Under the pieces are notes generated by a model, which was not told the origin of the DNA, did no database searches, and was given only the letters and a program-made list of their open reading frames with translations. Both the position numbers and the translations under genes were made by a program. DNA of 64,000 bases from Nocardia gamkensis NBRC 108242 (lineage in GTDB: Bacteria; Actinomycetota; Actinomycetes; Mycobacteriales; Mycobacteriaceae): positions 62,001 through 126,000 of the forward strand of contig NZ_BDBM01000021.1 of assembly GCF_001612985.1 (NCBI RefSeq), written 5' to 3'. Below, one piece after another: positions 1 to 64,000 of this stretch (its first letter is position 1; each line of letters begins with the position of its first letter).

Positions 1-993
1 GCCCACGAACAGCCGCGACACCGCGGGCAGGACGGCCTGCTCGGCGGTCTGTCCCTGCACGATCGTGTTGTTGTTCGCGGCATAACTCGCCGCGGCCAGA
101 TACATGGCGGCGGAATTCGAGCTACGCGGGTCGGTGGTGGAGATCAGGATGTTCTTGCGCACCGGGTAGGCGGTGTTGTCGGGCAGCTCGTCCCAGCGCG
201 TGCCGTTGCGAACGAGTTCGAGGTAGCGGCGCAGGTCCAGCGTCGGCACCGGGCCCGGGCGCACCGCGCCCGCCCGGGTGAGCAGATCGGTGATCGGCGC
301 GAACGTCGCGACGGCCATCGGCGAGGAGAACGGCGTGTACTTGGCGGTCACATTGCGCTGCCGCTGGATTCGCTCGGCCGCCTGCTCACTGGAGGGGAAG
401 GCGAAGTCGAATTTCGCGAGATCGATGGACGTGGCGATCTGGCGCGACCCGGCGGGCTCGACCTCCACACGCACGCCGCCCCGCGCCAGCGCATCGATCA
501 CCTTCGGGTCCTGGAAGAACGGCATCTTCTCCGACCCGACCACGCCGCGCGCAACCGTGAGCGGCGCGACGGGCGCCGGAACGGCCGCGGGCGCTTCGGG
601 ACCGGGTTGCCGCACGGCGAGAACGACGGCGATCACCGTCAGGATCACGACGGCGCCCACCGCATAGGGCGCGAAACGCTTCTTCGACGACCACAAGTCA
701 CGCAGCCGCGACAGTGTCCCCGAAGGGCTCGCGGAGGGCTCGGGCGCCTTGTCCATCGGGACCGTAGCGGGTTGGACTTCCGCTTCGGGAGACCTCTCCA
801 ACTCCCGTCGCACCACGCGCTCGATCAGGATCGGAACGAATTGCCGCACCGGATGGCCCGCGAACTTCTGCCGGGCCGCGCCCACGGTGCTCTCGATATG
901 CTCGGGAGAATAGGTCTCGGTGTAGTTTTCGACCAGCCGCTCCGTCATCTGACGGATCGCCTGTTCCTCGCGGACGGTATCGACAACCACCAC
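1..993 (-). CDS. Membrane-anchored substrate-binding-like protein, 3' end outside window
   Basis: The reading frame is open from position 993 down to the window edge, giving 331 residues with the C-terminus missing. Residues about 1-70 are charged and helical and resemble the three-helix-bundle dimerisation segments of Nocardia/Rhodococcus proteins. A Pro/Ala/Ser linker follows, then one hydrophobic segment at about 108-127 preceded by Lys/Arg, then a region resembling a type 2 periplasmic binding fold. Positive residues before the membrane segment suggest the N-terminal bundle is cytoplasmic and the binding domain external. The start is a GTG at 993 or the next GTG at 990, just after a GAGGAG ribosome site. 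The ligand and partners are unknown; a VWA-type C-terminus cannot be excluded. Confidence 0.7.
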   Translation of the reverse strand, partial: MVVVDTVREEQAIRQMTERLVENYTETYSPEHIESTVGAARQKFAGHPVRQFVPILIERVVRRELERSPEAEVQPATVPMDKAPEPSASPSGTLSRLRDLWSSKKRFAPYAVGAVVILTVIAVVLAVRQPGPEAPAAVPAPVAPLTVARGVVGSEKMPFFQDPKVIDALARGGVRVEVEPAGSRQIATSIDLAKFDFAFPSSEQAAERIQRQRNVTAKYTPFSSPMAVATFAPITDLLTRAGAVRPGPVPTLDLRRYLELVRNGTRWDELPDNTAYPVRKNILISTTDPRSSNSAAMYLAAASYAANNNTIVQGQTAEQAVLPAVSRLFVG

Positions 994-1452
994 AGTCTCC
1001 TCGGCGTCGGGGGTAACGCGGCAGCGTCTCCGGCCTGCACCGCGCCGGCCAACACTAGCCCCATCACGCGACCGCCGACATCCGCGCGGACTTCCCTCCG
1101 GTGAACGATTTCGGCTGCGCCGGAGCGCATCTCACGACGATGCGCGGGTCTGTCTGCCCAGCTCACAGGCTCGCGATCGACCCGAGCAGAGCGCACGCAG
1201 CAGCACCGTGCCACCGCGGGCGGTGCAGAACCCGCCATGGAGAATTCAATGGGCAATCCCCGACCCGCCACCACACGTTGTATTCCCGTTTCCCGCCGCC
1301 GCGCGGACGGGACGGGCCCATCGACGCCACACTCGTGGCGCTCGGTGTCCCACCCCACCGGACACCCTCGTCAGCGGCAGAAAGTTACCTCCGGGTAGCG
1401 CGCACCGAGGAGTTGACGATATCGTCAGTGTATTGCTGTCGAAAGGAGCCCT
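994..1452. other. Intergenic region, 459 bp
   Basis: This gap separates two divergent genes. Short open frames on both strands here are Arg/Pro-rich and look like GC-driven shadows. The only clear signal is the 14-bp palindrome close to the downstream SDR gene, listed separately. Confidence 0.5.
1416..1429. promoter_or_regulatory. Palindromic operator upstream of SDR
   Basis: TGACGATATCGTCA is a perfect 14-bp palindrome that overlaps a TTGACG hexamer (1415-1420) resembling a -35 box, 24 bp before the SDR start. Such sites are typical of TetR-family repressors. No regulator gene lies next to it, so it would have to be read by a distant one. Confidence 0.5.
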
Positions 1453-2256
1453 ATGTCTCGCGTCGCTGTGGTCACCGGTGCGTCGTCCGGAATCGGGAAG
1501 GCCACGGCCGCCGCACTGGCCGGGCGGGGATATCGCGTGATCGGAACCAGCCGCAACCCCGCCACCATCGGCTCCGACGCCGTTGTTCCCGGCGTCGAGT
1601 ACCGGGCGCTCGACCTCACCGACCCGTCGTCGATCGCTGCCTTCGCCGCCGGTCTGGACCAGGTCGACGTGCTGGTGAACAACGCGGGCGAAAGCCAGGC
1701 GGGCCCGCTCGCCGAACTACCCACCGACGCCGTCGAACGGCTGTTCCAGCTGAATGTGCTCGGACCTGTCGCCCTGACCAGTGCGGTGCTACCCGGCATG
1801 CGGGAACGCAGGTACGGCCGCGTCGTCATGGTCGGATCGATGCTCGCCAGCTTCCCGATGCCCTACCGCTCGTCCTACGTCGCCACCAAGGCGGCACTGC
1901 GCGGCTTCGCGGTGGCCGCCCGCTTCGAGGAATCCCCCTTCGGCGTCTGGATCACCGCCGTCGAGCCCGGCCAGATCGACACCGGACTGCGCGAGCGCCG
2001 CACCAAGTACCTCACCGAAAACTCGCCCCACACCGCCGATTTCACGACGTTCATGGCGAAACTCGACGAAAAGCAGGCAAAGGGCATCACGCCGGAGAAG
2101 GTCGCCACCACGATCGTCAAGGCGATCGAAGCCGACCGCCCCCATCCCCTCTACGCCGTAGGCAGCAACGCCCCCGCCCTCTTCACCCTCCGCCGCCTGC
2201 TCCCCCGCACGGTCATGGAACGCATCATCGCCCGCGCCCACGGCCTTTCGCGCTGA
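1453..2256 (+). CDS. Short-chain dehydrogenase/reductase (classical SDR)
   Basis: This 267-residue protein has the classical SDR layout: the cofactor motif TGASSGIG at about residues 8-15, the NNAG motif near 75, catalytic Ser in the segment VGSMLAS, and YVATK as the Tyr-x-x-x-Lys pair. The length is normal for the family. It is a cytoplasmic NAD(P)-dependent oxidoreductase; the substrate cannot be read from the sequence. ATG is preceded by an AAAGGAG ribosome site. It stands alone after a palindromic operator, which suggests TetR-type control by an unlinked regulator. It is unrelated by context to the SDR at the right end of the window. Confidence 0.9.
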   Translation: MSRVAVVTGASSGIGKATAAALAGRGYRVIGTSRNPATIGSDAVVPGVEYRALDLTDPSSIAAFAAGLDQVDVLVNNAGESQAGPLAELPTDAVERLFQLNVLGPVALTSAVLPGMRERRYGRVVMVGSMLASFPMPYRSSYVATKAALRGFAVAARFEESPFGVWITAVEPGQIDTGLRERRTKYLTENSPHTADFTTFMAKLDEKQAKGITPEKVATTIVKAIEADRPHPLYAVGSNAPALFTLRRLLPRTVMERIIARAHGLSR

Positions 2257-2440
2257 TCGCGCCGCAGCTACGTCCCGTGATGATCCGACCGTCATCGAGA
2301 ACGATAACGCTGGGTTGGACAGTCTTGGCAACGGCACCGGTAGCGAAGTTGACCACGTAGAGCTGGCCGGAGTAGCAAGTTCTGCCACCGCCTAGGTCCA
2401 AGGTGCGGCCGGGTTTGTCCAAAGACTTCGAGATGGCCAC
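2225..2440 (-). CDS. Short hypothetical ORF or gene remnant
   Basis: This is a 71-codon GTG-start frame whose composition (few Arg, mixed hydrophobics, segments LYVVNFATG and IVLDDGRIITG) looks more protein-like than nearby shadows. The frame stays open upstream to a stop just past the tRNA-like fragment. Its 3' end overlaps the SDR by 32 bp, tail to tail. It may be the C-terminal stub of a gene cut when the neighbouring tRNA-like fragment arrived. No family is recognised. Confidence 0.3.
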   Translation of the reverse strand: MAISKSLDKPGRTLDLGGGRTCYSGQLYVVNFATGAVAKTVQPSVIVLDDGRIITGRSCGAISAKGRGRGR

Positions 2441-2461
2441 GTCGGCAATGTCACGCCAGTT

Positions 2462-2500
2462 CCCAGTCGGACTCGAACCGACACGGTGCGGATTCTAAAA
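2462..2500 (-). repeat. Displaced tRNA-Leu 3'-end fragment (putative att site)
   Basis: Positions 2462-2484 repeat exactly, in the same orientation, the T-arm and part of the acceptor stem of the tRNA-Leu gene (4222-4244). Partial similarity continues towards the anticodon stem to about 2500. This is the geometry left when an element integrates at the 3' end of a tRNA gene: the intact tRNA at one end and a duplicated 3' fragment at the other. The interval between the copies is about 1.76 kb and holds no integrase. Confidence 0.65.
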
Positions 2501-2621
2501 ATCGCGGATCGGTGGAACCGGTCGGCGTTGCGGTGCGTCATATCTAGTGTCACCACAGTTCTCAGCGGGGCGGACGTCGAAAGGGTGACGGCGCAACACA
2601 ATTTATCGGGGTGGGTAATCT

Positions 2622-3059
2622 ATGAAGATTCGTAAGTCTGTTGTGACGGCATTTGCCATCGGCGCGTTTACAGCGTCGGGGATGATCACCGGCCCTGCCA
2701 CGGCGACTGCGGCGTCTGGGGCGTGTGCCGGAAACTTTCATGTGATCAGGGCCGTGAACGGGTACATCGAATGGGGGCTGACGTCCCAGTGCACCGGTGA
2801 CGACTGGCACCCGCACAAGGTCACCGTTCAACTCGAGACGCAGGTCGGCGACTCGTGGGTACAGGTGTTACGCAGGAGCAGCCTCGCTTTCGATGAAGGG
2901 AAGCCGGTGGTTGTCCTGCAGTATCACAACGATCGGTGTCGGACGAACACCACCAACAGGTACCGGGCGAAAGGCTGGATCAGCGCCGGTAAGCACGCGA
3001 CCTCCGGGACGTCGGAGGTGGCCACGCTGCCCTGCGGGGATGTCGAGGGCAGAGGATAA
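2622..3059 (+). CDS. Small secreted cysteine-containing protein
   Basis: This 145-residue protein starts with MKIRKS followed by a hydrophobic stretch and an Ala-rich cleavage region near residues 29-32, a clear Sec signal peptide. The mature part is about 110 residues with four cysteines, suggesting two disulfides, and several Trp/Tyr residues. A GGGTGGG-like site precedes ATG. I recognise no family. It lies alone with the next gene between the tRNA-Leu copy and its fragment, so both may be island cargo. Confidence 0.7.
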   Translation: MKIRKSVVTAFAIGAFTASGMITGPATATAASGACAGNFHVIRAVNGYIEWGLTSQCTGDDWHPHKVTVQLETQVGDSWVQVLRRSSLAFDEGKPVVVLQYHNDRCRTNTTNRYRAKGWISAGKHATSGTSEVATLPCGDVEGRG

Positions 3060-3238
3060 CCGCGGCCGGTTCGACGTCGATCGGGTGATCGTCACCCGAT
3101 CGCCGCCCATGCCGAGGGGACCGGTGCACAGCAGAAGCGGCCGGTGCGCGTCACTGTTACGTTGATCGAGGCCGATTGCCGGGCCCGAACCGGCCGTTTC
3201 CGCGTCCACCACCGCGATCCAGAGGAGCACAGCCGACG

Positions 3239-4018
3239 ATGTCACCGAGCGAGCGCACTACCGATCGTGTCCTGGCCGTGTGGTCACCCCCGGAATTCGT
3301 GTCCGACGGCAGCAACGGAATTCTGAGCTGGGTCGGACCGGCGCTGCGTACGCCGACCGGGTTGCGGTTGTCTCTCGCAGCGCAAGCGGTCGGCGATGCC
3401 GCGCCGTCGTTGCGGACTTACCAGGTCGGGGTGTCGGCACTGGCCAACGGTGTGGCGACCGAGGTCGGCTGGGGCAGCAGCTCGTCCGACACCCACGCCG
3501 GTACCACCTTCACATTTCCGGATCTCGACCCGGATACCGCACCGGTCGACATCGAGTTGACCATCGACGACGTCACCACCGACGGTCCCTGGGTGAGGCG
3601 ACTGTCTCGGCCGAAGGACACCGTCTACTCCGCGCCGCTGTGCGATCCACGGGGACGATTGGCCATGCTGACGGATCCAGCCTTCGTCAGCGACGATGGA
3701 GATCCGATCGAGGCCTGGATCGGACCGATCACGCTCGATCCCAACGGAATCGAGTTCCTCTACACCGCAACCGCGCTCGACGAACGCGCACCATCGATCT
3801 GGGACTACGAGGTCGATGCCGTCCTGCGCTCCAACTTCGGGACATCGGAGGTGGTGGCCGGTGAATCGACCTCGGCGACACGAACGATCAGGACCTTCCA
3901 GGCTCCGATTCCGGACGACATCGCGGACCCGCCCTGGGATTTCGAGCTGATCCTGACCGACCACACGGCAGGGCTAACTTGGTCGACGGAGTTCTCCTGG
4001 AGCGGGCCGACGCCCTAG
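3239..4018 (+). CDS. Internally duplicated hypothetical protein (two ~110-residue repeats)
   Basis: From ATG 3239 this is 259 residues; a longer frame from 3176 adds only a Pro/Arg-rich tail without a ribosome site. Two tandem copies of one domain are visible. Copy 1 begins at FVSDGSNGILSWVGP (about residue 18) and copy 2 at FVSDDGDPIEAWIGP (about 147). Both continue through aligned xxPSxxxYxV, (T)TFTFP/(I)RTFQAP and DIELTIDD/DFELILTD segments. Alternating hydrophobic residues suggest beta-sandwich domains. No signal peptide is visible. The function is unknown. It sits directly before the tRNA-Leu gene inside the putative island. Confidence 0.7.
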   Translation: MSPSERTTDRVLAVWSPPEFVSDGSNGILSWVGPALRTPTGLRLSLAAQAVGDAAPSLRTYQVGVSALANGVATEVGWGSSSSDTHAGTTFTFPDLDPDTAPVDIELTIDDVTTDGPWVRRLSRPKDTVYSAPLCDPRGRLAMLTDPAFVSDDGDPIEAWIGPITLDPNGIEFLYTATALDERAPSIWDYEVDAVLRSNFGTSEVVAGESTSATRTIRTFQAPIPDDIADPPWDFELILTDHTAGLTWSTEFSWSGPTP

Positions 4019-4214
4019 CGCAGGCACCCCGAGCTTCTTCGTCGAGGTCGGACGTAGTTGGCGCGACCCGAGAAAACTCACAGGTCAAGAGCGACTGTCC
4101 CACCTCGTACGTAATCTTCCGACTCAGGACGGTGGTCGTGCGGACTCATTGCGGACCGAAGGCGCCGACACCGGCAAGCCTGGCGACAGGAAGCGGATCT
4201 ATCCGCGACCTCGC

Positions 4215-4291
4215 TGGTGCCCCCAGTCGGACTCGAACCGACACTTGGCGGATTTTAAGTCCGCTGCCTCTGCCAATTGGGCTATGGGGGC
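4215..4291 (-). tRNA. tRNA-Leu (anticodon UAA)
   Basis: The minus strand folds as a tRNA: acceptor stem GCCCCCA/TGGGGGC with encoded CCA at 4215-4217, a D-arm, an anticodon stem GCGGA/TCCGC with loop CTTAAAA (anticodon TAA), a five-base variable loop, and a T-arm GTCGG-TTCGAGT-CCGAC. The short variable loop is atypical for tRNA-Leu, which normally has a long arm. From memory, a similar 77-nt UAA tRNA-Leu occurs in mycobacteria. Its 3' part is duplicated at 2462-2484. Confidence 0.9.
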
Positions 4292-4508
4292 GTCCGGGAC
4301 AGCGTACCGAGTCGTACGGCTGTACCGGAATTCCGAGTGTTCCTCGGGGTGGCGGGGCGTCGGCCGTGGGCGGATGCCGGAGGGCGCGGTCGGGTGACCG
4401 GCGCCGGTGGCGGTTGTTTCGAGCCCGGGTCGGCTGGCGTCCCAGAGAACTAGATCGGTCTGGGCGGGCCGGTGTTAACGTCCGCCGGTCGGCTCGGCGT
4501 GTCGGGCG

Positions 4509-5426
4509 TCAGCGCCGGGGCGGCACCGGGATTCGGGCGAGGTCGGTGGCGATGTGGATCTCGCCGGTGAAGTACTTCGCCGCTTCGGCCAGGTGCTCGT
4601 CGAGGTCGCGGTAGCGCTGGGAGAAGTGGGTGAGGACCAAGGTGCGGACGCCCGCGTCGGCGGCGGCCCGCGCGGCTTGGCCCGCGGTGAGATGGCCGTA
4701 TTCGACGGCGAGGTCTTCGTCGGCGTCCAGGAAGGTGGCTTCGATGACGAGCATGTCGGCGTCGGCCGCGAGTTCGCCGACACCGGCACACAGCCGGGTG
4801 TCCATCACGAAGGCGAAGCTCTGACCGGCACGGGGTTCGCTGATCTCCGCCAACGTGATGGTGCGACCGTCGAACTCGACCTCGCCGCGCTGTTGCAGTT
4901 CGGAGATGATCGGCCCGCGCAAACCCAAGGCGCGCAACCGATCCGGCAGGATGCGCCTACCGGGCGGCTCGCTGAGCCGATAGCCGAAGGTGTCCACCGG
5001 ATGCGAGAGCCGTACCGCCGTCACCGTGAACGGCGCCCCCGGCAAGTCCACGGGGCCGGGGCCCGCGACCGGGCGCGGCCGCAGTTCGGCGCGGCGATAG
5101 TAGGACGTCGCGTTGACCAAGCGGTCGTAGTACACGGCGCCCGACGCCGGGAAGCAGACGTCGACAGGATGCGGCACCCGATCGAGGTTGATCCGCTGCA
5201 CCACCCCGGCCAGCCCGAGGCTGTGGTCGCCGTGGAAATGGGTGATGGCGATCCGGCTGATCCCGGTGACGGACACACCGGCGTAGGTCATCTGCCGCTG
5301 CGTACCCTCACCGGGGTCGAACAGGATCGCCTCGTCGTCCCACCGGAGCAGGTACCCGTTGTGGTTCCGCTGTTTCGTCGGCACCTGACTCGCGGTTCCG
5401 AGAACAACCAACTCACGCTGCGACAC
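4509..5426 (-). CDS. rnz: Ribonuclease Z (tRNA 3' endonuclease)
   Basis: This 305-residue metallo-beta-lactamase-fold protein carries the zinc motif HFHGDH at residues 63-68 and the early GTASQVPT segment typical of RNase Z. Later metal ligands fit DTR (near 205) and the C-terminal LTHFSQRY. It removes 3' trailers from tRNA precursors to allow CCA addition, in the cytoplasm. The length is normal. ATG 5426 begins [10 protein letters not shown]. It reads in the same direction as the permease gene, which ends about 46 bp upstream. Confidence 0.93.
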
Positions 5427-5472
5427 CGCGTCAGGCTATCCGCCGGCCTCCGGCACGCCGAACAGGGCCGCG

Positions 5473-6981
5473 CTACCGGGTGGCCGCGGCCTTCCGGACC
5501 AGGGAGTGGCGCCGGGAGTAGGCGAAGTAGACGACGAAGCCGATCAGCATCCACACCAGGAACCGCAGCCAGGTCTCCACCGACAGGTTCAGCATCAGCC
5601 ACAGGCACGACAGCACCGCGAGGATGGGGATCAGCGGCACCAGCGGCACCCGGAATCCGCGCGGCAGGTCCGGACGCGTGCGCCGCAGGATGAGCACGCC
5701 GATCGACACCAGCACGAACGCGAACAGCGTCCCGATGTTGACCATCTCCTCCAGCGTGCCGAAATCCACGAACCCGGCCAGCAGCGCGCACGCCACACCG
5801 ACGATGACGGTGACCCGCACCGGAGTGCCGTTGGCGCCGGTGTGCGCGAGCCTGCGCGGCATCAGTCCGTCGCGCGCCATCGCGAACAGCACCCGGGTCT
5901 GTCCGAGGTACATCACCATGACCACTGTGGTGAGCCCGGCGAGGGCGCCGATGGAGATGATGTTCTTCGCCCAGGTCACCCCGTGGATGGCGAACGCCGT
6001 CGCCAGCGTCGCGTCGCCGCCGGACAGCTCGGTGTAGGGCACCATGCCGGTGAGCACGAGCGACACCGCGACGTACAGGACGGTGACGATCAGCAGCGAG
6101 CCGAAGATGCCGCGCGGCACCGCCTTCTGCGGGTTGCGGGTCTCCTCCGCGGTCGTGGCGACCACGTCGAAGCCGATGAACGCGAAGAACACCAGGCTGG
6201 CCGCGGCGAGCAGGCCGTACCAGCCGAAATTGCTGTCCCCGGCGCCGGTCAGATAGGAGAACAGCGACTGCCGCAGGCCCTCGCCCCGCTCACCGGGTTG
6301 CGACGGCGGAATGTAGGGCGAGAGGTTCGAGGACTTGAAATAGGTGAAGCCGACGACCAGCACCAGCGCGATCACACCGAGCTTGATGGCGACCGCCACC
6401 GCCGACACCCGCGAGGACACCTTGGTGCCGGTCGCGAGCAGCACGCCGAGCACGGCGATCAGCAGCACCGCGCCCCAGTCGAAGGTCACCGGGCCGAGGT
6501 GCACGATCGGGGAGATGTCCCCGAGCACCTCGCCGAGGTACTGCGACCAGCCCTTGGCCACCACCGCCGCGGCGAGGGCGAACTCCAGGATCAGGTCCCA
6601 GCCGATGATCCAGGCGACGAGCTCGCCGAAGGTGGCGTAGGAGTAGGTGTAGGCGCTGCCCGCCACCGGCACGGTGGACGCGAACTCGGCGTAGCACAGC
6701 GCGGTCAGCCCGCAGGCGATCGCGGCGAACACGAAGGCCAGCGAGACCGACGGTCCCGCGACATTGCCCGCGGTGCGTGCGGTGAGGGTGAAGATGCCCG
6801 CCCCGACCACGACGGCGACGCCGAAGACGGTGAGGTCCCAGGCGGTCAGGTCCTTGCGGAGTTTCGAGTCGGGTTCGTCGGTGTCGCGGATCGACTGTTC
6901 GATGGATTTGGTGCGGAACAAACCGCCCCACCGAGACGAGACATCACCCGCCGGATCGGCTTGTGGCCCGGGGTTAGTCAC
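5473..6981 (-). CDS. APC-family amino acid permease (cationic amino acid transporter type)
   Basis: This 502-residue integral membrane protein has about 12 hydrophobic segments. A cytoplasmic N-terminus with KSIEQSI and DLTAWDLTVFGVAVVVGAGIF-type residues at about 45-65 leads into TM1. This matches the YfnA/CAT group of the APC superfamily, secondary amino-acid transporters of the plasma membrane. Substrate preference cannot be assigned beyond amino acid. The ATG/GTG region at 6981 is preceded by a GGAGAA site. It lies just upstream of rnz with a small gap; co-transcription is possible, but a functional link is not obvious. Confidence 0.88.
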   Translation of the reverse strand: MTNPGPQADPAGDVSSRWGGLFRTKSIEQSIRDTDEPDSKLRKDLTAWDLTVFGVAVVVGAGIFTLTARTAGNVAGPSVSLAFVFAAIACGLTALCYAEFASTVPVAGSAYTYSYATFGELVAWIIGWDLILEFALAAAVVAKGWSQYLGEVLGDISPIVHLGPVTFDWGAVLLIAVLGVLLATGTKVSSRVSAVAVAIKLGVIALVLVVGFTYFKSSNLSPYIPPSQPGERGEGLRQSLFSYLTGAGDSNFGWYGLLAAASLVFFAFIGFDVVATTAEETRNPQKAVPRGIFGSLLIVTVLYVAVSLVLTGMVPYTELSGGDATLATAFAIHGVTWAKNIISIGALAGLTTVVMVMYLGQTRVLFAMARDGLMPRRLAHTGANGTPVRVTVIVGVACALLAGFVDFGTLEEMVNIGTLFAFVLVSIGVLILRRTRPDLPRGFRVPLVPLIPILAVLSCLWLMLNLSVETWLRFLVWMLIGFVVYFAYSRRHSLVRKAAATR

Positions 6982-7391
6982 GCGTTCTCCTTAGATCGTG
7001 CTGCTGTGCTTGGTGTTCTGTACCCATACGGCGAGGTGATGCACGCCGGCCAGGAATTTGCTGATCCATGGTGCGATGGCGGCGACGATCAGCCCCCGCA
7101 CAAACCATGACCGTCCCGGCGGTACCGGAAATCGGCGAACTCGTGACCTGGGTCATAGAACCGAGCCAAACTACCCGACATCGACATTCCGAGACCAACC
7201 GAGCCGTGGTGTTGCCGCTTCAACCATTCTTAGAAGATCGCAGCTCGAGCAGCGTTGTGGAGGATTCGTATGTTCTGTTCACGCCCCTGGGGCAACCGGG
7301 TCGCGGCAGGTGGTTTGCCCGCCACACCACCGGGCACCCCGCAATCGACAGGCAAACCCGCAACGCCATACCCCCAGAAAGCGTTGAGCTG
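6982..7391. other. Divergent intergenic region, 410 bp
   Basis: This gap separates the permease and SRPBCC genes, which diverge. An open frame runs upstream of the SRPBCC start, but its codons are Arg/Ser/Thr-rich and lack family features, so I treat it as non-coding. No riboswitch or strong repeat is visible. Confidence 0.5.
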
Positions 7392-7910
7392 ATGGTCCAC
7401 GTGGAAATCACCGTGCCGACGACACCGGAACAGGTCTTCGACGTCCTCGCCGACGGATGGCTGTTCTGCGCCTGGGTGGTCGGCGCCACGCACATCCGCG
7501 ACGTCGACGGCGAATGGCCCGGCGTCGGCTCCCAACTGCACTACAGCGCGGGCGTATGGCCGTTCACCGTGAACGACACCACGCAGGTGGTGTCGGTGGA
7601 GCCGCCGCACATGCTCGAACTCGAGGCCAAACTCTCGCCGCTCGGCGCCGCGTGGATCCGTCTGGAACTCGTCGAGACCGCACCCGGCGAGACCCAGATC
7701 CGGATGTACGAGCACGCCGAGCGAGGGCTGGGCAACCTTGTGCCCAACGTTCTGCAAGAGCTGCTCTTGGTGCCGCGGAACAAGGAATCGCTGTCCCGGC
7801 TCGCCGATATCGCGCTGGGCAAAGCCCGTCTCGCGGGCCGCACGCAAGCCCGCCCGGGAGAGGAGACACACGCCGAGGTACGGCTCGACGGTCACGTGCC
7901 GCAGAACTGA
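7392..7910 (+). CDS. SRPBCC (START-like) family protein
   Basis: Taken from ATG 7392 the protein is 172 residues and opens with the characteristic beta-strand/helix VEITVPTTPEQVFDVLADGW, then WVVGATHIRDVDGEWPGVGS, the usual SRPBCC polyketide-cyclase-like beginning. These helix-grip proteins bind hydrophobic ligands, and none can be named. The in-frame extension to 7068 has no domain character. Its 3' end meets ppx tail to tail with a 27-bp gap. Confidence 0.78.
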   Translation: MVHVEITVPTTPEQVFDVLADGWLFCAWVVGATHIRDVDGEWPGVGSQLHYSAGVWPFTVNDTTQVVSVEPPHMLELEAKLSPLGAAWIRLELVETAPGETQIRMYEHAERGLGNLVPNVLQELLLVPRNKESLSRLADIALGKARLAGRTQARPGEETHAEVRLDGHVPQN

Positions 7911-7937
7911 CCGGTCCGGTCGCCGGATGGGGCCCGG

Positions 7938-8885
7938 TCAGGCGATCGACAGGGCGATGCCGTCGAGGATGTCGTGCTCGCTGACGACCAGCTCGGCGAT
8001 GCCCGCGCGCCGGGACAGTTCCTCCGCGAGCACCTCCGTGATGACCGCGCCGCCGCCGATCACGTCGACCCGGCCGGGGTGCATCGGCCCCAGCGCGGCG
8101 CGCTGATCGTGGTCCATGGCGATCAGCCGGTCGCAGACCTGGCGGACCTGGTCCATCGTCAATCGGGTGAGATGCACCCGCTCCGAGTCGTATTCGGGAA
8201 GATCGAGCGCGACCGCGGCCAAGGTGGTCATCGTGCCCGCCACGCCGACCCAGGTGTGCGCGCCCTCCACGGGGACGTGCGTGAACGCTTCGGTCAACCG
8301 CTCGGTGGCGAAGGCGCGGGCTGCGGCGATCTCCTGGGCGGTGGGCGGGTTGCCCGCGAGGCAGCGCTCGGTGATCCGGACGCAGCCGATGTCGGCGGAG
8401 AACGCCGATCGCACCCCCGCGCTGTCCCCGAACACCAGCTCGGTCGATCCGCCGCCCAGATCCACCACGACGAAGGGACCCGAGGCGCTGGACAGTTCGC
8501 CGATCGCGCCCGCGAACGACAGGCGTGCCTCCTCGTCGCCGGTGATCACCTCGGCTTCCGCACCCGCGACCACGGTGCCGAGTTCGGCCTCGGCCATGGC
8601 GAAGAAGTCCTCGCGGTTGGCGGCGTCCCTGGTGGCGGAGGTGGCCACCATCCGCACCCGGCCGACGCCCGCCGCACGCATCAGCGCGGCGTAGTCGGCC
8701 AGGGCGGCGCGGGTGCGTTCGATCGCCTCGGGCGCGAGCGAACCGGTAGCGTCGACCCCTTGGCCGAGACGGACGATGCGCATCTCGCGGTGCACGTCGG
8801 CCAGGCGCCCGTCACCGAGCACGTCGGCGATCAGCAGCCGGATAGAGTTCGTGCCGCAATCCACGGCGGCTACGCGGTCACTCAT
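7938..8885 (-). CDS. ppx: Ppx/GppA-type exopolyphosphatase
   Basis: This 315-residue protein has the ASKHA-fold motifs of the family: VAAVDCGTNSIRLL at the N-terminus (phosphate 1) and VVVDLGGGSTELVFG around 130-145 (phosphate 2). It hydrolyses inorganic polyphosphate or pppGpp in the cytoplasm; which one is not decidable here. The ATG at 8885 overlaps the stop of the DUF501 gene (TGATG), so translation is probably coupled. A longer frame to 9053 is only an overlap with DUF501. It is the last gene of the eno-ftsB-DUF501-ppx run, as in mycobacteria (Rv1026). Confidence 0.9.
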   Translation of the reverse strand: MSDRVAAVDCGTNSIRLLIADVLGDGRLADVHREMRIVRLGQGVDATGSLAPEAIERTRAALADYAALMRAAGVGRVRMVATSATRDAANREDFFAMAEAELGTVVAGAEAEVITGDEEARLSFAGAIGELSSASGPFVVVDLGGGSTELVFGDSAGVRSAFSADIGCVRITERCLAGNPPTAQEIAAARAFATERLTEAFTHVPVEGAHTWVGVAGTMTTLAAVALDLPEYDSERVHLTRLTMDQVRQVCDRLIAMDHDQRAALGPMHPGRVDVIGGGAVITEVLAEELSRRAGIAELVVSEHDILDGIALSIA

Positions 8886-9418
8886 CACTGTGCTCCAGTC
8901 TCTCGCGGGCCGGTCGGGCGCGGCGCGGGCCAATCGGCCGGAACGGCGGTGCCACGCAGGCCGTGCTCGGCGGCCAGCGCCACGGCCTCGTCGCCGAGCG
9001 GATTCACCCCCGGCCCCTTGGCCAGTGCGTGCGCGATCAGGACGTGCAGGCACTTGACCCGCTCGGGCATCCCGCCGCCGGTGAAATCCGTACCGAGCGA
9101 TTCGATTTCGTCTCGTTCGGCCAGATAGCTCTCGTGTGCGGCGCGATAGGCGGCGGCCAGCTCCGTGTCGGAGGCCAGCCGCTCGGTCATCTCACGCATC
9201 ACACCGGCGGATTCCTGCCTGCTCGCCTCCGCGGTGAGCCGGGGATCGGTCAGATAGTAGAGCGTCGGGAACGGGGTGCCGTCGGGCAACCGGGGCGCGG
9301 TCTTCACCACGGCCGGGATCCCGTCCGGGGTGCGATAGGCGATGGCGAGCACGCCGCGCGGCGCACGGCCGAGCTGCTCGGCGATGATCGCGAGATCCTG
9401 GTCGTTCGGGGCGGTCAC
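8885..9418 (-). CDS. DUF501 family protein
   Basis: This 177-residue protein matches DUF501 by its segments GVLAIAYRTPDGIPAV, PFPTLYYLTDPRL, FTGGGMPERVKCLHVLIAHALA and GVNPLGDEAV. Two conserved Cys/His-containing stretches (KCLHVLIAH) may bind something, but no activity is established. It overlaps ftsB upstream by four bases (ATGA, 9415-9418) and ppx downstream, so it belongs to a tight operon. The same three-gene order is kept in mycobacteria (Rv1024-Rv1026), hinting at a role near cell division or polyphosphate handling. Confidence 0.88.
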   Translation of the reverse strand: MTAPNDQDLAIIAEQLGRAPRGVLAIAYRTPDGIPAVVKTAPRLPDGTPFPTLYYLTDPRLTAEASRQESAGVMREMTERLASDTELAAAYRAAHESYLAERDEIESLGTDFTGGGMPERVKCLHVLIAHALAKGPGVNPLGDEAVALAAEHGLRGTAVPADWPAPRPTGPRETGAQ

Positions 9419-10080
9419 CTAGGTCCTTCCAGTACTTGCGGTGCGGCGGGCGGCGCCGGAGCGGCCCCGGGCGTCGGCTGTGGCTCGGCGATGCTGCGCC
9501 ACAGTTCGGTGTACCAGGGGTCGGGTTGTCTGGCTCTGGTGGGGGCCGGGGGCGGGGCGGGCGCCTCGATGCCGGGCACCTGCACGATGTACGGCGTCTC
9601 GCCGGGCAGCACCAAACGAAGGCGGTCCCGCGCCTCGGTCCGGATGTAGGCCGGATCCTGTTGCTGCGCACGGCGATCCCGCAACCGGGCCAGATCCGCC
9701 TCGAGTTCCTCGCGCTGCTGCGCGAGCTGCGCGGCCTCCGCGCGCTGGGTGAAGTACGTGCGCATCGGCACGGCGAGGGTGAGCGCGAGCCCGCACACCA
9801 CCATCGCGAGGATCACCGCCTTGCCGGTGGAGAGCCCCAGGAACGTGTGGTCGTGCCTGCCGACGGCCGAACCCCGCGCGCTCTTGCGCGGTTTCGGCTT
9901 CTCCGCGGTCTCCGATCGCCTGCGGCCGCGCTTGGCCGCGGCATCGGCCGGGCGCGATCCGTCGGCACGCGACGTGCGGCGGTCCCCACGTCCGGCCGGA
10001 CTGGTCCCACGCGCACGTCGCTCCGTCATCTCACGCCTCGGTCTCTGCTTCGCGGCACTCTCGGGGCCCTGGGTGGTCAC
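9415..10080 (-). CDS. ftsB: FtsB/DivIC-type septum formation initiator
   Basis: This 221-residue single-pass protein has a basic, disordered cytoplasmic tail (1-80), one TM at about 87-105 and a coiled coil with heptad Leu/Ala/Glu at about 110-140. Then comes the FtsB-like segment DPAYIRTEARDRLRLVLPGE and a Pro/Ala-rich external tail. It belongs to the FtsQLB divisome subcomplex at the septum. The GTG start at 10080 has AGGAGG nine bases upstream; an ATG at codon 18 is an alternative. The long basic and proline tails are usual for actinobacteria. Confidence 0.88.
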   Translation of the reverse strand: MTTQGPESAAKQRPRREMTERRARGTSPAGRGDRRTSRADGSRPADAAAKRGRRRSETAEKPKPRKSARGSAVGRHDHTFLGLSTGKAVILAMVVCGLALTLAVPMRTYFTQRAEAAQLAQQREELEADLARLRDRRAQQQDPAYIRTEARDRLRLVLPGETPYIVQVPGIEAPAPPPAPTRARQPDPWYTELWRSIAEPQPTPGAAPAPPAAPQVLEGPR

Positions 10081-10120
10081 GCACCGCTACCTCCTGAGGG
10101 CCCGTCGCTCCTACCGCAGG

Positions 10121-11521
<1,401 letters not shown>

Positions 11522-12247
11522 TCACACCCGGCGGCCGACGCTGTAGCTCGCGGCTCGATCGCGCACCGTCAGCAGGTAGCTGCGCGACTGGTTGTAGGTG
11601 AGCAACGCGCGCTGCCAACCGTGCTCGGAGGTGAGATCGCCGCCGCTGGCGCACAGGTACCTGGCGGCGGTCAGCGCGGCGTCGTCGATGTTCTGCGGAT
11701 CCGCGGTCGCGTCTCCGTTGGCGTCGACCCCCCAGCGCTTCCAGGTCTCCGGGATGAACTGCAGCGGGCCGACGGCGCGGTCGTGCACCGGGTCGCCGTC
11801 GAGTGCGCCGCGGTCGGTGTCCTCGACCAGCGCGACGCCGGGTGAGCCGTCCAGCGGGATGCCGATGATCGGCGGGCGGATCGAGCCGTCATCGCCGAGC
11901 CGCGCACCGCGATGGGTGCCGTGCCCGCTCTCCACGCTCGCGATGCCGGCCAGCGTCGTCCACGCGATGCCGCAGTCGGGGCGTGCCCTGGTCATCACGG
12001 CCGCCGCGTAGCCGTACGCCTCCAGGGCGACCTGCGGGATGCCGAGCCGCCCGGCCTGCTCGCCTGCCCAGCCGCGCAACTGGACGGCCGTGCGGCCGGG
12101 AGCGTCCAGGTCGATCACGGGCAGCGGCGCCCCGGGTCCGGGCGGAATGCCCTCCGGGATCGGGGTGCGGTCGATCCCGCAACCGGCGAGCCCGAGAATC
12201 ACCACGACGGCGGCCGAGACGCCGGTCTTTCGCAACACCCCTTCCAT
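11522..12247 (-). CDS. Lytic transglycosylase lipoprotein (LpqU-like)
   Basis: From ATG 12247 this is 241 residues with a lipoprotein signal: basic start, hydrophobic core and lipobox LAGC with Cys at about residue 23. A 16-codon upstream extension would spoil the signal, so it is rejected. The catalytic domain has the SLT/GH23-type GIASVESGHG (Glu catalytic), GPLQFIPETWKRWGVDANGD and YLCASGGDL segments. It cleaves peptidoglycan glycan strands outside the membrane. By order before eno it is the counterpart of Rv1022 (lpqU). In mycobacteria the next gene upstream is mazG; here about 22 kb intervenes. Confidence 0.88.
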   Translation of the reverse strand: MEGVLRKTGVSAAVVVILGLAGCGIDRTPIPEGIPPGPGAPLPVIDLDAPGRTAVQLRGWAGEQAGRLGIPQVALEAYGYAAAVMTRARPDCGIAWTTLAGIASVESGHGTHRGARLGDDGSIRPPIIGIPLDGSPGVALVEDTDRGALDGDPVHDRAVGPLQFIPETWKRWGVDANGDATADPQNIDDAALTAARYLCASGGDLTSEHGWQRALLTYNQSRSYLLTVRDRAASYSVGRRV

Positions 12248-12328
12248 GATCCAGGTGACGGCTCGTGCCCGCGGGAAGCCGGTGACGGAGTCCACGGCGT
12301 GTCGGCCGTGCGCATGACCCGCGGCGGT

Positions 12329-14134
12329 TCAGACGAGCAACTCGTTGGTCGCGTTGTGCGTCGGCGCGGCGAGAACGGTTCCGGTGTGACCCGATTCGGC
12401 GATCCGCCCCTGATCGAGGACCAGCAGGCCGGGACAGTATTCGGCGACCAAGGCCATGTCGTGGGTGATGATCAGCAGGGCGGTGTCGCGTTCGGCCCGG
12501 ATCCGGTACAGCAGCGCCATGATCGCCGACGCGGTGGTGTGGTCCAGTGCCGAGGTGATCTCGTCGCACAGCAGCACGGCGGGTTCGGCGGCTAGGGCAC
12601 GCGCCAAGGCCACGCGCTGGCGTTGTCCGCCGGACAGCTCGTGCGGGTAGCGGGCGGCCAGGTCGGCGGACAGTTCGACCGCGGCGAGCAGTTCGGTGAC
12701 CCGCCGCGCGAGGTCCCGGCGCGCGACGCGCCCGATCCGCCGCAGCGGACGACCGAGCGTCTGCGCCACGGTGCGGCGCGGGTTGAGCGCGGAGCGCGGG
12801 TTCTGGGTGACCAACTGAATGCCGCCCGCACCGTAGCGGATTCGCCTGTTCGCGCCCACGACGATCGGGTTGCCGCGCAACTCCAGTGATCCGGTCGCCG
12901 AACGGTGCAACCCCGCGATGACGCGCGCCAGAGTCGTCTTGCCCGCGCCCGACGCGCCGACCACCGCGAGCGCCGAGCCCGCTTCGAGCGCGAAATCGAT
13001 GTCGGCGAGCACCTGGTGGCCGTCGATCGAGGCGTTGATCCCCTCGGCGCGCAGCGCGGGGGCCGGCGGTCGATCGTCCGTCGCGACGACAACCGGGGAC
13101 GTGTGACCGTCGCTCGCCGGGTCGCATCCGTCCGCCCGCTTCGGCTCGTCGCGTCGAACAGCCACATCGTTGGGCGGCCGTGCCGAAGCGTCCGGACCGG
13201 TGCGTTGCTCGCGTCCGCCCGCCGCCGCGGTTCGTGCCGGATCGGAGCCGCCGGGCCGCAACCATCCACTGTCGGGCACCGGCGCGAGCTCGGCCCGGCC
13301 ACCGACCGCCATGGCGGCAACCGGATCAGCGGACGTGGCGGTCGGCAGGCCCGGTGCGGAGTCGGTCACCACACCGGAGGCTCGCCCTGCTGTAGCGGTC
13401 GCCCGAACCGGAGGCGCGGATACCTGAGGCACCACACCGAGTTCGACGATGTCGTCGGCGATCGAGTGCACGAGGGCGGTGTCGTGACCGGACAGCAGGA
13501 TCGCCGTCGACCGCTCACGGGCGAGCGCCGCGAGTTGTCCGGCGATGTCGGTACGTAGCGCGCCGTGCAGCCCGGCGAGCGGCTCGTCGAGCACCAGCAC
13601 GCCGGTGCGGCGGATCAGCGCCCTGGCGAGGGCGACGCGGCGCTGCTGGCCGCCGGAGAGTTCGCCGGGACGGCGGCGCAGGTAATCCGGCGACAGTCCG
13701 ACCAGTGCCAGCGTGTCGGTGAGGGTGGACTCGGGCGCGTCCGGAGCGACCTCGCGCAGCAGGGCGCGCACGCGCAGCAGCGGATTCAGCGCCGAACCCG
13801 GGTCCTGCCCGACGAAGGCGATGTGCCGACGCCGAAACCTGTGCAGGGCAGGACGATCGAGCGTCAATACGTCGTGCCCGGCGACCGACGCCGATCCCGT
13901 CGCGCGCGCCTGAGCGGATGGCAGCTGCCCCAGCAGTGCCCGCATCACCGTCGTCTTACCCGACCCGGACGGGCCCGTCAGCGCCGTCACCGTGCCCGCG
14001 GGAATCCGGAAAGTCGCGGGACCGGCCAATTCACGGCCGTTCGGTCCCAGCACGGTCAGACAATCGACCGAGACGAGATCGGTCGCCGCACCCTCCGCCG
14101 CAGCCGCCGGGCAACCGCGTTTCGTCACGTTCAT
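12329..14134 (-). CDS. Fused dual-ATPase of a dipeptide-type ABC importer (DppD-DppF)
   Basis: This 601-residue protein contains two ABC ATPase domains. The first has Walker A GPSGSGKTT at about 54-62, signature LSGGQQRR near 160 and Walker B VLVLDEP near 180. After a low-complexity linker of roughly 120 residues (about 235-360), the second has GASGAGKTT, LSGGQRQR and LLCDEITSALD. It powers uptake through the DppB/DppC-like permeases encoded just upstream. The ATG at 14134 overlaps the dppC-like stop (ATGA). It is the last gene of the importer operon, whose promoter region carries an IdeR-like box. Confidence 0.9.
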   Translation of the reverse strand: MNVTKRGCPAAAAEGAATDLVSVDCLTVLGPNGRELAGPATFRIPAGTVTALTGPSGSGKTTVMRALLGQLPSAQARATGSASVAGHDVLTLDRPALHRFRRRHIAFVGQDPGSALNPLLRVRALLREVAPDAPESTLTDTLALVGLSPDYLRRRPGELSGGQQRRVALARALIRRTGVLVLDEPLAGLHGALRTDIAGQLAALARERSTAILLSGHDTALVHSIADDIVELGVVPQVSAPPVRATATAGRASGVVTDSAPGLPTATSADPVAAMAVGGRAELAPVPDSGWLRPGGSDPARTAAAGGREQRTGPDASARPPNDVAVRRDEPKRADGCDPASDGHTSPVVVATDDRPPAPALRAEGINASIDGHQVLADIDFALEAGSALAVVGASGAGKTTLARVIAGLHRSATGSLELRGNPIVVGANRRIRYGAGGIQLVTQNPRSALNPRRTVAQTLGRPLRRIGRVARRDLARRVTELLAAVELSADLAARYPHELSGGQRQRVALARALAAEPAVLLCDEITSALDHTTASAIMALLYRIRAERDTALLIITHDMALVAEYCPGLLVLDQGRIAESGHTGTVLAAPTHNATNELLV

Positions 14135-14952
14135 TCCCGCTCCCCTCGCCCGAACACCGAGACCGCCAGGTTCACGCTCACCGCGACGATCGCGATCGCG
14201 AGGCTGGGGGCGAGCACGGCCCATGGATTGAGCAGCATGCCGGAGGTGTTCTCGCGCACCATGACCGCCCAGTTGGTCGCGCCGAGCGTCGTGGGCAGTT
14301 GCAGGAAGGACGCCGTGCTCACGAGATAGACCCCCGCCACGAAACGCAGCCCGAGCTGGGTCGTCGACACTTCGCGCAGATTCGGGATCACCTCCCGGAA
14401 CACCAGGTGCGTCAGCGGCTCACCGGCGGCCCGCGCGCTCTCGACATATCCGGATGCCGCGACCCCGGCAGCGGCGGCGGTGAAGATCCGCGCGCAATAG
14501 GGGACGCCGAACAGCAGCGCCAGAACGATCAGGCCCCAGGTGCCCGCGTCGGGCCACGAGGTCAGCACGAGCAGGATCCCCAGCACCGCGGGCAGCAGGA
14601 TGAACAGGTCGGTGCCCAATTCGATCCACTCGCCGATCCGCGGGCGCAGCGCCGCGACCGCGCCGAGGACACACGACACCCCGGTCACCGTCACCGCGAT
14701 GATCGCGGCAACCAGCAGCAATCCCCAACCGCCGTACAGCAGTTGGCTGAGCACGTCGCGGCCCAGCCGGTCGGTGCCCAGCGGCGCGCCCGCGCCGGGA
14801 TCGGCGAACGGGATGCCGATCGCTTGCTCCGCCGGGTGCGGCGCCAGCGTCGGGCCCAGCGCCGCCAGCAGGGTGACCAGCAGCGCGGGCGCGACCGTCA
14901 GCCGGCCGAGCCGTCGCCGCGCCGGACTCGCGACCTCGGAGGAGAGCTTCAT
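14131..14952 (-). CDS. ABC importer permease (DppC/OppC-like)
   Basis: This 273-residue polytopic membrane protein starts with a short cytoplasmic tail and TM1, then GTDRLGRDVLSQLLYG, the hallmark of DppC-type permeases. The EAA-like loop lies near ESARAAGEPLTHLVFREVIPN. About six TM segments are visible. The ATG at 14952 overlaps the stop of the dppB-like gene (ATGA), and its own stop overlaps the ATPase start, giving a strictly coupled operon. It forms the channel with the DppB-like subunit. Confidence 0.9.
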   Translation of the reverse strand: MKLSSEVASPARRRLGRLTVAPALLVTLLAALGPTLAPHPAEQAIGIPFADPGAGAPLGTDRLGRDVLSQLLYGGWGLLLVAAIIAVTVTGVSCVLGAVAALRPRIGEWIELGTDLFILLPAVLGILLVLTSWPDAGTWGLIVLALLFGVPYCARIFTAAAAGVAASGYVESARAAGEPLTHLVFREVIPNLREVSTTQLGLRFVAGVYLVSTASFLQLPTTLGATNWAVMVRENTSGMLLNPWAVLAPSLAIAIVAVSVNLAVSVFGRGERE

Positions 14953-15878
14953 CGCCGCCCCCGCAACGACCAGCTGCGGATGCCGTCGGCGGCGGCCAGC
15001 ATGATCATGATGATCACCCCGGACAGCGCGACCACCGCGGCGACCACCGAGGTGTCCCGATCGGACACCGAGCCGGCCAGGACCGCACCGAGACCGGGGT
15101 AGTTGAAGACCGTCTCCACCACCAGGGCCCCGCCGAGCAGCATCCCCACCGTGGTGGCGAAGCTGGCGACGATGGTCGGCAGCGCGAACGGCAGCACGTG
15201 CCGAACCAGCACCGTCCTGCTCGAAATCCCGTCCAGCACCGCGCTTTCCACATGCGGCGCCAGCGCTGCGTCGGCCAGGGCGGCACGCACCACCCTGGTG
15301 TTCCAGCCGGCCTGGGGCAATGCGAGCGCCAGCACCGGCAGCACCAGCATCTCGGGCCCGGCGGGCATCCCGGAACGGCCGGTGATGGTGACCGCGGGCA
15401 GCCACCCGAGCGCCAGCGCGAACACGAGGATCAGCAGCGTGGAGATCACGAACTCGGGGACCGCCACGGCGGTGGTCGTCGTCGGCTGCAACACGCGCGC
15501 GGCCACGCTGCCCGGACGCGTCGCCCACCACGCGCCGAGCGCGAGCGACGCGAGCACGGTCACCGCGAGGGCGAGCCCACCGAGCAGCAGCGTCGGCGGG
15601 AACTTGTCGACAAGCAGGTCGTTGACCGGCCGTCCGCGCGCGGTGCGCCCGAAATCACCGGTCACGACGCCGGATATCCAGTGCCAGAACCGCACCGTCA
15701 GGGGGCGGTCCAGTCCGAGTTCGTGTTCTTTGGCCGCGATCTGCTCCGGCGTGGCCTCCCGGCCGAGGACGGCGCGGGCGGTGTTGCCCGGCAACAGGTC
15801 CACGGCGACGAAGACGCAGGCCAGCAGCGTCACCAGCAGGATGACGCGCCGGAGCAGGAGTCGCGCGAAGGAGATCAC
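14949..15878 (-). CDS. ABC importer permease (DppB/OppB-like)
   Basis: This protein of about 309 residues has six predicted TMs. It contains the DppB features DLLPGNTARAVLGREATPEQI and ELGLDRPLTVRFWHWISGVVTGDFG, and an EAA loop with RHVLPFALPTIVASF. I chose GTG 15878 because it overlaps the upstream stop (GTGA), the same arrangement as the two downstream junctions; a TTG at 15890 is the other option. It pairs with the DppC-like subunit to pass the ligand delivered by the lipoprotein encoded upstream. Confidence 0.88.
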   Translation of the reverse strand: MISFARLLLRRVILLVTLLACVFVAVDLLPGNTARAVLGREATPEQIAAKEHELGLDRPLTVRFWHWISGVVTGDFGRTARGRPVNDLLVDKFPPTLLLGGLALAVTVLASLALGAWWATRPGSVAARVLQPTTTTAVAVPEFVISTLLILVFALALGWLPAVTITGRSGMPAGPEMLVLPVLALALPQAGWNTRVVRAALADAALAPHVESAVLDGISSRTVLVRHVLPFALPTIVASFATTVGMLLGGALVVETVFNYPGLGAVLAGSVSDRDTSVVAAVVALSGVIIMIMLAAADGIRSWSLRGRR

Positions 15879-17392
15879 CCGGCCAGCCAAGCCCTTTCCA
15901 ATTGGACGCGGGCGAAGCCGCCGAGCGTCGGCAGGTCGCGCACCCGGGACGCGGCGATGTCGATACCGTCGGCCATGCCCCAGACCAGGTATCCGCCGCG
16001 CTCGTACTGGATGCGCTGTAGTTCCTCGGCGGCCAGCCGATATTCCTCGTCGCTGTGCGCGCCGAGCGCTTTCGCCGTGGCCGCGTCGAACGCCGCGTCC
16101 TTGAAGGCCGTCTCGTTGCGATTCGATCCGCCCGCCAGCAACTTGCTCGCGAAGAAGAGCGTGGAATCGTTCGTGCCCCAGGAGATCGTGTACAGCGGCG
16201 CCTTCAGCCAGGTCTGGTCGTAGAAGGCGTTCGGCTCCTGGGTGACCACGTCCAGCCGCACACCGATCTCGGCGAGCTGGGTGGCGATCACCTTCGCCGA
16301 CTCCACCTCACCGGGTGCCTCGGCCTTGGTGACGAACGGATAGCCGCGCCCGGTGTCGAAATTCGCCTCGCGCAGCAGCGCCTTCGCGCGGTCCACGTCG
16401 CGGGTGCGCTGGGCGAGGGAGGTGTCGTAGAGCGGGTCGCCGGTGCCGAGGACGTCGTTGGCCACTGTTCCGTATCCGGAGTGCACCTGGTCGACCAGAG
16501 CTTTGCGGTCGACGCCGAGCCGCAGGGCGGTGCGCACCCGCGGATCGGCGAACGGCCCGTCGGAGGTGCGCATGGCGACGCCGACCACCGTGTCGTTCGC
16601 GCGGCGCACGACAGTCAGGTCACCGCGGCCCTCGGCGGTGCGTCCCGCGATGGCGCCGACGTTCGAGGCGAGGTCGATCTGCCCGCCGAGCACCGCGTTG
16701 CCCAGCGCGGTCACGCTTTCGAACATGGTGACCTCGATGGCGTCCAGCGGCGGCGGCCCGCCGTGCCACTGCTCGTTGCGCACCAGCCGGGCGTTGCCGC
16801 CCTGATAGGACTCCAACCGGAACGGTCCGCTGCCGACCGCCTTGGTGAAATCGGTGCTGTCCTTCTTCACCGTGAAGGTCATCAGCCGGACAAGCAGCGG
16901 CAGTTGGTTATTCGGCTCGGGCACCGCGAGGATCACGCGGTTCGGCCCGTCGGCGGCGATGTCCTCCACGGCCACCGGCATTTTCGACGCGCCGCCGACC
17001 GTGCGCAGCCTGCGCAGCGACCACACGACATCCTCAGACGTCACCGGTGATCCGTCGTGGAAGGTCACGTTCTCGGCGAGGGTGAAACTCCAGCGCCGCC
17101 GATCGGCATCCGGCTCCCAGCGGGTGGCCAGGCGCGCCACGACATTCGGGTTACCGCCCGGCACGGTGAGCGCGTCGTACACCAGGGAGGCGATCAGGAA
17201 GTCGCTGTCGTTGCTGAGGTTGGCGTGTGGGTCGCGTTCGATGCGAGCCGCGGTGCCGAGCGCACCCACCCGCAGTGTGCCACCGCGCCGCGCGGGGCCG
17301 GACGAGTCCGCGCCGTCGGAACAGGCGGCTACCAGCAACACCGCCCCCGCCCCGAGACTCGACCGCAGCAGTTGCCGTCGATTCAAAACCAT
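15875..17392 (-). CDS. ABC importer substrate-binding lipoprotein (SBP family 5)
   Basis: This 505-residue protein has a twin-arginine-like start (NRRQLLRS) and a lipobox VAAC near residue 24, so it is an anchored extracellular receptor. The body is a peptide/nickel/opine-type SBP_bac_5: DPHANLSNDSDFLIASLVYDAL, RWSFTLAENVTFHDGSPVTSEDVVWSLRR, GSGPFRLESY and RTALRLGVDRKALVDQV. ATG 17392 follows a GAGGG site; the longer frame to 17830 runs through the control region. An IdeR-like box lies 59-77 bp upstream, and the gene diverges from the metallophore biosynthesis genes. I infer it binds the metal-loaded product rather than ordinary peptides. Confidence 0.9.
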   Translation of the reverse strand: MVLNRRQLLRSSLGAGAVLLVAACSDGADSSGPARRGGTLRVGALGTAARIERDPHANLSNDSDFLIASLVYDALTVPGGNPNVVARLATRWEPDADRRRWSFTLAENVTFHDGSPVTSEDVVWSLRRLRTVGGASKMPVAVEDIAADGPNRVILAVPEPNNQLPLLVRLMTFTVKKDSTDFTKAVGSGPFRLESYQGGNARLVRNEQWHGGPPPLDAIEVTMFESVTALGNAVLGGQIDLASNVGAIAGRTAEGRGDLTVVRRANDTVVGVAMRTSDGPFADPRVRTALRLGVDRKALVDQVHSGYGTVANDVLGTGDPLYDTSLAQRTRDVDRAKALLREANFDTGRGYPFVTKAEAPGEVESAKVIATQLAEIGVRLDVVTQEPNAFYDQTWLKAPLYTISWGTNDSTLFFASKLLAGGSNRNETAFKDAAFDAATAKALGAHSDEEYRLAAEELQRIQYERGGYLVWGMADGIDIAASRVRDLPTLGGFARVQLERAWLAG

Positions 17393-17450
17393 TGCGCTGC
17401 CCTCATTCCTGAACCGAACCCACCTCGGTACCGCCCACCCAGTGTATTGA

Positions 17451-17469
17451 TCAGGACAGGCTAGCCTAA
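17451..17469. promoter_or_regulatory. IdeR/DtxR-like iron box, importer side
   Basis: Matches 15 of 19 positions of the IdeR consensus TTAGGTTAGGCTAACCTAA by hand alignment, including the CCTAA end and the central GGCTA. It sits 59 bp upstream of the binding-protein start, as expected for repression by iron-loaded IdeR. Confidence 0.75.
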
Positions 17470-17618
17470 TGGATTGCGCGACTCGCCGATTCCGGCACCG
17501 AAACGGCAGCGCAAGGGCGTACCGCCCGCAAACTCCCGGATCGCGCGAGCGCACCCGCCGACCGTGGGTCCGGATCGAGGCGTGGTTATACGATCCGGCT
17601 ATTTTTTCGCCGACTCGC

Positions 17619-17637
17619 TTAGGTAAGCCTTGCTTCA
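17619..17637. promoter_or_regulatory. IdeR/DtxR-like iron box, biosynthesis side
   Basis: Begins TTAGGTAAGCC and matches 13 of 19 consensus positions. It is the left part of a 23-bp dyad ending CACTAA at 17641. It lies about 75 bp before the dioxygenase start, the first gene of the biosynthesis operon. Confidence 0.65.
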
Positions 17638-17712
17638 CTAAGGCGGAAGGGATACCTTCCCATACAGAACGTGACCCCTGCTTTTCGAACCGATGCGAAG
17701 AAGGGACCCTTG

Positions 17713-18870
17713 GTGAAAAGCGTTCTCTCCGAACGTAAGACGCTTCACCCACAAGACCTCGAACGACGTGAGATGTCCGCGGCGGCGGGCCGGGCGGTGC
17801 GGGAGCTCGCCAGAGCGATATCCGCCACACTCGATCACGCGCTCACCGATCCGGCCACCGCCGCGCGCACCCTCACGGACCCGGCGATCATCGAACGGAT
17901 CGATGCGGGCGCCACGGAACTCCCGACCGAGGTGCGCGAGGCCATGCGCCCGCCGGCCACCGCGGCAGGCGCCGCGATCGTAGGACGTCTTCCGCTGGCG
18001 GACAACGAATTCGGACCCACGCCGCCGAGCTGGCGCGAGGCGGCGAGCTGGAGCGGCGATCCGGTGCGCCGCGCGCGTTCGTTCGAACTCGACCTGGTCA
18101 TGCTCTTGCTCGCGCGCAGCACGGGTGAGCCGTTCGGCTGGCAGGGGCAGCAAGGCGGACGGTTGGTCAACAACATCGTTCCCGCGGCCGGTCACGAATA
18201 CGAACAGTCCGGCGCCAGTAGCGAAGTGCTACTGAGCCCGCATACCGAGGACGCCTTCCATCCGCAACGCGCCCACATACTGATGCTCGGTTGCCTGCGT
18301 AACCCGGACCTGGTGGGCACCACCGTCTCGTCGGTGCGCCGGATCGAACTCACCACCGAGCAGCGCGCATTGCTCAGCACTCCCGCCCTGCCGATCCTGC
18401 CCGACGTCTCCTACGGCAACGGGCACGAAACATACTCTGCCGCAGCCATTCCGACGCTGTGGAGCGCTGCCGGTCCCGACCGGCAGACACTGCGCTACGA
18501 CCCCGCATACACTCCGCTCGCCGAGGCGGACGCCGAATTCCGGGCAGCCTACGAACAACTCGCCGCCGAACTCGAACGCGTCTGCGTGACCGCCACGCTG
18601 TCCCCCGGTGAGTTGTTGTTGGTGGACAACGACGTCGCCGTGCACGGCCGGGTACCGTTCACCGCGCGATACGACGGCACCGACCGATGGCTCAAGCGAG
18701 TGAACATCCGGCTTCCGGAACGACAGCGGCGGGCCGAGGAAGCCGACGAGAATGGCTACGGGCAACAAATCGTGGCCCCGTTCCGGACGGCGGACACCCC
18801 GCCGGTCGCGAGCGGCACTCATGAGCGGGATGCAGTACGACATGATCGAGGACCCCTTGAGCACGCGTGA
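17713..18870 (+). CDS. Fe(II)/2-oxoglutarate dioxygenase, clavaminate synthase/VioC-like amino acid hydroxylase
   Basis: This 385-residue protein (GTG 17713, after an AAGAAGGGA site) belongs to the clavaminate synthase/arginine hydroxylase branch of the Fe(II)/2OG enzymes. The iron facial triad is visible as HTEDAF (His177, Glu179) and VHGRVPF (His311), with the 2-oxoglutarate Arg at DRWLKR (about 325). The spacing closely follows VioC as I recall it. The family hydroxylates free amino acids such as Arg, Asn or Asp. As first gene after an IdeR-like box in a metallophore operon, it probably supplies a hydroxylated ligand residue; hydroxyarginine would fit. The next gene starts 50 bp inside its 3' end. 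Confidence 0.88.
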   Translation: MKSVLSERKTLHPQDLERREMSAAAGRAVRELARAISATLDHALTDPATAARTLTDPAIIERIDAGATELPTEVREAMRPPATAAGAAIVGRLPLADNEFGPTPPSWREAASWSGDPVRRARSFELDLVMLLLARSTGEPFGWQGQQGGRLVNNIVPAAGHEYEQSGASSEVLLSPHTEDAFHPQRAHILMLGCLRNPDLVGTTVSSVRRIELTTEQRALLSTPALPILPDVSYGNGHETYSAAAIPTLWSAAGPDRQTLRYDPAYTPLAEADAEFRAAYEQLAAELERVCVTATLSPGELLLVDNDVAVHGRVPFTARYDGTDRWLKRVNIRLPERQRRAEEADENGYGQQIVAPFRTADTPPVASGTHERDAVRHDRGPLEHA

Positions 18871-19852
18871 CCGAAGCACACCTTTGCGGGTGTTGAGCCG
18901 CAGCGACCTCGCCGACGTGCCGATCACACCGGCCGCGGTGGTGCGCGCGGTGGAGGAGGCGTATCTCGCCTTCGCGGCGGGCGATTCGGACAACCCGCGC
19001 AAACTCAGCGTCGCGAACCCGGACGGCTGGTCGGTCGCCTACGCCATGCTCGGCCGGGACGGCCGCAGGCGCGTGGTGGCGATGAAGACCTCCTACAAGT
19101 TCGACCCCGGCCACGATCGCAGCACCAAGCGGTACTACACGACCATCACGCTCTACGACGACAGCACCGGTGCGCCGATCGCGATGATGGATTGTGCCCG
19201 GGTCGGCGCGTTGCGCACGCCCGCGGTGTCGGCGCTGCTTGTGCGCGAGACGATCCGGCGCGGCGCGGAGAGCGTGCTGCTGATCGGTACCGGCACCCAG
19301 GGCCGCAACGCCCTGCCGCATCTGCTCGCCGCCAACCCGCAGCTGCGCAAACTGATGGTCTACGGCACCCACCCGGAGGGGTTGGAAGCCGTGCACCGCG
19401 GGCTCGCCGAGCATCATCCGCACGCCCTGCTCGAGACCGTGACCGATCCGCGCGCCGCGGCGGCCACGGCCGATGTGGTGCTGGCCACCGCGGGGCCGGC
19501 CACCGAGGTGGCGCTCGAATCCGAGGATCTGGCACCCGGTTCGGTGGCGGTGCTGGTCGGCTACGGCCTCGCGCCCTCGACGCTGGCGGAGGCCGATCGC
19601 GTGATCGCGACCAGTGCCGAGCAGATGGCGCTGACCGGCACCGACATGGCAGGGCCGGACGGCACGCTGCGCGCGGTGGACGCCGAGCTGCCGCAGATCC
19701 TGAATCGTCGTGCGGTGGCGCGCCGCTCGGACGACGAACGCGTCTTCGTGTACAACAGCGGACTGGTGCTGACCGACATCGCGGTGGCCCACGCGCTGGC
19801 CGAGCGGGCGATCGCGGAGGGCCGTGGTACGGAGGTGCCGCTGTGGGACTAG
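18821..19852 (+). CDS. SbnB-like oxidoreductase (ornithine cyclodeaminase fold)
   Basis: About 343 residues from ATG 18821; ATGs at 18830 and 18842 are alternatives because the ribosome site is weak. The ornithine cyclodeaminase/mu-crystallin fold is shown by MKTSYKFDP (substrate Lys region), MDCARVGALRTPAVSAL and the Rossmann motif GTGTQGRNALPHLL. In staphyloferrin B synthesis SbnB oxidises N-(2-amino-2-carboxyethyl)-glutamate to diaminopropionate and 2-oxoglutarate. Pairing with an SbnA-like gene two genes on makes this branch far more likely than true ornithine cyclodeaminase. Here it may make or break a secondary amine of the metallophore. Confidence 0.85.
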   Translation: MSGMQYDMIEDPLSTRDRSTPLRVLSRSDLADVPITPAAVVRAVEEAYLAFAAGDSDNPRKLSVANPDGWSVAYAMLGRDGRRRVVAMKTSYKFDPGHDRSTKRYYTTITLYDDSTGAPIAMMDCARVGALRTPAVSALLVRETIRRGAESVLLIGTGTQGRNALPHLLAANPQLRKLMVYGTHPEGLEAVHRGLAEHHPHALLETVTDPRAAAATADVVLATAGPATEVALESEDLAPGSVAVLVGYGLAPSTLAEADRVIATSAEQMALTGTDMAGPDGTLRAVDAELPQILNRRAVARRSDDERVFVYNSGLVLTDIAVAHALAERAIAEGRGTEVPLWD

Positions 19853-19868
19853 CGCACGGAGGTACGCG

Positions 19869-21251
19869 GTGGGGCTAGAACAGTCGAGTATCGCCGTGGA
19901 GCCGGGGGCCGACGCGAACGCGCACGAGTCGATCAGCGCGTCACCGATGCCCGCGCATCTGGACCCGTGGGAGCGCCGCCTGCTCGCCGATCCGAACCTG
20001 CTCGGTGACCTGTCTTTCGCGATGGGCGGCCCGTTCCATGTGATGTATCCGGCACGGGTCGGCCACAACATCCGGGCCTTCCGCGCCGCTTTCACCCGCG
20101 CCGGAGTGCACGGCACGATCTACTACGGCAAGAAGGCGAACAAGGCCGCTTGTGTGGCGCGCGCGTGCGCGGAACACGGCGCCGGCGTCGACGTCGCCAG
20201 CGCCGGCGAGCTGACCGCCGCGCTGGCGCAGGGCGTGCGCGGCCCCGAGCTCATGGTGACCGGCCCGGCCAAGGCGGACGATCTGCTGTGGCTGGCCGCC
20301 CGGCACGGTTCGCTCATCGCCGTGGACGACCTCGGCGAACTCGAGCGGCTCGCCGCGCTCACGTCTGCCGGGGAGCCCGCGCGCGTGCTGCTTCGCGTGC
20401 TGCCCGCCGCCTCGGCCAGCCGATTCGGCATGACATCCGGCGAAATCGAGGACGCGCTGGCGCTGTGCGGCGCTCGCGCATCGATCCGGCTGGAAGGCTT
20501 CAGTTTTCACCTGTCCGGCTACGACGCGGTCGCGCGCGCGGAATTGGCGGGCGAGCTGATCGCCCGCTGCCTGCACGCGCGCACACTGGGGCATCCGGCC
20601 ACCACCGTGTCGATCGGCGGTGGCTTCGGCGTCGACTACGTTCCGGCGGACGCCGCCCTGGAGTTCACCGCGGGGATGGGCAGGCAGTGGTTCCACTCCG
20701 GAAAGTCCTTCGATTCGTACTATCCGTACCACTTTCCGGTGCCCGGCGCGGCCATGCTCACACAGATCCTTGACCACGACGATCTCGCCGGGCGACTGCG
20801 CGACAACGCTGTGCGACTTGCGATCGAACCGGGCCGCGCGCTGCTCGCGCACGCGGGCTGCACCGTCTTCCGCGTGCAGGGCGGCAAGACCAGGCACGCG
20901 CACGGCAAGCCCTACCGATTGCTCACCGTCGACGGCACCAGTCTCAGCCTCTCGGAGCAGTGGTTCGACAGCGAGTACCTGCCCGATCCGGTGCTGTGGC
21001 CCGCGCGCCCCGGCGCCGTGACGCCGACGTGCGTCGGTGCGGCCAGCTGTCTGGATTCCGACATGCTGAGCTGGCGCCGGGTGCCGCTGCCGCGCCCCGC
21101 CGAGGTCGGCGACCTGCTGATCTACCCGAATACCGCCGGCTATCAGATGGATTCGAACGAGTCCGCCTTCCACGAACTGCCCATCCCACCGAAAGTCGTG
21201 CTGCACGACGCGCCCGGCGAGCGCTTCCGCTGGACCCGCGACGGTAGCTGA
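19869..21251 (+). CDS. PLP-dependent decarboxylase, fold type III (Orn/DAP decarboxylase family, SbnH-like)
   Basis: This 460-residue protein starts at GTG 19869 behind GGAGG. The alanine-racemase-like barrel shows YYGKKANKAACVARAC (PLP Lys at about 88-89), VDVASAGEL, FSFHLSG, SIGGGFGVDY and the phosphate/substrate motif IEPGRALL, then a C-terminal beta domain with CVGAASCLDSDML. Members remove alpha-carboxylates from diamino acids. In this operon it would convert a carboxylated diaminopropionate moiety to an ethylenediamine unit, as SbnH does in staphyloferrin B. It begins 16 bp after the SbnB-like gene. Confidence 0.88.
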   Translation: MGLEQSSIAVEPGADANAHESISASPMPAHLDPWERRLLADPNLLGDLSFAMGGPFHVMYPARVGHNIRAFRAAFTRAGVHGTIYYGKKANKAACVARACAEHGAGVDVASAGELTAALAQGVRGPELMVTGPAKADDLLWLAARHGSLIAVDDLGELERLAALTSAGEPARVLLRVLPAASASRFGMTSGEIEDALALCGARASIRLEGFSFHLSGYDAVARAELAGELIARCLHARTLGHPATTVSIGGGFGVDYVPADAALEFTAGMGRQWFHSGKSFDSYYPYHFPVPGAAMLTQILDHDDLAGRLRDNAVRLAIEPGRALLAHAGCTVFRVQGGKTRHAHGKPYRLLTVDGTSLSLSEQWFDSEYLPDPVLWPARPGAVTPTCVGAASCLDSDMLSWRRVPLPRPAEVGDLLIYPNTAGYQMDSNESAFHELPIPPKVVLHDAPGERFRWTRDGS

Positions 21252-21276
21252 CCCCGACCCGAACCAGGAGACATCA

Positions 21277-22308
21277 ATGCCGCTCGTCACGCGCGTGACG
21301 GATCTGATCGGTCGCACGCCGCTGTTCGAGCTCGCGGCCACCGCGACAGGCACCCGCCTGCTGCTCAAACTCGAGCAGTTCAACCCGACCGGCGCGGCCA
21401 AGATCAGAATGGCGCGCGAAATGGTGCTCGATGCCGAGCGTCGCGGTTTGCTGCGCAGTGGTGGACATATCATCGAGTCCACGTCCGGCAACACCGGGCT
21501 CGGCCTGGCGGTAGTCGCCGCCGAACGTGGGTATCGCTTCACCGCAGTGGTCGACCATCACGCATGTAAGGACAAACTGCGCGCGATGCGGGCAATGGGT
21601 GCGGAACTCGTGTACGTCGCCGACGAGGGCGACGACAATCTCGCCACCTCGGCGCGGGAGGACCTGGCCGAGGCGATGGCGGCCGAGCGCGCCGACGCAT
21701 TCTTCACCGAGCAGCACAACAACGACGCCAACGCGGTGGGCTACTACCCGGTGGCGGAGGAATTGCTCGAGGACGTCGAGCGGGTCGACATCCTGCTGTC
21801 CGCGGTGGGAACCGGAGGTTCGCTGTTCGGCACCGCGACCCGGTTGCGCCAGCTCGGCTGCCCGCCCTACGTGATCGGCGTCGAGCCGGTCGGTTCGATC
21901 GCCTTCGGCGGGCCCGGCGGCCCGTACTGGCAGTCGGGCACCGGCACCCCGCCGGGCGCCACCATCGGCACCGCCGTCGACTATTCGCTGCTGGACGAGG
22001 GCGTGAAGGTCTCCGACGTGGCGGCCTTCGCGACCGCCAGGGCGGTGGCGGCCGAGCTCGGCCTGATGATCGGCGGGTCGGCGGGCGGTTCGGTGCACGC
22101 CGGACTGACCCGGCTGGAGGAGTTCCCGCCGGGCTCGACCGTGGTCACCATCGTCTGCGACGGCGGGGAGAAATACCTGGACACCGTGTTCGACGACGAC
22201 TGGATGAACGAGCGCGACCTGCTCGACGCCGACGCCGAACGCGAGGTCGCGGAACTGCTGCGGCGCTACACGCCCGCTGCCAGGAACACGCTGGTGCAAG
22301 CGCGGTGA
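21277..22308 (+). CDS. SbnA-like cysteine synthase-family enzyme
   Basis: This 343-residue fold type II PLP enzyme has NPTGAAKIRMA with the probable PLP Lys42, STSGNTG at about 69-74 and AVGTGGSLFG for phosphate binding. The usual SVKDR of true cysteine synthases is replaced by AAKIR, so a non-cysteine product is likely. SbnA condenses O-phosphoserine with glutamate to N-(2-amino-2-carboxyethyl)-glutamate; a homologue using aspartate would give the backbone of aminopolycarboxylate chelators. The ATG has AGGAG upstream and follows the decarboxylase by 25 bp. Confidence 0.87.
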   Translation: MPLVTRVTDLIGRTPLFELAATATGTRLLLKLEQFNPTGAAKIRMAREMVLDAERRGLLRSGGHIIESTSGNTGLGLAVVAAERGYRFTAVVDHHACKDKLRAMRAMGAELVYVADEGDDNLATSAREDLAEAMAAERADAFFTEQHNNDANAVGYYPVAEELLEDVERVDILLSAVGTGGSLFGTATRLRQLGCPPYVIGVEPVGSIAFGGPGGPYWQSGTGTPPGATIGTAVDYSLLDEGVKVSDVAAFATARAVAAELGLMIGGSAGGSVHAGLTRLEEFPPGSTVVTIVCDGGEKYLDTVFDDDWMNERDLLDADAEREVAELLRRYTPAARNTLVQAR

Positions 22309-22381
22309 GGTCCGATCGCTCGTACCGCATGACGTTGCGCCCGCGCGGGACCGCGCTCCCGCCTTCCGCGAAGGAGAACCG

Positions 22382-23785
22382 GTGATCGTGACGAGTTTCC
22401 GCGGCGACGGCGGGCGGCTCACCGCGCTCGCGACGCCGATCGCGCTGACCCAGCTGGCCCAGATCGCGGTGTCCACCACCAACATCGCGCTGATGGGCAC
22501 GCTCGGCGTGCGGCAGGTGGCCGCGGGCGGCCTGGCGATCGTGCTGTTCAACCAGATCCGCACCATGTGCGTCGGCTTGATCACCGGCAGCGGCAACCAG
22601 ATCGCCACCGCCGTGAGCGCGGCGGGCAAGCGCGGCGACTCGCCGGATCCGGAGATCCGCGACCTGCTGCGCTCGAGCTTCGCGATCGCCACGGTCGCGG
22701 GCCTGCTCGGCGGCGCGGTACTGATCGGGCTGGGCTGGGTGCTGCCGTGGCTCGGGCAGGACCCGGGCGTGCTCGCCGACGCCCGTCCCCTGCTGGTGGC
22801 GCTCGCACCGGGCCTGCTGCCCTGCCTGTGGTTCCAGGTGCTGCGCCAATACACGGTCGGCATGCAGCGCCCGCAGGCGCTGTTGCTGGTGACGCTCGGC
22901 TCGGTGGCGCTGAACCTGCTGCTGGCCCTCGGCTTCATCCACGGCAAGGGCGGGCTGCCCGAGCTCGGGCTGACCGGTATCGGAGTCGCGACCTCGCTCG
23001 TCTTCCTGATCACCTTCGGCGTGTTCTGGGCGATGGTGTGGCGGGACGACGAACTCGGCCGCACCCTGCCCGTGACGCCGTTGCCGGTGCGGCTGAGCAC
23101 CGTGCGCGCCGAGCTGAAACTGGGCACGCCGATCGCGTTGACCTACGGCTCCGAGGCGGGCATGTTCTCGGTGCTCGCCCTCGTCATGGGCAGCATCGGC
23201 CCCGCCGCGCTGGCCGCCCACAACGTCGTCTACCAGATCATCTACATCGTCTTCCAAGTCGCGATCGGCCTGTCGCACGGTGCGTCGATCCTGGTCAGCC
23301 ACGCGGTCGCGCGCGACGAGCACACGCACGCACGCGCGCTGGCGTGGCTCGCGCTGCGGCACGCCGCGGTCATCGCGGCGGTGACGGGCGCGGTGTACGT
23401 GGTCGCCCCCGATCTGGTGCTGCGCCCCTTCCTGGATTCCTCGGACGCCGACACCATCCGGGTCGCGCACACCCTGCTGCTGATCGGCATCGTGCTCCAG
23501 TTCTTCGACGCCGCCCAGAACATCGGCAACGGTTTGCTGCGCGGGCTCAAGGCGACCAACGCGGGCTTCCGGCTCTCGCTGATCGGCTACTGGGGCGTCG
23601 GCCTGCCCGTCGCCCTGCTGCTGGCCTACCCCGCGGGTCTCGGCGCGGCGGGCGTCTGGTGGGGCCTCACCGCAGGCCTGGCCACCACCGCCGTCCTCAT
23701 GCTGCGCCGCTACTTCGCCTTGCTCGGCGAGCGGGAACGCGAGCGGCCCCGCCTGCTCCCGGAAACGCTCACCACGCCCGGTTGA
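22382..23785 (+). CDS. MATE family efflux transporter
   Basis: This 467-residue protein has about 12 TM segments in two MATE repeats. It opens with RLTALATPIALTQLAQIAVSTTNIALMGTLG-type residues and contains GIGVATS and YQIIYIVFQVAIGLSHGASILVSHAVAR (second repeat). It is a plasma-membrane cation/drug antiporter. As last gene of the operon, 73 bp after the SbnA-like gene and with AAGGAG before GTG 22382, it is the obvious exporter of the metallophore. MATE proteins often accompany small non-peptide siderophores. Confidence 0.9.
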   Translation: MIVTSFRGDGGRLTALATPIALTQLAQIAVSTTNIALMGTLGVRQVAAGGLAIVLFNQIRTMCVGLITGSGNQIATAVSAAGKRGDSPDPEIRDLLRSSFAIATVAGLLGGAVLIGLGWVLPWLGQDPGVLADARPLLVALAPGLLPCLWFQVLRQYTVGMQRPQALLLVTLGSVALNLLLALGFIHGKGGLPELGLTGIGVATSLVFLITFGVFWAMVWRDDELGRTLPVTPLPVRLSTVRAELKLGTPIALTYGSEAGMFSVLALVMGSIGPAALAAHNVVYQIIYIVFQVAIGLSHGASILVSHAVARDEHTHARALAWLALRHAAVIAAVTGAVYVVAPDLVLRPFLDSSDADTIRVAHTLLLIGIVLQFFDAAQNIGNGLLRGLKATNAGFRLSLIGYWGVGLPVALLLAYPAGLGAAGVWWGLTAGLATTAVLMLRRYFALLGERERERPRLLPETLTTPG

Positions 23786-24258
23786 CGCCGCCGCGAGCGC
23801 TCCCCGGGTGGCGGCAGGGGCGCTGGCGATCGTGGAAGCCGCCTCGATCCCGGGCAACCGTCCGACGACAGCGGCCCTTCGGTGCCCGATGCGGTACGCG
23901 ACACTTCTGCGAGGCTGCTCCGGCCAACGCCGACCCAATGGGTAAAGCAGCCGAGAGCGAGTGCCTGAGCCGCTGGAAGGCCTGCCCGTTCGAGCGCCGA
24001 CACGGCGGCCGATCGGGGTCGGCGCCGAGTTCCGGCTGCCGTACGCCCGGTGCGCCGACGACCGGCACCGGAGCGCCGAAGTTCGCGGGCGGAGCCGCGC
24101 CGGGCACTGCCGCACGATGCGATGCGCCGTAGGGCGGGCGCACGGCGAGTTCGGTCGACCGAGGCCGCCGAACAGCGTGCTTCACGTTAGCGTTGAAGGG
24201 TCGTCGGCCGGGCTCGTATTCCGTTTCGTGCGCGCGGCCCGGGATCGGGAGGTGCCAG
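23786..24258. other. Intergenic region, 473 bp
   Basis: Follows the metallophore operon. A minus-strand frame at 23769-24185 is Arg/Pro/Ser-rich and lies partly inside the MATE gene, so it is probably not coding. No repeat, RNA or operator is recognised. Confidence 0.45.
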
Positions 24259-25347
24259 GTGCTGAGTGTGTTCTCCTCGCCGGGACATTATGTGCAGGGC
24301 CGGGATGCCACCGCCGCGCTCGGCGCGGAGATGACGCGGCTCGGGATCGGCGGTCCGGTGCTGATCGTGGCCGGATCGAGTGCCTTCCGGCTGCTCGCCG
24401 ACACCTGGGAACGCTCGCTTACCGACGCGAAGATCGCCTATTCCATTCATCTGTCCGGCGGGGAATGCAGCAGGGCGGAGATCGCGCGGATCGCTCACGC
24501 CGTCGAACAGTCCGGTAGCACGGTGGTCCTCGGCGCGGGCGGCGGCAAGGTGCTCGACGCGGCGCGCGCGGTCGCCGACGATCTCGACCTGCCGATGATC
24601 AGCTGCCCCAGCACCGCCTCCAGCGACGCCCCGTGCAGCGCGCTGTCGGTGATCTACACCGATGCGGGTGAGTTCGAGGCGTATCAGCTGGTCCGGCGGA
24701 ATCCGGCGCTGGTGCTGGTGGACACCTCGGTGGTCGCGCAGGCCCCGGCCCGGCTGCTGGCCGCGGGGATGGGCGACGCCTTGGCCACCTGGTTCGAGGC
24801 GCGCACATGCAGCGCCGCCCAGGTGCGCAATATGCGCGGCGGGGCCTCCACGCGCAGCGCCACCGCCTTGGCCGAACTCTGCTACCGCACCCTGCTCGCC
24901 GACGGTGCGCAGGCGCTGACCGCAATCCGCGCGCGCAGCGTCACACCGGCGCTGGAGCGCGTCGTCGAGGCCAACACGCTGCTGTCCGGGCTCGGCTTCG
25001 AATCGTCGGGGCTGGCCGCGGCGCACGCCGTGCACAACGGTCTCACCGCCGCCGCGCGGACGCGCCCGTTCCTGCACGGCGAGAAGGTGGCCTTCGGCAC
25101 CGTCACCCAACTGGTGCTGGAGGGCGCGCCCGCGTCCGAGATCGGCACGGTGCTCGATTTCTGCGCCGAGGTCGGCTTGCCGACCACGCTCGCCGCACTC
25201 GGTCTGCCCGACGCCGACGACGAGACGCTGTGGGCCATCGCGAAGCGGGCGACCGCCGCGGGCGAGACCATCCACAACGAACCCTTCACGGTGGATGCCG
25301 TGATGGTGGTGGACGCCCTGCGCACCGCCGACGCGCTCGGCCGGTGA
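24259..25347 (+). CDS. Glycerol dehydrogenase-type iron-family alcohol dehydrogenase
   Basis: This 362-residue protein from GTG 24259 (GGGAGG upstream) matches GldA-like enzymes: [11 protein letters not shown] at the start, [19 protein letters not shown] (NAD site), the [19 protein letters not shown] signature, and metal-binding Asp/His positions in [22 protein letters not shown] and [10 protein letters not shown]. It oxidises glycerol or related small polyols with NAD. It is separated from the metallophore operon by 473 bp and is probably an independent gene. Confidence 0.88.
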
Positions 25348-25510
25348 CCAATCCCACACCGGTCGGCGTTTTCCCAGCGTTCGACACCGAAAACTCACCT
25401 TCCCGCAAGCGTGTCTTCATCAAACGTCGGGAAACCTGTCCGTAACCGACGCTATCGTGGCGACGGAGCCAAGCCAATGGCGGGCAAACCGCCAGGAGGA
25501 GTTCGGTCCG

Positions 25511-26464
25511 GTGTCCATCACCAGAGTCGCGGAGTATCCGCGTCCGGATCACGTGTTGTTCCACTTCAGCGACACACATCTCATCGCGGGCGACGACCCC
25601 TTGTACGGCGATGTCGACGCCGACCTGCGGTTACGGCAACTGCTCGAGCAAGCCGCGGCCAGCCGGATCCGACCGACCGCGATCGTGTTCACCGGCGACC
25701 TCACCGATCGGGGCGAGCCCGCCGCATACGCCAAGCTGAAGTCGATCGTCGATCCGTTCGCTAGGAGTTTGCAGGCGCCCATCGTGTGGGTGACCGGCAA
25801 CCACGACGACCGCGCCGCCCTGCGCGCCCGCCTGCTCGGCGAGTACCCCACGACTTCCCCGCTGGATCGAGTGCACCTGATCGACGGGCTGCGTGTCATC
25901 GCCCTGGACACCTCGGTCCCCGGGCACCACCACGGCGAGATCTCCGACGGCCAGCTGGAGTGGCTGCGCTCGGTGCTGGCCGAGCCCGCTCCCTTCGGCA
26001 CCATCCTGGCCATGCACCATCCGCCGGTGCCGTGCGTGGTCGACCTCGCCGTCACCGTGGAACTGCGCGATCAGCGCAGACTGGCCGACGTGCTGGACGG
26101 CAGCGACGTGCGCGCCATCCTCGCGGGACACCTGCACTTCTCCACCAGCGCGACCTTCGCGGGCATCCCGGTCTCGGTGGCGTCGGCCACCTGCTACAGC
26201 CAGGATCTCGGTGTGGCCCACGGCGGCCTGCGCGGCCGGGACGGCGCGCAGGCCTTCAACTACGTGCACATCTACCCGGACACCGTGGTGCACTCGGTGG
26301 TGCCGATCGAACGCGGCAGCACGGTCGGCGTTCCCGCGACGCCGGAGGAGGCGCAGCGGCGGCTGGCGGAGGAGGGCATCGTGATCCCGCCCGCCGGGCG
26401 CATCCCGCACGTCATGCGGCGCCCTGCGTCGGCTCCGGAAGCGGATGACGAGGCGGTGTGCTGA
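25511..26464 (+). CDS. cpdA: Calcineurin-like metallophosphoesterase (CpdA / Rv0805-like cyclic nucleotide phosphodiesterase)
   Basis: This 317-residue class III phosphodiesterase has all dimetal motifs: [29 protein letters not shown] and AGHLHFST. These and the overall layout match Rv0805-type enzymes, which hydrolyse 3',5'-cAMP and other phosphoesters. GTG 25511 has AGGAGGA ten bases upstream; an earlier in-frame GTG at 25457 has none. The last 53 bp overlap the Stealth gene, tail to tail. Confidence 0.87.
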
Positions 26465-27875
26465 ACCGCTCCCACGGCGCGGGCTCCGGGTAGTACGCGG
26501 CGAGGAACTCCGAGACGATCCGCACCCGCTCCGACTCGGCGACCTCGGGGAAACTGCCGTCGTTGAGGCAGAAGAAGTCGATGTCGCGCCTGCGCGCCAG
26601 CCCGTCGAGCAAGGTCAGTCCGCGGTAACTGGTGGTGTCGACGTAGCGCACCTTCGCCGCCTCCTGCGGCACCGCGCGCCCGGTCAGCATGGCGTAGTAG
26701 TGGTACAGCGAATTGGTGACCGAGATGTCGGTGGCCGCCCGGAACCGGCTCGCGCTGGTGCGCGCGAAGTCACCGGCGAATTCCTCTTCCATCTCCAGCA
26801 GCACGCTGCGCCGCAACGGCACCGGCGTGTGCTCCAAGTGCCGGGTGATGACATGACCGAAGCGATCGGCCAGCAGCGCCCGGTTCACCCGCGCGGCGTT
26901 CTCGAAACCGCTGCGCCGCTCGTCGCTGTGCCCCGGACCGATTCTGAGGTCCGCTTCGATGAACCGGCTCACGCCGCCCGGCGTGAAGAACATCGACGGA
27001 CGCACCGGCCGCGCGAAGAACATGTCGTCGTTGGAGTACAGGAAGTGCTCGCTGAGCCCGTCGATGTGCTGCAACTGGCATTCCACCGCGTGCGAGTTGA
27101 ACACCGGCAAACCGCTGACGTCGCGGAAGTGGTCCACCGCCCGCACCACGGTCACCTTCGGGTGCGCGGTCAGCCAGCGCGGCGGCGTGGAGTCGGTCGC
27201 GATGAAGATCCTGCGGATCCACGGCGCGTTCTTGTGCACCGACCGCAGGGCGTACTTCAACTCGTCGATCTGCCGGATCCTGGCGTCCGCGTCGTCGCCC
27301 TCGCCGACCACTACCTGGGCGAGCATCCCGGCGCGGCGGGCACGGAATTCCGGATCGGAGCCGTCCACCCAGGAGAACACCAGGTCGATGTCGAAACCGA
27401 CGTCGTCGGTCTGCGGCGCGAACATATCCACCAGGGTGGGCCAGGTCCGGTCGAACAGCCGCACCTGCGTGCGCTGGACATCGGCGAGGTCGAAGACCGT
27501 CCTGGTCAGCGCGTTCGGGCGCGGACAGGTCACCGTGTCACCGTGGTACTCCCACAGTTCCAGCTCGACGTGATGCGCCGGATCATGGTCGCGCCCGAGC
27601 CGGAAGACATTGTGCTGCACCTCGACGCAGGTGAATCCGGCCGAGATCGCCGCGGCGGTCACCCGGCGCACCATCAGGCGGTGCGCCGCGTCCGCCGCGA
27701 GCACGAGCCGGTGCTCGCCGTCGCGTACGAGCAGAAACGGCACCTCCGCGGCCGCCAGCTCCGCGCGCAGATACCCGAGATCCGCGATCGTCGCAGCCGA
27801 CACGGCGAAGTTGCTCGCCATCAGCCGCGTCACCATTTCCACTGCCCCCGAATCCACTGCTCCCCTGTCCACCAT
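26412..27875 (-). CDS. Stealth family sugar-phosphate transferase (capsule type)
   Basis: This 487-residue protein has conserved Stealth regions: CR1 [14 protein letters not shown] at about 162-175, then [29 protein letters not shown] (CR2), [11 protein letters not shown] and a later region ending in [13 protein letters not shown]. These enzymes transfer hexose-1-phosphate from UDP-sugars onto polysaccharides, making phosphodiester-linked capsular polymers. Homologues occur in Nocardia and mycobacteria. ATG 27875 has GGAG upstream, and a longer frame to 27992 lacks family character. No capsule cluster adjoins it. It shares an upstream region with the iron-box flavodoxin, which is divergent. 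Confidence 0.88.
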
Positions 27876-28380
27876 GACTGTCTCCACATCCGTCGATCCA
27901 CCGGTTTCGATACGTCCGGGGCACCGCGCCGAGCCGCGAGTCCGCCGATGCGAGACATCGGCGAGAGAAGACCGCGCCCGGCGCGGTGACATTCAGAAGT
28001 GGGGAAGGGAACCGAAGCGGGCGCGCGAATTGATCACCTGGAATGCAGACGACTGGTAGACCATTTCGTATTCACCTCACTCACGGCCGGACGCGCGAAG
28101 CGTCATGGATGGAAGCGCTGCACTCGTGCGAGAACTCGAAGGGCACGGGTGGCAACCGCGCAGCCGGACAGTCATCGGCCGGCGAAAAGTGGTCAGCCCA
28201 GAAAACACCGGGCACCCTTACGAATGATGCAACGCGCTGGGGATTCCGTCAATCGTTGCAGCTCGACCGCCCGTGTTCGGCCCCTGACGCCGGTGACGCC
28301 CATCCACCGGAGCCGCAGCGCATCTTCGGCTATAGTTAGGGTAGCCTCACCATATTCACGCTGGAGAAAGGGTTGCGCCG
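27876..28380. other. Divergent intergenic region, 505 bp
   Basis: Lies between the Stealth gene and the flavodoxin gene. The right end holds an IdeR-like box (28336-28354). A weak inverted pair TGCAACG/CGTTGCA lies at 28228-28260. The rest shows no coding signal. Confidence 0.5.
28336..28354. promoter_or_regulatory. IdeR/DtxR-like iron box before flavodoxin
   Basis: TTAGGGTAGCCTCACCATA matches 14 of 19 positions of the IdeR consensus by hand alignment. It ends 26 bp before the flavodoxin GTG start, suggesting repression when iron is plentiful. Confidence 0.7.
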
Positions 28381-28836
28381 GTGCGTGTCGTCATCCTGTT
28401 CGGAACCGAGATGGGTACCGCGGAGTCCGCGGCGGACAGCATCGCCGAGGAACTGCGCGGGGCGCACGAGGTCTCGGTGCACGATATGGCGGAGTTCGAC
28501 GTCGAGGATCTGGACGTCCGCGACTTCCACGTCGTGGTGTGCTCGACCTACGGCGACGGCGACCTGCCGACCGGCGCCGAGCCCTTCGCCGACGCGCTCG
28601 ACCGCCGTGCGCCGGAATTGGGCGGCCTGCGGTTCGCCGTCTTCGGGCTCGGTGACACCGTCTACGGCGACACGTTCAACCGCGGCGGCGAGATCATCGC
28701 CGAGAAGCTCATCGCCCGCGGCGCCGTCCAGCTCGGCGAACACGCGCGGCACGACGCCTCGACCGAGATCCACGTCCGGGACATGGCTCGGCGATGGGCC
28801 GCCGCGCTCGACATTCCCGCGCTGCTCTCGGCCTGA
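28381..28836 (+). CDS. Flavodoxin (MioC-like)
   Basis: This 151-residue FMN protein shows the phosphate loop LFGTEMGTAESAA at about 6-18, CSTYGDGDLPTGA near 54-66 and FGLGDTVYGDTFNRGG around 90-105. It is a soluble electron carrier that can replace ferredoxin when iron is short. The IdeR-like box directly upstream supports induction on iron starvation, tying it to the metallophore regulon. GTG 28381 follows GGAGAAAGG. It could also serve ferric-metallophore reduction; that is inference. Confidence 0.87.
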   Translation: MRVVILFGTEMGTAESAADSIAEELRGAHEVSVHDMAEFDVEDLDVRDFHVVVCSTYGDGDLPTGAEPFADALDRRAPELGGLRFAVFGLGDTVYGDTFNRGGEIIAEKLIARGAVQLGEHARHDASTEIHVRDMARRWAAALDIPALLSA

Positions 28837-28978
28837 CCGGCGCCGCGCACCGGGCGCGGGTCTGCGAAGTGAGGTCCGGACAAAGCACCCAGCGCCAGCG
28901 CGCAAGGGGCACAGCACCTTAGACTGCTATCAAGCGCGGCACAGCCCGCCGCGCTCGACGATCCATGAGGTGACGAAG

Positions 28979-29458
28979 ATGGCAGCCGGAGCGAGCCCCG
29001 CCCAACGTCAGCACAACTCGACAGATCATCCCGAGCTGGACGTGCTCCCGGAATGGCCCCTGGAAACGATCGGCGTGCTGGTGACGACCGATCCCGCGCC
29101 GCATGCGATTCCGGTGTCCTGGCCCGTGCGGGCCGGTGACCGGCGAATCCTGCTCAGCCTGAAGTATGATCGCGGCTCGCTGGCCCGGCTGCGCGAGCAT
29201 CCCGAGGTGGCGCTGTTGATCCTCGGCGGGGGCAACGTGGCGATGTGCGCCCGGGGCACCGCGCACGTGGTCGCCGAGCAGATGCCCGGCGCCGACGACT
29301 ACGTCGCCGTCCGCATCGACGTCGACGTGATCGACGACCACCGCCAGTCGGCCTTCGCGGTCGTGCAAGGCATCCAGCGCACGGTGCTCGACGACGAGAG
29401 CGAACTGCGCGCGCTGAAGGATCGGGTCAGCACACTGCGATCCTGGGCCGACCACTAG
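28979..29458 (+). CDS. Pyridoxamine 5'-phosphate oxidase-fold (PNPOx-like) protein
   Basis: This 159-residue split-barrel protein starts at ATG 28979 with GAGG nearby. Segments such as LETIGVLVTTDPAPHAIPVSWPVRAG, ILLSLKYDRGSLARLREHPEVALLILGGGNVAMCARG and VAVRIDVDVIDDHRQ fit the FMN/F420-binding PNPOx-like superfamily. The substrate is not identifiable. It follows the flavodoxin by 142 bp and precedes terD by 70 bp; both are in the same direction, but operon membership is uncertain. Confidence 0.75.
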   Translation: MAAGASPAQRQHNSTDHPELDVLPEWPLETIGVLVTTDPAPHAIPVSWPVRAGDRRILLSLKYDRGSLARLREHPEVALLILGGGNVAMCARGTAHVVAEQMPGADDYVAVRIDVDVIDDHRQSAFAVVQGIQRTVLDDESELRALKDRVSTLRSWADH

Positions 29459-29528
29459 AACTGAAGCAGCCCGACGTTTCCGGGAGCAGAGAGAAGGCGG
29501 CACCGGCCGTGCCGCGCGGAAGGGGATC

Positions 29529-30104
29529 ATGAGCGTCACTCTGGCCAAAGGCGGCAACGTCTCGCTGTCGAAGCAGGCGGCGAATCTCACCAAAGTCTCG
29601 GTGGGGCTCGGCTGGGACGTACGCACCACCACCGGCGCCGACTACGACCTCGACGCCAGCGCGCTGGCCTGCGGACCGAACCTGAAAGTGCTGTCCGATC
29701 AGCATTTCATCTTCTACAACAACCTGCGTTCGCCCGATGGATCCATCGAGCACACCGGCGACAACCTCACCGGCGCGGGTGAAGGCGACGACGAGGTGAT
29801 CAACGTCGACCTCACCGCCGCCCCGCCGGAGATCACCAACATCTTCTTCCCGGTGTCCATCCACGACGCCGACGCCCGCGGCCAGTCGTTCGGCCAGATC
29901 CGCAACGCCTTCATCCGCGTCGTCGACGCGGGCACGGGCGTCGAACTGGCCCGCTACGACCTCACCGAGGACGCGTCCACCGAGACGGCCATGATCTTCG
30001 GCGAGCTGTACCGCCACAACAGCGAGTGGAAATTCCGCGCCATCGGCCAGGGCTACGCGTCGGGTCTCGCGGGCATCGCACGCGATTACGGCGTCAACGT
30101 CTGA
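29529..30104 (+). CDS. TerD family calcium-binding stress protein
   Basis: This 191-residue protein is a typical TerD: MSVTLAKGGNVSLSK at the start, VGLGWDVRTTTGADYDLDASA (Ca-binding Asp cluster), FIFYNNLRSPDGSIEHTGDN and IHDADARGQSFGQIRNAFIRV. The length is exactly that of the family. TerD proteins are linked to tellurite resistance, phage inhibition and general envelope stress. It stands alone with no other ter genes visible, so the role is most likely general stress. ATG has AAGGGG upstream. Confidence 0.93.
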   Translation: MSVTLAKGGNVSLSKQAANLTKVSVGLGWDVRTTTGADYDLDASALACGPNLKVLSDQHFIFYNNLRSPDGSIEHTGDNLTGAGEGDDEVINVDLTAAPPEITNIFFPVSIHDADARGQSFGQIRNAFIRVVDAGTGVELARYDLTEDASTETAMIFGELYRHNSEWKFRAIGQGYASGLAGIARDYGVNV

Positions 30105-30198
30105 CCGCGTTCGAATTCCCTGACGCCGCCGCACGGTTCTTCCGCTCGATGCACGACATCGAATTCCGGAAGACCCGCGCGGTGACGTTCGTGGGAGC

Positions 30199-30576
30199 CT
30201 AGATGACGCCTACAGCGAATACGTCCAGGTCTCGTACCGCGCGCGTATCGCTCCAGGGAGCAAAGAGCTTGCGGGTCTCCAAGTACTTTCCACGCAACCT
30301 CGGAGAGGTGTTCTTGCACGAGAGCGCCACAGCCTCTTCAGCCGCAGCCACCGCGTGGTCGAGATCGTCCGGGGCGGTGAGCCGAGCGAACCGTAGCAGC
30401 GTCAGCGCTTGATGCCTGGCGGCGTGCACCGGAATGAACTGCAACGACTGCTCCACGGAGTCCGCAGCGCTGCGCCGGTCCCCGGTCGCCTCCAGCACCG
30501 AGCCGGTGACGTCGCCGGTCACCCATGCGGCCATCCAGTATGCGTACGTGCAGCAGCCCCACCGCAGCAGACCGGG
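30199..30576 (-). pseudogene. C-terminal remnant of an XRE-type regulator
   Basis: The minus-strand frame from about 30576 to the stop at 30199 reads like the C-terminal helical-repeat part of actinobacterial XRE regulators: GDVTGSVLEATGDRRSAA, HQALTLLRFARL, DDLDHAVAAAEEAVAL and the usual tail ending DTRAVRDLDVF. No helix-turn-helix domain precedes it; the upstream frame is unrelated Arg-rich sequence. I call it a truncated remnant in a region that also holds a mazG fragment. Confidence 0.55.
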
Positions 30577-30881
30577 TCGTCGCAGGGTTTTCCTACTTCG
30601 CTGCCGTAGGCCATGAAGTCCTCGAGGCGCGCCAAGATCTGTTCCGCTGTGTCGGGCTCGAGCGGCGGTAGAGATCGAGCGCTCGGTCGACCCCAGGTGG
30701 CCGGGGGGTCGTCGAGGTCGAAACACGGTGCGCCGTCGATGAACAGTGTCCACAGCGGATGGTCGGGAAAACCGTTCATCCGCAAGACCCACCATTGGCC
30801 GTCGACGTGGGCGGCGACGGGAAACCTGCCGTTCCCGGTCGATTGCCATCGTGGTCGCGCGTTCAGCTCGGGGTACGGCAT
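30519..30881 (-). CDS. Small hypothetical protein
   Basis: ATG 30881 has a GGGAG site nine bases upstream and gives 120 residues. Residues 1-90 look genuinely coding: many Trp, Pro and acidic residues, including QWWVLRMNGFPDHPLWTLFIDG and a Pro/Leu/Glu helix near DTAEQILARLEDFM. The tail overlaps the regulator remnant, so the true C-terminus may have been replaced at that junction. No family is recognised. Confidence 0.5.
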   Translation of the reverse strand: MPYPELNARPRWQSTGNGRFPVAAHVDGQWWVLRMNGFPDHPLWTLFIDGAPCFDLDDPPATWGRPSARSLPPLEPDTAEQILARLEDFMAYGSEVGKPCDDPVCCGGAAARTHTGWPHG

Positions 30882-30898
30882 CGTCTCAGTCTCCCTGC

Positions 30899-31000
30899 TG
30901 ATTTGCGTTCCGCACAGAGGCGTTCCTGCGCGGCGATCTTCTCCGCAACCGACGCGGACGGATCGATCGGGTCGTCCACCGGGTGGACACTGCGAATTTG
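30899..31000 (-). pseudogene. mazG internal fragment
   Basis: About 100 bp resembles 34465-34566 inside mazG, in the same orientation, with roughly 80% identity by eye. It encodes the segment corresponding to [15 protein letters not shown]. It is an orphan fragment with no start or stop of its own, close to one arm of the lipase inverted repeat. Confidence 0.6.
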
Positions 31001-31041
31001 CCTGTGGGGCAATCGAGCCGACTGGCGAGAAGGCGCAGGTC

Positions 31042-31500
31042 ATTGGGTTGGGTCACAGTATGGGGATTGGTTGTCTGAGTTGTGTGACAGAGGCTCGGGT
31101 AGCGGGTGGGAAGGGCCCTCGGCGGTGACTACTCTGGGCGCGTTCATCCGACTCCGAGGACGAGGCTTGTGAAAACCCTTCTGGCAGTGGCAGTTACCGT
31201 GCTCGTCAGCTCCGCTGCGCTCGGCGGGCAACCCGCCCACGCGGCGCCACCCCCCGACCCGGCGCCGTTACCCGGGCCCGCGGGTCCGTCCCCGTTACAG
31301 GAATGGATCGACAACACCATTCCCGCGCCACCGCTGGCACCGGCGAGCCGAAATCCCGCCGGCGAAGACCACACCGCGCTATGGCAAGCGATCCTGTCCT
31401 CACCCACCGATGACCCGACCTTCGACACCTGGCCATCCGACCTCGACCAGCTCGACCCCGGCCAGGTCATCGAGATCCGAGACATCACCACAACAGCAGC
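31042..31500 (+). repeat. Left arm of 459-bp inverted repeat
   Basis: This arm is repeated inverted at 33668-34126. I found two base differences (in the upstream part), so identity is near 99.6%. It covers the promoter region and about the first 110 codons of the left lipase. The same arm over the right lipase means both genes share control and signal sequences. Confidence 0.85.
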
Positions 31501-32530
31501 GACGCTGGTCGGTGCCCCGATCGCTCAGGCCCGACTGGTGAAATTCCGGTCCACCTCGGCATCGGGTGCACCGTCGTTCGGCACCGCGACATTCCTCGTC
31601 CCCGCCGTCGCGTGGCCGGGACCCGGCCCGCGGCCGGTGGAGGTGGACACCCTGCCGATCAACGCGCTGGGCCTGCACTGCACCCCCGGTTACACCCTCG
31701 CGCACGGCGTCAGCGACAACAACGGAATCAATGTCTTCCTGCCGGGGGTCGCGTCGACGCTGCGCAAAGGCCACGCCGTTCTGATACCCGACCACGAGGG
31801 CCCGTTATCGGCGTATGCGGAGCCGACCGTCGCCGGGCACATGACTCTCGATTCGATTCGTGCCATCCGATCGATGTTTCCGGATGAGTTCTCCGGCAGC
31901 GGTTTCGCGGTCAGCGGCTACTCGGGCGGGGCGATCGCCTCCTACGCGACCGCGATGTTGCTGCGTGAATACGCACCGGAGCTGTCAGACGTGCTGGTGG
32001 GGGCGGCCATAGGTGGGTTGGTGACCGACTATGGCGCCGTGGCGCACGCGTTCAACGGGCGCAGCGCATCCGGAATCCTCTTGTCGGTGTCGCTGGCAAT
32101 GGCGCGCGAACATCCCGAGATGCTGAAGTACATGAATCATCTGGCGCAGTGGGTGGGAACTTCGCCGTTGAAGAATATCTGCGGCGAAGCCGACGGCCCG
32201 CTCGGCGCGGTGGGAATTCCGATCGACGTGGCGGCGAATATCGAGAATCCGCTCGAAAGCGATATCGCCGCACGTATCGAGCGACTGACCGACCTGACCG
32301 GCCGCACATCGGCTGTGCCGCTGTACATCTACCACGGGTCGCACGACTTCTGGATTCCCATCCAGGGACCTCAGAAGATGTACCGGCAACAGTGCGGCCT
32401 CGGTGTCCCGGCGGCATTCCGCACGGTGCCGGGCGAACATGTATCCGCGATGCTCATCGGAGCCGGAGGCGCCAGCGACTGGATCGACGCCAGGTTACGT
32501 GGCGAGCAGGCACCGAACGAATGCGCCTGA
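31169..32530 (+). CDS. Secreted lipase (LIP family), copy 1
   Basis: This 453-residue protein starts at GTG 31169 behind GAGG. A Sec signal peptide (1-25, ending AHA) precedes a Pro-rich segment and an alpha/beta hydrolase of the secretory lipase family. The nucleophile elbow is SGYSGGA with Ser about 252; Asp (YHGSHDFWIP) and His (VPGEHVSA) can complete the triad. It likely hydrolyses extracellular triacylglycerols or esters. Residues 1-111 are the same as in the convergent copy 2; the remainder is only about two-thirds identical by eye. Confidence 0.87.
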   Translation: MKTLLAVAVTVLVSSAALGGQPAHAAPPPDPAPLPGPAGPSPLQEWIDNTIPAPPLAPASRNPAGEDHTALWQAILSSPTDDPTFDTWPSDLDQLDPGQVIEIRDITTTAATLVGAPIAQARLVKFRSTSASGAPSFGTATFLVPAVAWPGPGPRPVEVDTLPINALGLHCTPGYTLAHGVSDNNGINVFLPGVASTLRKGHAVLIPDHEGPLSAYAEPTVAGHMTLDSIRAIRSMFPDEFSGSGFAVSGYSGGAIASYATAMLLREYAPELSDVLVGAAIGGLVTDYGAVAHAFNGRSASGILLSVSLAMAREHPEMLKYMNHLAQWVGTSPLKNICGEADGPLGAVGIPIDVAANIENPLESDIAARIERLTDLTGRTSAVPLYIYHGSHDFWIPIQGPQKMYRQQCGLGVPAAFRTVPGEHVSAMLIGAGGASDWIDARLRGEQAPNECA

Positions 32531-32634
32531 CCTATCAGCTCGTTTCCCGCTGCCGTGACAGCGGGAAACGAGCTGCGGTCATCCTAACTGCGTCGCCGGT
32601 TCAGTTGCGCGCGATTGCCCGAAAGTTGTGGACC

Positions 32635-33999
32635 TCAGCATTCGCTCGGCGCCGGTTCGCCGCGCAATCGCGCGAGAATCCAGTTGTCGAGCTCGGGCGA
32701 GCCGGTGACATAGCCGATCAAATGCTCGCCGGGCACGACGCGAAAGACAGCCGGAACACCGAGGGCGCATTGCTGCCGGAACGTCCGCTGGGCGTCATCG
32801 AGCGGGATCCAGGGGTCGTGCAGGCCGTGGTAGATGAACAGCGGCACAGCCGATTTCCGGTCCCTCAGGTCGAATTCGGCGAACATCTTCTCGGCGATCG
32901 GGCCGTCGAGCGCGTTGCCGGTATTCGCGACGACGTCCATCGGGAACCCGAGCACGCCCAGCGGTCCGTCGGCATCGCCGCAGATGTCCTTCACCGGTGA
33001 GGTCGCCACCCACTGCGCGAGATGGTTCATGTACGGAACCATCTCGGGGTGTTCACGCGCTACCGCCAGCGCTACCGACAAGAGGATTCCGGACGAGATA
33101 TTGCCGTTGAACCGGTGGGCGACGTTCTCGTTGTCGGTGACCAGTCCGCCTGCGGCCGCTCCGACCACAGTGCCTGCCAGCTCCGGCGCGTATTCGTGCA
33201 GCAGCATCGCCGCCGCGTAGGAGGCGATCGCCCCGCCCGAGTAGCCGCTGATCACGAAAGGACTGTCGCCGAAGTCGTTCGCGCCCACCGTCCGGGTGGC
33301 GCGAATCGAGTCGAGTACCACGTGCCCGGCCACATTCGGCTCGGCGTACGCCATCAGCGGGCCCTCGTGATCGGGCACGAGGACCGCGTGCCCCTGGCCG
33401 AGCGCCCACCAGATCGATGGCATGAAGACCGTGAGATCTGTGTTGGGTTTGTCCAGGAGACCGTGCGACATCTGATATCCCGGGGTGCAATGCGAGCCGA
33501 GGGAGTTGATCGGCAGTGCGTCCACCTCCACGGGTTGCGGCCCCGCGCCGGTCCACTCGGCCGCCGGGGTGATCAACGTCGCGGTGCCGAACGACGGTGC
33601 ACCCGAAGCCGAGGTGGACCGGAACTTCAGCAGCAGCGCACGCCGAATCGGAACCGCCATGCGGGCTGCTGCTGTTGTGGTGATGTCTCGGATCTCGATG
33701 ACCTGGCCGGGGTCGAGCTGGTCGAGGTCGGATGGCCAGGTGTCGAAGGTCGGGTCATCGGTGGGTGAGGACAGGATCGCTTGCCATAGCGCGGTGTGGT
33801 CTTCGCCGGCGGGATTTCGGCTCGCCGGTGCCAGCGGTGGCGCGGGAATGGTGTTGTCGATCCATTCCTGTAACGGGGACGGACCCGCGGGCCCGGGTAA
33901 CGGCGCCGGGTCGGGGGGCGGCGCCGCGTGGGCGGGTTGCCCGCCGAGCGCAGCGGAGCTGACGAGCACGGTAACTGCCACTGCCAGAAGGGTTTTCAC
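32635..33999 (-). CDS. Secreted lipase (LIP family), copy 2
   Basis: This 454-residue paralogue of the gene facing it starts at GTG 33999. It has the same signal peptide and Pro-rich segment, Ser in SGYSGGAIASY, Asp in YHGLHDPWIP and His in VPGEHLIG. The catalytic domain differs across its length from copy 1 while the N-terminal 111 residues do not, which points to gene conversion or recent recombination. The two genes end 104 bp apart, tail to tail. Substrate differences are possible but unreadable. Confidence 0.87.
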   Translation of the reverse strand: MKTLLAVAVTVLVSSAALGGQPAHAAPPPDPAPLPGPAGPSPLQEWIDNTIPAPPLAPASRNPAGEDHTALWQAILSSPTDDPTFDTWPSDLDQLDPGQVIEIRDITTTAAARMAVPIRRALLLKFRSTSASGAPSFGTATLITPAAEWTGAGPQPVEVDALPINSLGSHCTPGYQMSHGLLDKPNTDLTVFMPSIWWALGQGHAVLVPDHEGPLMAYAEPNVAGHVVLDSIRATRTVGANDFGDSPFVISGYSGGAIASYAAAMLLHEYAPELAGTVVGAAAGGLVTDNENVAHRFNGNISSGILLSVALAVAREHPEMVPYMNHLAQWVATSPVKDICGDADGPLGVLGFPMDVVANTGNALDGPIAEKMFAEFDLRDRKSAVPLFIYHGLHDPWIPLDDAQRTFRQQCALGVPAVFRVVPGEHLIGYVTGSPELDNWILARLRGEPAPSEC

Positions 34000-34126
34000 A
34001 AGCCTCGTCCTCGGAGTCGGATGAACGCGCCCAGAGTAGTCACCGCCGAGTGCCCTTCCCACCCGCTACCCGAGCCTCTGTCACACAACTCAGACAACCA
34101 ATCCCCACACTGTGACCCAACCCAAT
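33668..34126 (-). repeat. Right arm of 459-bp inverted repeat
   Basis: Inverted partner of 31042-31500, ending 35 bp before the mazG stop. The 2,167 bp between the arms contain the variable parts of both lipases. Recombination between arms would invert that interval and swap the catalytic halves between the two loci. Confidence 0.85.
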
Positions 34127-34160
34127 CGCGGCGTCTCGCACAGTGACAGTGGCGCTCGGC

Positions 34161-34951
34161 CTACTCGTCTTCCTCCGGCCAGAAAGCGCGCCAGTCCTCG
34201 GCGGTGAGCGGGAAACGTTCACCGCGCTCCTTTTCCGCCGAGTCCTCCGTCGCACGGATAGCGGCGGCGAATGTCAGCGTCGCTTTGCGGAGACGTTCCT
34301 CGGCGCTTTCCGGACCACCGAGACGCACCACCCGCAGCGCTTCGGGGACGAGATCGGGCGGGAGACCGGCCTTGGTGCTGCGGGAGACGACCTTCTCGGC
34401 GAGTGCCAGGGCGGGCTGGGCCGTGGCGATGCCGTCCAGGCAGGAGCGGCGGGACTTCTCGGCGGATTTGCGCTCCTCCCAGGCGCGTTCCTGCGCGGCG
34501 ATCTTCTCCGCTACCGAGGCGGACGGATCGATCGGGGCGTCGACGAGGTGCGGGCTGCGGTTGACCAGCTTGGCGACCAGGGCGGCGGCGACGTCGTCGA
34601 CCGTGAACTCCCCCGCCGCCTCGGCGATCCGGGAATGGAACAGCACCTGCAACAGCAGGTCCCCGAGTTCTTCCTTGATCGTCTCGGTATCGCTGTGCTG
34701 GATGGCGTCGAGCAGCTCGTAGGTCTCCTCGAGCAGATAGGGACGCAGGGAATCGTGGGTCTGGGTGACCTCCCACCCACCGAAATGCCAGAGGCGGTCC
34801 ATCACCTCGACCGCACCGGCCAGCCCCGCCGCCACCACCGCCGTGTCCGTGGGCGGCAGCGAGTCGCCGTTCGGCGCGCTACCGGGTGGCACGCCCGCGG
34901 CGGCACGATGCCGGGCGGCCCGAAGGACGGACTCGTCGCGACCCGTCGAAC

Positions 34952-34955
<4 letters not shown>
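34161..34955 (-). CDS. mazG: Nucleoside triphosphate pyrophosphohydrolase MazG
   Basis: This 264-residue protein has one clear all-alpha NTP-PPase domain: [12 protein letters not shown] and [16 protein letters not shown] supply the acidic Mg-binding helix pair (EExxE and ExxD). It removes pyrophosphate from aberrant NTPs. The ATG at 34955 overlaps the mfd stop (ATGA), so the pair is coupled, as in mycobacteria (Rv1020-Rv1021). It is shorter than the roughly 325-residue mycobacterial protein as I recall it, mostly at the N-terminus. A fragment of it is duplicated near 30.95 kb. Confidence 0.9.
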
Positions 34956-38563
<3,608 letters not shown>

Positions 38564-38720
38564 CGACAACTCCTGAGCGCAGGCGACACGGTTCGAGCGG
38601 CCAACCGAGTCTAGTGAAGCGGGCATCTCGTTTTTCCAGCGCCCGCACCGCCGCGACGAGACTGCCGCTCCCGGCCTGCCCCCGAGCGACCGTCCACGAG
38701 CGAGTGCGTCGCCGCCTGCT

Positions 38721-39104
38721 TCACCAGAGGTGCAGGAAACTCCGGACGTCATCGAGGCCGTCGAGTGCCCGCCCGTCCACGTCCAACGGATCCAACTCGG
38801 CACGTGCCGCCAAGGAGCGCGCCAACGCAACAGACTCATCGGTGAGCCGCCCGAACCGCCGAGCGGTATGTCCCAGGCACAGCCCCGCCAGCCCGAGCAG
38901 CGGGCTTCCGGCCACGGCTCGCGTGCCGACCTGCACGCACCAGTGCTCGACGAACTCCCGATCGTCGTCGTTCAAGGCGCTGCCCACCAGAGCATCCGCC
39001 GCCTCCGACTCATACGCCCGGTCTCCGAGCGCGCGCTCCAACACCGCGATCACCACCTCATGCGGCAGAGCCGGAGGATTGTGGAAGATCAGATGCGGAC
39101 GCAT
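38721..39104 (-). CDS. Hypothetical protein
   Basis: This 127-residue protein, [17 protein letters not shown] at the start, is helical and acidic with no signal peptide or TM. The composition and an intact frame argue that it is real. I recognise no family. HEAT-like or ankyrin-free helical packing is possible, but this is a guess. It is transcribed towards mfd with a 157-bp gap. Confidence 0.6.
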
Positions 39105-39484
39105 GCCGCGAGATTACCCATCCCTTTGGCCCCGGACCCGTGACTCAACAGGGCGAACGTTGCCCCGACACGGGCACCAGCGCAACCACACCGGCCGAAC
39201 CTCCGTCGCTCGAGCGGCCGCCGCGCACGCGACACAAGGAGTAAGCGACACCAAGGCCGACACCAACCACTACACCGCGCGCACCGGGTAGCGAGCCTCG
39301 GCACCAACGTGCCCAGCGCACCCCAACTCCCGGTTTCGAGCGAAGCGAGACCGAGCATGCGCCGTTCGCGGCCCGGCTCGCGTTTGCGCGGCCGTCGCGT
39401 CCGCGACGAAGTCGCCAGCGGCGGTCGCGCAAACGCGAGCCACAAAGGGGCCGCGAACACGCAGCGCCGCAGGCGCTGCCAAAG
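39105..39484. other. Intergenic region with long hairpin, 380 bp
   Basis: Holds the strong inverted repeat at 39364-39458 and otherwise Arg-rich shadow frames. Its style (paired GC-rich arms with a nested hairpin) resembles dispersed intergenic repeats seen in Nocardia genomes, but copy number cannot be judged here. Confidence 0.5.
39364..39458. repeat. Long GC-rich inverted repeat
   Basis: Outer arms GTTCGCGGCC (39364-39373) and GGCCGCGAAC (39449-39458) flank inner arms of 16 bp each (39375-39390 and 39426-39441) that pair perfectly. The 35-base loop has a further GTCGCG/CGCGAC hairpin. There is no T-run, so it is not a classic terminator. Confidence 0.7.
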
Positions 39485-40132
39485 TTACGGCACGTAGCGG
39501 CGCAGGCGCCTAGCGGCGAACTCGCGGAAGTAGGACAACTTCTCCGCCGGCACGAGGGCCGGGAGCAGGAAGTACCACGCGCGCTCCATCCGGACCGCCA
39601 TCTGGTCGATGGATTCGGTGCCGACGGCGATGATGTGCACGCCCGCGGCCATCTCCTGCCAGAGCAGGCCGATGACCTCCGCGTCCAGGTCGGCGATCAG
39701 GTCGCCCTGGGCGATGGCTCGCTCGGCGAGCAGGCGGTAGGTGTCGCCCCAGTTCTTGGCGATGTTGTCGCCTTGGGCGCCGCGGTAGTCGCCGATCTGG
39801 TGGGTCAGCTTCAGCATGGCGCCGACCATCGGGTCGTTCATCGATAGATCGGCGACGACGTAGGTGATGCCGATGCACGCTTCCAGCGCGGGCACCCGGG
39901 GATCGAAGAAGCCCTGACACGAGCTGGTCAGTCGCTCGTTGCCCTGGTCGACCACGGCGCGCGCCAGCTCTTCCTTCGAGCCGAAGTGAAAATACAAGGC
40001 GCCCTTGGTCACATTGGACTGCGCGATGATCTCGCTCAGGCTCGCATTCGCATATCCCAAGCGCAGAAAGACATCGGCCGCGCCTGCCAGGACGGAGTCG
40101 CGGGTGATCTCCGCGCGCGCTTGCCTAGCCAT
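39485..40132 (-). CDS. TetR-family regulator, gamma-butyrolactone receptor type
   Basis: This 215-residue protein has an N-terminal TetR helix-turn-helix: RDSVLAGAADVFLRLGYANASLSEIIAQSNVTKGALYFHFGSKEELA. The rest, with a hydrophobic pocket and RMERAWYFLLPALVP near the end, resembles ScbR/ArpA-type autoregulator receptors. No butyrolactone synthase or antibiotic cluster is nearby, so the ligand and targets are open. Upstream lie tandem 18-bp repeats that may be its own operator. Confidence 0.8.
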   Translation of the reverse strand: MARQARAEITRDSVLAGAADVFLRLGYANASLSEIIAQSNVTKGALYFHFGSKEELARAVVDQGNERLTSSCQGFFDPRVPALEACIGITYVVADLSMNDPMVGAMLKLTHQIGDYRGAQGDNIAKNWGDTYRLLAERAIAQGDLIADLDAEVIGLLWQEMAAGVHIIAVGTESIDQMAVRMERAWYFLLPALVPAEKLSYFREFAARRLRRYVP

Positions 40133-40160
40133 CAGATCCGCCTGTCATCCCAAAACCAGC

Positions 40161-40196
40161 CATCCTGAAGTAGACCGACATCCCGAAGTTGACCGA
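40161..40196. repeat. Two tandem 18-bp repeats upstream of TetR gene
   Basis: Units CATCCTGAAGTAGACCGA and CATCCCGAAGTTGACCGA are adjacent and differ at two positions. A partial third (CATCCCAAAACCAG) starts at 40146. They lie 29-64 bp before the TetR start codon, a place suited to autoregulation. Confidence 0.55.
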
Positions 40197-40313
40197 CTTA
40201 CCGCCCGAACAGCACCCAAAGGATGGGTGAACCGTACCACCAGGCGCGCGCCCGGCAGCCAATTCGAGCATTCGACAAGACCCGCCGCGCAATTTGCTGG
40301 TTAACAATCCGGG

Positions 40314-40967
40314 TCACTCACCTGCGCTCGCGCGCCACTCCGAACTCAGTTGCGGCTCGGCCTCCAGATGGCTCAGCCCGTTCCAGCACAGGTTCACCAA
40401 GTGTGCCGCCACAACCTCTTTCGAGGGTTGGCGCTCGTCGAGCCACCAGGTCGCGGCGGTGGCGACCTGGCCGACGAGCGCCTGCGCGTAGAGGGTGGAC
40501 AGACTGGTGTCGAACCCGCGCCGCGCGAAATCTCCGGCCAGGATGTGCGCCACCTGATTGGTCGCCTCGTTGAGCAAACTGGAGTACCTGCCCTCCGCCG
40601 CCGCGGCGGGCTGATCGCGCACCAGAATTCGAAACCCGTCGGTTCGTTCTTCGATGTAGGTCAGCAGTGCCAGCGCCACCTGTTCGAGCCGGATACGCGA
40701 TCGGTTCTGCGTGAGCGAGGAGGTGATCATGTCGAGCAGCATCGACATCTCGCGGTCGACGACGACCGCGTACAACCCCTCCTTGCCGCCGAAGTGTTCG
40801 TACACCACGGGTTTGGAGACCTGGGCACGTTGCGCGATCTCCTCGATGGAGGTCGCGTCGTAACCGCGTTCGGCGAACAGCGCGCGCCCGATCTCGATGA
40901 GCTGCTGACGCCGCTGCGTGCCGGTCATCCGCGGCCGGGACACTCGATGCGACTCACCCGAAGACAC
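40314..40967 (-). CDS. TetR-family regulator (Rv1019-like)
   Basis: This 217-residue protein has the N-terminal TetR domain RRQQLIEIGRALFAERGYDATSIEEIAQRAQVSKPVVYEHFGGKEGLY. It lies between mfd and glmU as Rv1019 does in M. tuberculosis. GTG 40967 is chosen because GGAGGAG lies five bases upstream; the ATG at 40928 has no ribosome site. The targets are unknown. A very long antisense-type frame extending to 43007 is a glmU shadow and not part of this gene. Confidence 0.87.
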   Translation of the reverse strand: MSSGESHRVSRPRMTGTQRRQQLIEIGRALFAERGYDATSIEEIAQRAQVSKPVVYEHFGGKEGLYAVVVDREMSMLLDMITSSLTQNRSRIRLEQVALALLTYIEERTDGFRILVRDQPAAAAEGRYSSLLNEATNQVAHILAGDFARRGFDTSLSTLYAQALVGQVATAATWWLDERQPSKEVVAAHLVNLCWNGLSHLEAEPQLSSEWRASAGE

Positions 40968-41346
40968 CCCTGCTCCTCCGCCCTCTCCGCGTTGTTGCCG
41001 GTCGTGAGTGCCTCGGCGGTTCCCTCCGACCGACGGTCGCATGCCGGGCGGGTCGCGGGCGAGCCCGGCGAGTTGCCCTCGTGCGTGTCGAGTCGGCCGT
41101 CGCACCGGGGCTCCGACGCACGACACCGACATTCGGATACCACTGTCCCAGACCGGCCGGGGATCCACCCGCCCGGCCCACCGGTCCGCCGCCGGCGTGT
41201 CTGCGGCCGTCCCGGCTCCGCCCTGGTACGGCCGGAATACGCGGACAGGCGGGCCGAACAATTCGCGGGGAGGCGGCCGAGTATGCGAGGATTCATCCCG
41301 TGCCGTGGCACAGCGGCGGGGTGTTCGCCAACCGCCGGTGTGGCAA
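40968..41346. other. Intergenic region, 379 bp
   Basis: Separates the TetR gene from tRNA-Gln (divergent). It contains only shadow frames. No operator or RNA structure stands out. Confidence 0.45.
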
Positions 41347-41417
41347 TCCGCCGTGGTGTAATGGCAGCACATCTGATTTTGGTTCAGAGAGTTCAGGTTC
41401 GAGTCCTGGCGGCGGAG
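41347..41417 (+). tRNA. tRNA-Gln (anticodon UUG)
   Basis: The acceptor stem TCCGCCG (41347-41353) pairs with CGGCGGA (41410-41416). The anticodon arm TCTGA-TTTTGGT-TCAGA gives anticodon TTG, and the T-arm contains GGTTCGAGTCC. CCA is not encoded. Its position between the TetR gene and glmU is conserved in mycobacteria. Confidence 0.93.
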
Positions 41418-41507
41418 CTCGAGAGCACGATGCCCTATCGTTGGCCCGCAGATCGCTGACCAAGCACGACGATGCCCCGCACGAGGACAGGCAGCCGAGG
41501 GAGATCC

Positions 41508-42998
41508 ATGCCACAGCAGACCGCCGTCGTCGTTCTCGCAGCCGGTGCCGGGACGCGAATGCGGTCGAAGACCCCCAAGGTCCTGCATTCGCTGGCCGGT
41601 CGGAGCATGCTCGCCCACGCGCTGCATGCGGCGAACGAGATCGACCCCGCGTACCTCATCACCGTGGTGGGGCACGACCGCGAGCAAGTCGGCGCGGCGG
41701 TGACCGCGGTGGCCGACGAGCTGGGCCGGGAGATCACCCCGGCGATCCAGGAACAGCAGCTCGGCACCGGGCACGCCGTGCAGTGCGCGCTGGCCGCCCT
41801 GCCGGTCGGATTCACCGGTGACGTACTGGTCACCTCCGCGGACGTGCCGCTGCTGGACGGGCACACCCTGGCCGCGCTGCTCGACGAGCACCGCAGCTAC
41901 GCCGAACGCCCCGCGGTCACCGTGCTGACCTTCGTACCGCCGGACCCGAACGGCTACGGCCGCATCGTGCGCGACGCGGAGGGCCAGCTGGCCGAGATCG
42001 TCGAGCACGCCGACGCCACCCCGGAGCAGGCCGCGATCACCGAGGTGAACTCCGGTGTGTACGCGTTCGACGCGGCGGTGCTGCGCACCATGATCAGCCG
42101 GCTGTCCACCGCCAACGCCCAGCACGAGCTGTACCTCACCGACGTACTGCGCCTGGCCCGCGAGGCCGGTCACCCGGTGCACGGCGCACGCCTGGTCGAC
42201 GCGGCCAAGGTCACCGGCGTCAACGACCGGGTGCAACTGGCCTCGGCGGCGCACACGCTCAACCGCTACATCCTGGAACGCCACATGCGCGCGGGCGTCA
42301 CGATCATGGATCCCGCCTCGACCTGGGTCGACGCCGGTGTGCGCATCGGAAGGGACGCCGTGCTGCGACCCGGCGTGCAACTTATCGGCAACACCGTCGT
42401 CGGCGAGGACGCCGAGATCGGCCCGGACAGCACGCTCACCGACGTCGTCGTGGGCGACGGCGCCCGGGTGATCCGCACCCACGGCGAGGGCGCCACCATC
42501 GGCCCGAAGGCGACCATCGGCCCGTTCAGTTACCTGCGGCCCGGGACCGTCGTGGGCGAGGTGGGCAAGCTCGGCGCGTTCGTCGAGACCAAGAACGCCT
42601 CGATCGGCGCGCATTCGAAGGTCCCGCACCTGACCTACGTCGGCGACGCCACCATCGGGGAACACAGCAACATCGGTGCGTCCAGCGTCTTCGTCAACTA
42701 CGACGGGGTGACCAAGCACCACACCGTGGTCGGCTCGCACGTGCGCACCGGCAGCGACACCATGTTCGTCGCGCCGGTGACGGTGGGTGACGGAGCCTAT
42801 ACGGCGGCGGGTACTGTACTGCGCAGAAACGTTCCGCCCGGAGCTCTCGCGGTCTCCGGCGGACCGCAGAAGAACATCGAGGGCTGGGTGCAGCGACACC
42901 GTCCTGGGACGGACGCGGCCCGCGCGGCGGCGGAAGCCACCGCGGCCAAGGAGATGTCGAGTCAGGCAATAGAGCAAAAGGATGGCAATCAGCAGTGA
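41508..42998 (+). CDS. glmU: Bifunctional UDP-N-acetylglucosamine pyrophosphorylase/glucosamine-1-phosphate acetyltransferase
   Basis: This 496-residue enzyme makes UDP-GlcNAc for peptidoglycan and cell-wall glycans. The N-terminal uridyltransferase has [18 protein letters not shown] and DVPLLDG. The C-terminal left-handed beta-helix shows hexapeptide repeats, then [20 protein letters not shown] with the acetyltransferase residues. ATG 41508 follows GAGGGAG. The stop overlaps the prs start (GTGA), giving coupled translation. Confidence 0.97.
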
Positions 42999-43975
42999 CC
43001 GCGTCATGGATCGATAACCAGAAGAACCTGATGCTCTTCTCGGGACGCGCTCATCCTGAGCTGGCCGAGCAGGTCGCCAAGGAACTCGACGTCCACGTCA
43101 CGCCGCAGATCGCGCGGGACTTCGCCAACGGCGAGATCTTCGTCCGGTTCGAGGAGTCGGTCCGTGGTTCCGACGCCTTCGTCCTGCAGAGTTTCCCCGC
43201 GCCACTGAACCAGTGGCTGATGGAGCAGCTCATCATGATCGACGCGCTCAAGCGCGGCTCGGCCAAGCGGATCACCGCTGTGCTGCCGTTCTACCCGTAC
43301 GCCCGCCAGGACAAGAAGCACCGCGGCCGCGAGCCCATCTCGGCCCGCCTGGTCGCGGATCTGCTGAAGACCGCGGGCGCGGACCGGATCATCACCGTCG
43401 ACCTGCACACCGACCAGATCCAGGGCTTCTTCGACGGCCCCGTCGATCACATGCACGCGCAGCTGCAGCTGGCGGAGTACATCCGCACCAACTACAGCCT
43501 CGAGCACATCACCGTCGTCTCCCCGGACTCCGGCCGCGTACGCGTCGCCGAGAAGTGGGCCGACTCGCTGGGCGGCTCGCCGCTGGCCTTCATCCACAAG
43601 ACCCGCGACCCGCTGGTGCCCAACCAGGTGAAGTCCAACCGCGTGGTCGGCGAGGTCGAGGGCCGCACCTGCATCCTGATCGACGACATGATCGACACCG
43701 GCGGCACCATCGCGGGCGCGGTCAAGGTGCTGAAGGAGGCCGGCGCGGGTGACGTGGTCATCGCCGCGACCCACGGCGTGCTGAGCGCGCCCGCCGCCGA
43801 GCGCCTCGCCAACTGCGGCGCCAAGGAGGTCGTGGTGACCAACACCCTGCCCCTGGTGGAAGAGAAGAAGTTCCCGCAGCTCACCGTGCTCTCCATCGCG
43901 CCGCTGCTGGCCCGCACCATCCGCGAGGTCTTCGAAAACGGGTCGGTCACCGGCCTTTTCAACGGCAACGCCTAA
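42995..43975 (+). CDS. prs: Ribose-phosphate pyrophosphokinase (PRPP synthetase)
   Basis: This 326-residue enzyme converts ribose-5-phosphate and ATP to PRPP. It shows [34 protein letters not shown] (ATP/flexible loop), [11 protein letters not shown] and the PRPP loop [18 protein letters not shown] 42995 overlaps the glmU stop. A strong hairpin follows within 10 bp. In decaprenyl-phosphoarabinose-making actinobacteria PRPP also feeds arabinan synthesis. Confidence 0.97.
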
Positions 43976-43984
43976 GCCTCACAC

Positions 43985-44030
43985 CGCGGAAACGGCGGCT
44001 CGGACTCCGGTCCGGGTCGCCGTTTTCGCG
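43985..44030 (+). terminator. Hairpin terminator after prs
   Basis: CGCGGAAACGGCG (43985-43997) pairs with CGCCGTTTTCGCG (44018-44030), with one G-T pair, over a 20-base loop. It starts 10 bp after the prs stop. It lacks a full T-run, as is common in high-GC actinobacteria. Confidence 0.7.
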
Positions 44031-44069
44031 TACGCGTTAGCCGCGGCGATCGGTGGGGATACCGAGGGT

Positions 44070-44330
44070 ATGGACAGTGACCCGTTGGAAACCGAGATGG
44101 GGGATGACGACCAGGAGGACGAGATCCGCGAGTATCGGCGCAATATCGAGGATCCGCCCGACGACCTGCGCATCCGCTATCACGAGGACGAGGACGACGG
44201 CAGGCTCGGCATCGGTGACGAGCTGGATCAGGAGTGGACGCCGCACGACGGCCGCGCCGAGGACGACGAGGCGGACGACCGGTCCGCCGAGGTGGCCGCG
44301 ATCGAGATCGTCGACGACGAGGACCTCTGA
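44070..44330 (+). CDS. Small highly acidic hypothetical protein
   Basis: This 86-residue protein is about 40% Asp/Glu with no hydrophobic core, so it is probably disordered. GAGGGT sits directly before ATG. It contains RRNIEDPPDDLRIRYHED in the middle and ends IEIVDDEDL. No family is recognised. It stands between the prs terminator and the DUF4190-like gene. Confidence 0.6.
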   Translation: MDSDPLETEMGDDDQEDEIREYRRNIEDPPDDLRIRYHEDEDDGRLGIGDELDQEWTPHDGRAEDDEADDRSAEVAAIEIVDDEDL

Positions 44331-44434
44331 GCCGAATACCGCCCCGACGCGCCGCGCTGTAGCAATCTGCTATGACGCCGCGAGCAGCGTGGTAGGCATA
44401 GGTTGCGTGACCGGGACGACACGAGGAGGGTGCG

Positions 44435-45283
44435 ATGAGCACGCCGAAGGATCCGGACCACACCGACGACGAGCGGCGGGAGCCGGAGGCACCGTCGTTG
44501 TCGAACCAGACCGGTGAGACCTCCGGTGACGAGCCTGCTCAGCCACTGACCGGCGCCGCCCCGGCCCAGACCGGCGCACCACCCACCGAGCACGATCCGG
44601 CCGCCGCGCGGCCTCCGGAAAGCGAGCAGGGTTCGGCGGACCAATGGTGGCAGTCGGGCGGCACACCGCCCGCGGGCCCGCTGGGCGGCCAGTGGGGCGC
44701 GGAACCCAGCGGTCAACCGGCCGAACCTCAGCCGTGGGGCGCCGACGGGCCGGGCGGCCAGCAGTCCTGGGGCGCCGAACCCGCCGCGCCGGGGTCCCCA
44801 CTGTCGGGTTCCGCTCCGCAGCCTCCGACCGACGAGGAGACGCGCCGGTTCACACCGGACGACCACGCTCGATACGGGTCGGGCGGACAACCGCCCTACC
44901 CGCCGTACGGACAGCCCGCCGACGCCGGGCAACCGTATCCGCCGCCCGGGCAACCTCCGTACCCGGCGGGCGGAGGGTACGACCAACCGGCGGCCGGTCC
45001 GCAGTACGGCTACCCGTCCTACCCGCAGGAGGGGTACGAGCCGTATGCCACCCCGCCGAAGCAGCCGGGTAGCCAGGTGTACTCGATCATCGGGTTCGTC
45101 TGCGCGGTGACCGCGGTGCTGTTCTGCCCGATCTTGTTCGGTCCGGCCGGGATAATCCTGGGGATCGTCGGGCACAACAAGGGCGAATCGCTCGGCAAAT
45201 GGGCAGCGATCGCGGCGGCCGTCGGGATGGTCATCGGCTTCATCGTGGGATTCGCCGTGTTCGGCGGAGACTTCACGACGTAG
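44435..45283 (+). CDS. Pro/Gly-rich membrane protein with C-terminal DUF4190-like domain
   Basis: This 282-residue protein has about 200 residues of Pro/Gly/Gln/Tyr-rich, presumably cytoplasmic disorder (PPYPPYGQ-like repeats). Two TM segments follow: SIIGFVCAVTAVLFCPILFGPAGIILGIVGH and WAAIAAAVGMVIGFIVGFAVFGG. The pair with the GHNKGESLGKWA turn is typical of DUF4190. Actinobacteria encode many such proteins of unknown role. ATG has GGAGG upstream. Confidence 0.8.
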   Translation: MSTPKDPDHTDDERREPEAPSLSNQTGETSGDEPAQPLTGAAPAQTGAPPTEHDPAAARPPESEQGSADQWWQSGGTPPAGPLGGQWGAEPSGQPAEPQPWGADGPGGQQSWGAEPAAPGSPLSGSAPQPPTDEETRRFTPDDHARYGSGGQPPYPPYGQPADAGQPYPPPGQPPYPAGGGYDQPAAGPQYGYPSYPQEGYEPYATPPKQPGSQVYSIIGFVCAVTAVLFCPILFGPAGIILGIVGHNKGESLGKWAAIAAAVGMVIGFIVGFAVFGGDFTT

Positions 45284-45333
45284 ATTTCCGGTATGCGTTC
45301 CTTCGGTGACACCAGCGCGGGGAGTGTGCGCGC

Positions 45334-45981
45334 ATGACCGGATTCACGGGCTTCCCGCTGGCCGGGCTGGACTTCTACGAAGACTTGGAGGCCGACAACT
45401 CCAAGGCTTTCTGGACCGCGCACAAGAATATTTACGACGAATCGGTACTCGCGCCGATGAAGGCGCTTGTAGCCGAGCTGGAGACGGATTTCGGCGCGGC
45501 GAAGATCTTCCGGCCATATCGGGACGTGCGCTTCGCCAGGGACAAGACGCCGTACAAGACCGCGCAGGGCGCGGTGGTGCGCGCCGCGCCCGGCGTCGGC
45601 TGGTATGTCCAGATCAACGCCGCGGGCCTGTTCGTCGGCGGCGGCTTCTACCAGGGCTCGCCCGATCAGCTCGCGCAACTGCGCGCCACCATCGACGACG
45701 AGGTACGCGGCGGCGAACTGGCGGCGATCCTCGCGAAACTCGCCGACGCCGGCTTCAACATCGGCGGCGAGAAGCTGAAGACCAAACCCAAGGGTTACGA
45801 CGCCGACCATCCGCGCATCGACCTGCTGCGGCACAAATCCATCACGTGCGGCAGGGAATTCGGCGCACCCGGCTGGCTGGACACGCCGCGGACGGCGAAG
45901 GAGGTCCGCGCCGCGTGGGAGACGATGCGGCCGCTGGTCGAGTGGCTCGCGGCGGTGGTCGGCGGCGCGCCCTCCCGGTGA
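45334..45981 (+). CDS. DUF2461 (TIGR02453) family protein
   Basis: This 215-residue protein fits DUF2461: FTGFPLAGLDFYEDLEADNSKAFW at the start, FRPYRDVRFARDKTPYKTAQGA, YVQINAAGLFVGGGFY and GYDADHPRIDLLRHKSI. The length is typical. It is soluble and its activity is unknown. It lies 50 bp after the DUF4190-like gene and converges on egtD with a 22-bp gap. Confidence 0.88.
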   Translation: MTGFTGFPLAGLDFYEDLEADNSKAFWTAHKNIYDESVLAPMKALVAELETDFGAAKIFRPYRDVRFARDKTPYKTAQGAVVRAAPGVGWYVQINAAGLFVGGGFYQGSPDQLAQLRATIDDEVRGGELAAILAKLADAGFNIGGEKLKTKPKGYDADHPRIDLLRHKSITCGREFGAPGWLDTPRTAKEVRAAWETMRPLVEWLAAVVGGAPSR

Positions 45982-46003
45982 CCGCCGCCGACCGGAGCCC
46001 CGG

Positions 46004-46975
46004 TCAGCGCCGTCCGGCGAGGATCAGCGCGAAGCGATCGTCCGGATCGGTCCACACGTGCCCGGTGGCGAAGCCCGCGGCGGCGAGCTCGGCGTCGAGC
46101 CCCCCGACCCGGAACTTCGCGGAGATCTCGGTGCGCATCTGTTCGCCGCGGCCGAAACGCACGGTGAGACCGAGGTCGGCGACCGTGACGGTCATGTCCT
46201 CGCTCGCCTCCAGCCGCATCTCGATCCACTCCCGCGCCGCGTCCCAGACCGCGATGTGCCGGAACTTCTCCGGCGCGAAGTCGGCGCGCAGGCGAGCGTT
46301 CAACACGTGCAGCACATTCCGGTTGAACTCGGCGGTGACGCCCGCCGCGTCGTCGTAGGCGGGCACGAGCACCGCCGGGTCGGTGACCAGCCCGGCGCCG
46401 AGCAGCAGTTGCTCACCCGGCTCGAGCACGGCGTGGATCCTGGCGAGGAATTCGGCCCTCTCCTCGGGGACGAGGTTGCCGATGGTGCCGCCGAGGAAGG
46501 CGATCATCCGGCGACCGCCACGCGGGAGGTTGTCCAAGGTGTCGGTGAAATCGCTGACCACACCGTGCACGCCGAGACCAGGGAACTCGGCCGCGACCTC
46601 GTCGGCCGCCGCTCGCAGCGCCGCGGACGAAACGTCCTGCGGTACATACGTCTTCAAGGGTCCGCGCGCGCTGAGGGCGGTGAGCAGCAGGCGGGTCTTG
46701 GCCGCCGATCCGGCGCCGAGTTCGACCAGCACCTCGGCCTGGGCGGCGTCGGCGATCTCGTCGACCACCCGCTCGAGCAGCGCGCGCTCGGTGCGCGTCG
46801 GGTAGTACTCGGGCAGCTCGGTGATCCGCTCGAACAGTTCGCTGCCCTTGGCGTCGTAGAACCATTTGGGCGGCAACCATTTCGGGGTCGCGGTCAGGCC
46901 CTGTGTGGCGTCCGAGCGGAGCGCCGTGTTCAGGTCGTCTTCGGTGAGGTGGATGTCCAGCGTGGCTGCGGTCAT
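46004..46975 (-). CDS. egtD: L-histidine N-alpha-methyltransferase
   Basis: This 323-residue SAM enzyme makes hercynine by trimethylating histidine, the first ergothioneine step. It shows WLPPKWFYDAKGSELFERITELPEYYPTRTE, the SAM motif LVELGAGSAAKTRLLL and FLGGTIGNLVPEERAEFL. ATG 46975 gives the normal length; a longer frame runs through egtC. It is the last gene of egtA-B-C-D, 17 bp after egtC. Confidence 0.95.
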   Translation of the reverse strand: MTAATLDIHLTEDDLNTALRSDATQGLTATPKWLPPKWFYDAKGSELFERITELPEYYPTRTERALLERVVDEIADAAQAEVLVELGAGSAAKTRLLLTALSARGPLKTYVPQDVSSAALRAAADEVAAEFPGLGVHGVVSDFTDTLDNLPRGGRRMIAFLGGTIGNLVPEERAEFLARIHAVLEPGEQLLLGAGLVTDPAVLVPAYDDAAGVTAEFNRNVLHVLNARLRADFAPEKFRHIAVWDAAREWIEMRLEASEDMTVTVADLGLTVRFGRGEQMRTEISAKFRVGGLDAELAAAGFATGHVWTDPDDRFALILAGRR

Positions 46976-46992
46976 GGCGCGGGCCTTTCGGG

Positions 46993-47802
46993 TCAGAGGA
47001 GGGCGTCGACGGACAGCGCGCCGGGCCTGGCGCTCACCAGGCTGCGGTCCGGGATCGACCGCCAGCGGGGGTCGTCGTCGAAGGGTTCGGAGGACACGAG
47101 CGCGAAGTCGTCGGTGACCAGCACCGACAACGAATGGTGGCAGGTGGTCGCCCACAGTTGCGCGCCGTCGGAGAGCAGGAGATTCAGGCGTGCTTCCGGC
47201 GCTCGGTCGAGGATCGCGGACACCAGCAGCCGCAGTGCCGCCGGAGCGGCGGACCATTCGCCGTCCGGTGCGCCGGTCGCCAGCAGATCGCACAGCAGTA
47301 CCCACAGCGTGGCAGCGTCGGTGGCGGATTCCGCCTCCAGCAACCGCGCGGGGGTGAACAGATCCTCGGCGCCGAGTTCGGCGGCGATGAGCGCGAACTC
47401 CTCGGCCACGCCGGTCAGCGTGCGCCGCCAGTCCGGCACCACGCCGTTGTGACTGAACGCCCAGCGGTCACGGGTGAACGGCGCGCACGCGGACCGCTCG
47501 ACCGGCATGCCGACCGTCGCCGACCGCACCGCCGCGAGCACGGCGGCGGACTCCAGCTGCGGAAGCACCTCGTCCACGGCCGGGTCGGTCCAGATCGGCG
47601 CCGCGTTGCGGTAACGGCTGGCGGTGACCGTGTCGTCCGCTCCGACGCGCCACCAGGCGACGCCGAACCCGTCGGCGTTGATGGTGCCGCCGTGGCGCAT
47701 GTCGCGCGGCGCCCACGCCTGCGTGTGCAGCGAATGGGAGCCGAGGGTCACCATGTCGCCTACCCGCACCGGCGGGCCGATGTAACCCAGGTGTCTACAC
47801 AT
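46993..47802 (-). CDS. egtC: Gamma-glutamyl-hercynylcysteine sulfoxide hydrolase (class II amidotransferase)
   Basis: This 269-residue Ntn hydrolase opens MCRHLGYIG, so Cys2 becomes the N-terminal nucleophile after Met removal; that fixes the start at 47802 rather than two codons earlier. RHGGTINADGFGVAWW and FSHNGVVPDW are amidotransferase motifs. It removes the glutamyl group in ergothioneine synthesis. It lies 87 bp after egtB. Confidence 0.93.
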   Translation of the reverse strand: MCRHLGYIGPPVRVGDMVTLGSHSLHTQAWAPRDMRHGGTINADGFGVAWWRVGADDTVTASRYRNAAPIWTDPAVDEVLPQLESAAVLAAVRSATVGMPVERSACAPFTRDRWAFSHNGVVPDWRRTLTGVAEEFALIAAELGAEDLFTPARLLEAESATDAATLWVLLCDLLATGAPDGEWSAAPAALRLLVSAILDRAPEARLNLLLSDGAQLWATTCHHSLSVLVTDDFALVSSEPFDDDPRWRSIPDRSLVSARPGALSVDALL

Positions 47803-47889
47803 CGGCACCCGCCGATGCCGCCTTCGACCGGTGCGGTCCGCTCACCGCGTGACCGCGGTCCGGCCGCAGGCCGGAATGACGGGCGTCGC

Positions 47890-49236
47890 TCACTCGCCTT
47901 CTCCCGGACCCAGATCCCGCGCCAGGCGGAACCCGGCGAAGATCTGGCGACGGATGGGATGGTCCCAGTTGCGGAAGGTGCCGCGACAGGCCACCGGATC
48001 GGTGCCGAAGGAACCGCCGCGCAGCACGCGATAATCGCCGCCGAAGAACACCTCGGAGTACTCCCGGTACGGGAACACACGGAAGCCCGGGTACGGCTCG
48101 AAACCCGAAGCGGTCCATTCCCACACGTCACCGATCAGCTGGTGCACGCCCGCGGGAGACGCGCCGGACGGATACGCGCCGACCTCGGCGGGTTCCAGAT
48201 GCCGCTGCCCGAGGTTCGCGGTGGTCGCGTCGGGATCGGCGTCGCCCCACGGGAATCGGCGCGACGCGCCGGTGGCGGGATCGAACCTGGCCGCCTTCTC
48301 CCACTCCGCTTCGGTGGGCAGGCGCTTACCCGCCCAGTTCGCGTAGGCCTCGGCCTCGAACCAGCACACGTGCACGACCGGCTGCCGCGGGCGCAGCGGG
48401 GTCATCACCCCGAATACCCGCCGCCACCAGCGCCCGGACGGATCGCGCTCCCAGAACTGCGGCGCGACGAGGCCTGCCTCGGTGCGGTGCGCCCAGCCGC
48501 GCTCGGACCACAGCTCGGGCCGCTCATAGCCGCCGTCGTCGACGAAAGCCAGGTATTGCTCGTTGGTCACCGGCGCGGCGTCGATCGCGAAGCCGGGCAC
48601 CCGGACCGGATGTGCGGGGCGTTCGTTGTCCAGCGCCCACACGTCGGTCGAGGTGCCCATGGTGAATTCGCCCGCGGGGATCACGACTTCCCCGGTGACC
48701 GGCGCCGCGGCGGTGGGTGCGGCCGCCGCGGCGAGCACGGGTGCGCCCGCGCGCAACTGATGGGTGGCCAGCATGGTCTCGTCGTGCTGCTGCTCGTGCT
48801 GGGCGATCATGCCGAACGCGAACCCGTCATCGATCAGTGGCCGACCTCGTAGTTCGCTGCGCTCCAGCACATCCCACACCTTGTCGCGCACGGCGCCGAC
48901 GTAGTCGCGGGCCTGGCCGGGATCGAGCAACGGTAGTTCGGGCCGGTTCGCGCGGGCGTGTTTGAAGGCGTCGTAGAGCTCGTCGATGTCGGCGCGCACC
49001 GCGTCGCGTCCGCCGACGTCGCGCACGAGCCAGAGTTCTTCCTGATTGCCGATGTGCGCGAGGTCCCAGACGAGTGGGCTCATCAGTCGCGAATGTTGGG
49101 CTACCAGTTCGGCTTCGTCCAGGCAGTCGGTGAGGGTGAGGGTTCGTTGCCGGGCGCGCGTGAGCACCTCGGCGATCCGGTCGCGCAGCTGTTCGGTACC
49201 GGCGTGGTCGGTGAAGGCGGAATGGGAAGTGGTCAC
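47890..49236 (-). CDS. egtB: Hercynine oxygenase (sulfoxide synthase)
   Basis: This 448-residue non-haem iron enzyme joins gamma-glutamylcysteine and hercynine with O2. The DinB-like N-terminal domain supplies His in SPLVWDLAHIGNQEELW and the HX3HXE motif as HEQQHDE. The FGE-sulfatase-like C-terminal domain has FTMGTSTD, LPTEAEWEKAARF, GDVWEWTASGFEPYPGF and RGGSFGT. GTG 49236 has GGAG nine bases upstream. It is 100 bp after egtA. Confidence 0.94.
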   Translation of the reverse strand: MTTSHSAFTDHAGTEQLRDRIAEVLTRARQRTLTLTDCLDEAELVAQHSRLMSPLVWDLAHIGNQEELWLVRDVGGRDAVRADIDELYDAFKHARANRPELPLLDPGQARDYVGAVRDKVWDVLERSELRGRPLIDDGFAFGMIAQHEQQHDETMLATHQLRAGAPVLAAAAAPTAAAPVTGEVVIPAGEFTMGTSTDVWALDNERPAHPVRVPGFAIDAAPVTNEQYLAFVDDGGYERPELWSERGWAHRTEAGLVAPQFWERDPSGRWWRRVFGVMTPLRPRQPVVHVCWFEAEAYANWAGKRLPTEAEWEKAARFDPATGASRRFPWGDADPDATTANLGQRHLEPAEVGAYPSGASPAGVHQLIGDVWEWTASGFEPYPGFRVFPYREYSEVFFGGDYRVLRGGSFGTDPVACRGTFRNWDHPIRRQIFAGFRLARDLGPGEGE

Positions 49237-49336
49237 GGGAAACGTCTCCGGGATTCGTGCTGATCGGCGTCTGCGCTGCTGGGCGACTCGGCGCGGTCGA
49301 CCGGGTCGCTGTCGGGGAAATGCGGTCGGCTGCTGG

Positions 49337-50677
49337 TCACAGGGCTGTCTCCGTGGGCTCCGCGCTGTGCTCGGTGTCGTCCTCGGTCGGGGTGCGTCCG
49401 TGGCGACATCGTTTCGCGGCGGATTCCACGGCGCGGGCCGCGTCGTCGGTCGCGGTGTGCTCGGCCGCCAGGCGCAGCAGGGCGACCGCACCGGCCCGGA
49501 TGTCGGGATCGGCCAATCCGTAGCGGGCAGCATCGACCCAGCGGCCCGCCAGCGGCGCGGCGATCGAGCTCGCCTCCGCGACCACCGCCGGGCTGGACAT
49601 GAGCGCGTCGATCACGTGCACCGGCACGGTCCAGGCATCGCCGGGCTGGGCGTCGATGTAGCGGACCTCCAGGTGGCCCGAGGCGCGCACCGGCGGGAAC
49701 AGCGTGGTCAGGTGGTAGTCGAGGTCGCCGATGCCGGGGCGGCGGCCGACCTCGTCGTCCAGTGCGCCCGACAGCCAGTCGGCGAATGTCGCACCGGGCG
49801 GTGCGGACCATTCCGCGCAGTCGCCGTCACCGCCCTCGGCGCCGCCGTCCGGTCGGCGCACGCACAGCAGCGGCACGTCCAGCGCCCATCTGCCGTAGGC
49901 GGCGATCGGGTCGGCCCAGTCCAGCACCGGCGGGCGGGTGCGCGTGTTGTCCAGCCGCAACCAGGCCCGCATGCGCTGAGACGCCCATGTTCCCGGCGGC
50001 GCGCCACGCAGGCCGGGCGAACAGGCGAAGGCGGCCAGCAGCGCCGGGCCGACGGCGTACAGGGCGCTCCAGCGCGCGGTGACGTCCGCGCGGTCGGCCC
50101 CTGCGTCGACGCTGACCTGGGTGGCGGCGGTATTGCACATCATCAGTTTGCCGAACGGCCCGATGCCGCCGAAGGAGCGCTCCATCGCGCGATAGCGCGG
50201 CAGCTGAAGCAAGCGCTTGGGGCGGCGGTCCGCGTCGGCGGCGACGGAAACGGTGCGGATGGACCGGGATTCGAGAAGTTCCCGCAACAGACGGGCATCA
50301 TCGCGCAGCCGATCACACAGCTGCGCGGCAGCTCCGTAGGGAGCACTGGAGAGTTCGATCTGACCGCCGGGTTCCAGAGTGACCCGGCTGCCCCCCGGCA
50401 ACGCGAGTGCCGGCGAATCGGGGGCGATGGACCGTGGTGCGTACGGTCCGAGTGCGTCCGCCATGGCGGACAGCTGGGGGCGCGGAGCGGCCGAGGGACC
50501 CGACGCCGAACACTCACCCTGCACCGTGAGCCATTCGAGTTCGGCGCCGATCAGCGCCGGTGGCCCGAGCTTGAAACACACCCCTCCGACATATGCTTCC
50601 GCCGCCGCGCGGGAGGAGAGTTCTCCCTGCTCGGTGGCACACCCGGCCGACTCAGGACTCTCGAGCGTGACCGCCAT
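49337..50677 (-). CDS. egtA: Glutamate-cysteine ligase of ergothioneine pathway
   Basis: This 446-residue GCS2-type ligase makes the gamma-glutamylcysteine used by EgtB. It shows IGAELEWLTVQGE, GGQIELSSAPYG, CNTAATQVSVDAG and LEVRYIDAQPGDAW. ATG 50677 follows GGAGG by five bases; the frame continues upstream without homology. First gene of egtA-B-C-D and divergent from egtE, with about 140-176 bp for both promoters. Confidence 0.93.
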   Translation of the reverse strand: MAVTLESPESAGCATEQGELSSRAAAEAYVGGVCFKLGPPALIGAELEWLTVQGECSASGPSAAPRPQLSAMADALGPYAPRSIAPDSPALALPGGSRVTLEPGGQIELSSAPYGAAAQLCDRLRDDARLLRELLESRSIRTVSVAADADRRPKRLLQLPRYRAMERSFGGIGPFGKLMMCNTAATQVSVDAGADRADVTARWSALYAVGPALLAAFACSPGLRGAPPGTWASQRMRAWLRLDNTRTRPPVLDWADPIAAYGRWALDVPLLCVRRPDGGAEGGDGDCAEWSAPPGATFADWLSGALDDEVGRRPGIGDLDYHLTTLFPPVRASGHLEVRYIDAQPGDAWTVPVHVIDALMSSPAVVAEASSIAAPLAGRWVDAARYGLADPDIRAGAVALLRLAAEHTATDDAARAVESAAKRCRHGRTPTEDDTEHSAEPTETAL

Positions 50678-50817
50678 GCCAACCTCCAGTGGGCTCCGGG
50701 ACGTAGTCCGCTGCTCTTCGGTTATCGCCATTCTGCGCGGTGGTATTCCACTCCCCGGCCGAAATTCGAGTGCGGCGATCCATCCAGCGTAGCGACGCAG
50801 GCCGACAAGAAACCGAC

Positions 50818-52044
50818 ATGAAGCCGAACAATTCACCCGATAGGGTCGGCTCCATGCTGGATGACGATCGCGTACGAGCCGACACTCCCGGATGCGCGCC
50901 GGGGCCCGGACCGGGACCCGTTTTCCTCGACAGCGCCGGCTCGTCGCTGCCCCCCGGGGTGGTCACCGACACCGTCATCGCGCATCTGCGCAGGGAGGCG
51001 GAGATCGGTGGCTATCGGGCCGCGAACGAGCGGCTCGACGATCTGGCCGATGTCAAGACCGCGATCGGCGCGCTGATCAACGCCGCGCCCGAGAGCATCG
51101 CGCTCAGCGACAGCGCCACGCGCTCGTGGGCGGACTTCTTCTACTCGGTACCGCTCACCGCGGGCGATCGCATCCTGGTCTCCGAGGCGGACTACGCCAG
51201 CAACGCCATCGCCGCTCTGCAGCGGGCCCGCGCCACCGGCGCCACGGTGGAGAAGATTCCCAGCGACGGGACCGGGCAGATCGACTTGGACGCGTTGTCG
51301 GCGCTGGTCGACGAACGGGTCAAGCTCGTGTCGGTGCTGCACGCCCCGACCAACGGCGGGCTGGTCAACCCGGCCGCCGAGGCGACCCGGATCGCGCACT
51401 CGGTCGGCGCGCTGGTGCTGCTGGACGCCTGTCAGTCCGCCGGCCAGCTGCCCCTGGACGTGGCCGAACTCGGCGTCGACGCCTTGTCGGCCACCGGCCG
51501 CAAGTGGCTGCGCGGCCCGCGCGGCACCGGTTTCCTCTACCTGCGGCCGGAGTTGGCACGCTCGATGGAACCCGCCCGGCTCGACCTGCACGGCGCGCAA
51601 TGGACCGGCCCGCACGACTACCGGCTCGCGCCCGATGCCAGCCGCTTCGAGTTCTGGGAATGCGACGTCGCGGGCAGGCTCGGCCTGGGCGCCGCCGTGC
51701 GATACCTGCTCGAACTGGGCCCGGAAGACATCTACGCCGCGATCGCGGCCCGCGCCGAGCACCTGCGCAAGGCGCTGCCGGAGATTCCCGGGGTGACCGT
51801 GCGCGACATCGGCCTGCGGCACAGCGGCATCGTGTCGTTCACCGTCGACGGCGTCGACTCCGTCGAGGTGCGCGACCGGCTGCTGGCGCAGGACATCACG
51901 GTCACGGTCAGCCACGCCGGTTCGACCCTGCTGGATATGACCGGCCGTGGCCTCGCCTCCGTCGTGCGCGCCTCGCCGCACTGCTTCGTCGGCTTCGACG
52001 AACTCGATCGCTTCGTCGCCGCGGTGGCGGAACTGCGCGCTTGA
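50818..52044 (+). CDS. egtE: Ergothioneine-type PLP-dependent lyase/aminotransferase class V
   Basis: About 408 residues from ATG 50818; ATG 50854 is possible, as neither has a strong ribosome site. The class V fold shows FLDSAGSSLPP, GYRAANERLDDL, LLDACQSAGQLPLDVAELGVDALSATGRKWLRGPRG with the PLP Lys, and a typical small domain. EgtE releases ergothioneine from the hercynylcysteine sulfoxide. Its divergence from egtA-D makes this assignment much safer than a generic desulfurase. Confidence 0.87.
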   Translation: MKPNNSPDRVGSMLDDDRVRADTPGCAPGPGPGPVFLDSAGSSLPPGVVTDTVIAHLRREAEIGGYRAANERLDDLADVKTAIGALINAAPESIALSDSATRSWADFFYSVPLTAGDRILVSEADYASNAIAALQRARATGATVEKIPSDGTGQIDLDALSALVDERVKLVSVLHAPTNGGLVNPAAEATRIAHSVGALVLLDACQSAGQLPLDVAELGVDALSATGRKWLRGPRGTGFLYLRPELARSMEPARLDLHGAQWTGPHDYRLAPDASRFEFWECDVAGRLGLGAAVRYLLELGPEDIYAAIAARAEHLRKALPEIPGVTVRDIGLRHSGIVSFTVDGVDSVEVRDRLLAQDITVTVSHAGSTLLDMTGRGLASVVRASPHCFVGFDELDRFVAAVAELRA

Positions 52045-52066
52045 GCCGCGAGCGGCCCGCGACATC

Positions 52067-52621
52067 TCAGGCCAGATGCACCGCGAGCGCCCTGGCCACC
52101 AGAGCCTCGGCGTCGGCGCCCGGTGCGACCAGACGCAGGCTGCGATTGGCCCGCGTGGTGGCGATGCCGTGCAGATTCGTCCACAGGGCGATCGCGCGGT
52201 CGCGCGGATCGGTCGTGCCCGCCGCCGCGCCGACCAGTTCGGCGAACCGCGCGAACAGCGGCAGAGTGACCGACCGCAGGTTCTCGCCGGAGCCTTCGAG
52301 CAGATCGTGCCGGAACATCAGGGTGAACATCTCCGGCCGCCGCGCGGCGAACTCGATGTACTCGGCGCTCATCCGCCCGAGACGGTCGCGCGCGGACTCG
52401 GCGTCCACCGCCGTGAACCGGTCGGCGAGGTCGGCGAACCCCCGGGCGGCAATCGCGGCCAGCAGTGCGCGGTGGGTCGGGAAGTAGCGCCGCGGCGCAC
52501 CGTGCGAGACGCCCGCCGCCCGGGTGATCGCACGCAACCCCAAGTGCGCGGCACCCACCTCCTCGAGCAGATCGACGCCGACGTCGACCAGTCGATCTCG
52601 CAGCGTCTCGCTCTCGGGCAT
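52067..52621 (-). CDS. TetR-family regulator divergent from plsC-like gene
   Basis: This 184-residue protein has the HTH segment DRLVDVGVDLLEEVGAAHLGLRAITRAAGVSHGAPRRYFPTHRALLAAI and a C-terminal WHG-type domain ending GADAEALVARALAVHLA. ATG 52621. The divergent region carries two well-formed palindromic operators and a half-like third, so it very likely represses itself and the acyltransferase. The ligand is unknown, perhaps a lipid or drug. Confidence 0.88.
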   Translation of the reverse strand: MPESETLRDRLVDVGVDLLEEVGAAHLGLRAITRAAGVSHGAPRRYFPTHRALLAAIAARGFADLADRFTAVDAESARDRLGRMSAEYIEFAARRPEMFTLMFRHDLLEGSGENLRSVTLPLFARFAELVGAAAGTTDPRDRAIALWTNLHGIATTRANRSLRLVAPGADAEALVARALAVHLA

Positions 52622-52622
52622 G

Positions 52623-52707
52623 CGGACATTGTCTACGCCTGCCACGGCAGAACCACACTCCCGCGCATAGACACTGTCTACGCGATGCGGTAGACAATGT
52701 CTACGCG
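52623..52707. promoter_or_regulatory. TetR operators between regulator and acyltransferase
   Basis: GTAGACAATGTCTAC (52690-52704) is a 7-1-7 perfect palindrome. ATAGACACTGTCTAC (52667-52681) is a close copy 23 bp away, both inside GC-rich CGC/GCG flanks. A degenerate third (GGACATTGTCTAC) begins at 52624. They cover the start regions of both genes. Confidence 0.75.
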
Positions 52708-52726
52708 TTCGTCTACGGAGGTCTAC

Positions 52727-53386
52727 ATGTGGTACTCGCTGTTCAAGTACGTGCTGCTCGGTCCGCTGCTGCGGCTGCTGGGAAGGCCCGATGTCGCGGG
52801 GCTGGACAACATCCCGCGCACCGGGCCGGTGATCATCGCGGCCAATCACCTCGCCGTGATCGACTCGCTCTACCTCGCGCTGGTCGTCCCCCGGCGCGTG
52901 ACGTTCCTCGCCAAACAGGAGTACTTCACCGGGAAGGGCCTGCGCGGCCGGTTCAATCGGTGGTTCTACTCGGTCTCCGGGCAGGTTCCGGTCGACCGGA
53001 CGGGCGGCGACGCGGCCGCGGGCGCACTGGCGGCGGCCACCCGCATCCTGGAAGCAGGCGGGGTCTGGGCGATCCATCCCGAGGGCACCCGTTCACCCGA
53101 CGGGCGGATCTACCGCGGCCGCACCGGCACCCTGCGGGTCGCCATGGCCACCGGCGCGCCGGTCGTTCCGGTGACGCTGTCCGGTACCGACCGGGTGAAC
53201 CCACGCGGCAGTCGTCTGCCGCGGTTCGGCAAAGTGCGCATCGAGTTCGGGGCGCCGCGCCGCTACCCGCCCGCCGAGCAGCGCCACATGGTGCGCGCCG
53301 CCACCGACGAGCTGATGCGCGAGCTGGCCGCGCGCTCGGGCCGGTGCTATGTGGACCGCTACGCGGCCACCTTCTCGTCGCTGTGA
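52727..53386 (+). CDS. 1-acyl-sn-glycerol-3-phosphate acyltransferase (PlsC-like)
   Basis: This 219-residue membrane-associated acyltransferase has block I NHLAVID (NHxxxD), FLAKQEYF, IHPEGTRSPDG (block III) and VVPVTLSGTD. It acylates lysophosphatidate or a related acceptor. ATG 52727 has GGAGG five bases upstream; ten extra codons upstream are unsupported and would overlap an operator. It is controlled by the adjacent TetR, which is unusual for a core phospholipid enzyme and suggests a specialised paralogue. Confidence 0.88.
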   Translation: MWYSLFKYVLLGPLLRLLGRPDVAGLDNIPRTGPVIIAANHLAVIDSLYLALVVPRRVTFLAKQEYFTGKGLRGRFNRWFYSVSGQVPVDRTGGDAAAGALAAATRILEAGGVWAIHPEGTRSPDGRIYRGRTGTLRVAMATGAPVVPVTLSGTDRVNPRGSRLPRFGKVRIEFGAPRRYPPAEQRHMVRAATDELMRELAARSGRCYVDRYAATFSSL

Positions 53387-53483
53387 CCTGGGCCCCCGGA
53401 AAAGGGGTTAACGCCGCCCCGCGATGGCGGGATAGTGGGGGGAGGCCGGTTCCCGGCGACAGCTGGTGGTTAGGAGATGAACG

Positions 53484-55136
53484 TTGAGCAGGTTCACCGA
53501 CGAGATGTATGCCACGGCGCGAAACTCCGAGCGCGGACTGGTAACCGGCGAGCCCGGCGCCCCGCTGCGGCGCACCTGGGCGGAGATCCACCGGATCGCC
53601 CGGCGCATGGCGGGCGGGCTGGCCGAAGCGGGCATCGGGCACGGCGACGCGGTCGGCGTGCTCGCGGGCATGCCGGTCGACATCGCCCCGGCCTGCCAGG
53701 CCGTCTGGATGCGCGGCGCGTCGATCACCATGCTGCACCAGCCGACTCCGCGCACCGACCTGGTGGTCTGGGCGCGCGACACCGAGACCGTGCTGACCAT
53801 GATCGAAGCGCGCGCGGTCGTGCTGGGCGCGCCGTTCGAGGCGGCCGAGCCGCTGCTGCGCGAACGCGGCATCACCGTGGTGCGCATCGACCAGCTGCCC
53901 GACGGTCCCGACACCGACCCGGTGCCCACCGCCGAGGGCGATATCGCGTTGCAGCAGTTGACCTCCGGTTCCACCGGCTCGCCCAAGGCGGTCCGGATCA
54001 CGCACGAGAACTTCTTCGTCAACGCCCACGCCATGTTCGACCGGGTGAAATTCCAGCTCGACGACGACGTGATGGTCAGCTGGCTGCCCCTGTTCCACGA
54101 CATGGGCATGGTCGGATTCCTCAGCGTCCCGATGCAATTCGGCGCCGAAGTGGTGTGCGTGACGCCGCTGGACTTCCTCACCAGGCCGCTGCTGTGGGCC
54201 GAGCTGATCAGCAAGTACCGCGGAACCGTCACCGCCGCGCCGAATTTCGCCTATTCGCTGCTGGCCCGGCGGCTGCGGCAGGCCGACGACGGGGCGTTCG
54301 ACCTCAGCAGCGTGCGCTACATGTGGAACGGCGCCGAACCGGTGGACCCGGACACCATGGAGGCTCTGGCCGCCGCCGGGAAACGCTTCGGGCTCAACCC
54401 GATGGCGCTCACCCCGGTGTACGGCATGGCCGAGACCACGCTCGCCGTGTCGATCCCCGACGCCGGGCACGGGCAGGTGCTCGACGTGATCGATGCCGAT
54501 CTGCTAGAAGCGATCGGCAAGGCGGTGCCCGTCCCGGAGGAGCACGGCCAGCCCGCCAACATCCGCAGACTGCCCACCCTCGGCTATCTGGTCGACCATC
54601 TGGAGGGCCGGATCGTCGACAGCGAACGTCAGCCGCTGCCCACCCGGTCGGTGGGTGTGATCGAATTGCGCGGCCCCGCGGTCACTTCCGGGTATGTGAC
54701 GGTGGACGGATTCGAACCTGCCCAGGACGACGAGGGCTGGCTGGACACCGGCGACATCGGCTACTTCACCGACGAGGGGCTGATCGTGGTGTGCGGCCGG
54801 ATGAAGGACGTGATCATCATGGGCGGCCGCAACATCTACCCCACCGACATCGAGCGCGCCGCGACCAGGGTGAGCGGCGTACGTCCGGGCAACGCGGTGG
54901 CGGTGCGCCTCGACGCGGGCCAGAAGCGGGAAAGTTTCGCCGTGGTGGTGGAGAGCGGCAGCCACCAGAATCCCGAGGAGGTCAAGCGCATCGAGCGCGA
55001 GATCGTGCATTCGGTGTTCGCGGAGGTCGGCGCTCGGCCGCGCACCGTCACCGTGCTCGGCCCCGGCGCACTGCCGAAGACCTCTTCGGGCAAACTGCGC
55101 AGGGCCGCGACCGCGATCCATCTGCCGCGCGGATGA
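53484..55136 (+). CDS. Fatty acyl-AMP/CoA ligase (Rv1013 Pks16-like)
   Basis: This 550-residue ANL adenylating enzyme has [21 protein letters not shown] (P-loop), [42 protein letters not shown] and the C-terminal Lys in [16 protein letters not shown]-type residues and the long insert fit fatty acyl-AMP ligases. By position next to pth and rplY it matches Rv1013 (pks16). The TTG at 53484 has TAGGAGA upstream. It is convergent with pth over a strong hairpin. Confidence 0.88.
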
Positions 55137-55143
55137 TCGGCCG

Positions 55144-55172
55144 GGCGCACCTCGTATCGAGCGCGGTGCGCC
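55144..55172. terminator. Bidirectional hairpin between convergent genes
   Basis: GGCGCACC (55144-55151) pairs with GGTGCGCC (55165-55172), with a nested TCG/CGA in the loop. It fills the gap between the ligase stop and the pth stop and could serve both strands. No T-run is present. Confidence 0.5.
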
Positions 55173-55760
55173 TCAGTGCACTTGGTTCTGCGCGGTCTCG
55201 AGACCCACGCGCAGCAGCAGTTCCACCGCGTCGGCGGCCTGCTCGACGATCACCGGGACCTCTTTGCGCTCCGGCGCGGAGAACGGCTTCAGCACGTAGT
55301 CGGCCGGATCCTGGCGGCCCGGCGGGCGGCCGATGCCGATGCGGGTGCGCAGGTAGTCCTTGGTGGTCAGGGCGCTGGAGACGGAGCGCAGACCGTTGTG
55401 CCCGCCCTCGCCGCCGCCGCGCTTGAGCCGGATGGCGCCGAACGGCAGGTCGAGTTCGTCGTGCACGACGATCACCTCGGTCGGCGGCACGGAGAAGAAC
55501 TTCGCCAGCGCGGCCACCGGCCGCCCGGACAGATTCATGAACGACCGCGGCTTCGCGATCAGCACCTGGCGCCCGTCCAGCCGAGCCTGCAGCAGGTCGG
55601 CGCCGGATTTCTTGTGCACACCGAAACGGCCGCCGACGCGCTCGGCGAGCACGTCGGCGACCAGGAAACCCACATTGTGCCGGGTGCGCTCGTATTCGGG
55701 ACCGGGATTGCCCAGTCCGACGACGAGCGCGGGCCCGGCGGACGGTGCGCTGTTACTCAG
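55173..55760 (-). CDS. pth: Peptidyl-tRNA hydrolase
   Basis: With the start at CTG 55760 this is 195 residues, the normal Pth length. It includes [20 protein letters not shown] with the catalytic Asn and His. Further motifs are [20 protein letters not shown] and GGHNGLRS. It recycles tRNA from drop-off peptidyl-tRNA. No ATG, GTG or TTG exists in frame before the catalytic N-terminus; the next one (GTG, giving VGFLV) would delete the active site. CTG overlaps the end of rplY, with GAGG nearby, implying coupled translation from an unusual start. Confidence 0.9.
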
Positions 55761-56355
55761 CGCTCTCGCCCTCGGCCTCGGCCGTCTCCTCGCCCTCGAC
55801 GGGCTCGGCGGCCGGGGCGGCGATCACGTTGACGATCAGGATCTCCGCATCGGTGGCCAGCTCGACGCCCTCGGGCAGCTGCAACTCGCCCGCGGTGATC
55901 TGGGTGCCCGCCTCGATACCCTCGACGGAGACCTCGATGGATTCGGGCAGCTTCATCGCGTCGGCCAGGATGGAGACGGTGGTGGCTTCCTGGGTGACCA
56001 GGGTGCCGGGGGCGGCGTCGCCTGCGACGGTGACGTTCACGTCGGCGGTGACCTTCTCGCCGCGCTTGATGATCAGCAGGTCGGCGTGCTCGATGTAGCG
56101 ACGGATCGGGTGCACCACAACGGACTTGGTCAGCGCGAGCTGCTTCTGGCCGTCGATGACGAGGTTCAGCACCGCGTTGGTGCCGTGCTCACGCAGGATG
56201 GCGGCGAAGGCCTGGGCGTTCACCGACAGGTGCCGCGGGTCGGCCTGGTGGCCGTACAGCACGGCCGGGACGTTGCCCGCACGACGGGTACGGCGGGCGG
56301 CGCCCTTGCCGAACTCGGTACGTACGGATGCTTCGAGAAGGTTGACGTCGGACAT
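55753..56355 (-). CDS. rplY: 50S ribosomal protein L25 (general stress protein Ctc type)
   Basis: This 200-residue long-form bL25 has the N-terminal 5S rRNA-binding domain ([25 protein letters not shown]) and the TL5-type C-terminal domain, ending in an acidic EAEGESAE tail. ATG 56355. Its stop lies inside the start region of pth. The rplY-pth pair is conserved in mycobacteria (Rv1015c-Rv1014c). Confidence 0.95.
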
Positions 56356-56660
56356 GACTGGATCTACTCCTACGGCTCTTCCGGGCTGGTCAGTTACACG
56401 TCAGGGGTTCCGCACACCTGACGGGGGTGGTCTACTCGTCGGGGCGAAGACCGAACGAGGACGGCCGGAAGCCGAGCCGCGTCGATCACGGTGCCGCAAA
56501 ACTGGTCTGCGGTCACCCTCGCCGAGACAACCCGAACACCATACCCCAGCGCAGAGGCGCTCTTTGAATCGGGTGGTCACCGGCGGTTCGGCTCACGCTC
56601 GAGCGAGTCGCGTACGCTGGCGTGGTTGCCGATCGGTTGTCTGCGAAAGGTTGTCTTGCG

Positions 56661-58304
56661 TTGAGCGCCTCCCCTGAGGGTGTTGTCGCGCCCGCACCCC
56701 GCGGGCTGTCCGCCGAGGTGGCCCGCCGGCGCACGTTCGCGGTGATCTCCCACCCCGACGCGGGCAAGTCCACGCTCACCGAGGCACTCGCCCTGCACGC
56801 CAGGATGATCTCCGAGGCGGGCGCGATCCACGGCAAGGCCGGGCGCAAGTCCACCGTCTCGGACTGGATGGAGATGGAGAAGGCGCGCGGCATCTCGGTC
56901 AGCTCGACCGCGCTGCAGTTCAACTACCGCGCCGCGGGGTCCGAGGTCGACAGCGTCATCAACCTGGTGGACACCCCCGGCCACTCCGATTTCTCCGAGG
57001 ACACCTACCGGGTGCTCACCGCCGTCGACGCCGCGGTGATGCTGATCGACGCGGCAAAGGGCCTGGAGCCGCAGACGCTGAAGCTGTTCCAGGTCTGCCG
57101 CCACCGCGGCATCCCGGTGATCACCGTGATCAACAAGTGGGACCGGCCGGGCCGGGCTCCGCTGGAGCTGCTCGACGAGATCGACGAGCGGATCGGCCTC
57201 ACCCCCACCCCGCTGTTCCTCCCGGTCGGTATCGCGGGAGACTTCCGCGGCCTGCTGCGCCGCGGCCCGGACGGCGCGGCGCTCGAATACATCCACTTCA
57301 CCCGCACCGCGGGCGGCGCGACCATCGCGCCGGAGGAGTCGCTGACTCCGGAGGCGGCCGAGGCGCGCGAAGGCGAGCCGTGGACCACCGCCGCGGAGGA
57401 GAGCGAACTGCTCTCGGCCACCGGCCAGGACCACGACCAGGAGTTGTTCCTGGCCGGGCAGACCTCACCGGTCATCTACGCCTCCGCGATGCTGAACTTC
57501 GGCGTGCGGCAGCTGCTGGAGACCCTGGTGGCGCTCGCGCCCGCACCGGGTCCGCGCCGCGATGTCGAGGGCAAGCCGCGCGAGACCGGCGATCCGTTCA
57601 GCGCGGTGGTGTTCAAGGTACAGGCGGGCATGGACGCCGCCCACCGGGACCGGCTCGCGTTCATGCGGATCGTGTCGGGCGAGTTCGAACGCGGCATGGT
57701 GGTCACCCACGCGCAGACCGGGCGGCCGTTCGCCACCAAGTACGCGCTGACCGTGTTCGGCCGCGAACGCGCCACCGTCGACACCGCCTACCCCGGTGAC
57801 GTGGTGGGCCTGGTCAACGCGACGGCGCTGGCTCCGGGACACACGCTGTTCGTGGACAAGAAGGTGGAGTTCCCGCCGATCCCGTCGTTCGCACCGGAGC
57901 ATTTCGCCGTGCTGCGGGCCCGTAGCGCGGGCAAGTACAAGCAGTTCCGCAAGGCGATGGACCAGCTCGACTCCGAGGGCGTCGTGCAGGTGCTGCGCAA
58001 CGACATCCGCGGCGACGCCGCTCCGGTCCTGGCGGCCGTCGGCCCGATGCAGTTCGAAGTGGTGACCGCGCGCATGCTCACGGAGTTCAACGTCGAGACC
58101 ACGATGGAGCACCTCGGCTACACGCTGGCCCGGCGCACCGATGCCGCGTCGGCGGACGAACTCGGGCGGCAGCGCGGGGTGGAGGTGTTCACCCGCTCAG
58201 ACGGTGCGCTGCTCGCGCTGTTCAGCGATAAATGGCGGCTGCAATACATCGAGAAGGAGCACCCGGCGCTCACCTTGGAGCCCCTGGTGGCCACCGCCGA
58301 CTGA
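56661..58304 (+). CDS. prfC: Peptide chain release factor 3
   Basis: This GTPase of about 547 residues recycles RF1/RF2 after termination. It shows FAVISHPDAGKSTLTEAL (G1), the RF3-specific GAIHGKAGRKSTVSDWMEMEKARGISV switch region, LVDTPGHSDFSEDTYRVL (G3), NKWDR (G4) and the RF3 C-terminal part. The TTG start at 56661 has GAAAGG ten bases upstream; a GTG at 56622 is in frame without a ribosome site. It ends one base from the convergent next gene. Confidence 0.94.
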   Translation: MSASPEGVVAPAPRGLSAEVARRRTFAVISHPDAGKSTLTEALALHARMISEAGAIHGKAGRKSTVSDWMEMEKARGISVSSTALQFNYRAAGSEVDSVINLVDTPGHSDFSEDTYRVLTAVDAAVMLIDAAKGLEPQTLKLFQVCRHRGIPVITVINKWDRPGRAPLELLDEIDERIGLTPTPLFLPVGIAGDFRGLLRRGPDGAALEYIHFTRTAGGATIAPEESLTPEAAEAREGEPWTTAAEESELLSATGQDHDQELFLAGQTSPVIYASAMLNFGVRQLLETLVALAPAPGPRRDVEGKPRETGDPFSAVVFKVQAGMDAAHRDRLAFMRIVSGEFERGMVVTHAQTGRPFATKYALTVFGRERATVDTAYPGDVVGLVNATALAPGHTLFVDKKVEFPPIPSFAPEHFAVLRARSAGKYKQFRKAMDQLDSEGVVQVLRNDIRGDAAPVLAAVGPMQFEVVTARMLTEFNVETTMEHLGYTLARRTDAASADELGRQRGVEVFTRSDGALLALFSDKWRLQYIEKEHPALTLEPLVATAD

Positions 58305-58305
58305 G

Positions 58306-59181
58306 TCAGCCGGCCTCGGACTCCGGCCGCATCGGCGGGGCACCGGGGTCGCGTTCGATCGAAGAGATGCCGTCTTCTTTCGCGATCAGGCCCCAGCGGC
58401 TCGAGGTCAGCCGCAGGCTGGGCAGGTCGCTGAGGGAGAGCACCACTTCGTAGGTGCGTTCGTATCCGGTGTGCGAGATGCGCCAGTGGCCGTCGTCGCA
58501 GCGGACGTAGCGGTCGGTGTAGAAGGCCGCGCCGCGCAGCAGCATGTTGTGGCCCGGAATGAGCACTGTGTCGGCGAGATACCACGTGCCGGTCGCGGTG
58601 TCGCCGTCCACATCGATCTCCGGGTGGTCGCAGCGGTGCTCGGTGATCACGTGCGGCCCGAGCGTGTTGCGCATGAACGCGATGAACGCCTCGCGCGATT
58701 CGAACTGCAGATATTCGCTGTAGGTCGCGGTCGCCTCGGGCACCATGGTGTCGGCGAAGTCATCCCAGGATTTGGTGTCGAGGGTGCGCAGGTACCGGTA
58801 CTTCAGCCGGGAGATCGCCGAGACGTCGTCCAGCTCCCGCTCGTCGCGACCGCGGCCCGCCCGCGGATCGTCGCGCACCTGCCCGAAGTCGATGGTTCCC
58901 GCGTCGAAGCGCAGCCGGTCATCGGCGTCGGCATCCCCTTCACCGGCGCCGGTCGTCCGACTGTCGCGCTTCGGACCCGCACCGACCGGGTCGAAATCTC
59001 GTTCCTCCGGCTCCGGTATGCCGGAATCGATGTCCACCCCGCCGCGCTCTTGGCCACCCGGGGGAAATCCCAGGTCGTCGCGCTGCGGCCCACCGGAGCC
59101 CGTGCCCCGGTCGTTACGCACTTGCCCAGCGATGCCCAAACCTGGGTCGCCGCGCCCCTGCCCGCCGGTTCGCTGATCCAT
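58306..59181 (-). CDS. NTF2-fold (SnoaL-like) protein with disordered N-terminus
   Basis: This 291-residue protein has about 118 residues of Gly/Asp/Arg-rich disorder, then a SnoaL-like domain: DVSAISRLKYRYLRTLDTKSWDDFADTMVPEATATYSE, MRNTLGPHVITEHRCDHPEI and DRYVRCDDGHWRISHTGYERTYE. The fold serves isomerases, dehydratases and small-molecule binders; no activity can be assigned. The length is more than twice that of a bare domain; an internal start near 58830 would give the domain alone. Confidence 0.75.
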   Translation of the reverse strand: MDQRTGGQGRGDPGLGIAGQVRNDRGTGSGGPQRDDLGFPPGGQERGGVDIDSGIPEPEERDFDPVGAGPKRDSRTTGAGEGDADADDRLRFDAGTIDFGQVRDDPRAGRGRDERELDDVSAISRLKYRYLRTLDTKSWDDFADTMVPEATATYSEYLQFESREAFIAFMRNTLGPHVITEHRCDHPEIDVDGDTATGTWYLADTVLIPGHNMLLRGAAFYTDRYVRCDDGHWRISHTGYERTYEVVLSLSDLPSLRLTSSRWGLIAKEDGISSIERDPGAPPMRPESEAG

Positions 59182-59277
59182 ACCCTCAACAATCCCATCC
59201 CGAGTGCCGGATTGGGAGGGTTGTATCAGATTGCTATCACGGCGAGCGGAACATTCCGGTCAAGATCAACTTCGGGG

Positions 59278-60195
59278 TCAGCTTCCGATCGTGAAGCAGG
59301 TACGGCAGAAGTCCTCGCCGAACTCGGACAGCCGGAGACTCTTGCGCACGATCTTCGGCGCCCGGCCCGCCTTCTTCAGCGCCGCCTCCACCACGGGCTG
59401 CACCTCGAGCACCATGTACCGGCTCAGCACCACCGGATCGTCCGAGGTCAGCGTCAGCCCGAGGCGATTGAGATTGATCAGGTAGGACCGCGCGCGGTCG
59501 GGGTAGCGCACGCCGGCCTGCTCGGGCACCGAGGTGAGATCGCCCTGCACCAGTTCCGAGCCGATCCCCAGCGGCCGGTTGGTGCGCACGTCGACCGCGG
59601 GCTGCGGGCCGTTGAGCGCCATGAAGCGCAGGATGCGCGCCTCGTCGGGAGCGAGTTCGTCGAGGATGCGGTCGTAGGCCGGGTGCACGTCCTCGGTGAA
59701 GTAGACGTCGGCGGACCTGGCCAGCAGCGCGTCGCCACGGCGGCGCAACTCCTCGGTGCTCGCCGAGCGCAGGTAGGGGCCGACGGTCAGCGGCTGCTGC
59801 GAGGTGGGGCCGTTGGAGGTCGGGACGTAGCTGACGATCTCCCGGACCGAGCCCTCGGTGACGCCCAGAGCGCTGCGGGCGATGGAACGCAACGCGTTTC
59901 CGGTCCGCTCGGCGATCTCGGCCGAGGACTCCCCGTCCAGCGCGGCCTGGGTGATCTCCCTGGTGACCTCGTAGGTCGTGCCGACCGCCCATTGGCTTCC
60001 GCGCACGACGGTGCCCGCGGCCACTCCTGCCGCGCGGAACACGCCGCGGATCAGCCGTGCCTCATTGCTGATCTGCCGCTGTTCGACATCCGAACTGCGC
60101 TCGACGGCGCGGGAACCTGGCCGGGCCACGTCCTGTCCGGTCCTGTCGTCTGCCACGTTTTCTCCGATATCGCCGGGGGAACGAATCCGCTCCAC
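59278..60195 (-). CDS. Abi-alpha family protein, copy 1
   Basis: This 305-residue protein resembles the Abi-alpha (DUF4393) family. An Arg/Asp-rich start (1-45) is followed by an amphipathic/hydrophobic stretch (about 50-90), then the block at about 179-255 with ELAPDEARILRFMALNGPQP, VDVRTNRPLGIGSE and YLINLNRLGL. The tail FGEDFCRTCF ends the protein. It is homologous along its length to the gene at 61662-62555. It diverges from the DUF445 gene with a 153-bp gap. Abi-alpha proteins are linked to abortive infection by name; the mechanism is unestablished. Confidence 0.8.
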   Translation of the reverse strand: MERIRSPGDIGENVADDRTGQDVARPGSRAVERSSDVEQRQISNEARLIRGVFRAAGVAAGTVVRGSQWAVGTTYEVTREITQAALDGESSAEIAERTGNALRSIARSALGVTEGSVREIVSYVPTSNGPTSQQPLTVGPYLRSASTEELRRRGDALLARSADVYFTEDVHPAYDRILDELAPDEARILRFMALNGPQPAVDVRTNRPLGIGSELVQGDLTSVPEQAGVRYPDRARSYLINLNRLGLTLTSDDPVVLSRYMVLEVQPVVEAALKKAGRAPKIVRKSLRLSEFGEDFCRTCFTIGS

Positions 60196-60348
60196 AGATT
60201 ACTTCCCCTTGTGTCGCGGGTCATTCGCACCGCCTGACTCGGACAGTGCGACCGGCACGCGGCGCGCAATAGGGTTTCTTCGAGGAGGGGGTGCTAGTTT
60301 TGGGTGCCGGTGAGGCGGCGAGCACCGGTGTATCGGCAGGAGGGTGTC

Positions 60349-61671
60349 GTGTTAGAGAGCGTATTCGGAATCCACCCCACGATCCTCCTCGAGCTCGTGA
60401 CCATACCGCTTTTCACCGGCGTGATCGGCTACATCACCAACTGGACCGGCGTGCTCATGCTGTTCAAGCCGGTCGCCTTCCACGGGGTCCGAGTTCCCGG
60501 CCTGCGCGCGCTGTATCCATTCCTGCCCAAGCGAATTCAGGTCCTCCCGCTGCTCAGCTATGACGGCCGGTTCGGGTGGCAGGGCATCGTCCCGTCGCGC
60601 GCCGACAAGATGGCGAGCATCGCGGTCGACAAGGGCCTGGCCAAACTGGGCAGCGTAGCCGACTTCTACCGGGAGCTCGAGCCGGACAAGCTGGCCGAGC
60701 ATCTCACCAGCATCGCCGACGCGCAGATCAAGGACATCGTCGAGGACATCCTGCGCCGCGAACATCCGCAGCTCTGGTACAACCTGCCCGCCCAGGTGCG
60801 CGACATGGTGCATGCCAGGGTACGCCAGCAGCTGCCGGAGATCCTGCGTGAGCTGACCGAGGAATTGGGCGCGAATATCGATCAGCTGCTCGATGTGAAG
60901 CAGATGGTGATCCGCTACTTCCAGGCCCGGCCGCATCTGCTCAACACGCTGTTCCAAGTGCTCGGCGCGAAGGAACTGCGATTCATGCAGAACTTCGGTT
61001 TCTACTTCGGCGCGCCGATGGGCGTGCTGCTGGTCGCCGTCCTGCATCTGAGCGGCTGGTCCAGCCTGGTCGTGCTGCCGATCGGCGGTGTGATCATCGG
61101 CTGGGTGGTCAACTGGATCGGCATCAATATGATCTTCGCGCCCGCATATCCGAAGTGGTGGGTCCCGTGGCGGCAGGGCCTGCTGATCAAACGCAAGGGC
61201 GAAATCACCGACGGATACGCGGAATTGGTTTCCAGCCAGGTGATCACCGTGGCGAATATCGGCGACGAGTTGCTCAACGGCCCGCGTTCGGATCGCACCA
61301 TGCAGATGCTGGAGGACACGCTGCGCCCGGCCGCCGACCGCGCGCTCGGCCCCGCGCGTCCTGCGGTCAAGTTCATGCTCGGCAGCCGCGAATACGACTC
61401 GCTGCAATCGACCTTCACCAACGAAGCCATGTCCATCGCGCCGATCGCGTTCGCGGACCCGGAGTTCAATGTCCGCCAGGGCAGGCAGATCAACGAATAC
61501 ATCGCCAGGCAGATGGCGATGTTGTCGCCGCCGGACTTCGTCGACATGCTTCGCGCGGCCATCAAACAGGATGAATGGCTCCTTTTCGTCCATGGCGGCG
61601 TGCTGGGGCTCTTCGCCGGATACGCTCATATCCTGATCTTCGGAACGGGAGTGGCGACATCATGGCTGTAG
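60349..61671 (+). CDS. DUF445 family membrane protein
   Basis: This 440-residue protein starts at GTG 60349 with AGGAGG five bases upstream. It has hydrophobic segments at the N-terminus (ITNWTGVLMLFKP, a DUF445 hallmark), in the middle (GVLLVAVLHLSGW, VIIGWVVNWIGINMIFAP) and at the C-terminus. A long helical cytoplasmic region with PDKLAEHL and VRDMVHARVRQQLPEIL lies between. The NWxGxxM motif occurs twice, so it is an internally duplicated topology. DUF445 function is unknown. It overlaps the next Abi-alpha gene by 10 bp, so the two are co-translated. Confidence 0.85.
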   Translation: MLESVFGIHPTILLELVTIPLFTGVIGYITNWTGVLMLFKPVAFHGVRVPGLRALYPFLPKRIQVLPLLSYDGRFGWQGIVPSRADKMASIAVDKGLAKLGSVADFYRELEPDKLAEHLTSIADAQIKDIVEDILRREHPQLWYNLPAQVRDMVHARVRQQLPEILRELTEELGANIDQLLDVKQMVIRYFQARPHLLNTLFQVLGAKELRFMQNFGFYFGAPMGVLLVAVLHLSGWSSLVVLPIGGVIIGWVVNWIGINMIFAPAYPKWWVPWRQGLLIKRKGEITDGYAELVSSQVITVANIGDELLNGPRSDRTMQMLEDTLRPAADRALGPARPAVKFMLGSREYDSLQSTFTNEAMSIAPIAFADPEFNVRQGRQINEYIARQMAMLSPPDFVDMLRAAIKQDEWLLFVHGGVLGLFAGYAHILIFGTGVATSWL

Positions 61672-62555
61672 CGAGTCCGGACGACGGCGATCTCGAGGCC
61701 GTCGAGCACCTCGACGCGACGGCGGCGAATGCCGGGCCATCGCAGGAGATCGCCCGACGGCCGGCTTCGGACATCGCTCACACCGACGAATTACCGAGAC
61801 GGGTCACGGTTCCCGTGGCCACCGTGCGTGCCGCGACGGGCGTCGCACGGGTCGCGTGGACCGCCGTCACCGGGGTGACCTCCTGGGGAGTCGGCACCGC
61901 GGTCGACGTCACCTCGACCGTCGTGCGGCGCAGCATCGAGGGAGCGCCGCCGCGAGAAGTGCTGGCCGAGGCGGAGTCCGAAGTCCGTGACGCGATGCGC
62001 AAAGCGCTCGGTCTGTCCGCCGCCGCGCAACCGTCCGCGCAGGACGCCGTGCCGACGCTGCGCGAGCAAGGCGCCGCGCTGCTGCGGTTGTCGGCGAGCC
62101 CGCACGGCGAGGACGACAACCATCCGGCCTTCGCGGGCATGCTCGCCGAGCTGACCCCCGACGAGGCGCGCATCCTGCGTTTTCTGCACCTGGACGGGCC
62201 GCAGCCCTCGATCGACATCCGCACCGGACGCCCGCGCGCGCTCGGCTCCGAACGCCTCGGCTCGATGCTCACCCTGATCGGCGAGCACGCCGGCCTGCGC
62301 TTTCCCAACCGGATCCAGCAGTACCTGACCAACCTGCGCAGACTGGGCTTGGTCGAGCACGCGCGCGAGCCGGTCGGCAATCCGAACCGGTATCAGCTGC
62401 TGGAGGCGCAGTCACCGGTGCGGGAGATGCTGAAGCGGTCCGGCTTCGGCACCAAGGTGATCTACCGCAGCGTGGTGCTCACCGACTTCGGCGCGGATTT
62501 CGTGCGCACCTGCCTGCCCGTGGTGGTGCAGGACGGACGCGCCTCGGGGCACTAG
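61662..62555 (+). CDS. Abi-alpha family protein, copy 2
   Basis: This 297-residue paralogue of the product of 59278-60195 has a disordered start, an amphipathic stretch at about 55-95, and the block at 162-240 with ELTPDEARILRFLHLDGPQP, IDIRTGRPRALGSE and YLTNLRRLGLV. It ends near TDFGADFVRTCLP. ATG 61662 lies inside the DUF445 stop region (10-bp overlap), which points to a fixed protein ratio. Its last 4 bp meet the convergent TetR gene. Confidence 0.82.
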   Translation: MAVASPDDGDLEAVEHLDATAANAGPSQEIARRPASDIAHTDELPRRVTVPVATVRAATGVARVAWTAVTGVTSWGVGTAVDVTSTVVRRSIEGAPPREVLAEAESEVRDAMRKALGLSAAAQPSAQDAVPTLREQGAALLRLSASPHGEDDNHPAFAGMLAELTPDEARILRFLHLDGPQPSIDIRTGRPRALGSERLGSMLTLIGEHAGLRFPNRIQQYLTNLRRLGLVEHAREPVGNPNRYQLLEAQSPVREMLKRSGFGTKVIYRSVVLTDFGADFVRTCLPVVVQDGRASGH

Positions 62556-63145
62556 GGTTCCCACCCGCGCAGCGCCAGCTCGGCCACCCGCTGCAATTCG
62601 GCCCGGCTCGCGCCGTCCCGCGCCGCCTGGGACATTCCCTGCATCACCGTGCCGACATAGCGGGCCAGCGTGCGCGCGTCCAGGTTCGGCGACAGGACGC
62701 CCGCGTCGATGTCGGCCTGGATGCGCGCGGCGAACGCGTCGATGTTCCGGTTGCGCATGTCGCGCAGGAAATCGGCGATCTCGGCGCTCGTGGTGTTGAC
62801 GCCCGCGCTGATCACCAGACAGCCGTGCGGGCACTCCGGCCGGGTGTACTCCACCGCCGCCTCGCGCAGGATGCGCCGGACCGCCGCGTCGGCGGTGCCC
62901 TCCTCGGCGAGCGCCCGCGTGACGAATCCGCCGTAACGCGCGCCGAATTTCGCGACGACCTCGGCGAACAACGTCTTCTTGTCCCCGAACGCCGCGTACA
63001 GGCTGGGCGCACCGATTCCCATCGCCGCCGTGAGGTCTCCGATCGACGTGGCCTCGTACCCGCGTTCCCAGAACAGCCGCATGGCCTTCTCCAGCGCGAC
63101 GTCCCGGTCGAAGGATCGGGGCCGCCCGCGGGTCGTGGTACTCAT
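62552..63145 (-). CDS. TetR-family regulator divergent from SDR
   Basis: This 197-residue protein has RGRPRSFDRDVALEKAMRLFWERGYEATSIGDLTAAMGIGAPSLYAAFGDKKTLF as the HTH domain and a TetR C-terminal domain with CPHGCLVISAG (two cysteines that could sense thiol-reactive compounds). It diverges from an SDR gene over two operator-like repeats, so it most likely represses that gene and itself. Confidence 0.9.
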   Translation of the reverse strand: MSTTTRGRPRSFDRDVALEKAMRLFWERGYEATSIGDLTAAMGIGAPSLYAAFGDKKTLFAEVVAKFGARYGGFVTRALAEEGTADAAVRRILREAAVEYTRPECPHGCLVISAGVNTTSAEIADFLRDMRNRNIDAFAARIQADIDAGVLSPNLDARTLARYVGTVMQGMSQAARDGASRAELQRVAELALRGWEP

Positions 63146-63157
63146 GCCGCAATTTTA

Positions 63158-63205
63158 TAGCGGTCACTAGAGAATGTGCTACCTTTCTTTCTGTAGCGAC
63201 CGCTA
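63158..63205. promoter_or_regulatory. Paired TetR operators before SDR
   Basis: TAGCGGTCACTA (63158-63169) and TAGCGACCGCTA (63194-63205) are related palindromes 36 bp apart, each followed by GAGAA. They lie 13-60 bp upstream of the TetR start and 17-64 bp upstream of the SDR start. Confidence 0.75.
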
Positions 63206-63221
63206 GAGAAAGGAGCCCGTG

Positions 63222-63974
63222 ATGGGCGCACTGACGGGCAAGACCGCACTGGTGACCGGAAGCAGCCGGGGCATCGGCCGGGCGATAGCCGAAAAACTGG
63301 CCCGCGACGGCGCACGGGTGGCGGTGCACTACAACAGCGACGAGCAGGCCGCGAAGGCGACCGTGGCCGCGATCGAGGCATCGGGCGGCGCGGCATTCGC
63401 GATTCGCGCCGAACTGGGCGTGCCCGGTGACGCCGAGGCGCTGTGGGCTGCCTTCGACGCGCACGCCGAGGGCCTGGACATCCTGGTGAACAACGCGGGC
63501 ACCGACGGCATCCGGGAGCCGATCGCCGGGACCGACGAGGCGGCGTTCGACCGGGTCTTCGCGATCAACGCCAAGGCGCCCTTCTTCATCACCCGTCTCG
63601 GCCTGGATCGGTTGCGGCCGGGCGGACGGATCGTCAACATCTCCACCGGCCTGACCCACGGCGCGTACATGCCGCAGCTGATCGCCTACACCATGACCAA
63701 GGGCGCGATCGACAGTTTCACCAGCGTGCTCGCCAAGGAGGTCGGGGCCCGCGGCATCACCGTGAACGCGGTGGCCCCGGGCATCATCGACACCGACATG
63801 AACGCGAACTGGCTGCGCAACGCCGAAACCCAGGCGGCGGTGGCGGCGATGTCCCCGCTGAATCGAGTGGGGCAGCCCGCCGACGTGGCCGACGTGGTCG
63901 GGTTTCTCGCCTCCGACGAGGCGCGCTGGGTGACCGGGCAGTGGATCGACGCCACCGGCGGCGGCCTGCTGTAA
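63222..63974 (+). CDS. Short-chain dehydrogenase/reductase (FabG-like)
   Basis: This 250-residue classical SDR has TGSSRGIGRAIAE (cofactor), NNAGTDG, the catalytic Ser/Tyr/Lys in NISTGLTHG and YTMTKGA, and the FabG-like end VTGQWIDATGG. ATG 63222 has AAGGAG six bases upstream; the adjacent GTG 63219 is too close. It is controlled by the divergent TetR. The substrate is unknown, though such pairs often detoxify or modify small carbonyls. Confidence 0.92.
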   Translation: MGALTGKTALVTGSSRGIGRAIAEKLARDGARVAVHYNSDEQAAKATVAAIEASGGAAFAIRAELGVPGDAEALWAAFDAHAEGLDILVNNAGTDGIREPIAGTDEAAFDRVFAINAKAPFFITRLGLDRLRPGGRIVNISTGLTHGAYMPQLIAYTMTKGAIDSFTSVLAKEVGARGITVNAVAPGIIDTDMNANWLRNAETQAAVAAMSPLNRVGQPADVADVVGFLASDEARWVTGQWIDATGGGLL

Positions 63975-64000
63975 CGGCCGGGGGATTGCCCCGCCCCCGG

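Follow-up and report, generated by a model that had tools for sequence, protein, structure and literature searches.

Our analysis of a 64,000-nt stretch of the Nocardia gamkensis NBRC 108242 genome (here termed the window), together with related loci from other bacteria, leads us to favour the view that an Abi_alpha gene and an adjoining DUF445 gene form a conserved, undescribed two-gene membrane module that is vertically inherited and probably stress-related, and of which Nocardia carries a reduced double copy. We regard it as close to certain that the pair is a real functional unit. Genome comparison further shows it to be inherited as such, to be chromosomal and fixed within clades and, in several lineages, to be linked with heat-shock genes. 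Our literature search found no account of a DUF445–Abi_alpha pair.

In N. gamkensis the locus occupies positions 59278–62555, with one Abi_alpha gene (AbiA) divergent from DUF445 and a second (AbiB) on the same strand as DUF445. Its features, numbered as in the window, are as follows.

59278..60156, minus strand: AbiA, an Abi_alpha protein (PF14337) of 292 aa; Pfam 1.2e-39, with the start and a GGAG site kept in Nocardia
60157..60348, no strand assigned: divergent intergenic region between AbiA and DUF445, from the alignment of 21 Nocardia intergenic regions
60197–60202, minus strand: putative −10-like element of AbiA, TAATCT, a promoter reading by pattern only
60292–60300: putative extended −10-like element of DUF445, TGCTAGTTT, likewise a promoter reading by pattern only
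60307–60328: inverted repeat CCGGTG-N10-CACCGG, just 5′ of the DUF445 ribosome site and kept in most Nocardia
60349..61671, plus strand: DUF445 (PF04286) membrane protein of 440 aa with four transmembrane (TM) helices; Pfam 7.5e-14, in three stretches
61662..62555, plus strand: AbiB, an Abi_alpha protein (PF14337) of 297 aa; Pfam 1.7e-43, with an AlphaFold2 model

The start codons were set by codon and ribosome-site conservation across 21 Nocardia sequences, which places that of AbiA at GTG 60156 rather than 60195 and that of DUF445 at GTG 60349 rather than 60304; a longer AbiA ORF reaching 60195 is possible, but the conserved start is the GTG at 60156. The initial annotation had described two Abi_alpha paralogues flanking DUF445, one divergent and the other overlapping it by 10 bp, and Pfam, alignment and stop and start positions all agree with this. 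The DUF445 stop codon (TAG, 61669–61671) lies beyond the AbiB ATG at 61662, the two Abi proteins score 136.8 and 149.3 bits over their C-terminal domain (cut-off 29), and the DUF445 protein scores 52.8 bits (curated cut-off 33.8). AbiA and AbiB share 35% identity over 284 residues (E 1e-52), making them paralogues, and both contain the PDEARILRF...GPQP...RP...GSE block just as it had been described. They are the only Abi_alpha genes in the genome. In many Nocardia (L065–L084) the AbiA–DUF445 intergenic region also keeps a block resembling TGTGAC-GA-TCTC, possibly a regulator site.

The three-gene arrangement is far from chance. Both Abi_alpha copies were present in 75 of 76 Nocardia genomes over two surveys, on opposite strands and about 2.7–3.1 kb apart; the exception (G055), in which one copy was found, is an assembly of 1,340 contigs. 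In all 20 Nocardia loci that were fetched, the order AbiA–DUF445–AbiB was retained at one and the same locus, with a conserved left flank of a SnoaL-like gene and prfC, usually joined by rplY and pth. The TetR and SDR genes on the right were rejected as parts of the system, being seen in just four of these 20 loci. Median identity to the N. gamkensis proteins was 87% for AbiA, 86% for DUF445 and 65% for AbiB, compared with 91.5% for prfC and 79% for rplY, whilst dN/dS was 0.12, 0.14 and 0.36 for the three triad genes and 0.11 and 0.40 for the two neighbours. The triad locus is core and inherited vertically, and strong purifying selection acts on it; the slow evolution of AbiA and DUF445 nearly equals that of prfC next to them. 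Compared with its neighbours prfC and pth, AbiB changes faster, and rplY of the same locus has a ratio similar to that of AbiB. Additionally, we observed in Nocardia a second DUF445 gene of the same subfamily without Abi_alpha (L249, 6200–7555; L250, 6224–7684; L251, 6524–7879) and, in a few genomes, an extra DUF445–Abi_alpha pair elsewhere (L085–L087).

Beyond Nocardia it is the pair that recurs. Nearly every Abi_alpha gene examined there adjoins DUF445, nearly always on the same strand, at loci unrelated to one another and with either gene first. Amongst 87 further fetched loci (80 genome-contig loci and seven annotated records), the two genes were adjacent in 78, spanning Actinomycetota, Chloroflexi-labelled MAGs and Marinobacter; as a Marinobacter plasmid bears the pair, it is not confined to Actinomycetota. 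On this Marinobacter adhaerens plasmid (L233, 5956–7177) an intact Abi-alpha gene is followed by a DUF445 gene split into two annotated genes, either by a frameshift or by decay. The nine unpaired loci comprised four contig ends, one locus where an amino-acid permease separates DUF445 from Abi_alpha, two DUF445 genes lacking an Abi_alpha partner and two solo Abi_alpha genes, on a conjugative-type Pseudoalteromonas plasmid and in Streptococcus phage Javan149. An apparent DUF445–Abi_alpha fusion in Nocardioides TF02-7 (L215, 4558–6843) was dismissed as a frameshift artefact, as the frame leaves DUF445 before the junction; this frameshift and an internal TGA in a draft-genome DUF445 gene (G112:C142:2995-4266) are probably sequencing errors.

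Genome-wide counts gave the same picture. Amongst 301 genomes of the family, Abi_alpha was detected in 74 and the Abi-linked DUF445 profile (A4) in 75, with all 74 shared (Fisher p 2e-70, a value that ignores kinship), and several genera hold both pair-positive and pair-negative species. A PF04286 match of any kind was found in 299 of these 301 genomes, so that the link of Abi_alpha is with a DUF445 subfamily. In a sample of 296 genomes from the phylum, nine of the ten with an Abi_alpha match above the cut-off also had this DUF445; in the tenth, Abi_alpha was a fragment at the end of a contig and DUF445 gave no match. Two more genomes had sub-threshold Abi_alpha matches only. The pair has a patchy distribution in the phylum (about 3–4% of genomes), and most clades checked hold the pair at one fixed locus. 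The initial annotation had noted that its proposal would fail if the genes did not co-occur elsewhere; they do, as a pair. Distances in the partner trees correlate (r 0.95 over 137 pairs), and at two-pair loci the paralogues of the partners match in 46 of 46 comparisons; because linked genes are expected to agree, this is read as joint inheritance and not as contact.

The trees also bear on the origin of the triad. Nocardia AbiA groups with the Abi_alpha genes that lie beside SnoaL-prfC in other genera, which usually own a DUF445 gene from a different clade than that of Nocardia, and the DUF445 of Nocardia clusters with those that accompany AbiB-type genes. These groupings show the triad to be a double pair that lost AbiA's own DUF445, a Nocardia-specific reduction of two ordinary pairs in which AbiA was kept under strong constraint. 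In two other genomes (L097 and L105) AbiA is likewise solo and the other DUF445 is present within the same locus, which suggests that AbiA may be able to use that DUF445. One DUF445 would serve two Abi_alpha paralogues in Nocardia, with the slowly evolving AbiA as core partner and the faster AbiB as a second, diverging one.

With regard to genomic context, heat-shock genes (dnaK-grpE-dnaJ-hspR and/or clpB) were found in the fetched flanks of 39 of 45 pair loci from Propionibacteriales. The cluster in this order of bacteria reads dnaK-grpE-dnaJ-hspR-[DUF445-Abi_alpha]-clpB; the linkage lies mostly in this one lineage and hence represents few independent events. The pair was seen between hspR and clpB at L166 (44–9590), where the genes share one direction all the way from dnaK to clpB, and at L171, L173, L179, L185, L187, L194, L208, L216, L227 and others. 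HspR-type boxes (CTTGAGT-N7-ACTCAAG) are located 5′ of dnaK and clpB, not directly before DUF445, and the N. gamkensis window contains neither an HspR (HAIR) nor a CIRCE box. The Abi-less DUF445 paralogue of Nocardia adjoins lon or sits within 6 kb of it. In Tsukamurella, a DUF445 gene (L235, 5947–7320) was observed directly upstream of groES-groEL, with a CIRCE-like repeat at 7346.

Enrichment near defence genes, which the initial annotation had proposed to survey, was not found. A Pfam scan of 128 genes around diverse pairs returned ordinary neighbours (metabolic enzymes, transporters, regulators and universal stress proteins); restriction, CRISPR, integrase and transposase families were absent from the top 25 Pfam families, and PADLOC matches at 1e-10 were few and scattered. 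Three scans of 2.9 million viral contigs detected neither the pair nor either protein, and the matches in a phage collection were confined to a single solo Abi_alpha and to some DUF445 relatives from Acinetobacter; the latter were rejected as paired, since the adjoining 172-aa gene is not Abi_alpha.

These data have to be set against the history of the family. Its founder, ef2833 of prophage 6 in E. faecalis V583, causes premature lysis on infection and blocks phage Idefix (PMC6356687), and AbiAlpha is listed in the defence-annotation table of a Rhodococcus genome (PMC12915292). Both Nocardia proteins belong to the same Pfam family as the founder (AbiAlpha, DUF4393, PF14337), well above the cut-off, and both match the PADLOC candidate PDC-S47 at 1e-12 to 1e-17; this is a candidate defence model without DUF445, and the DUF445 protein does not match it. 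A chromosomal anti-phage system, in which phage perturbation of the membrane is sensed by DUF445, which then frees Abi_alpha to permeabilise the membrane or hasten lysis, would resemble the mechanism proposed for E. faecalis Abi-alpha. Such a reading is possible, especially for AbiB, which at a dN/dS of 0.36 outpaces prfC and pth as an immune protein might. On the whole, however, we consider it unlikely, given its universal, syntenic presence in Nocardia, the constraint on AbiA and DUF445, the lack of defence or mobility enrichment around the pair and of any viral contig carrying it, and the solo state of two of the mobile members found (a phage and a plasmid). The founder belongs to a prophage, and the members from the Streptococcus phage and the Pseudoalteromonas plasmid are likewise solo, whereas actinobacterial Abi_alpha is paired with DUF445 and chromosomally fixed, and the N. 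gamkensis locus is core chromosomal, paired and absent from viral contigs. Unlike defence islands or mobile systems, with their patchy spread and defence or mobility neighbours, this locus is universal in Nocardia and its neighbours are ordinary. Of the earlier proposal of a sensor/effector defence at the membrane, one part is supported, namely that the genes belong together in a membrane-associated unit, whilst the core locus, purifying selection and ordinary neighbours speak against defence. The housekeeping module offered as its alternative, being core, vertical, constrained and heat-shock-linked, fits better, and the main role of the pair is probably cellular rather than anti-phage.

The DUF445 partner also differs from other members of its family. 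E. coli YjiN and B. subtilis YheB belong to the same family (PF04286). The protein described here has the membrane motif in common with the family and scores above the Pfam cut-off, but, unlike canonical DUF445, its subfamily is found almost only in Abi_alpha genomes and has the membrane motif twice; canonical DUF445, which is ubiquitous, is encoded separately in the same genome. Its AlphaFold2 model (pLDDT 89.5, pTM 0.82) comprises four TM helices and two large helical lobes, with an internal duplication of a motif of the G-x2-TNW-x-G-x2-MLF type. As the lobes account for all positive charge counted in the non-TM parts, they are probably cytoplasmic. Comparison with solved folds gave a best Z of 5.6 over 79 residues, which is not meaningful.

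For AbiB, AlphaFold2 predicts a disordered N-terminus, an Ala-, Gly- and Val-rich helix of 41 residues (53–93), a further two helices and, with confidence, a winged-helix domain (~155–285). The only solved relative found for this domain was 3H35 (Z 14.6, E 8e-4), the uncharacterised protein ABO_0056 of Alcanivorax borkumensis, which resembles the Abi_alpha domain; TubR (Z 9.2) and MarR folds matched at Z 8–9 over 70–94 residues, which is a resemblance of fold. The MarR/TubR-like fold and the conserved inverted repeat 5′ of DUF445 in Nocardia might together suggest linkage without a joint complex, with Abi_alpha acting as a winged-helix protein that regulates the DUF445 gene beside it. We hold this to be improbable: across the family the winged-helix domain lacks a basic character (median net charge −2), which speaks against DNA binding, and a long hydrophobic helix is unusual in a repressor. 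Moreover, the repeat at 60307–60328 is not specific to the DUF445 promoter; with 16 genome sites at ≤1 mismatch (one in the reversed control), it was rejected as a DUF445-specific operator, and as an RNA hairpin it was no better than shuffles.

The long hydrophobic, small-residue helix of Abi_alpha, together with gene overlap and strict pairing, could instead point to a toxin-antitoxin-like pair in which a membrane-active Abi_alpha toxin is restrained by DUF445. Against this, DUF445 is the larger and more conserved partner, unlike the usual small cytosolic antitoxin, and in Nocardia also occurs alone near lon; AbiA persists without its own DUF445, and there is no addiction-like mobility. We therefore give this explanation very little weight.

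Returning to the module that we favour, DUF445 would act as an inner-membrane scaffold of four TM helices, bearing two helical lobes on the cytoplasmic side, and Abi_alpha would be its cytosolic partner, the long Ala/Gly/Val-rich helix perhaps lying against the membrane or DUF445, and the non-basic winged-helix possibly serving protein–protein contact rather than DNA binding. From gene linkage only, we infer that the two proteins may be in physical contact. The likeliest role would be to maintain the membrane or membrane proteins during stress, such as heat or misfolding. This specific mechanism, with DUF445 as scaffold and Abi_alpha as adaptor, is put forward tentatively, as somewhat less than an even chance. 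Rather more doubtful is the idea that Abi_alpha was by origin the winged-helix partner of DUF445 in a DnaK/HspR/ClpB-linked membrane stress or quality module, and was later recruited alone by prophages as a lysis trigger.

Annotation pipelines label these genes as abortive-infection defence, and if they form a core stress or membrane module, many such 'defence' calls in actinobacteria would be wrong. The dnaK-hspR-clpB context predicts heat induction of the pair and heat sensitivity of mutants. Furthermore, the pairing provides the family's phage-defence founder with a plausible ancestor in the cell and a plausible target, the membrane. If our reading is true, two uncharacterised families would gain one shared, testable function.
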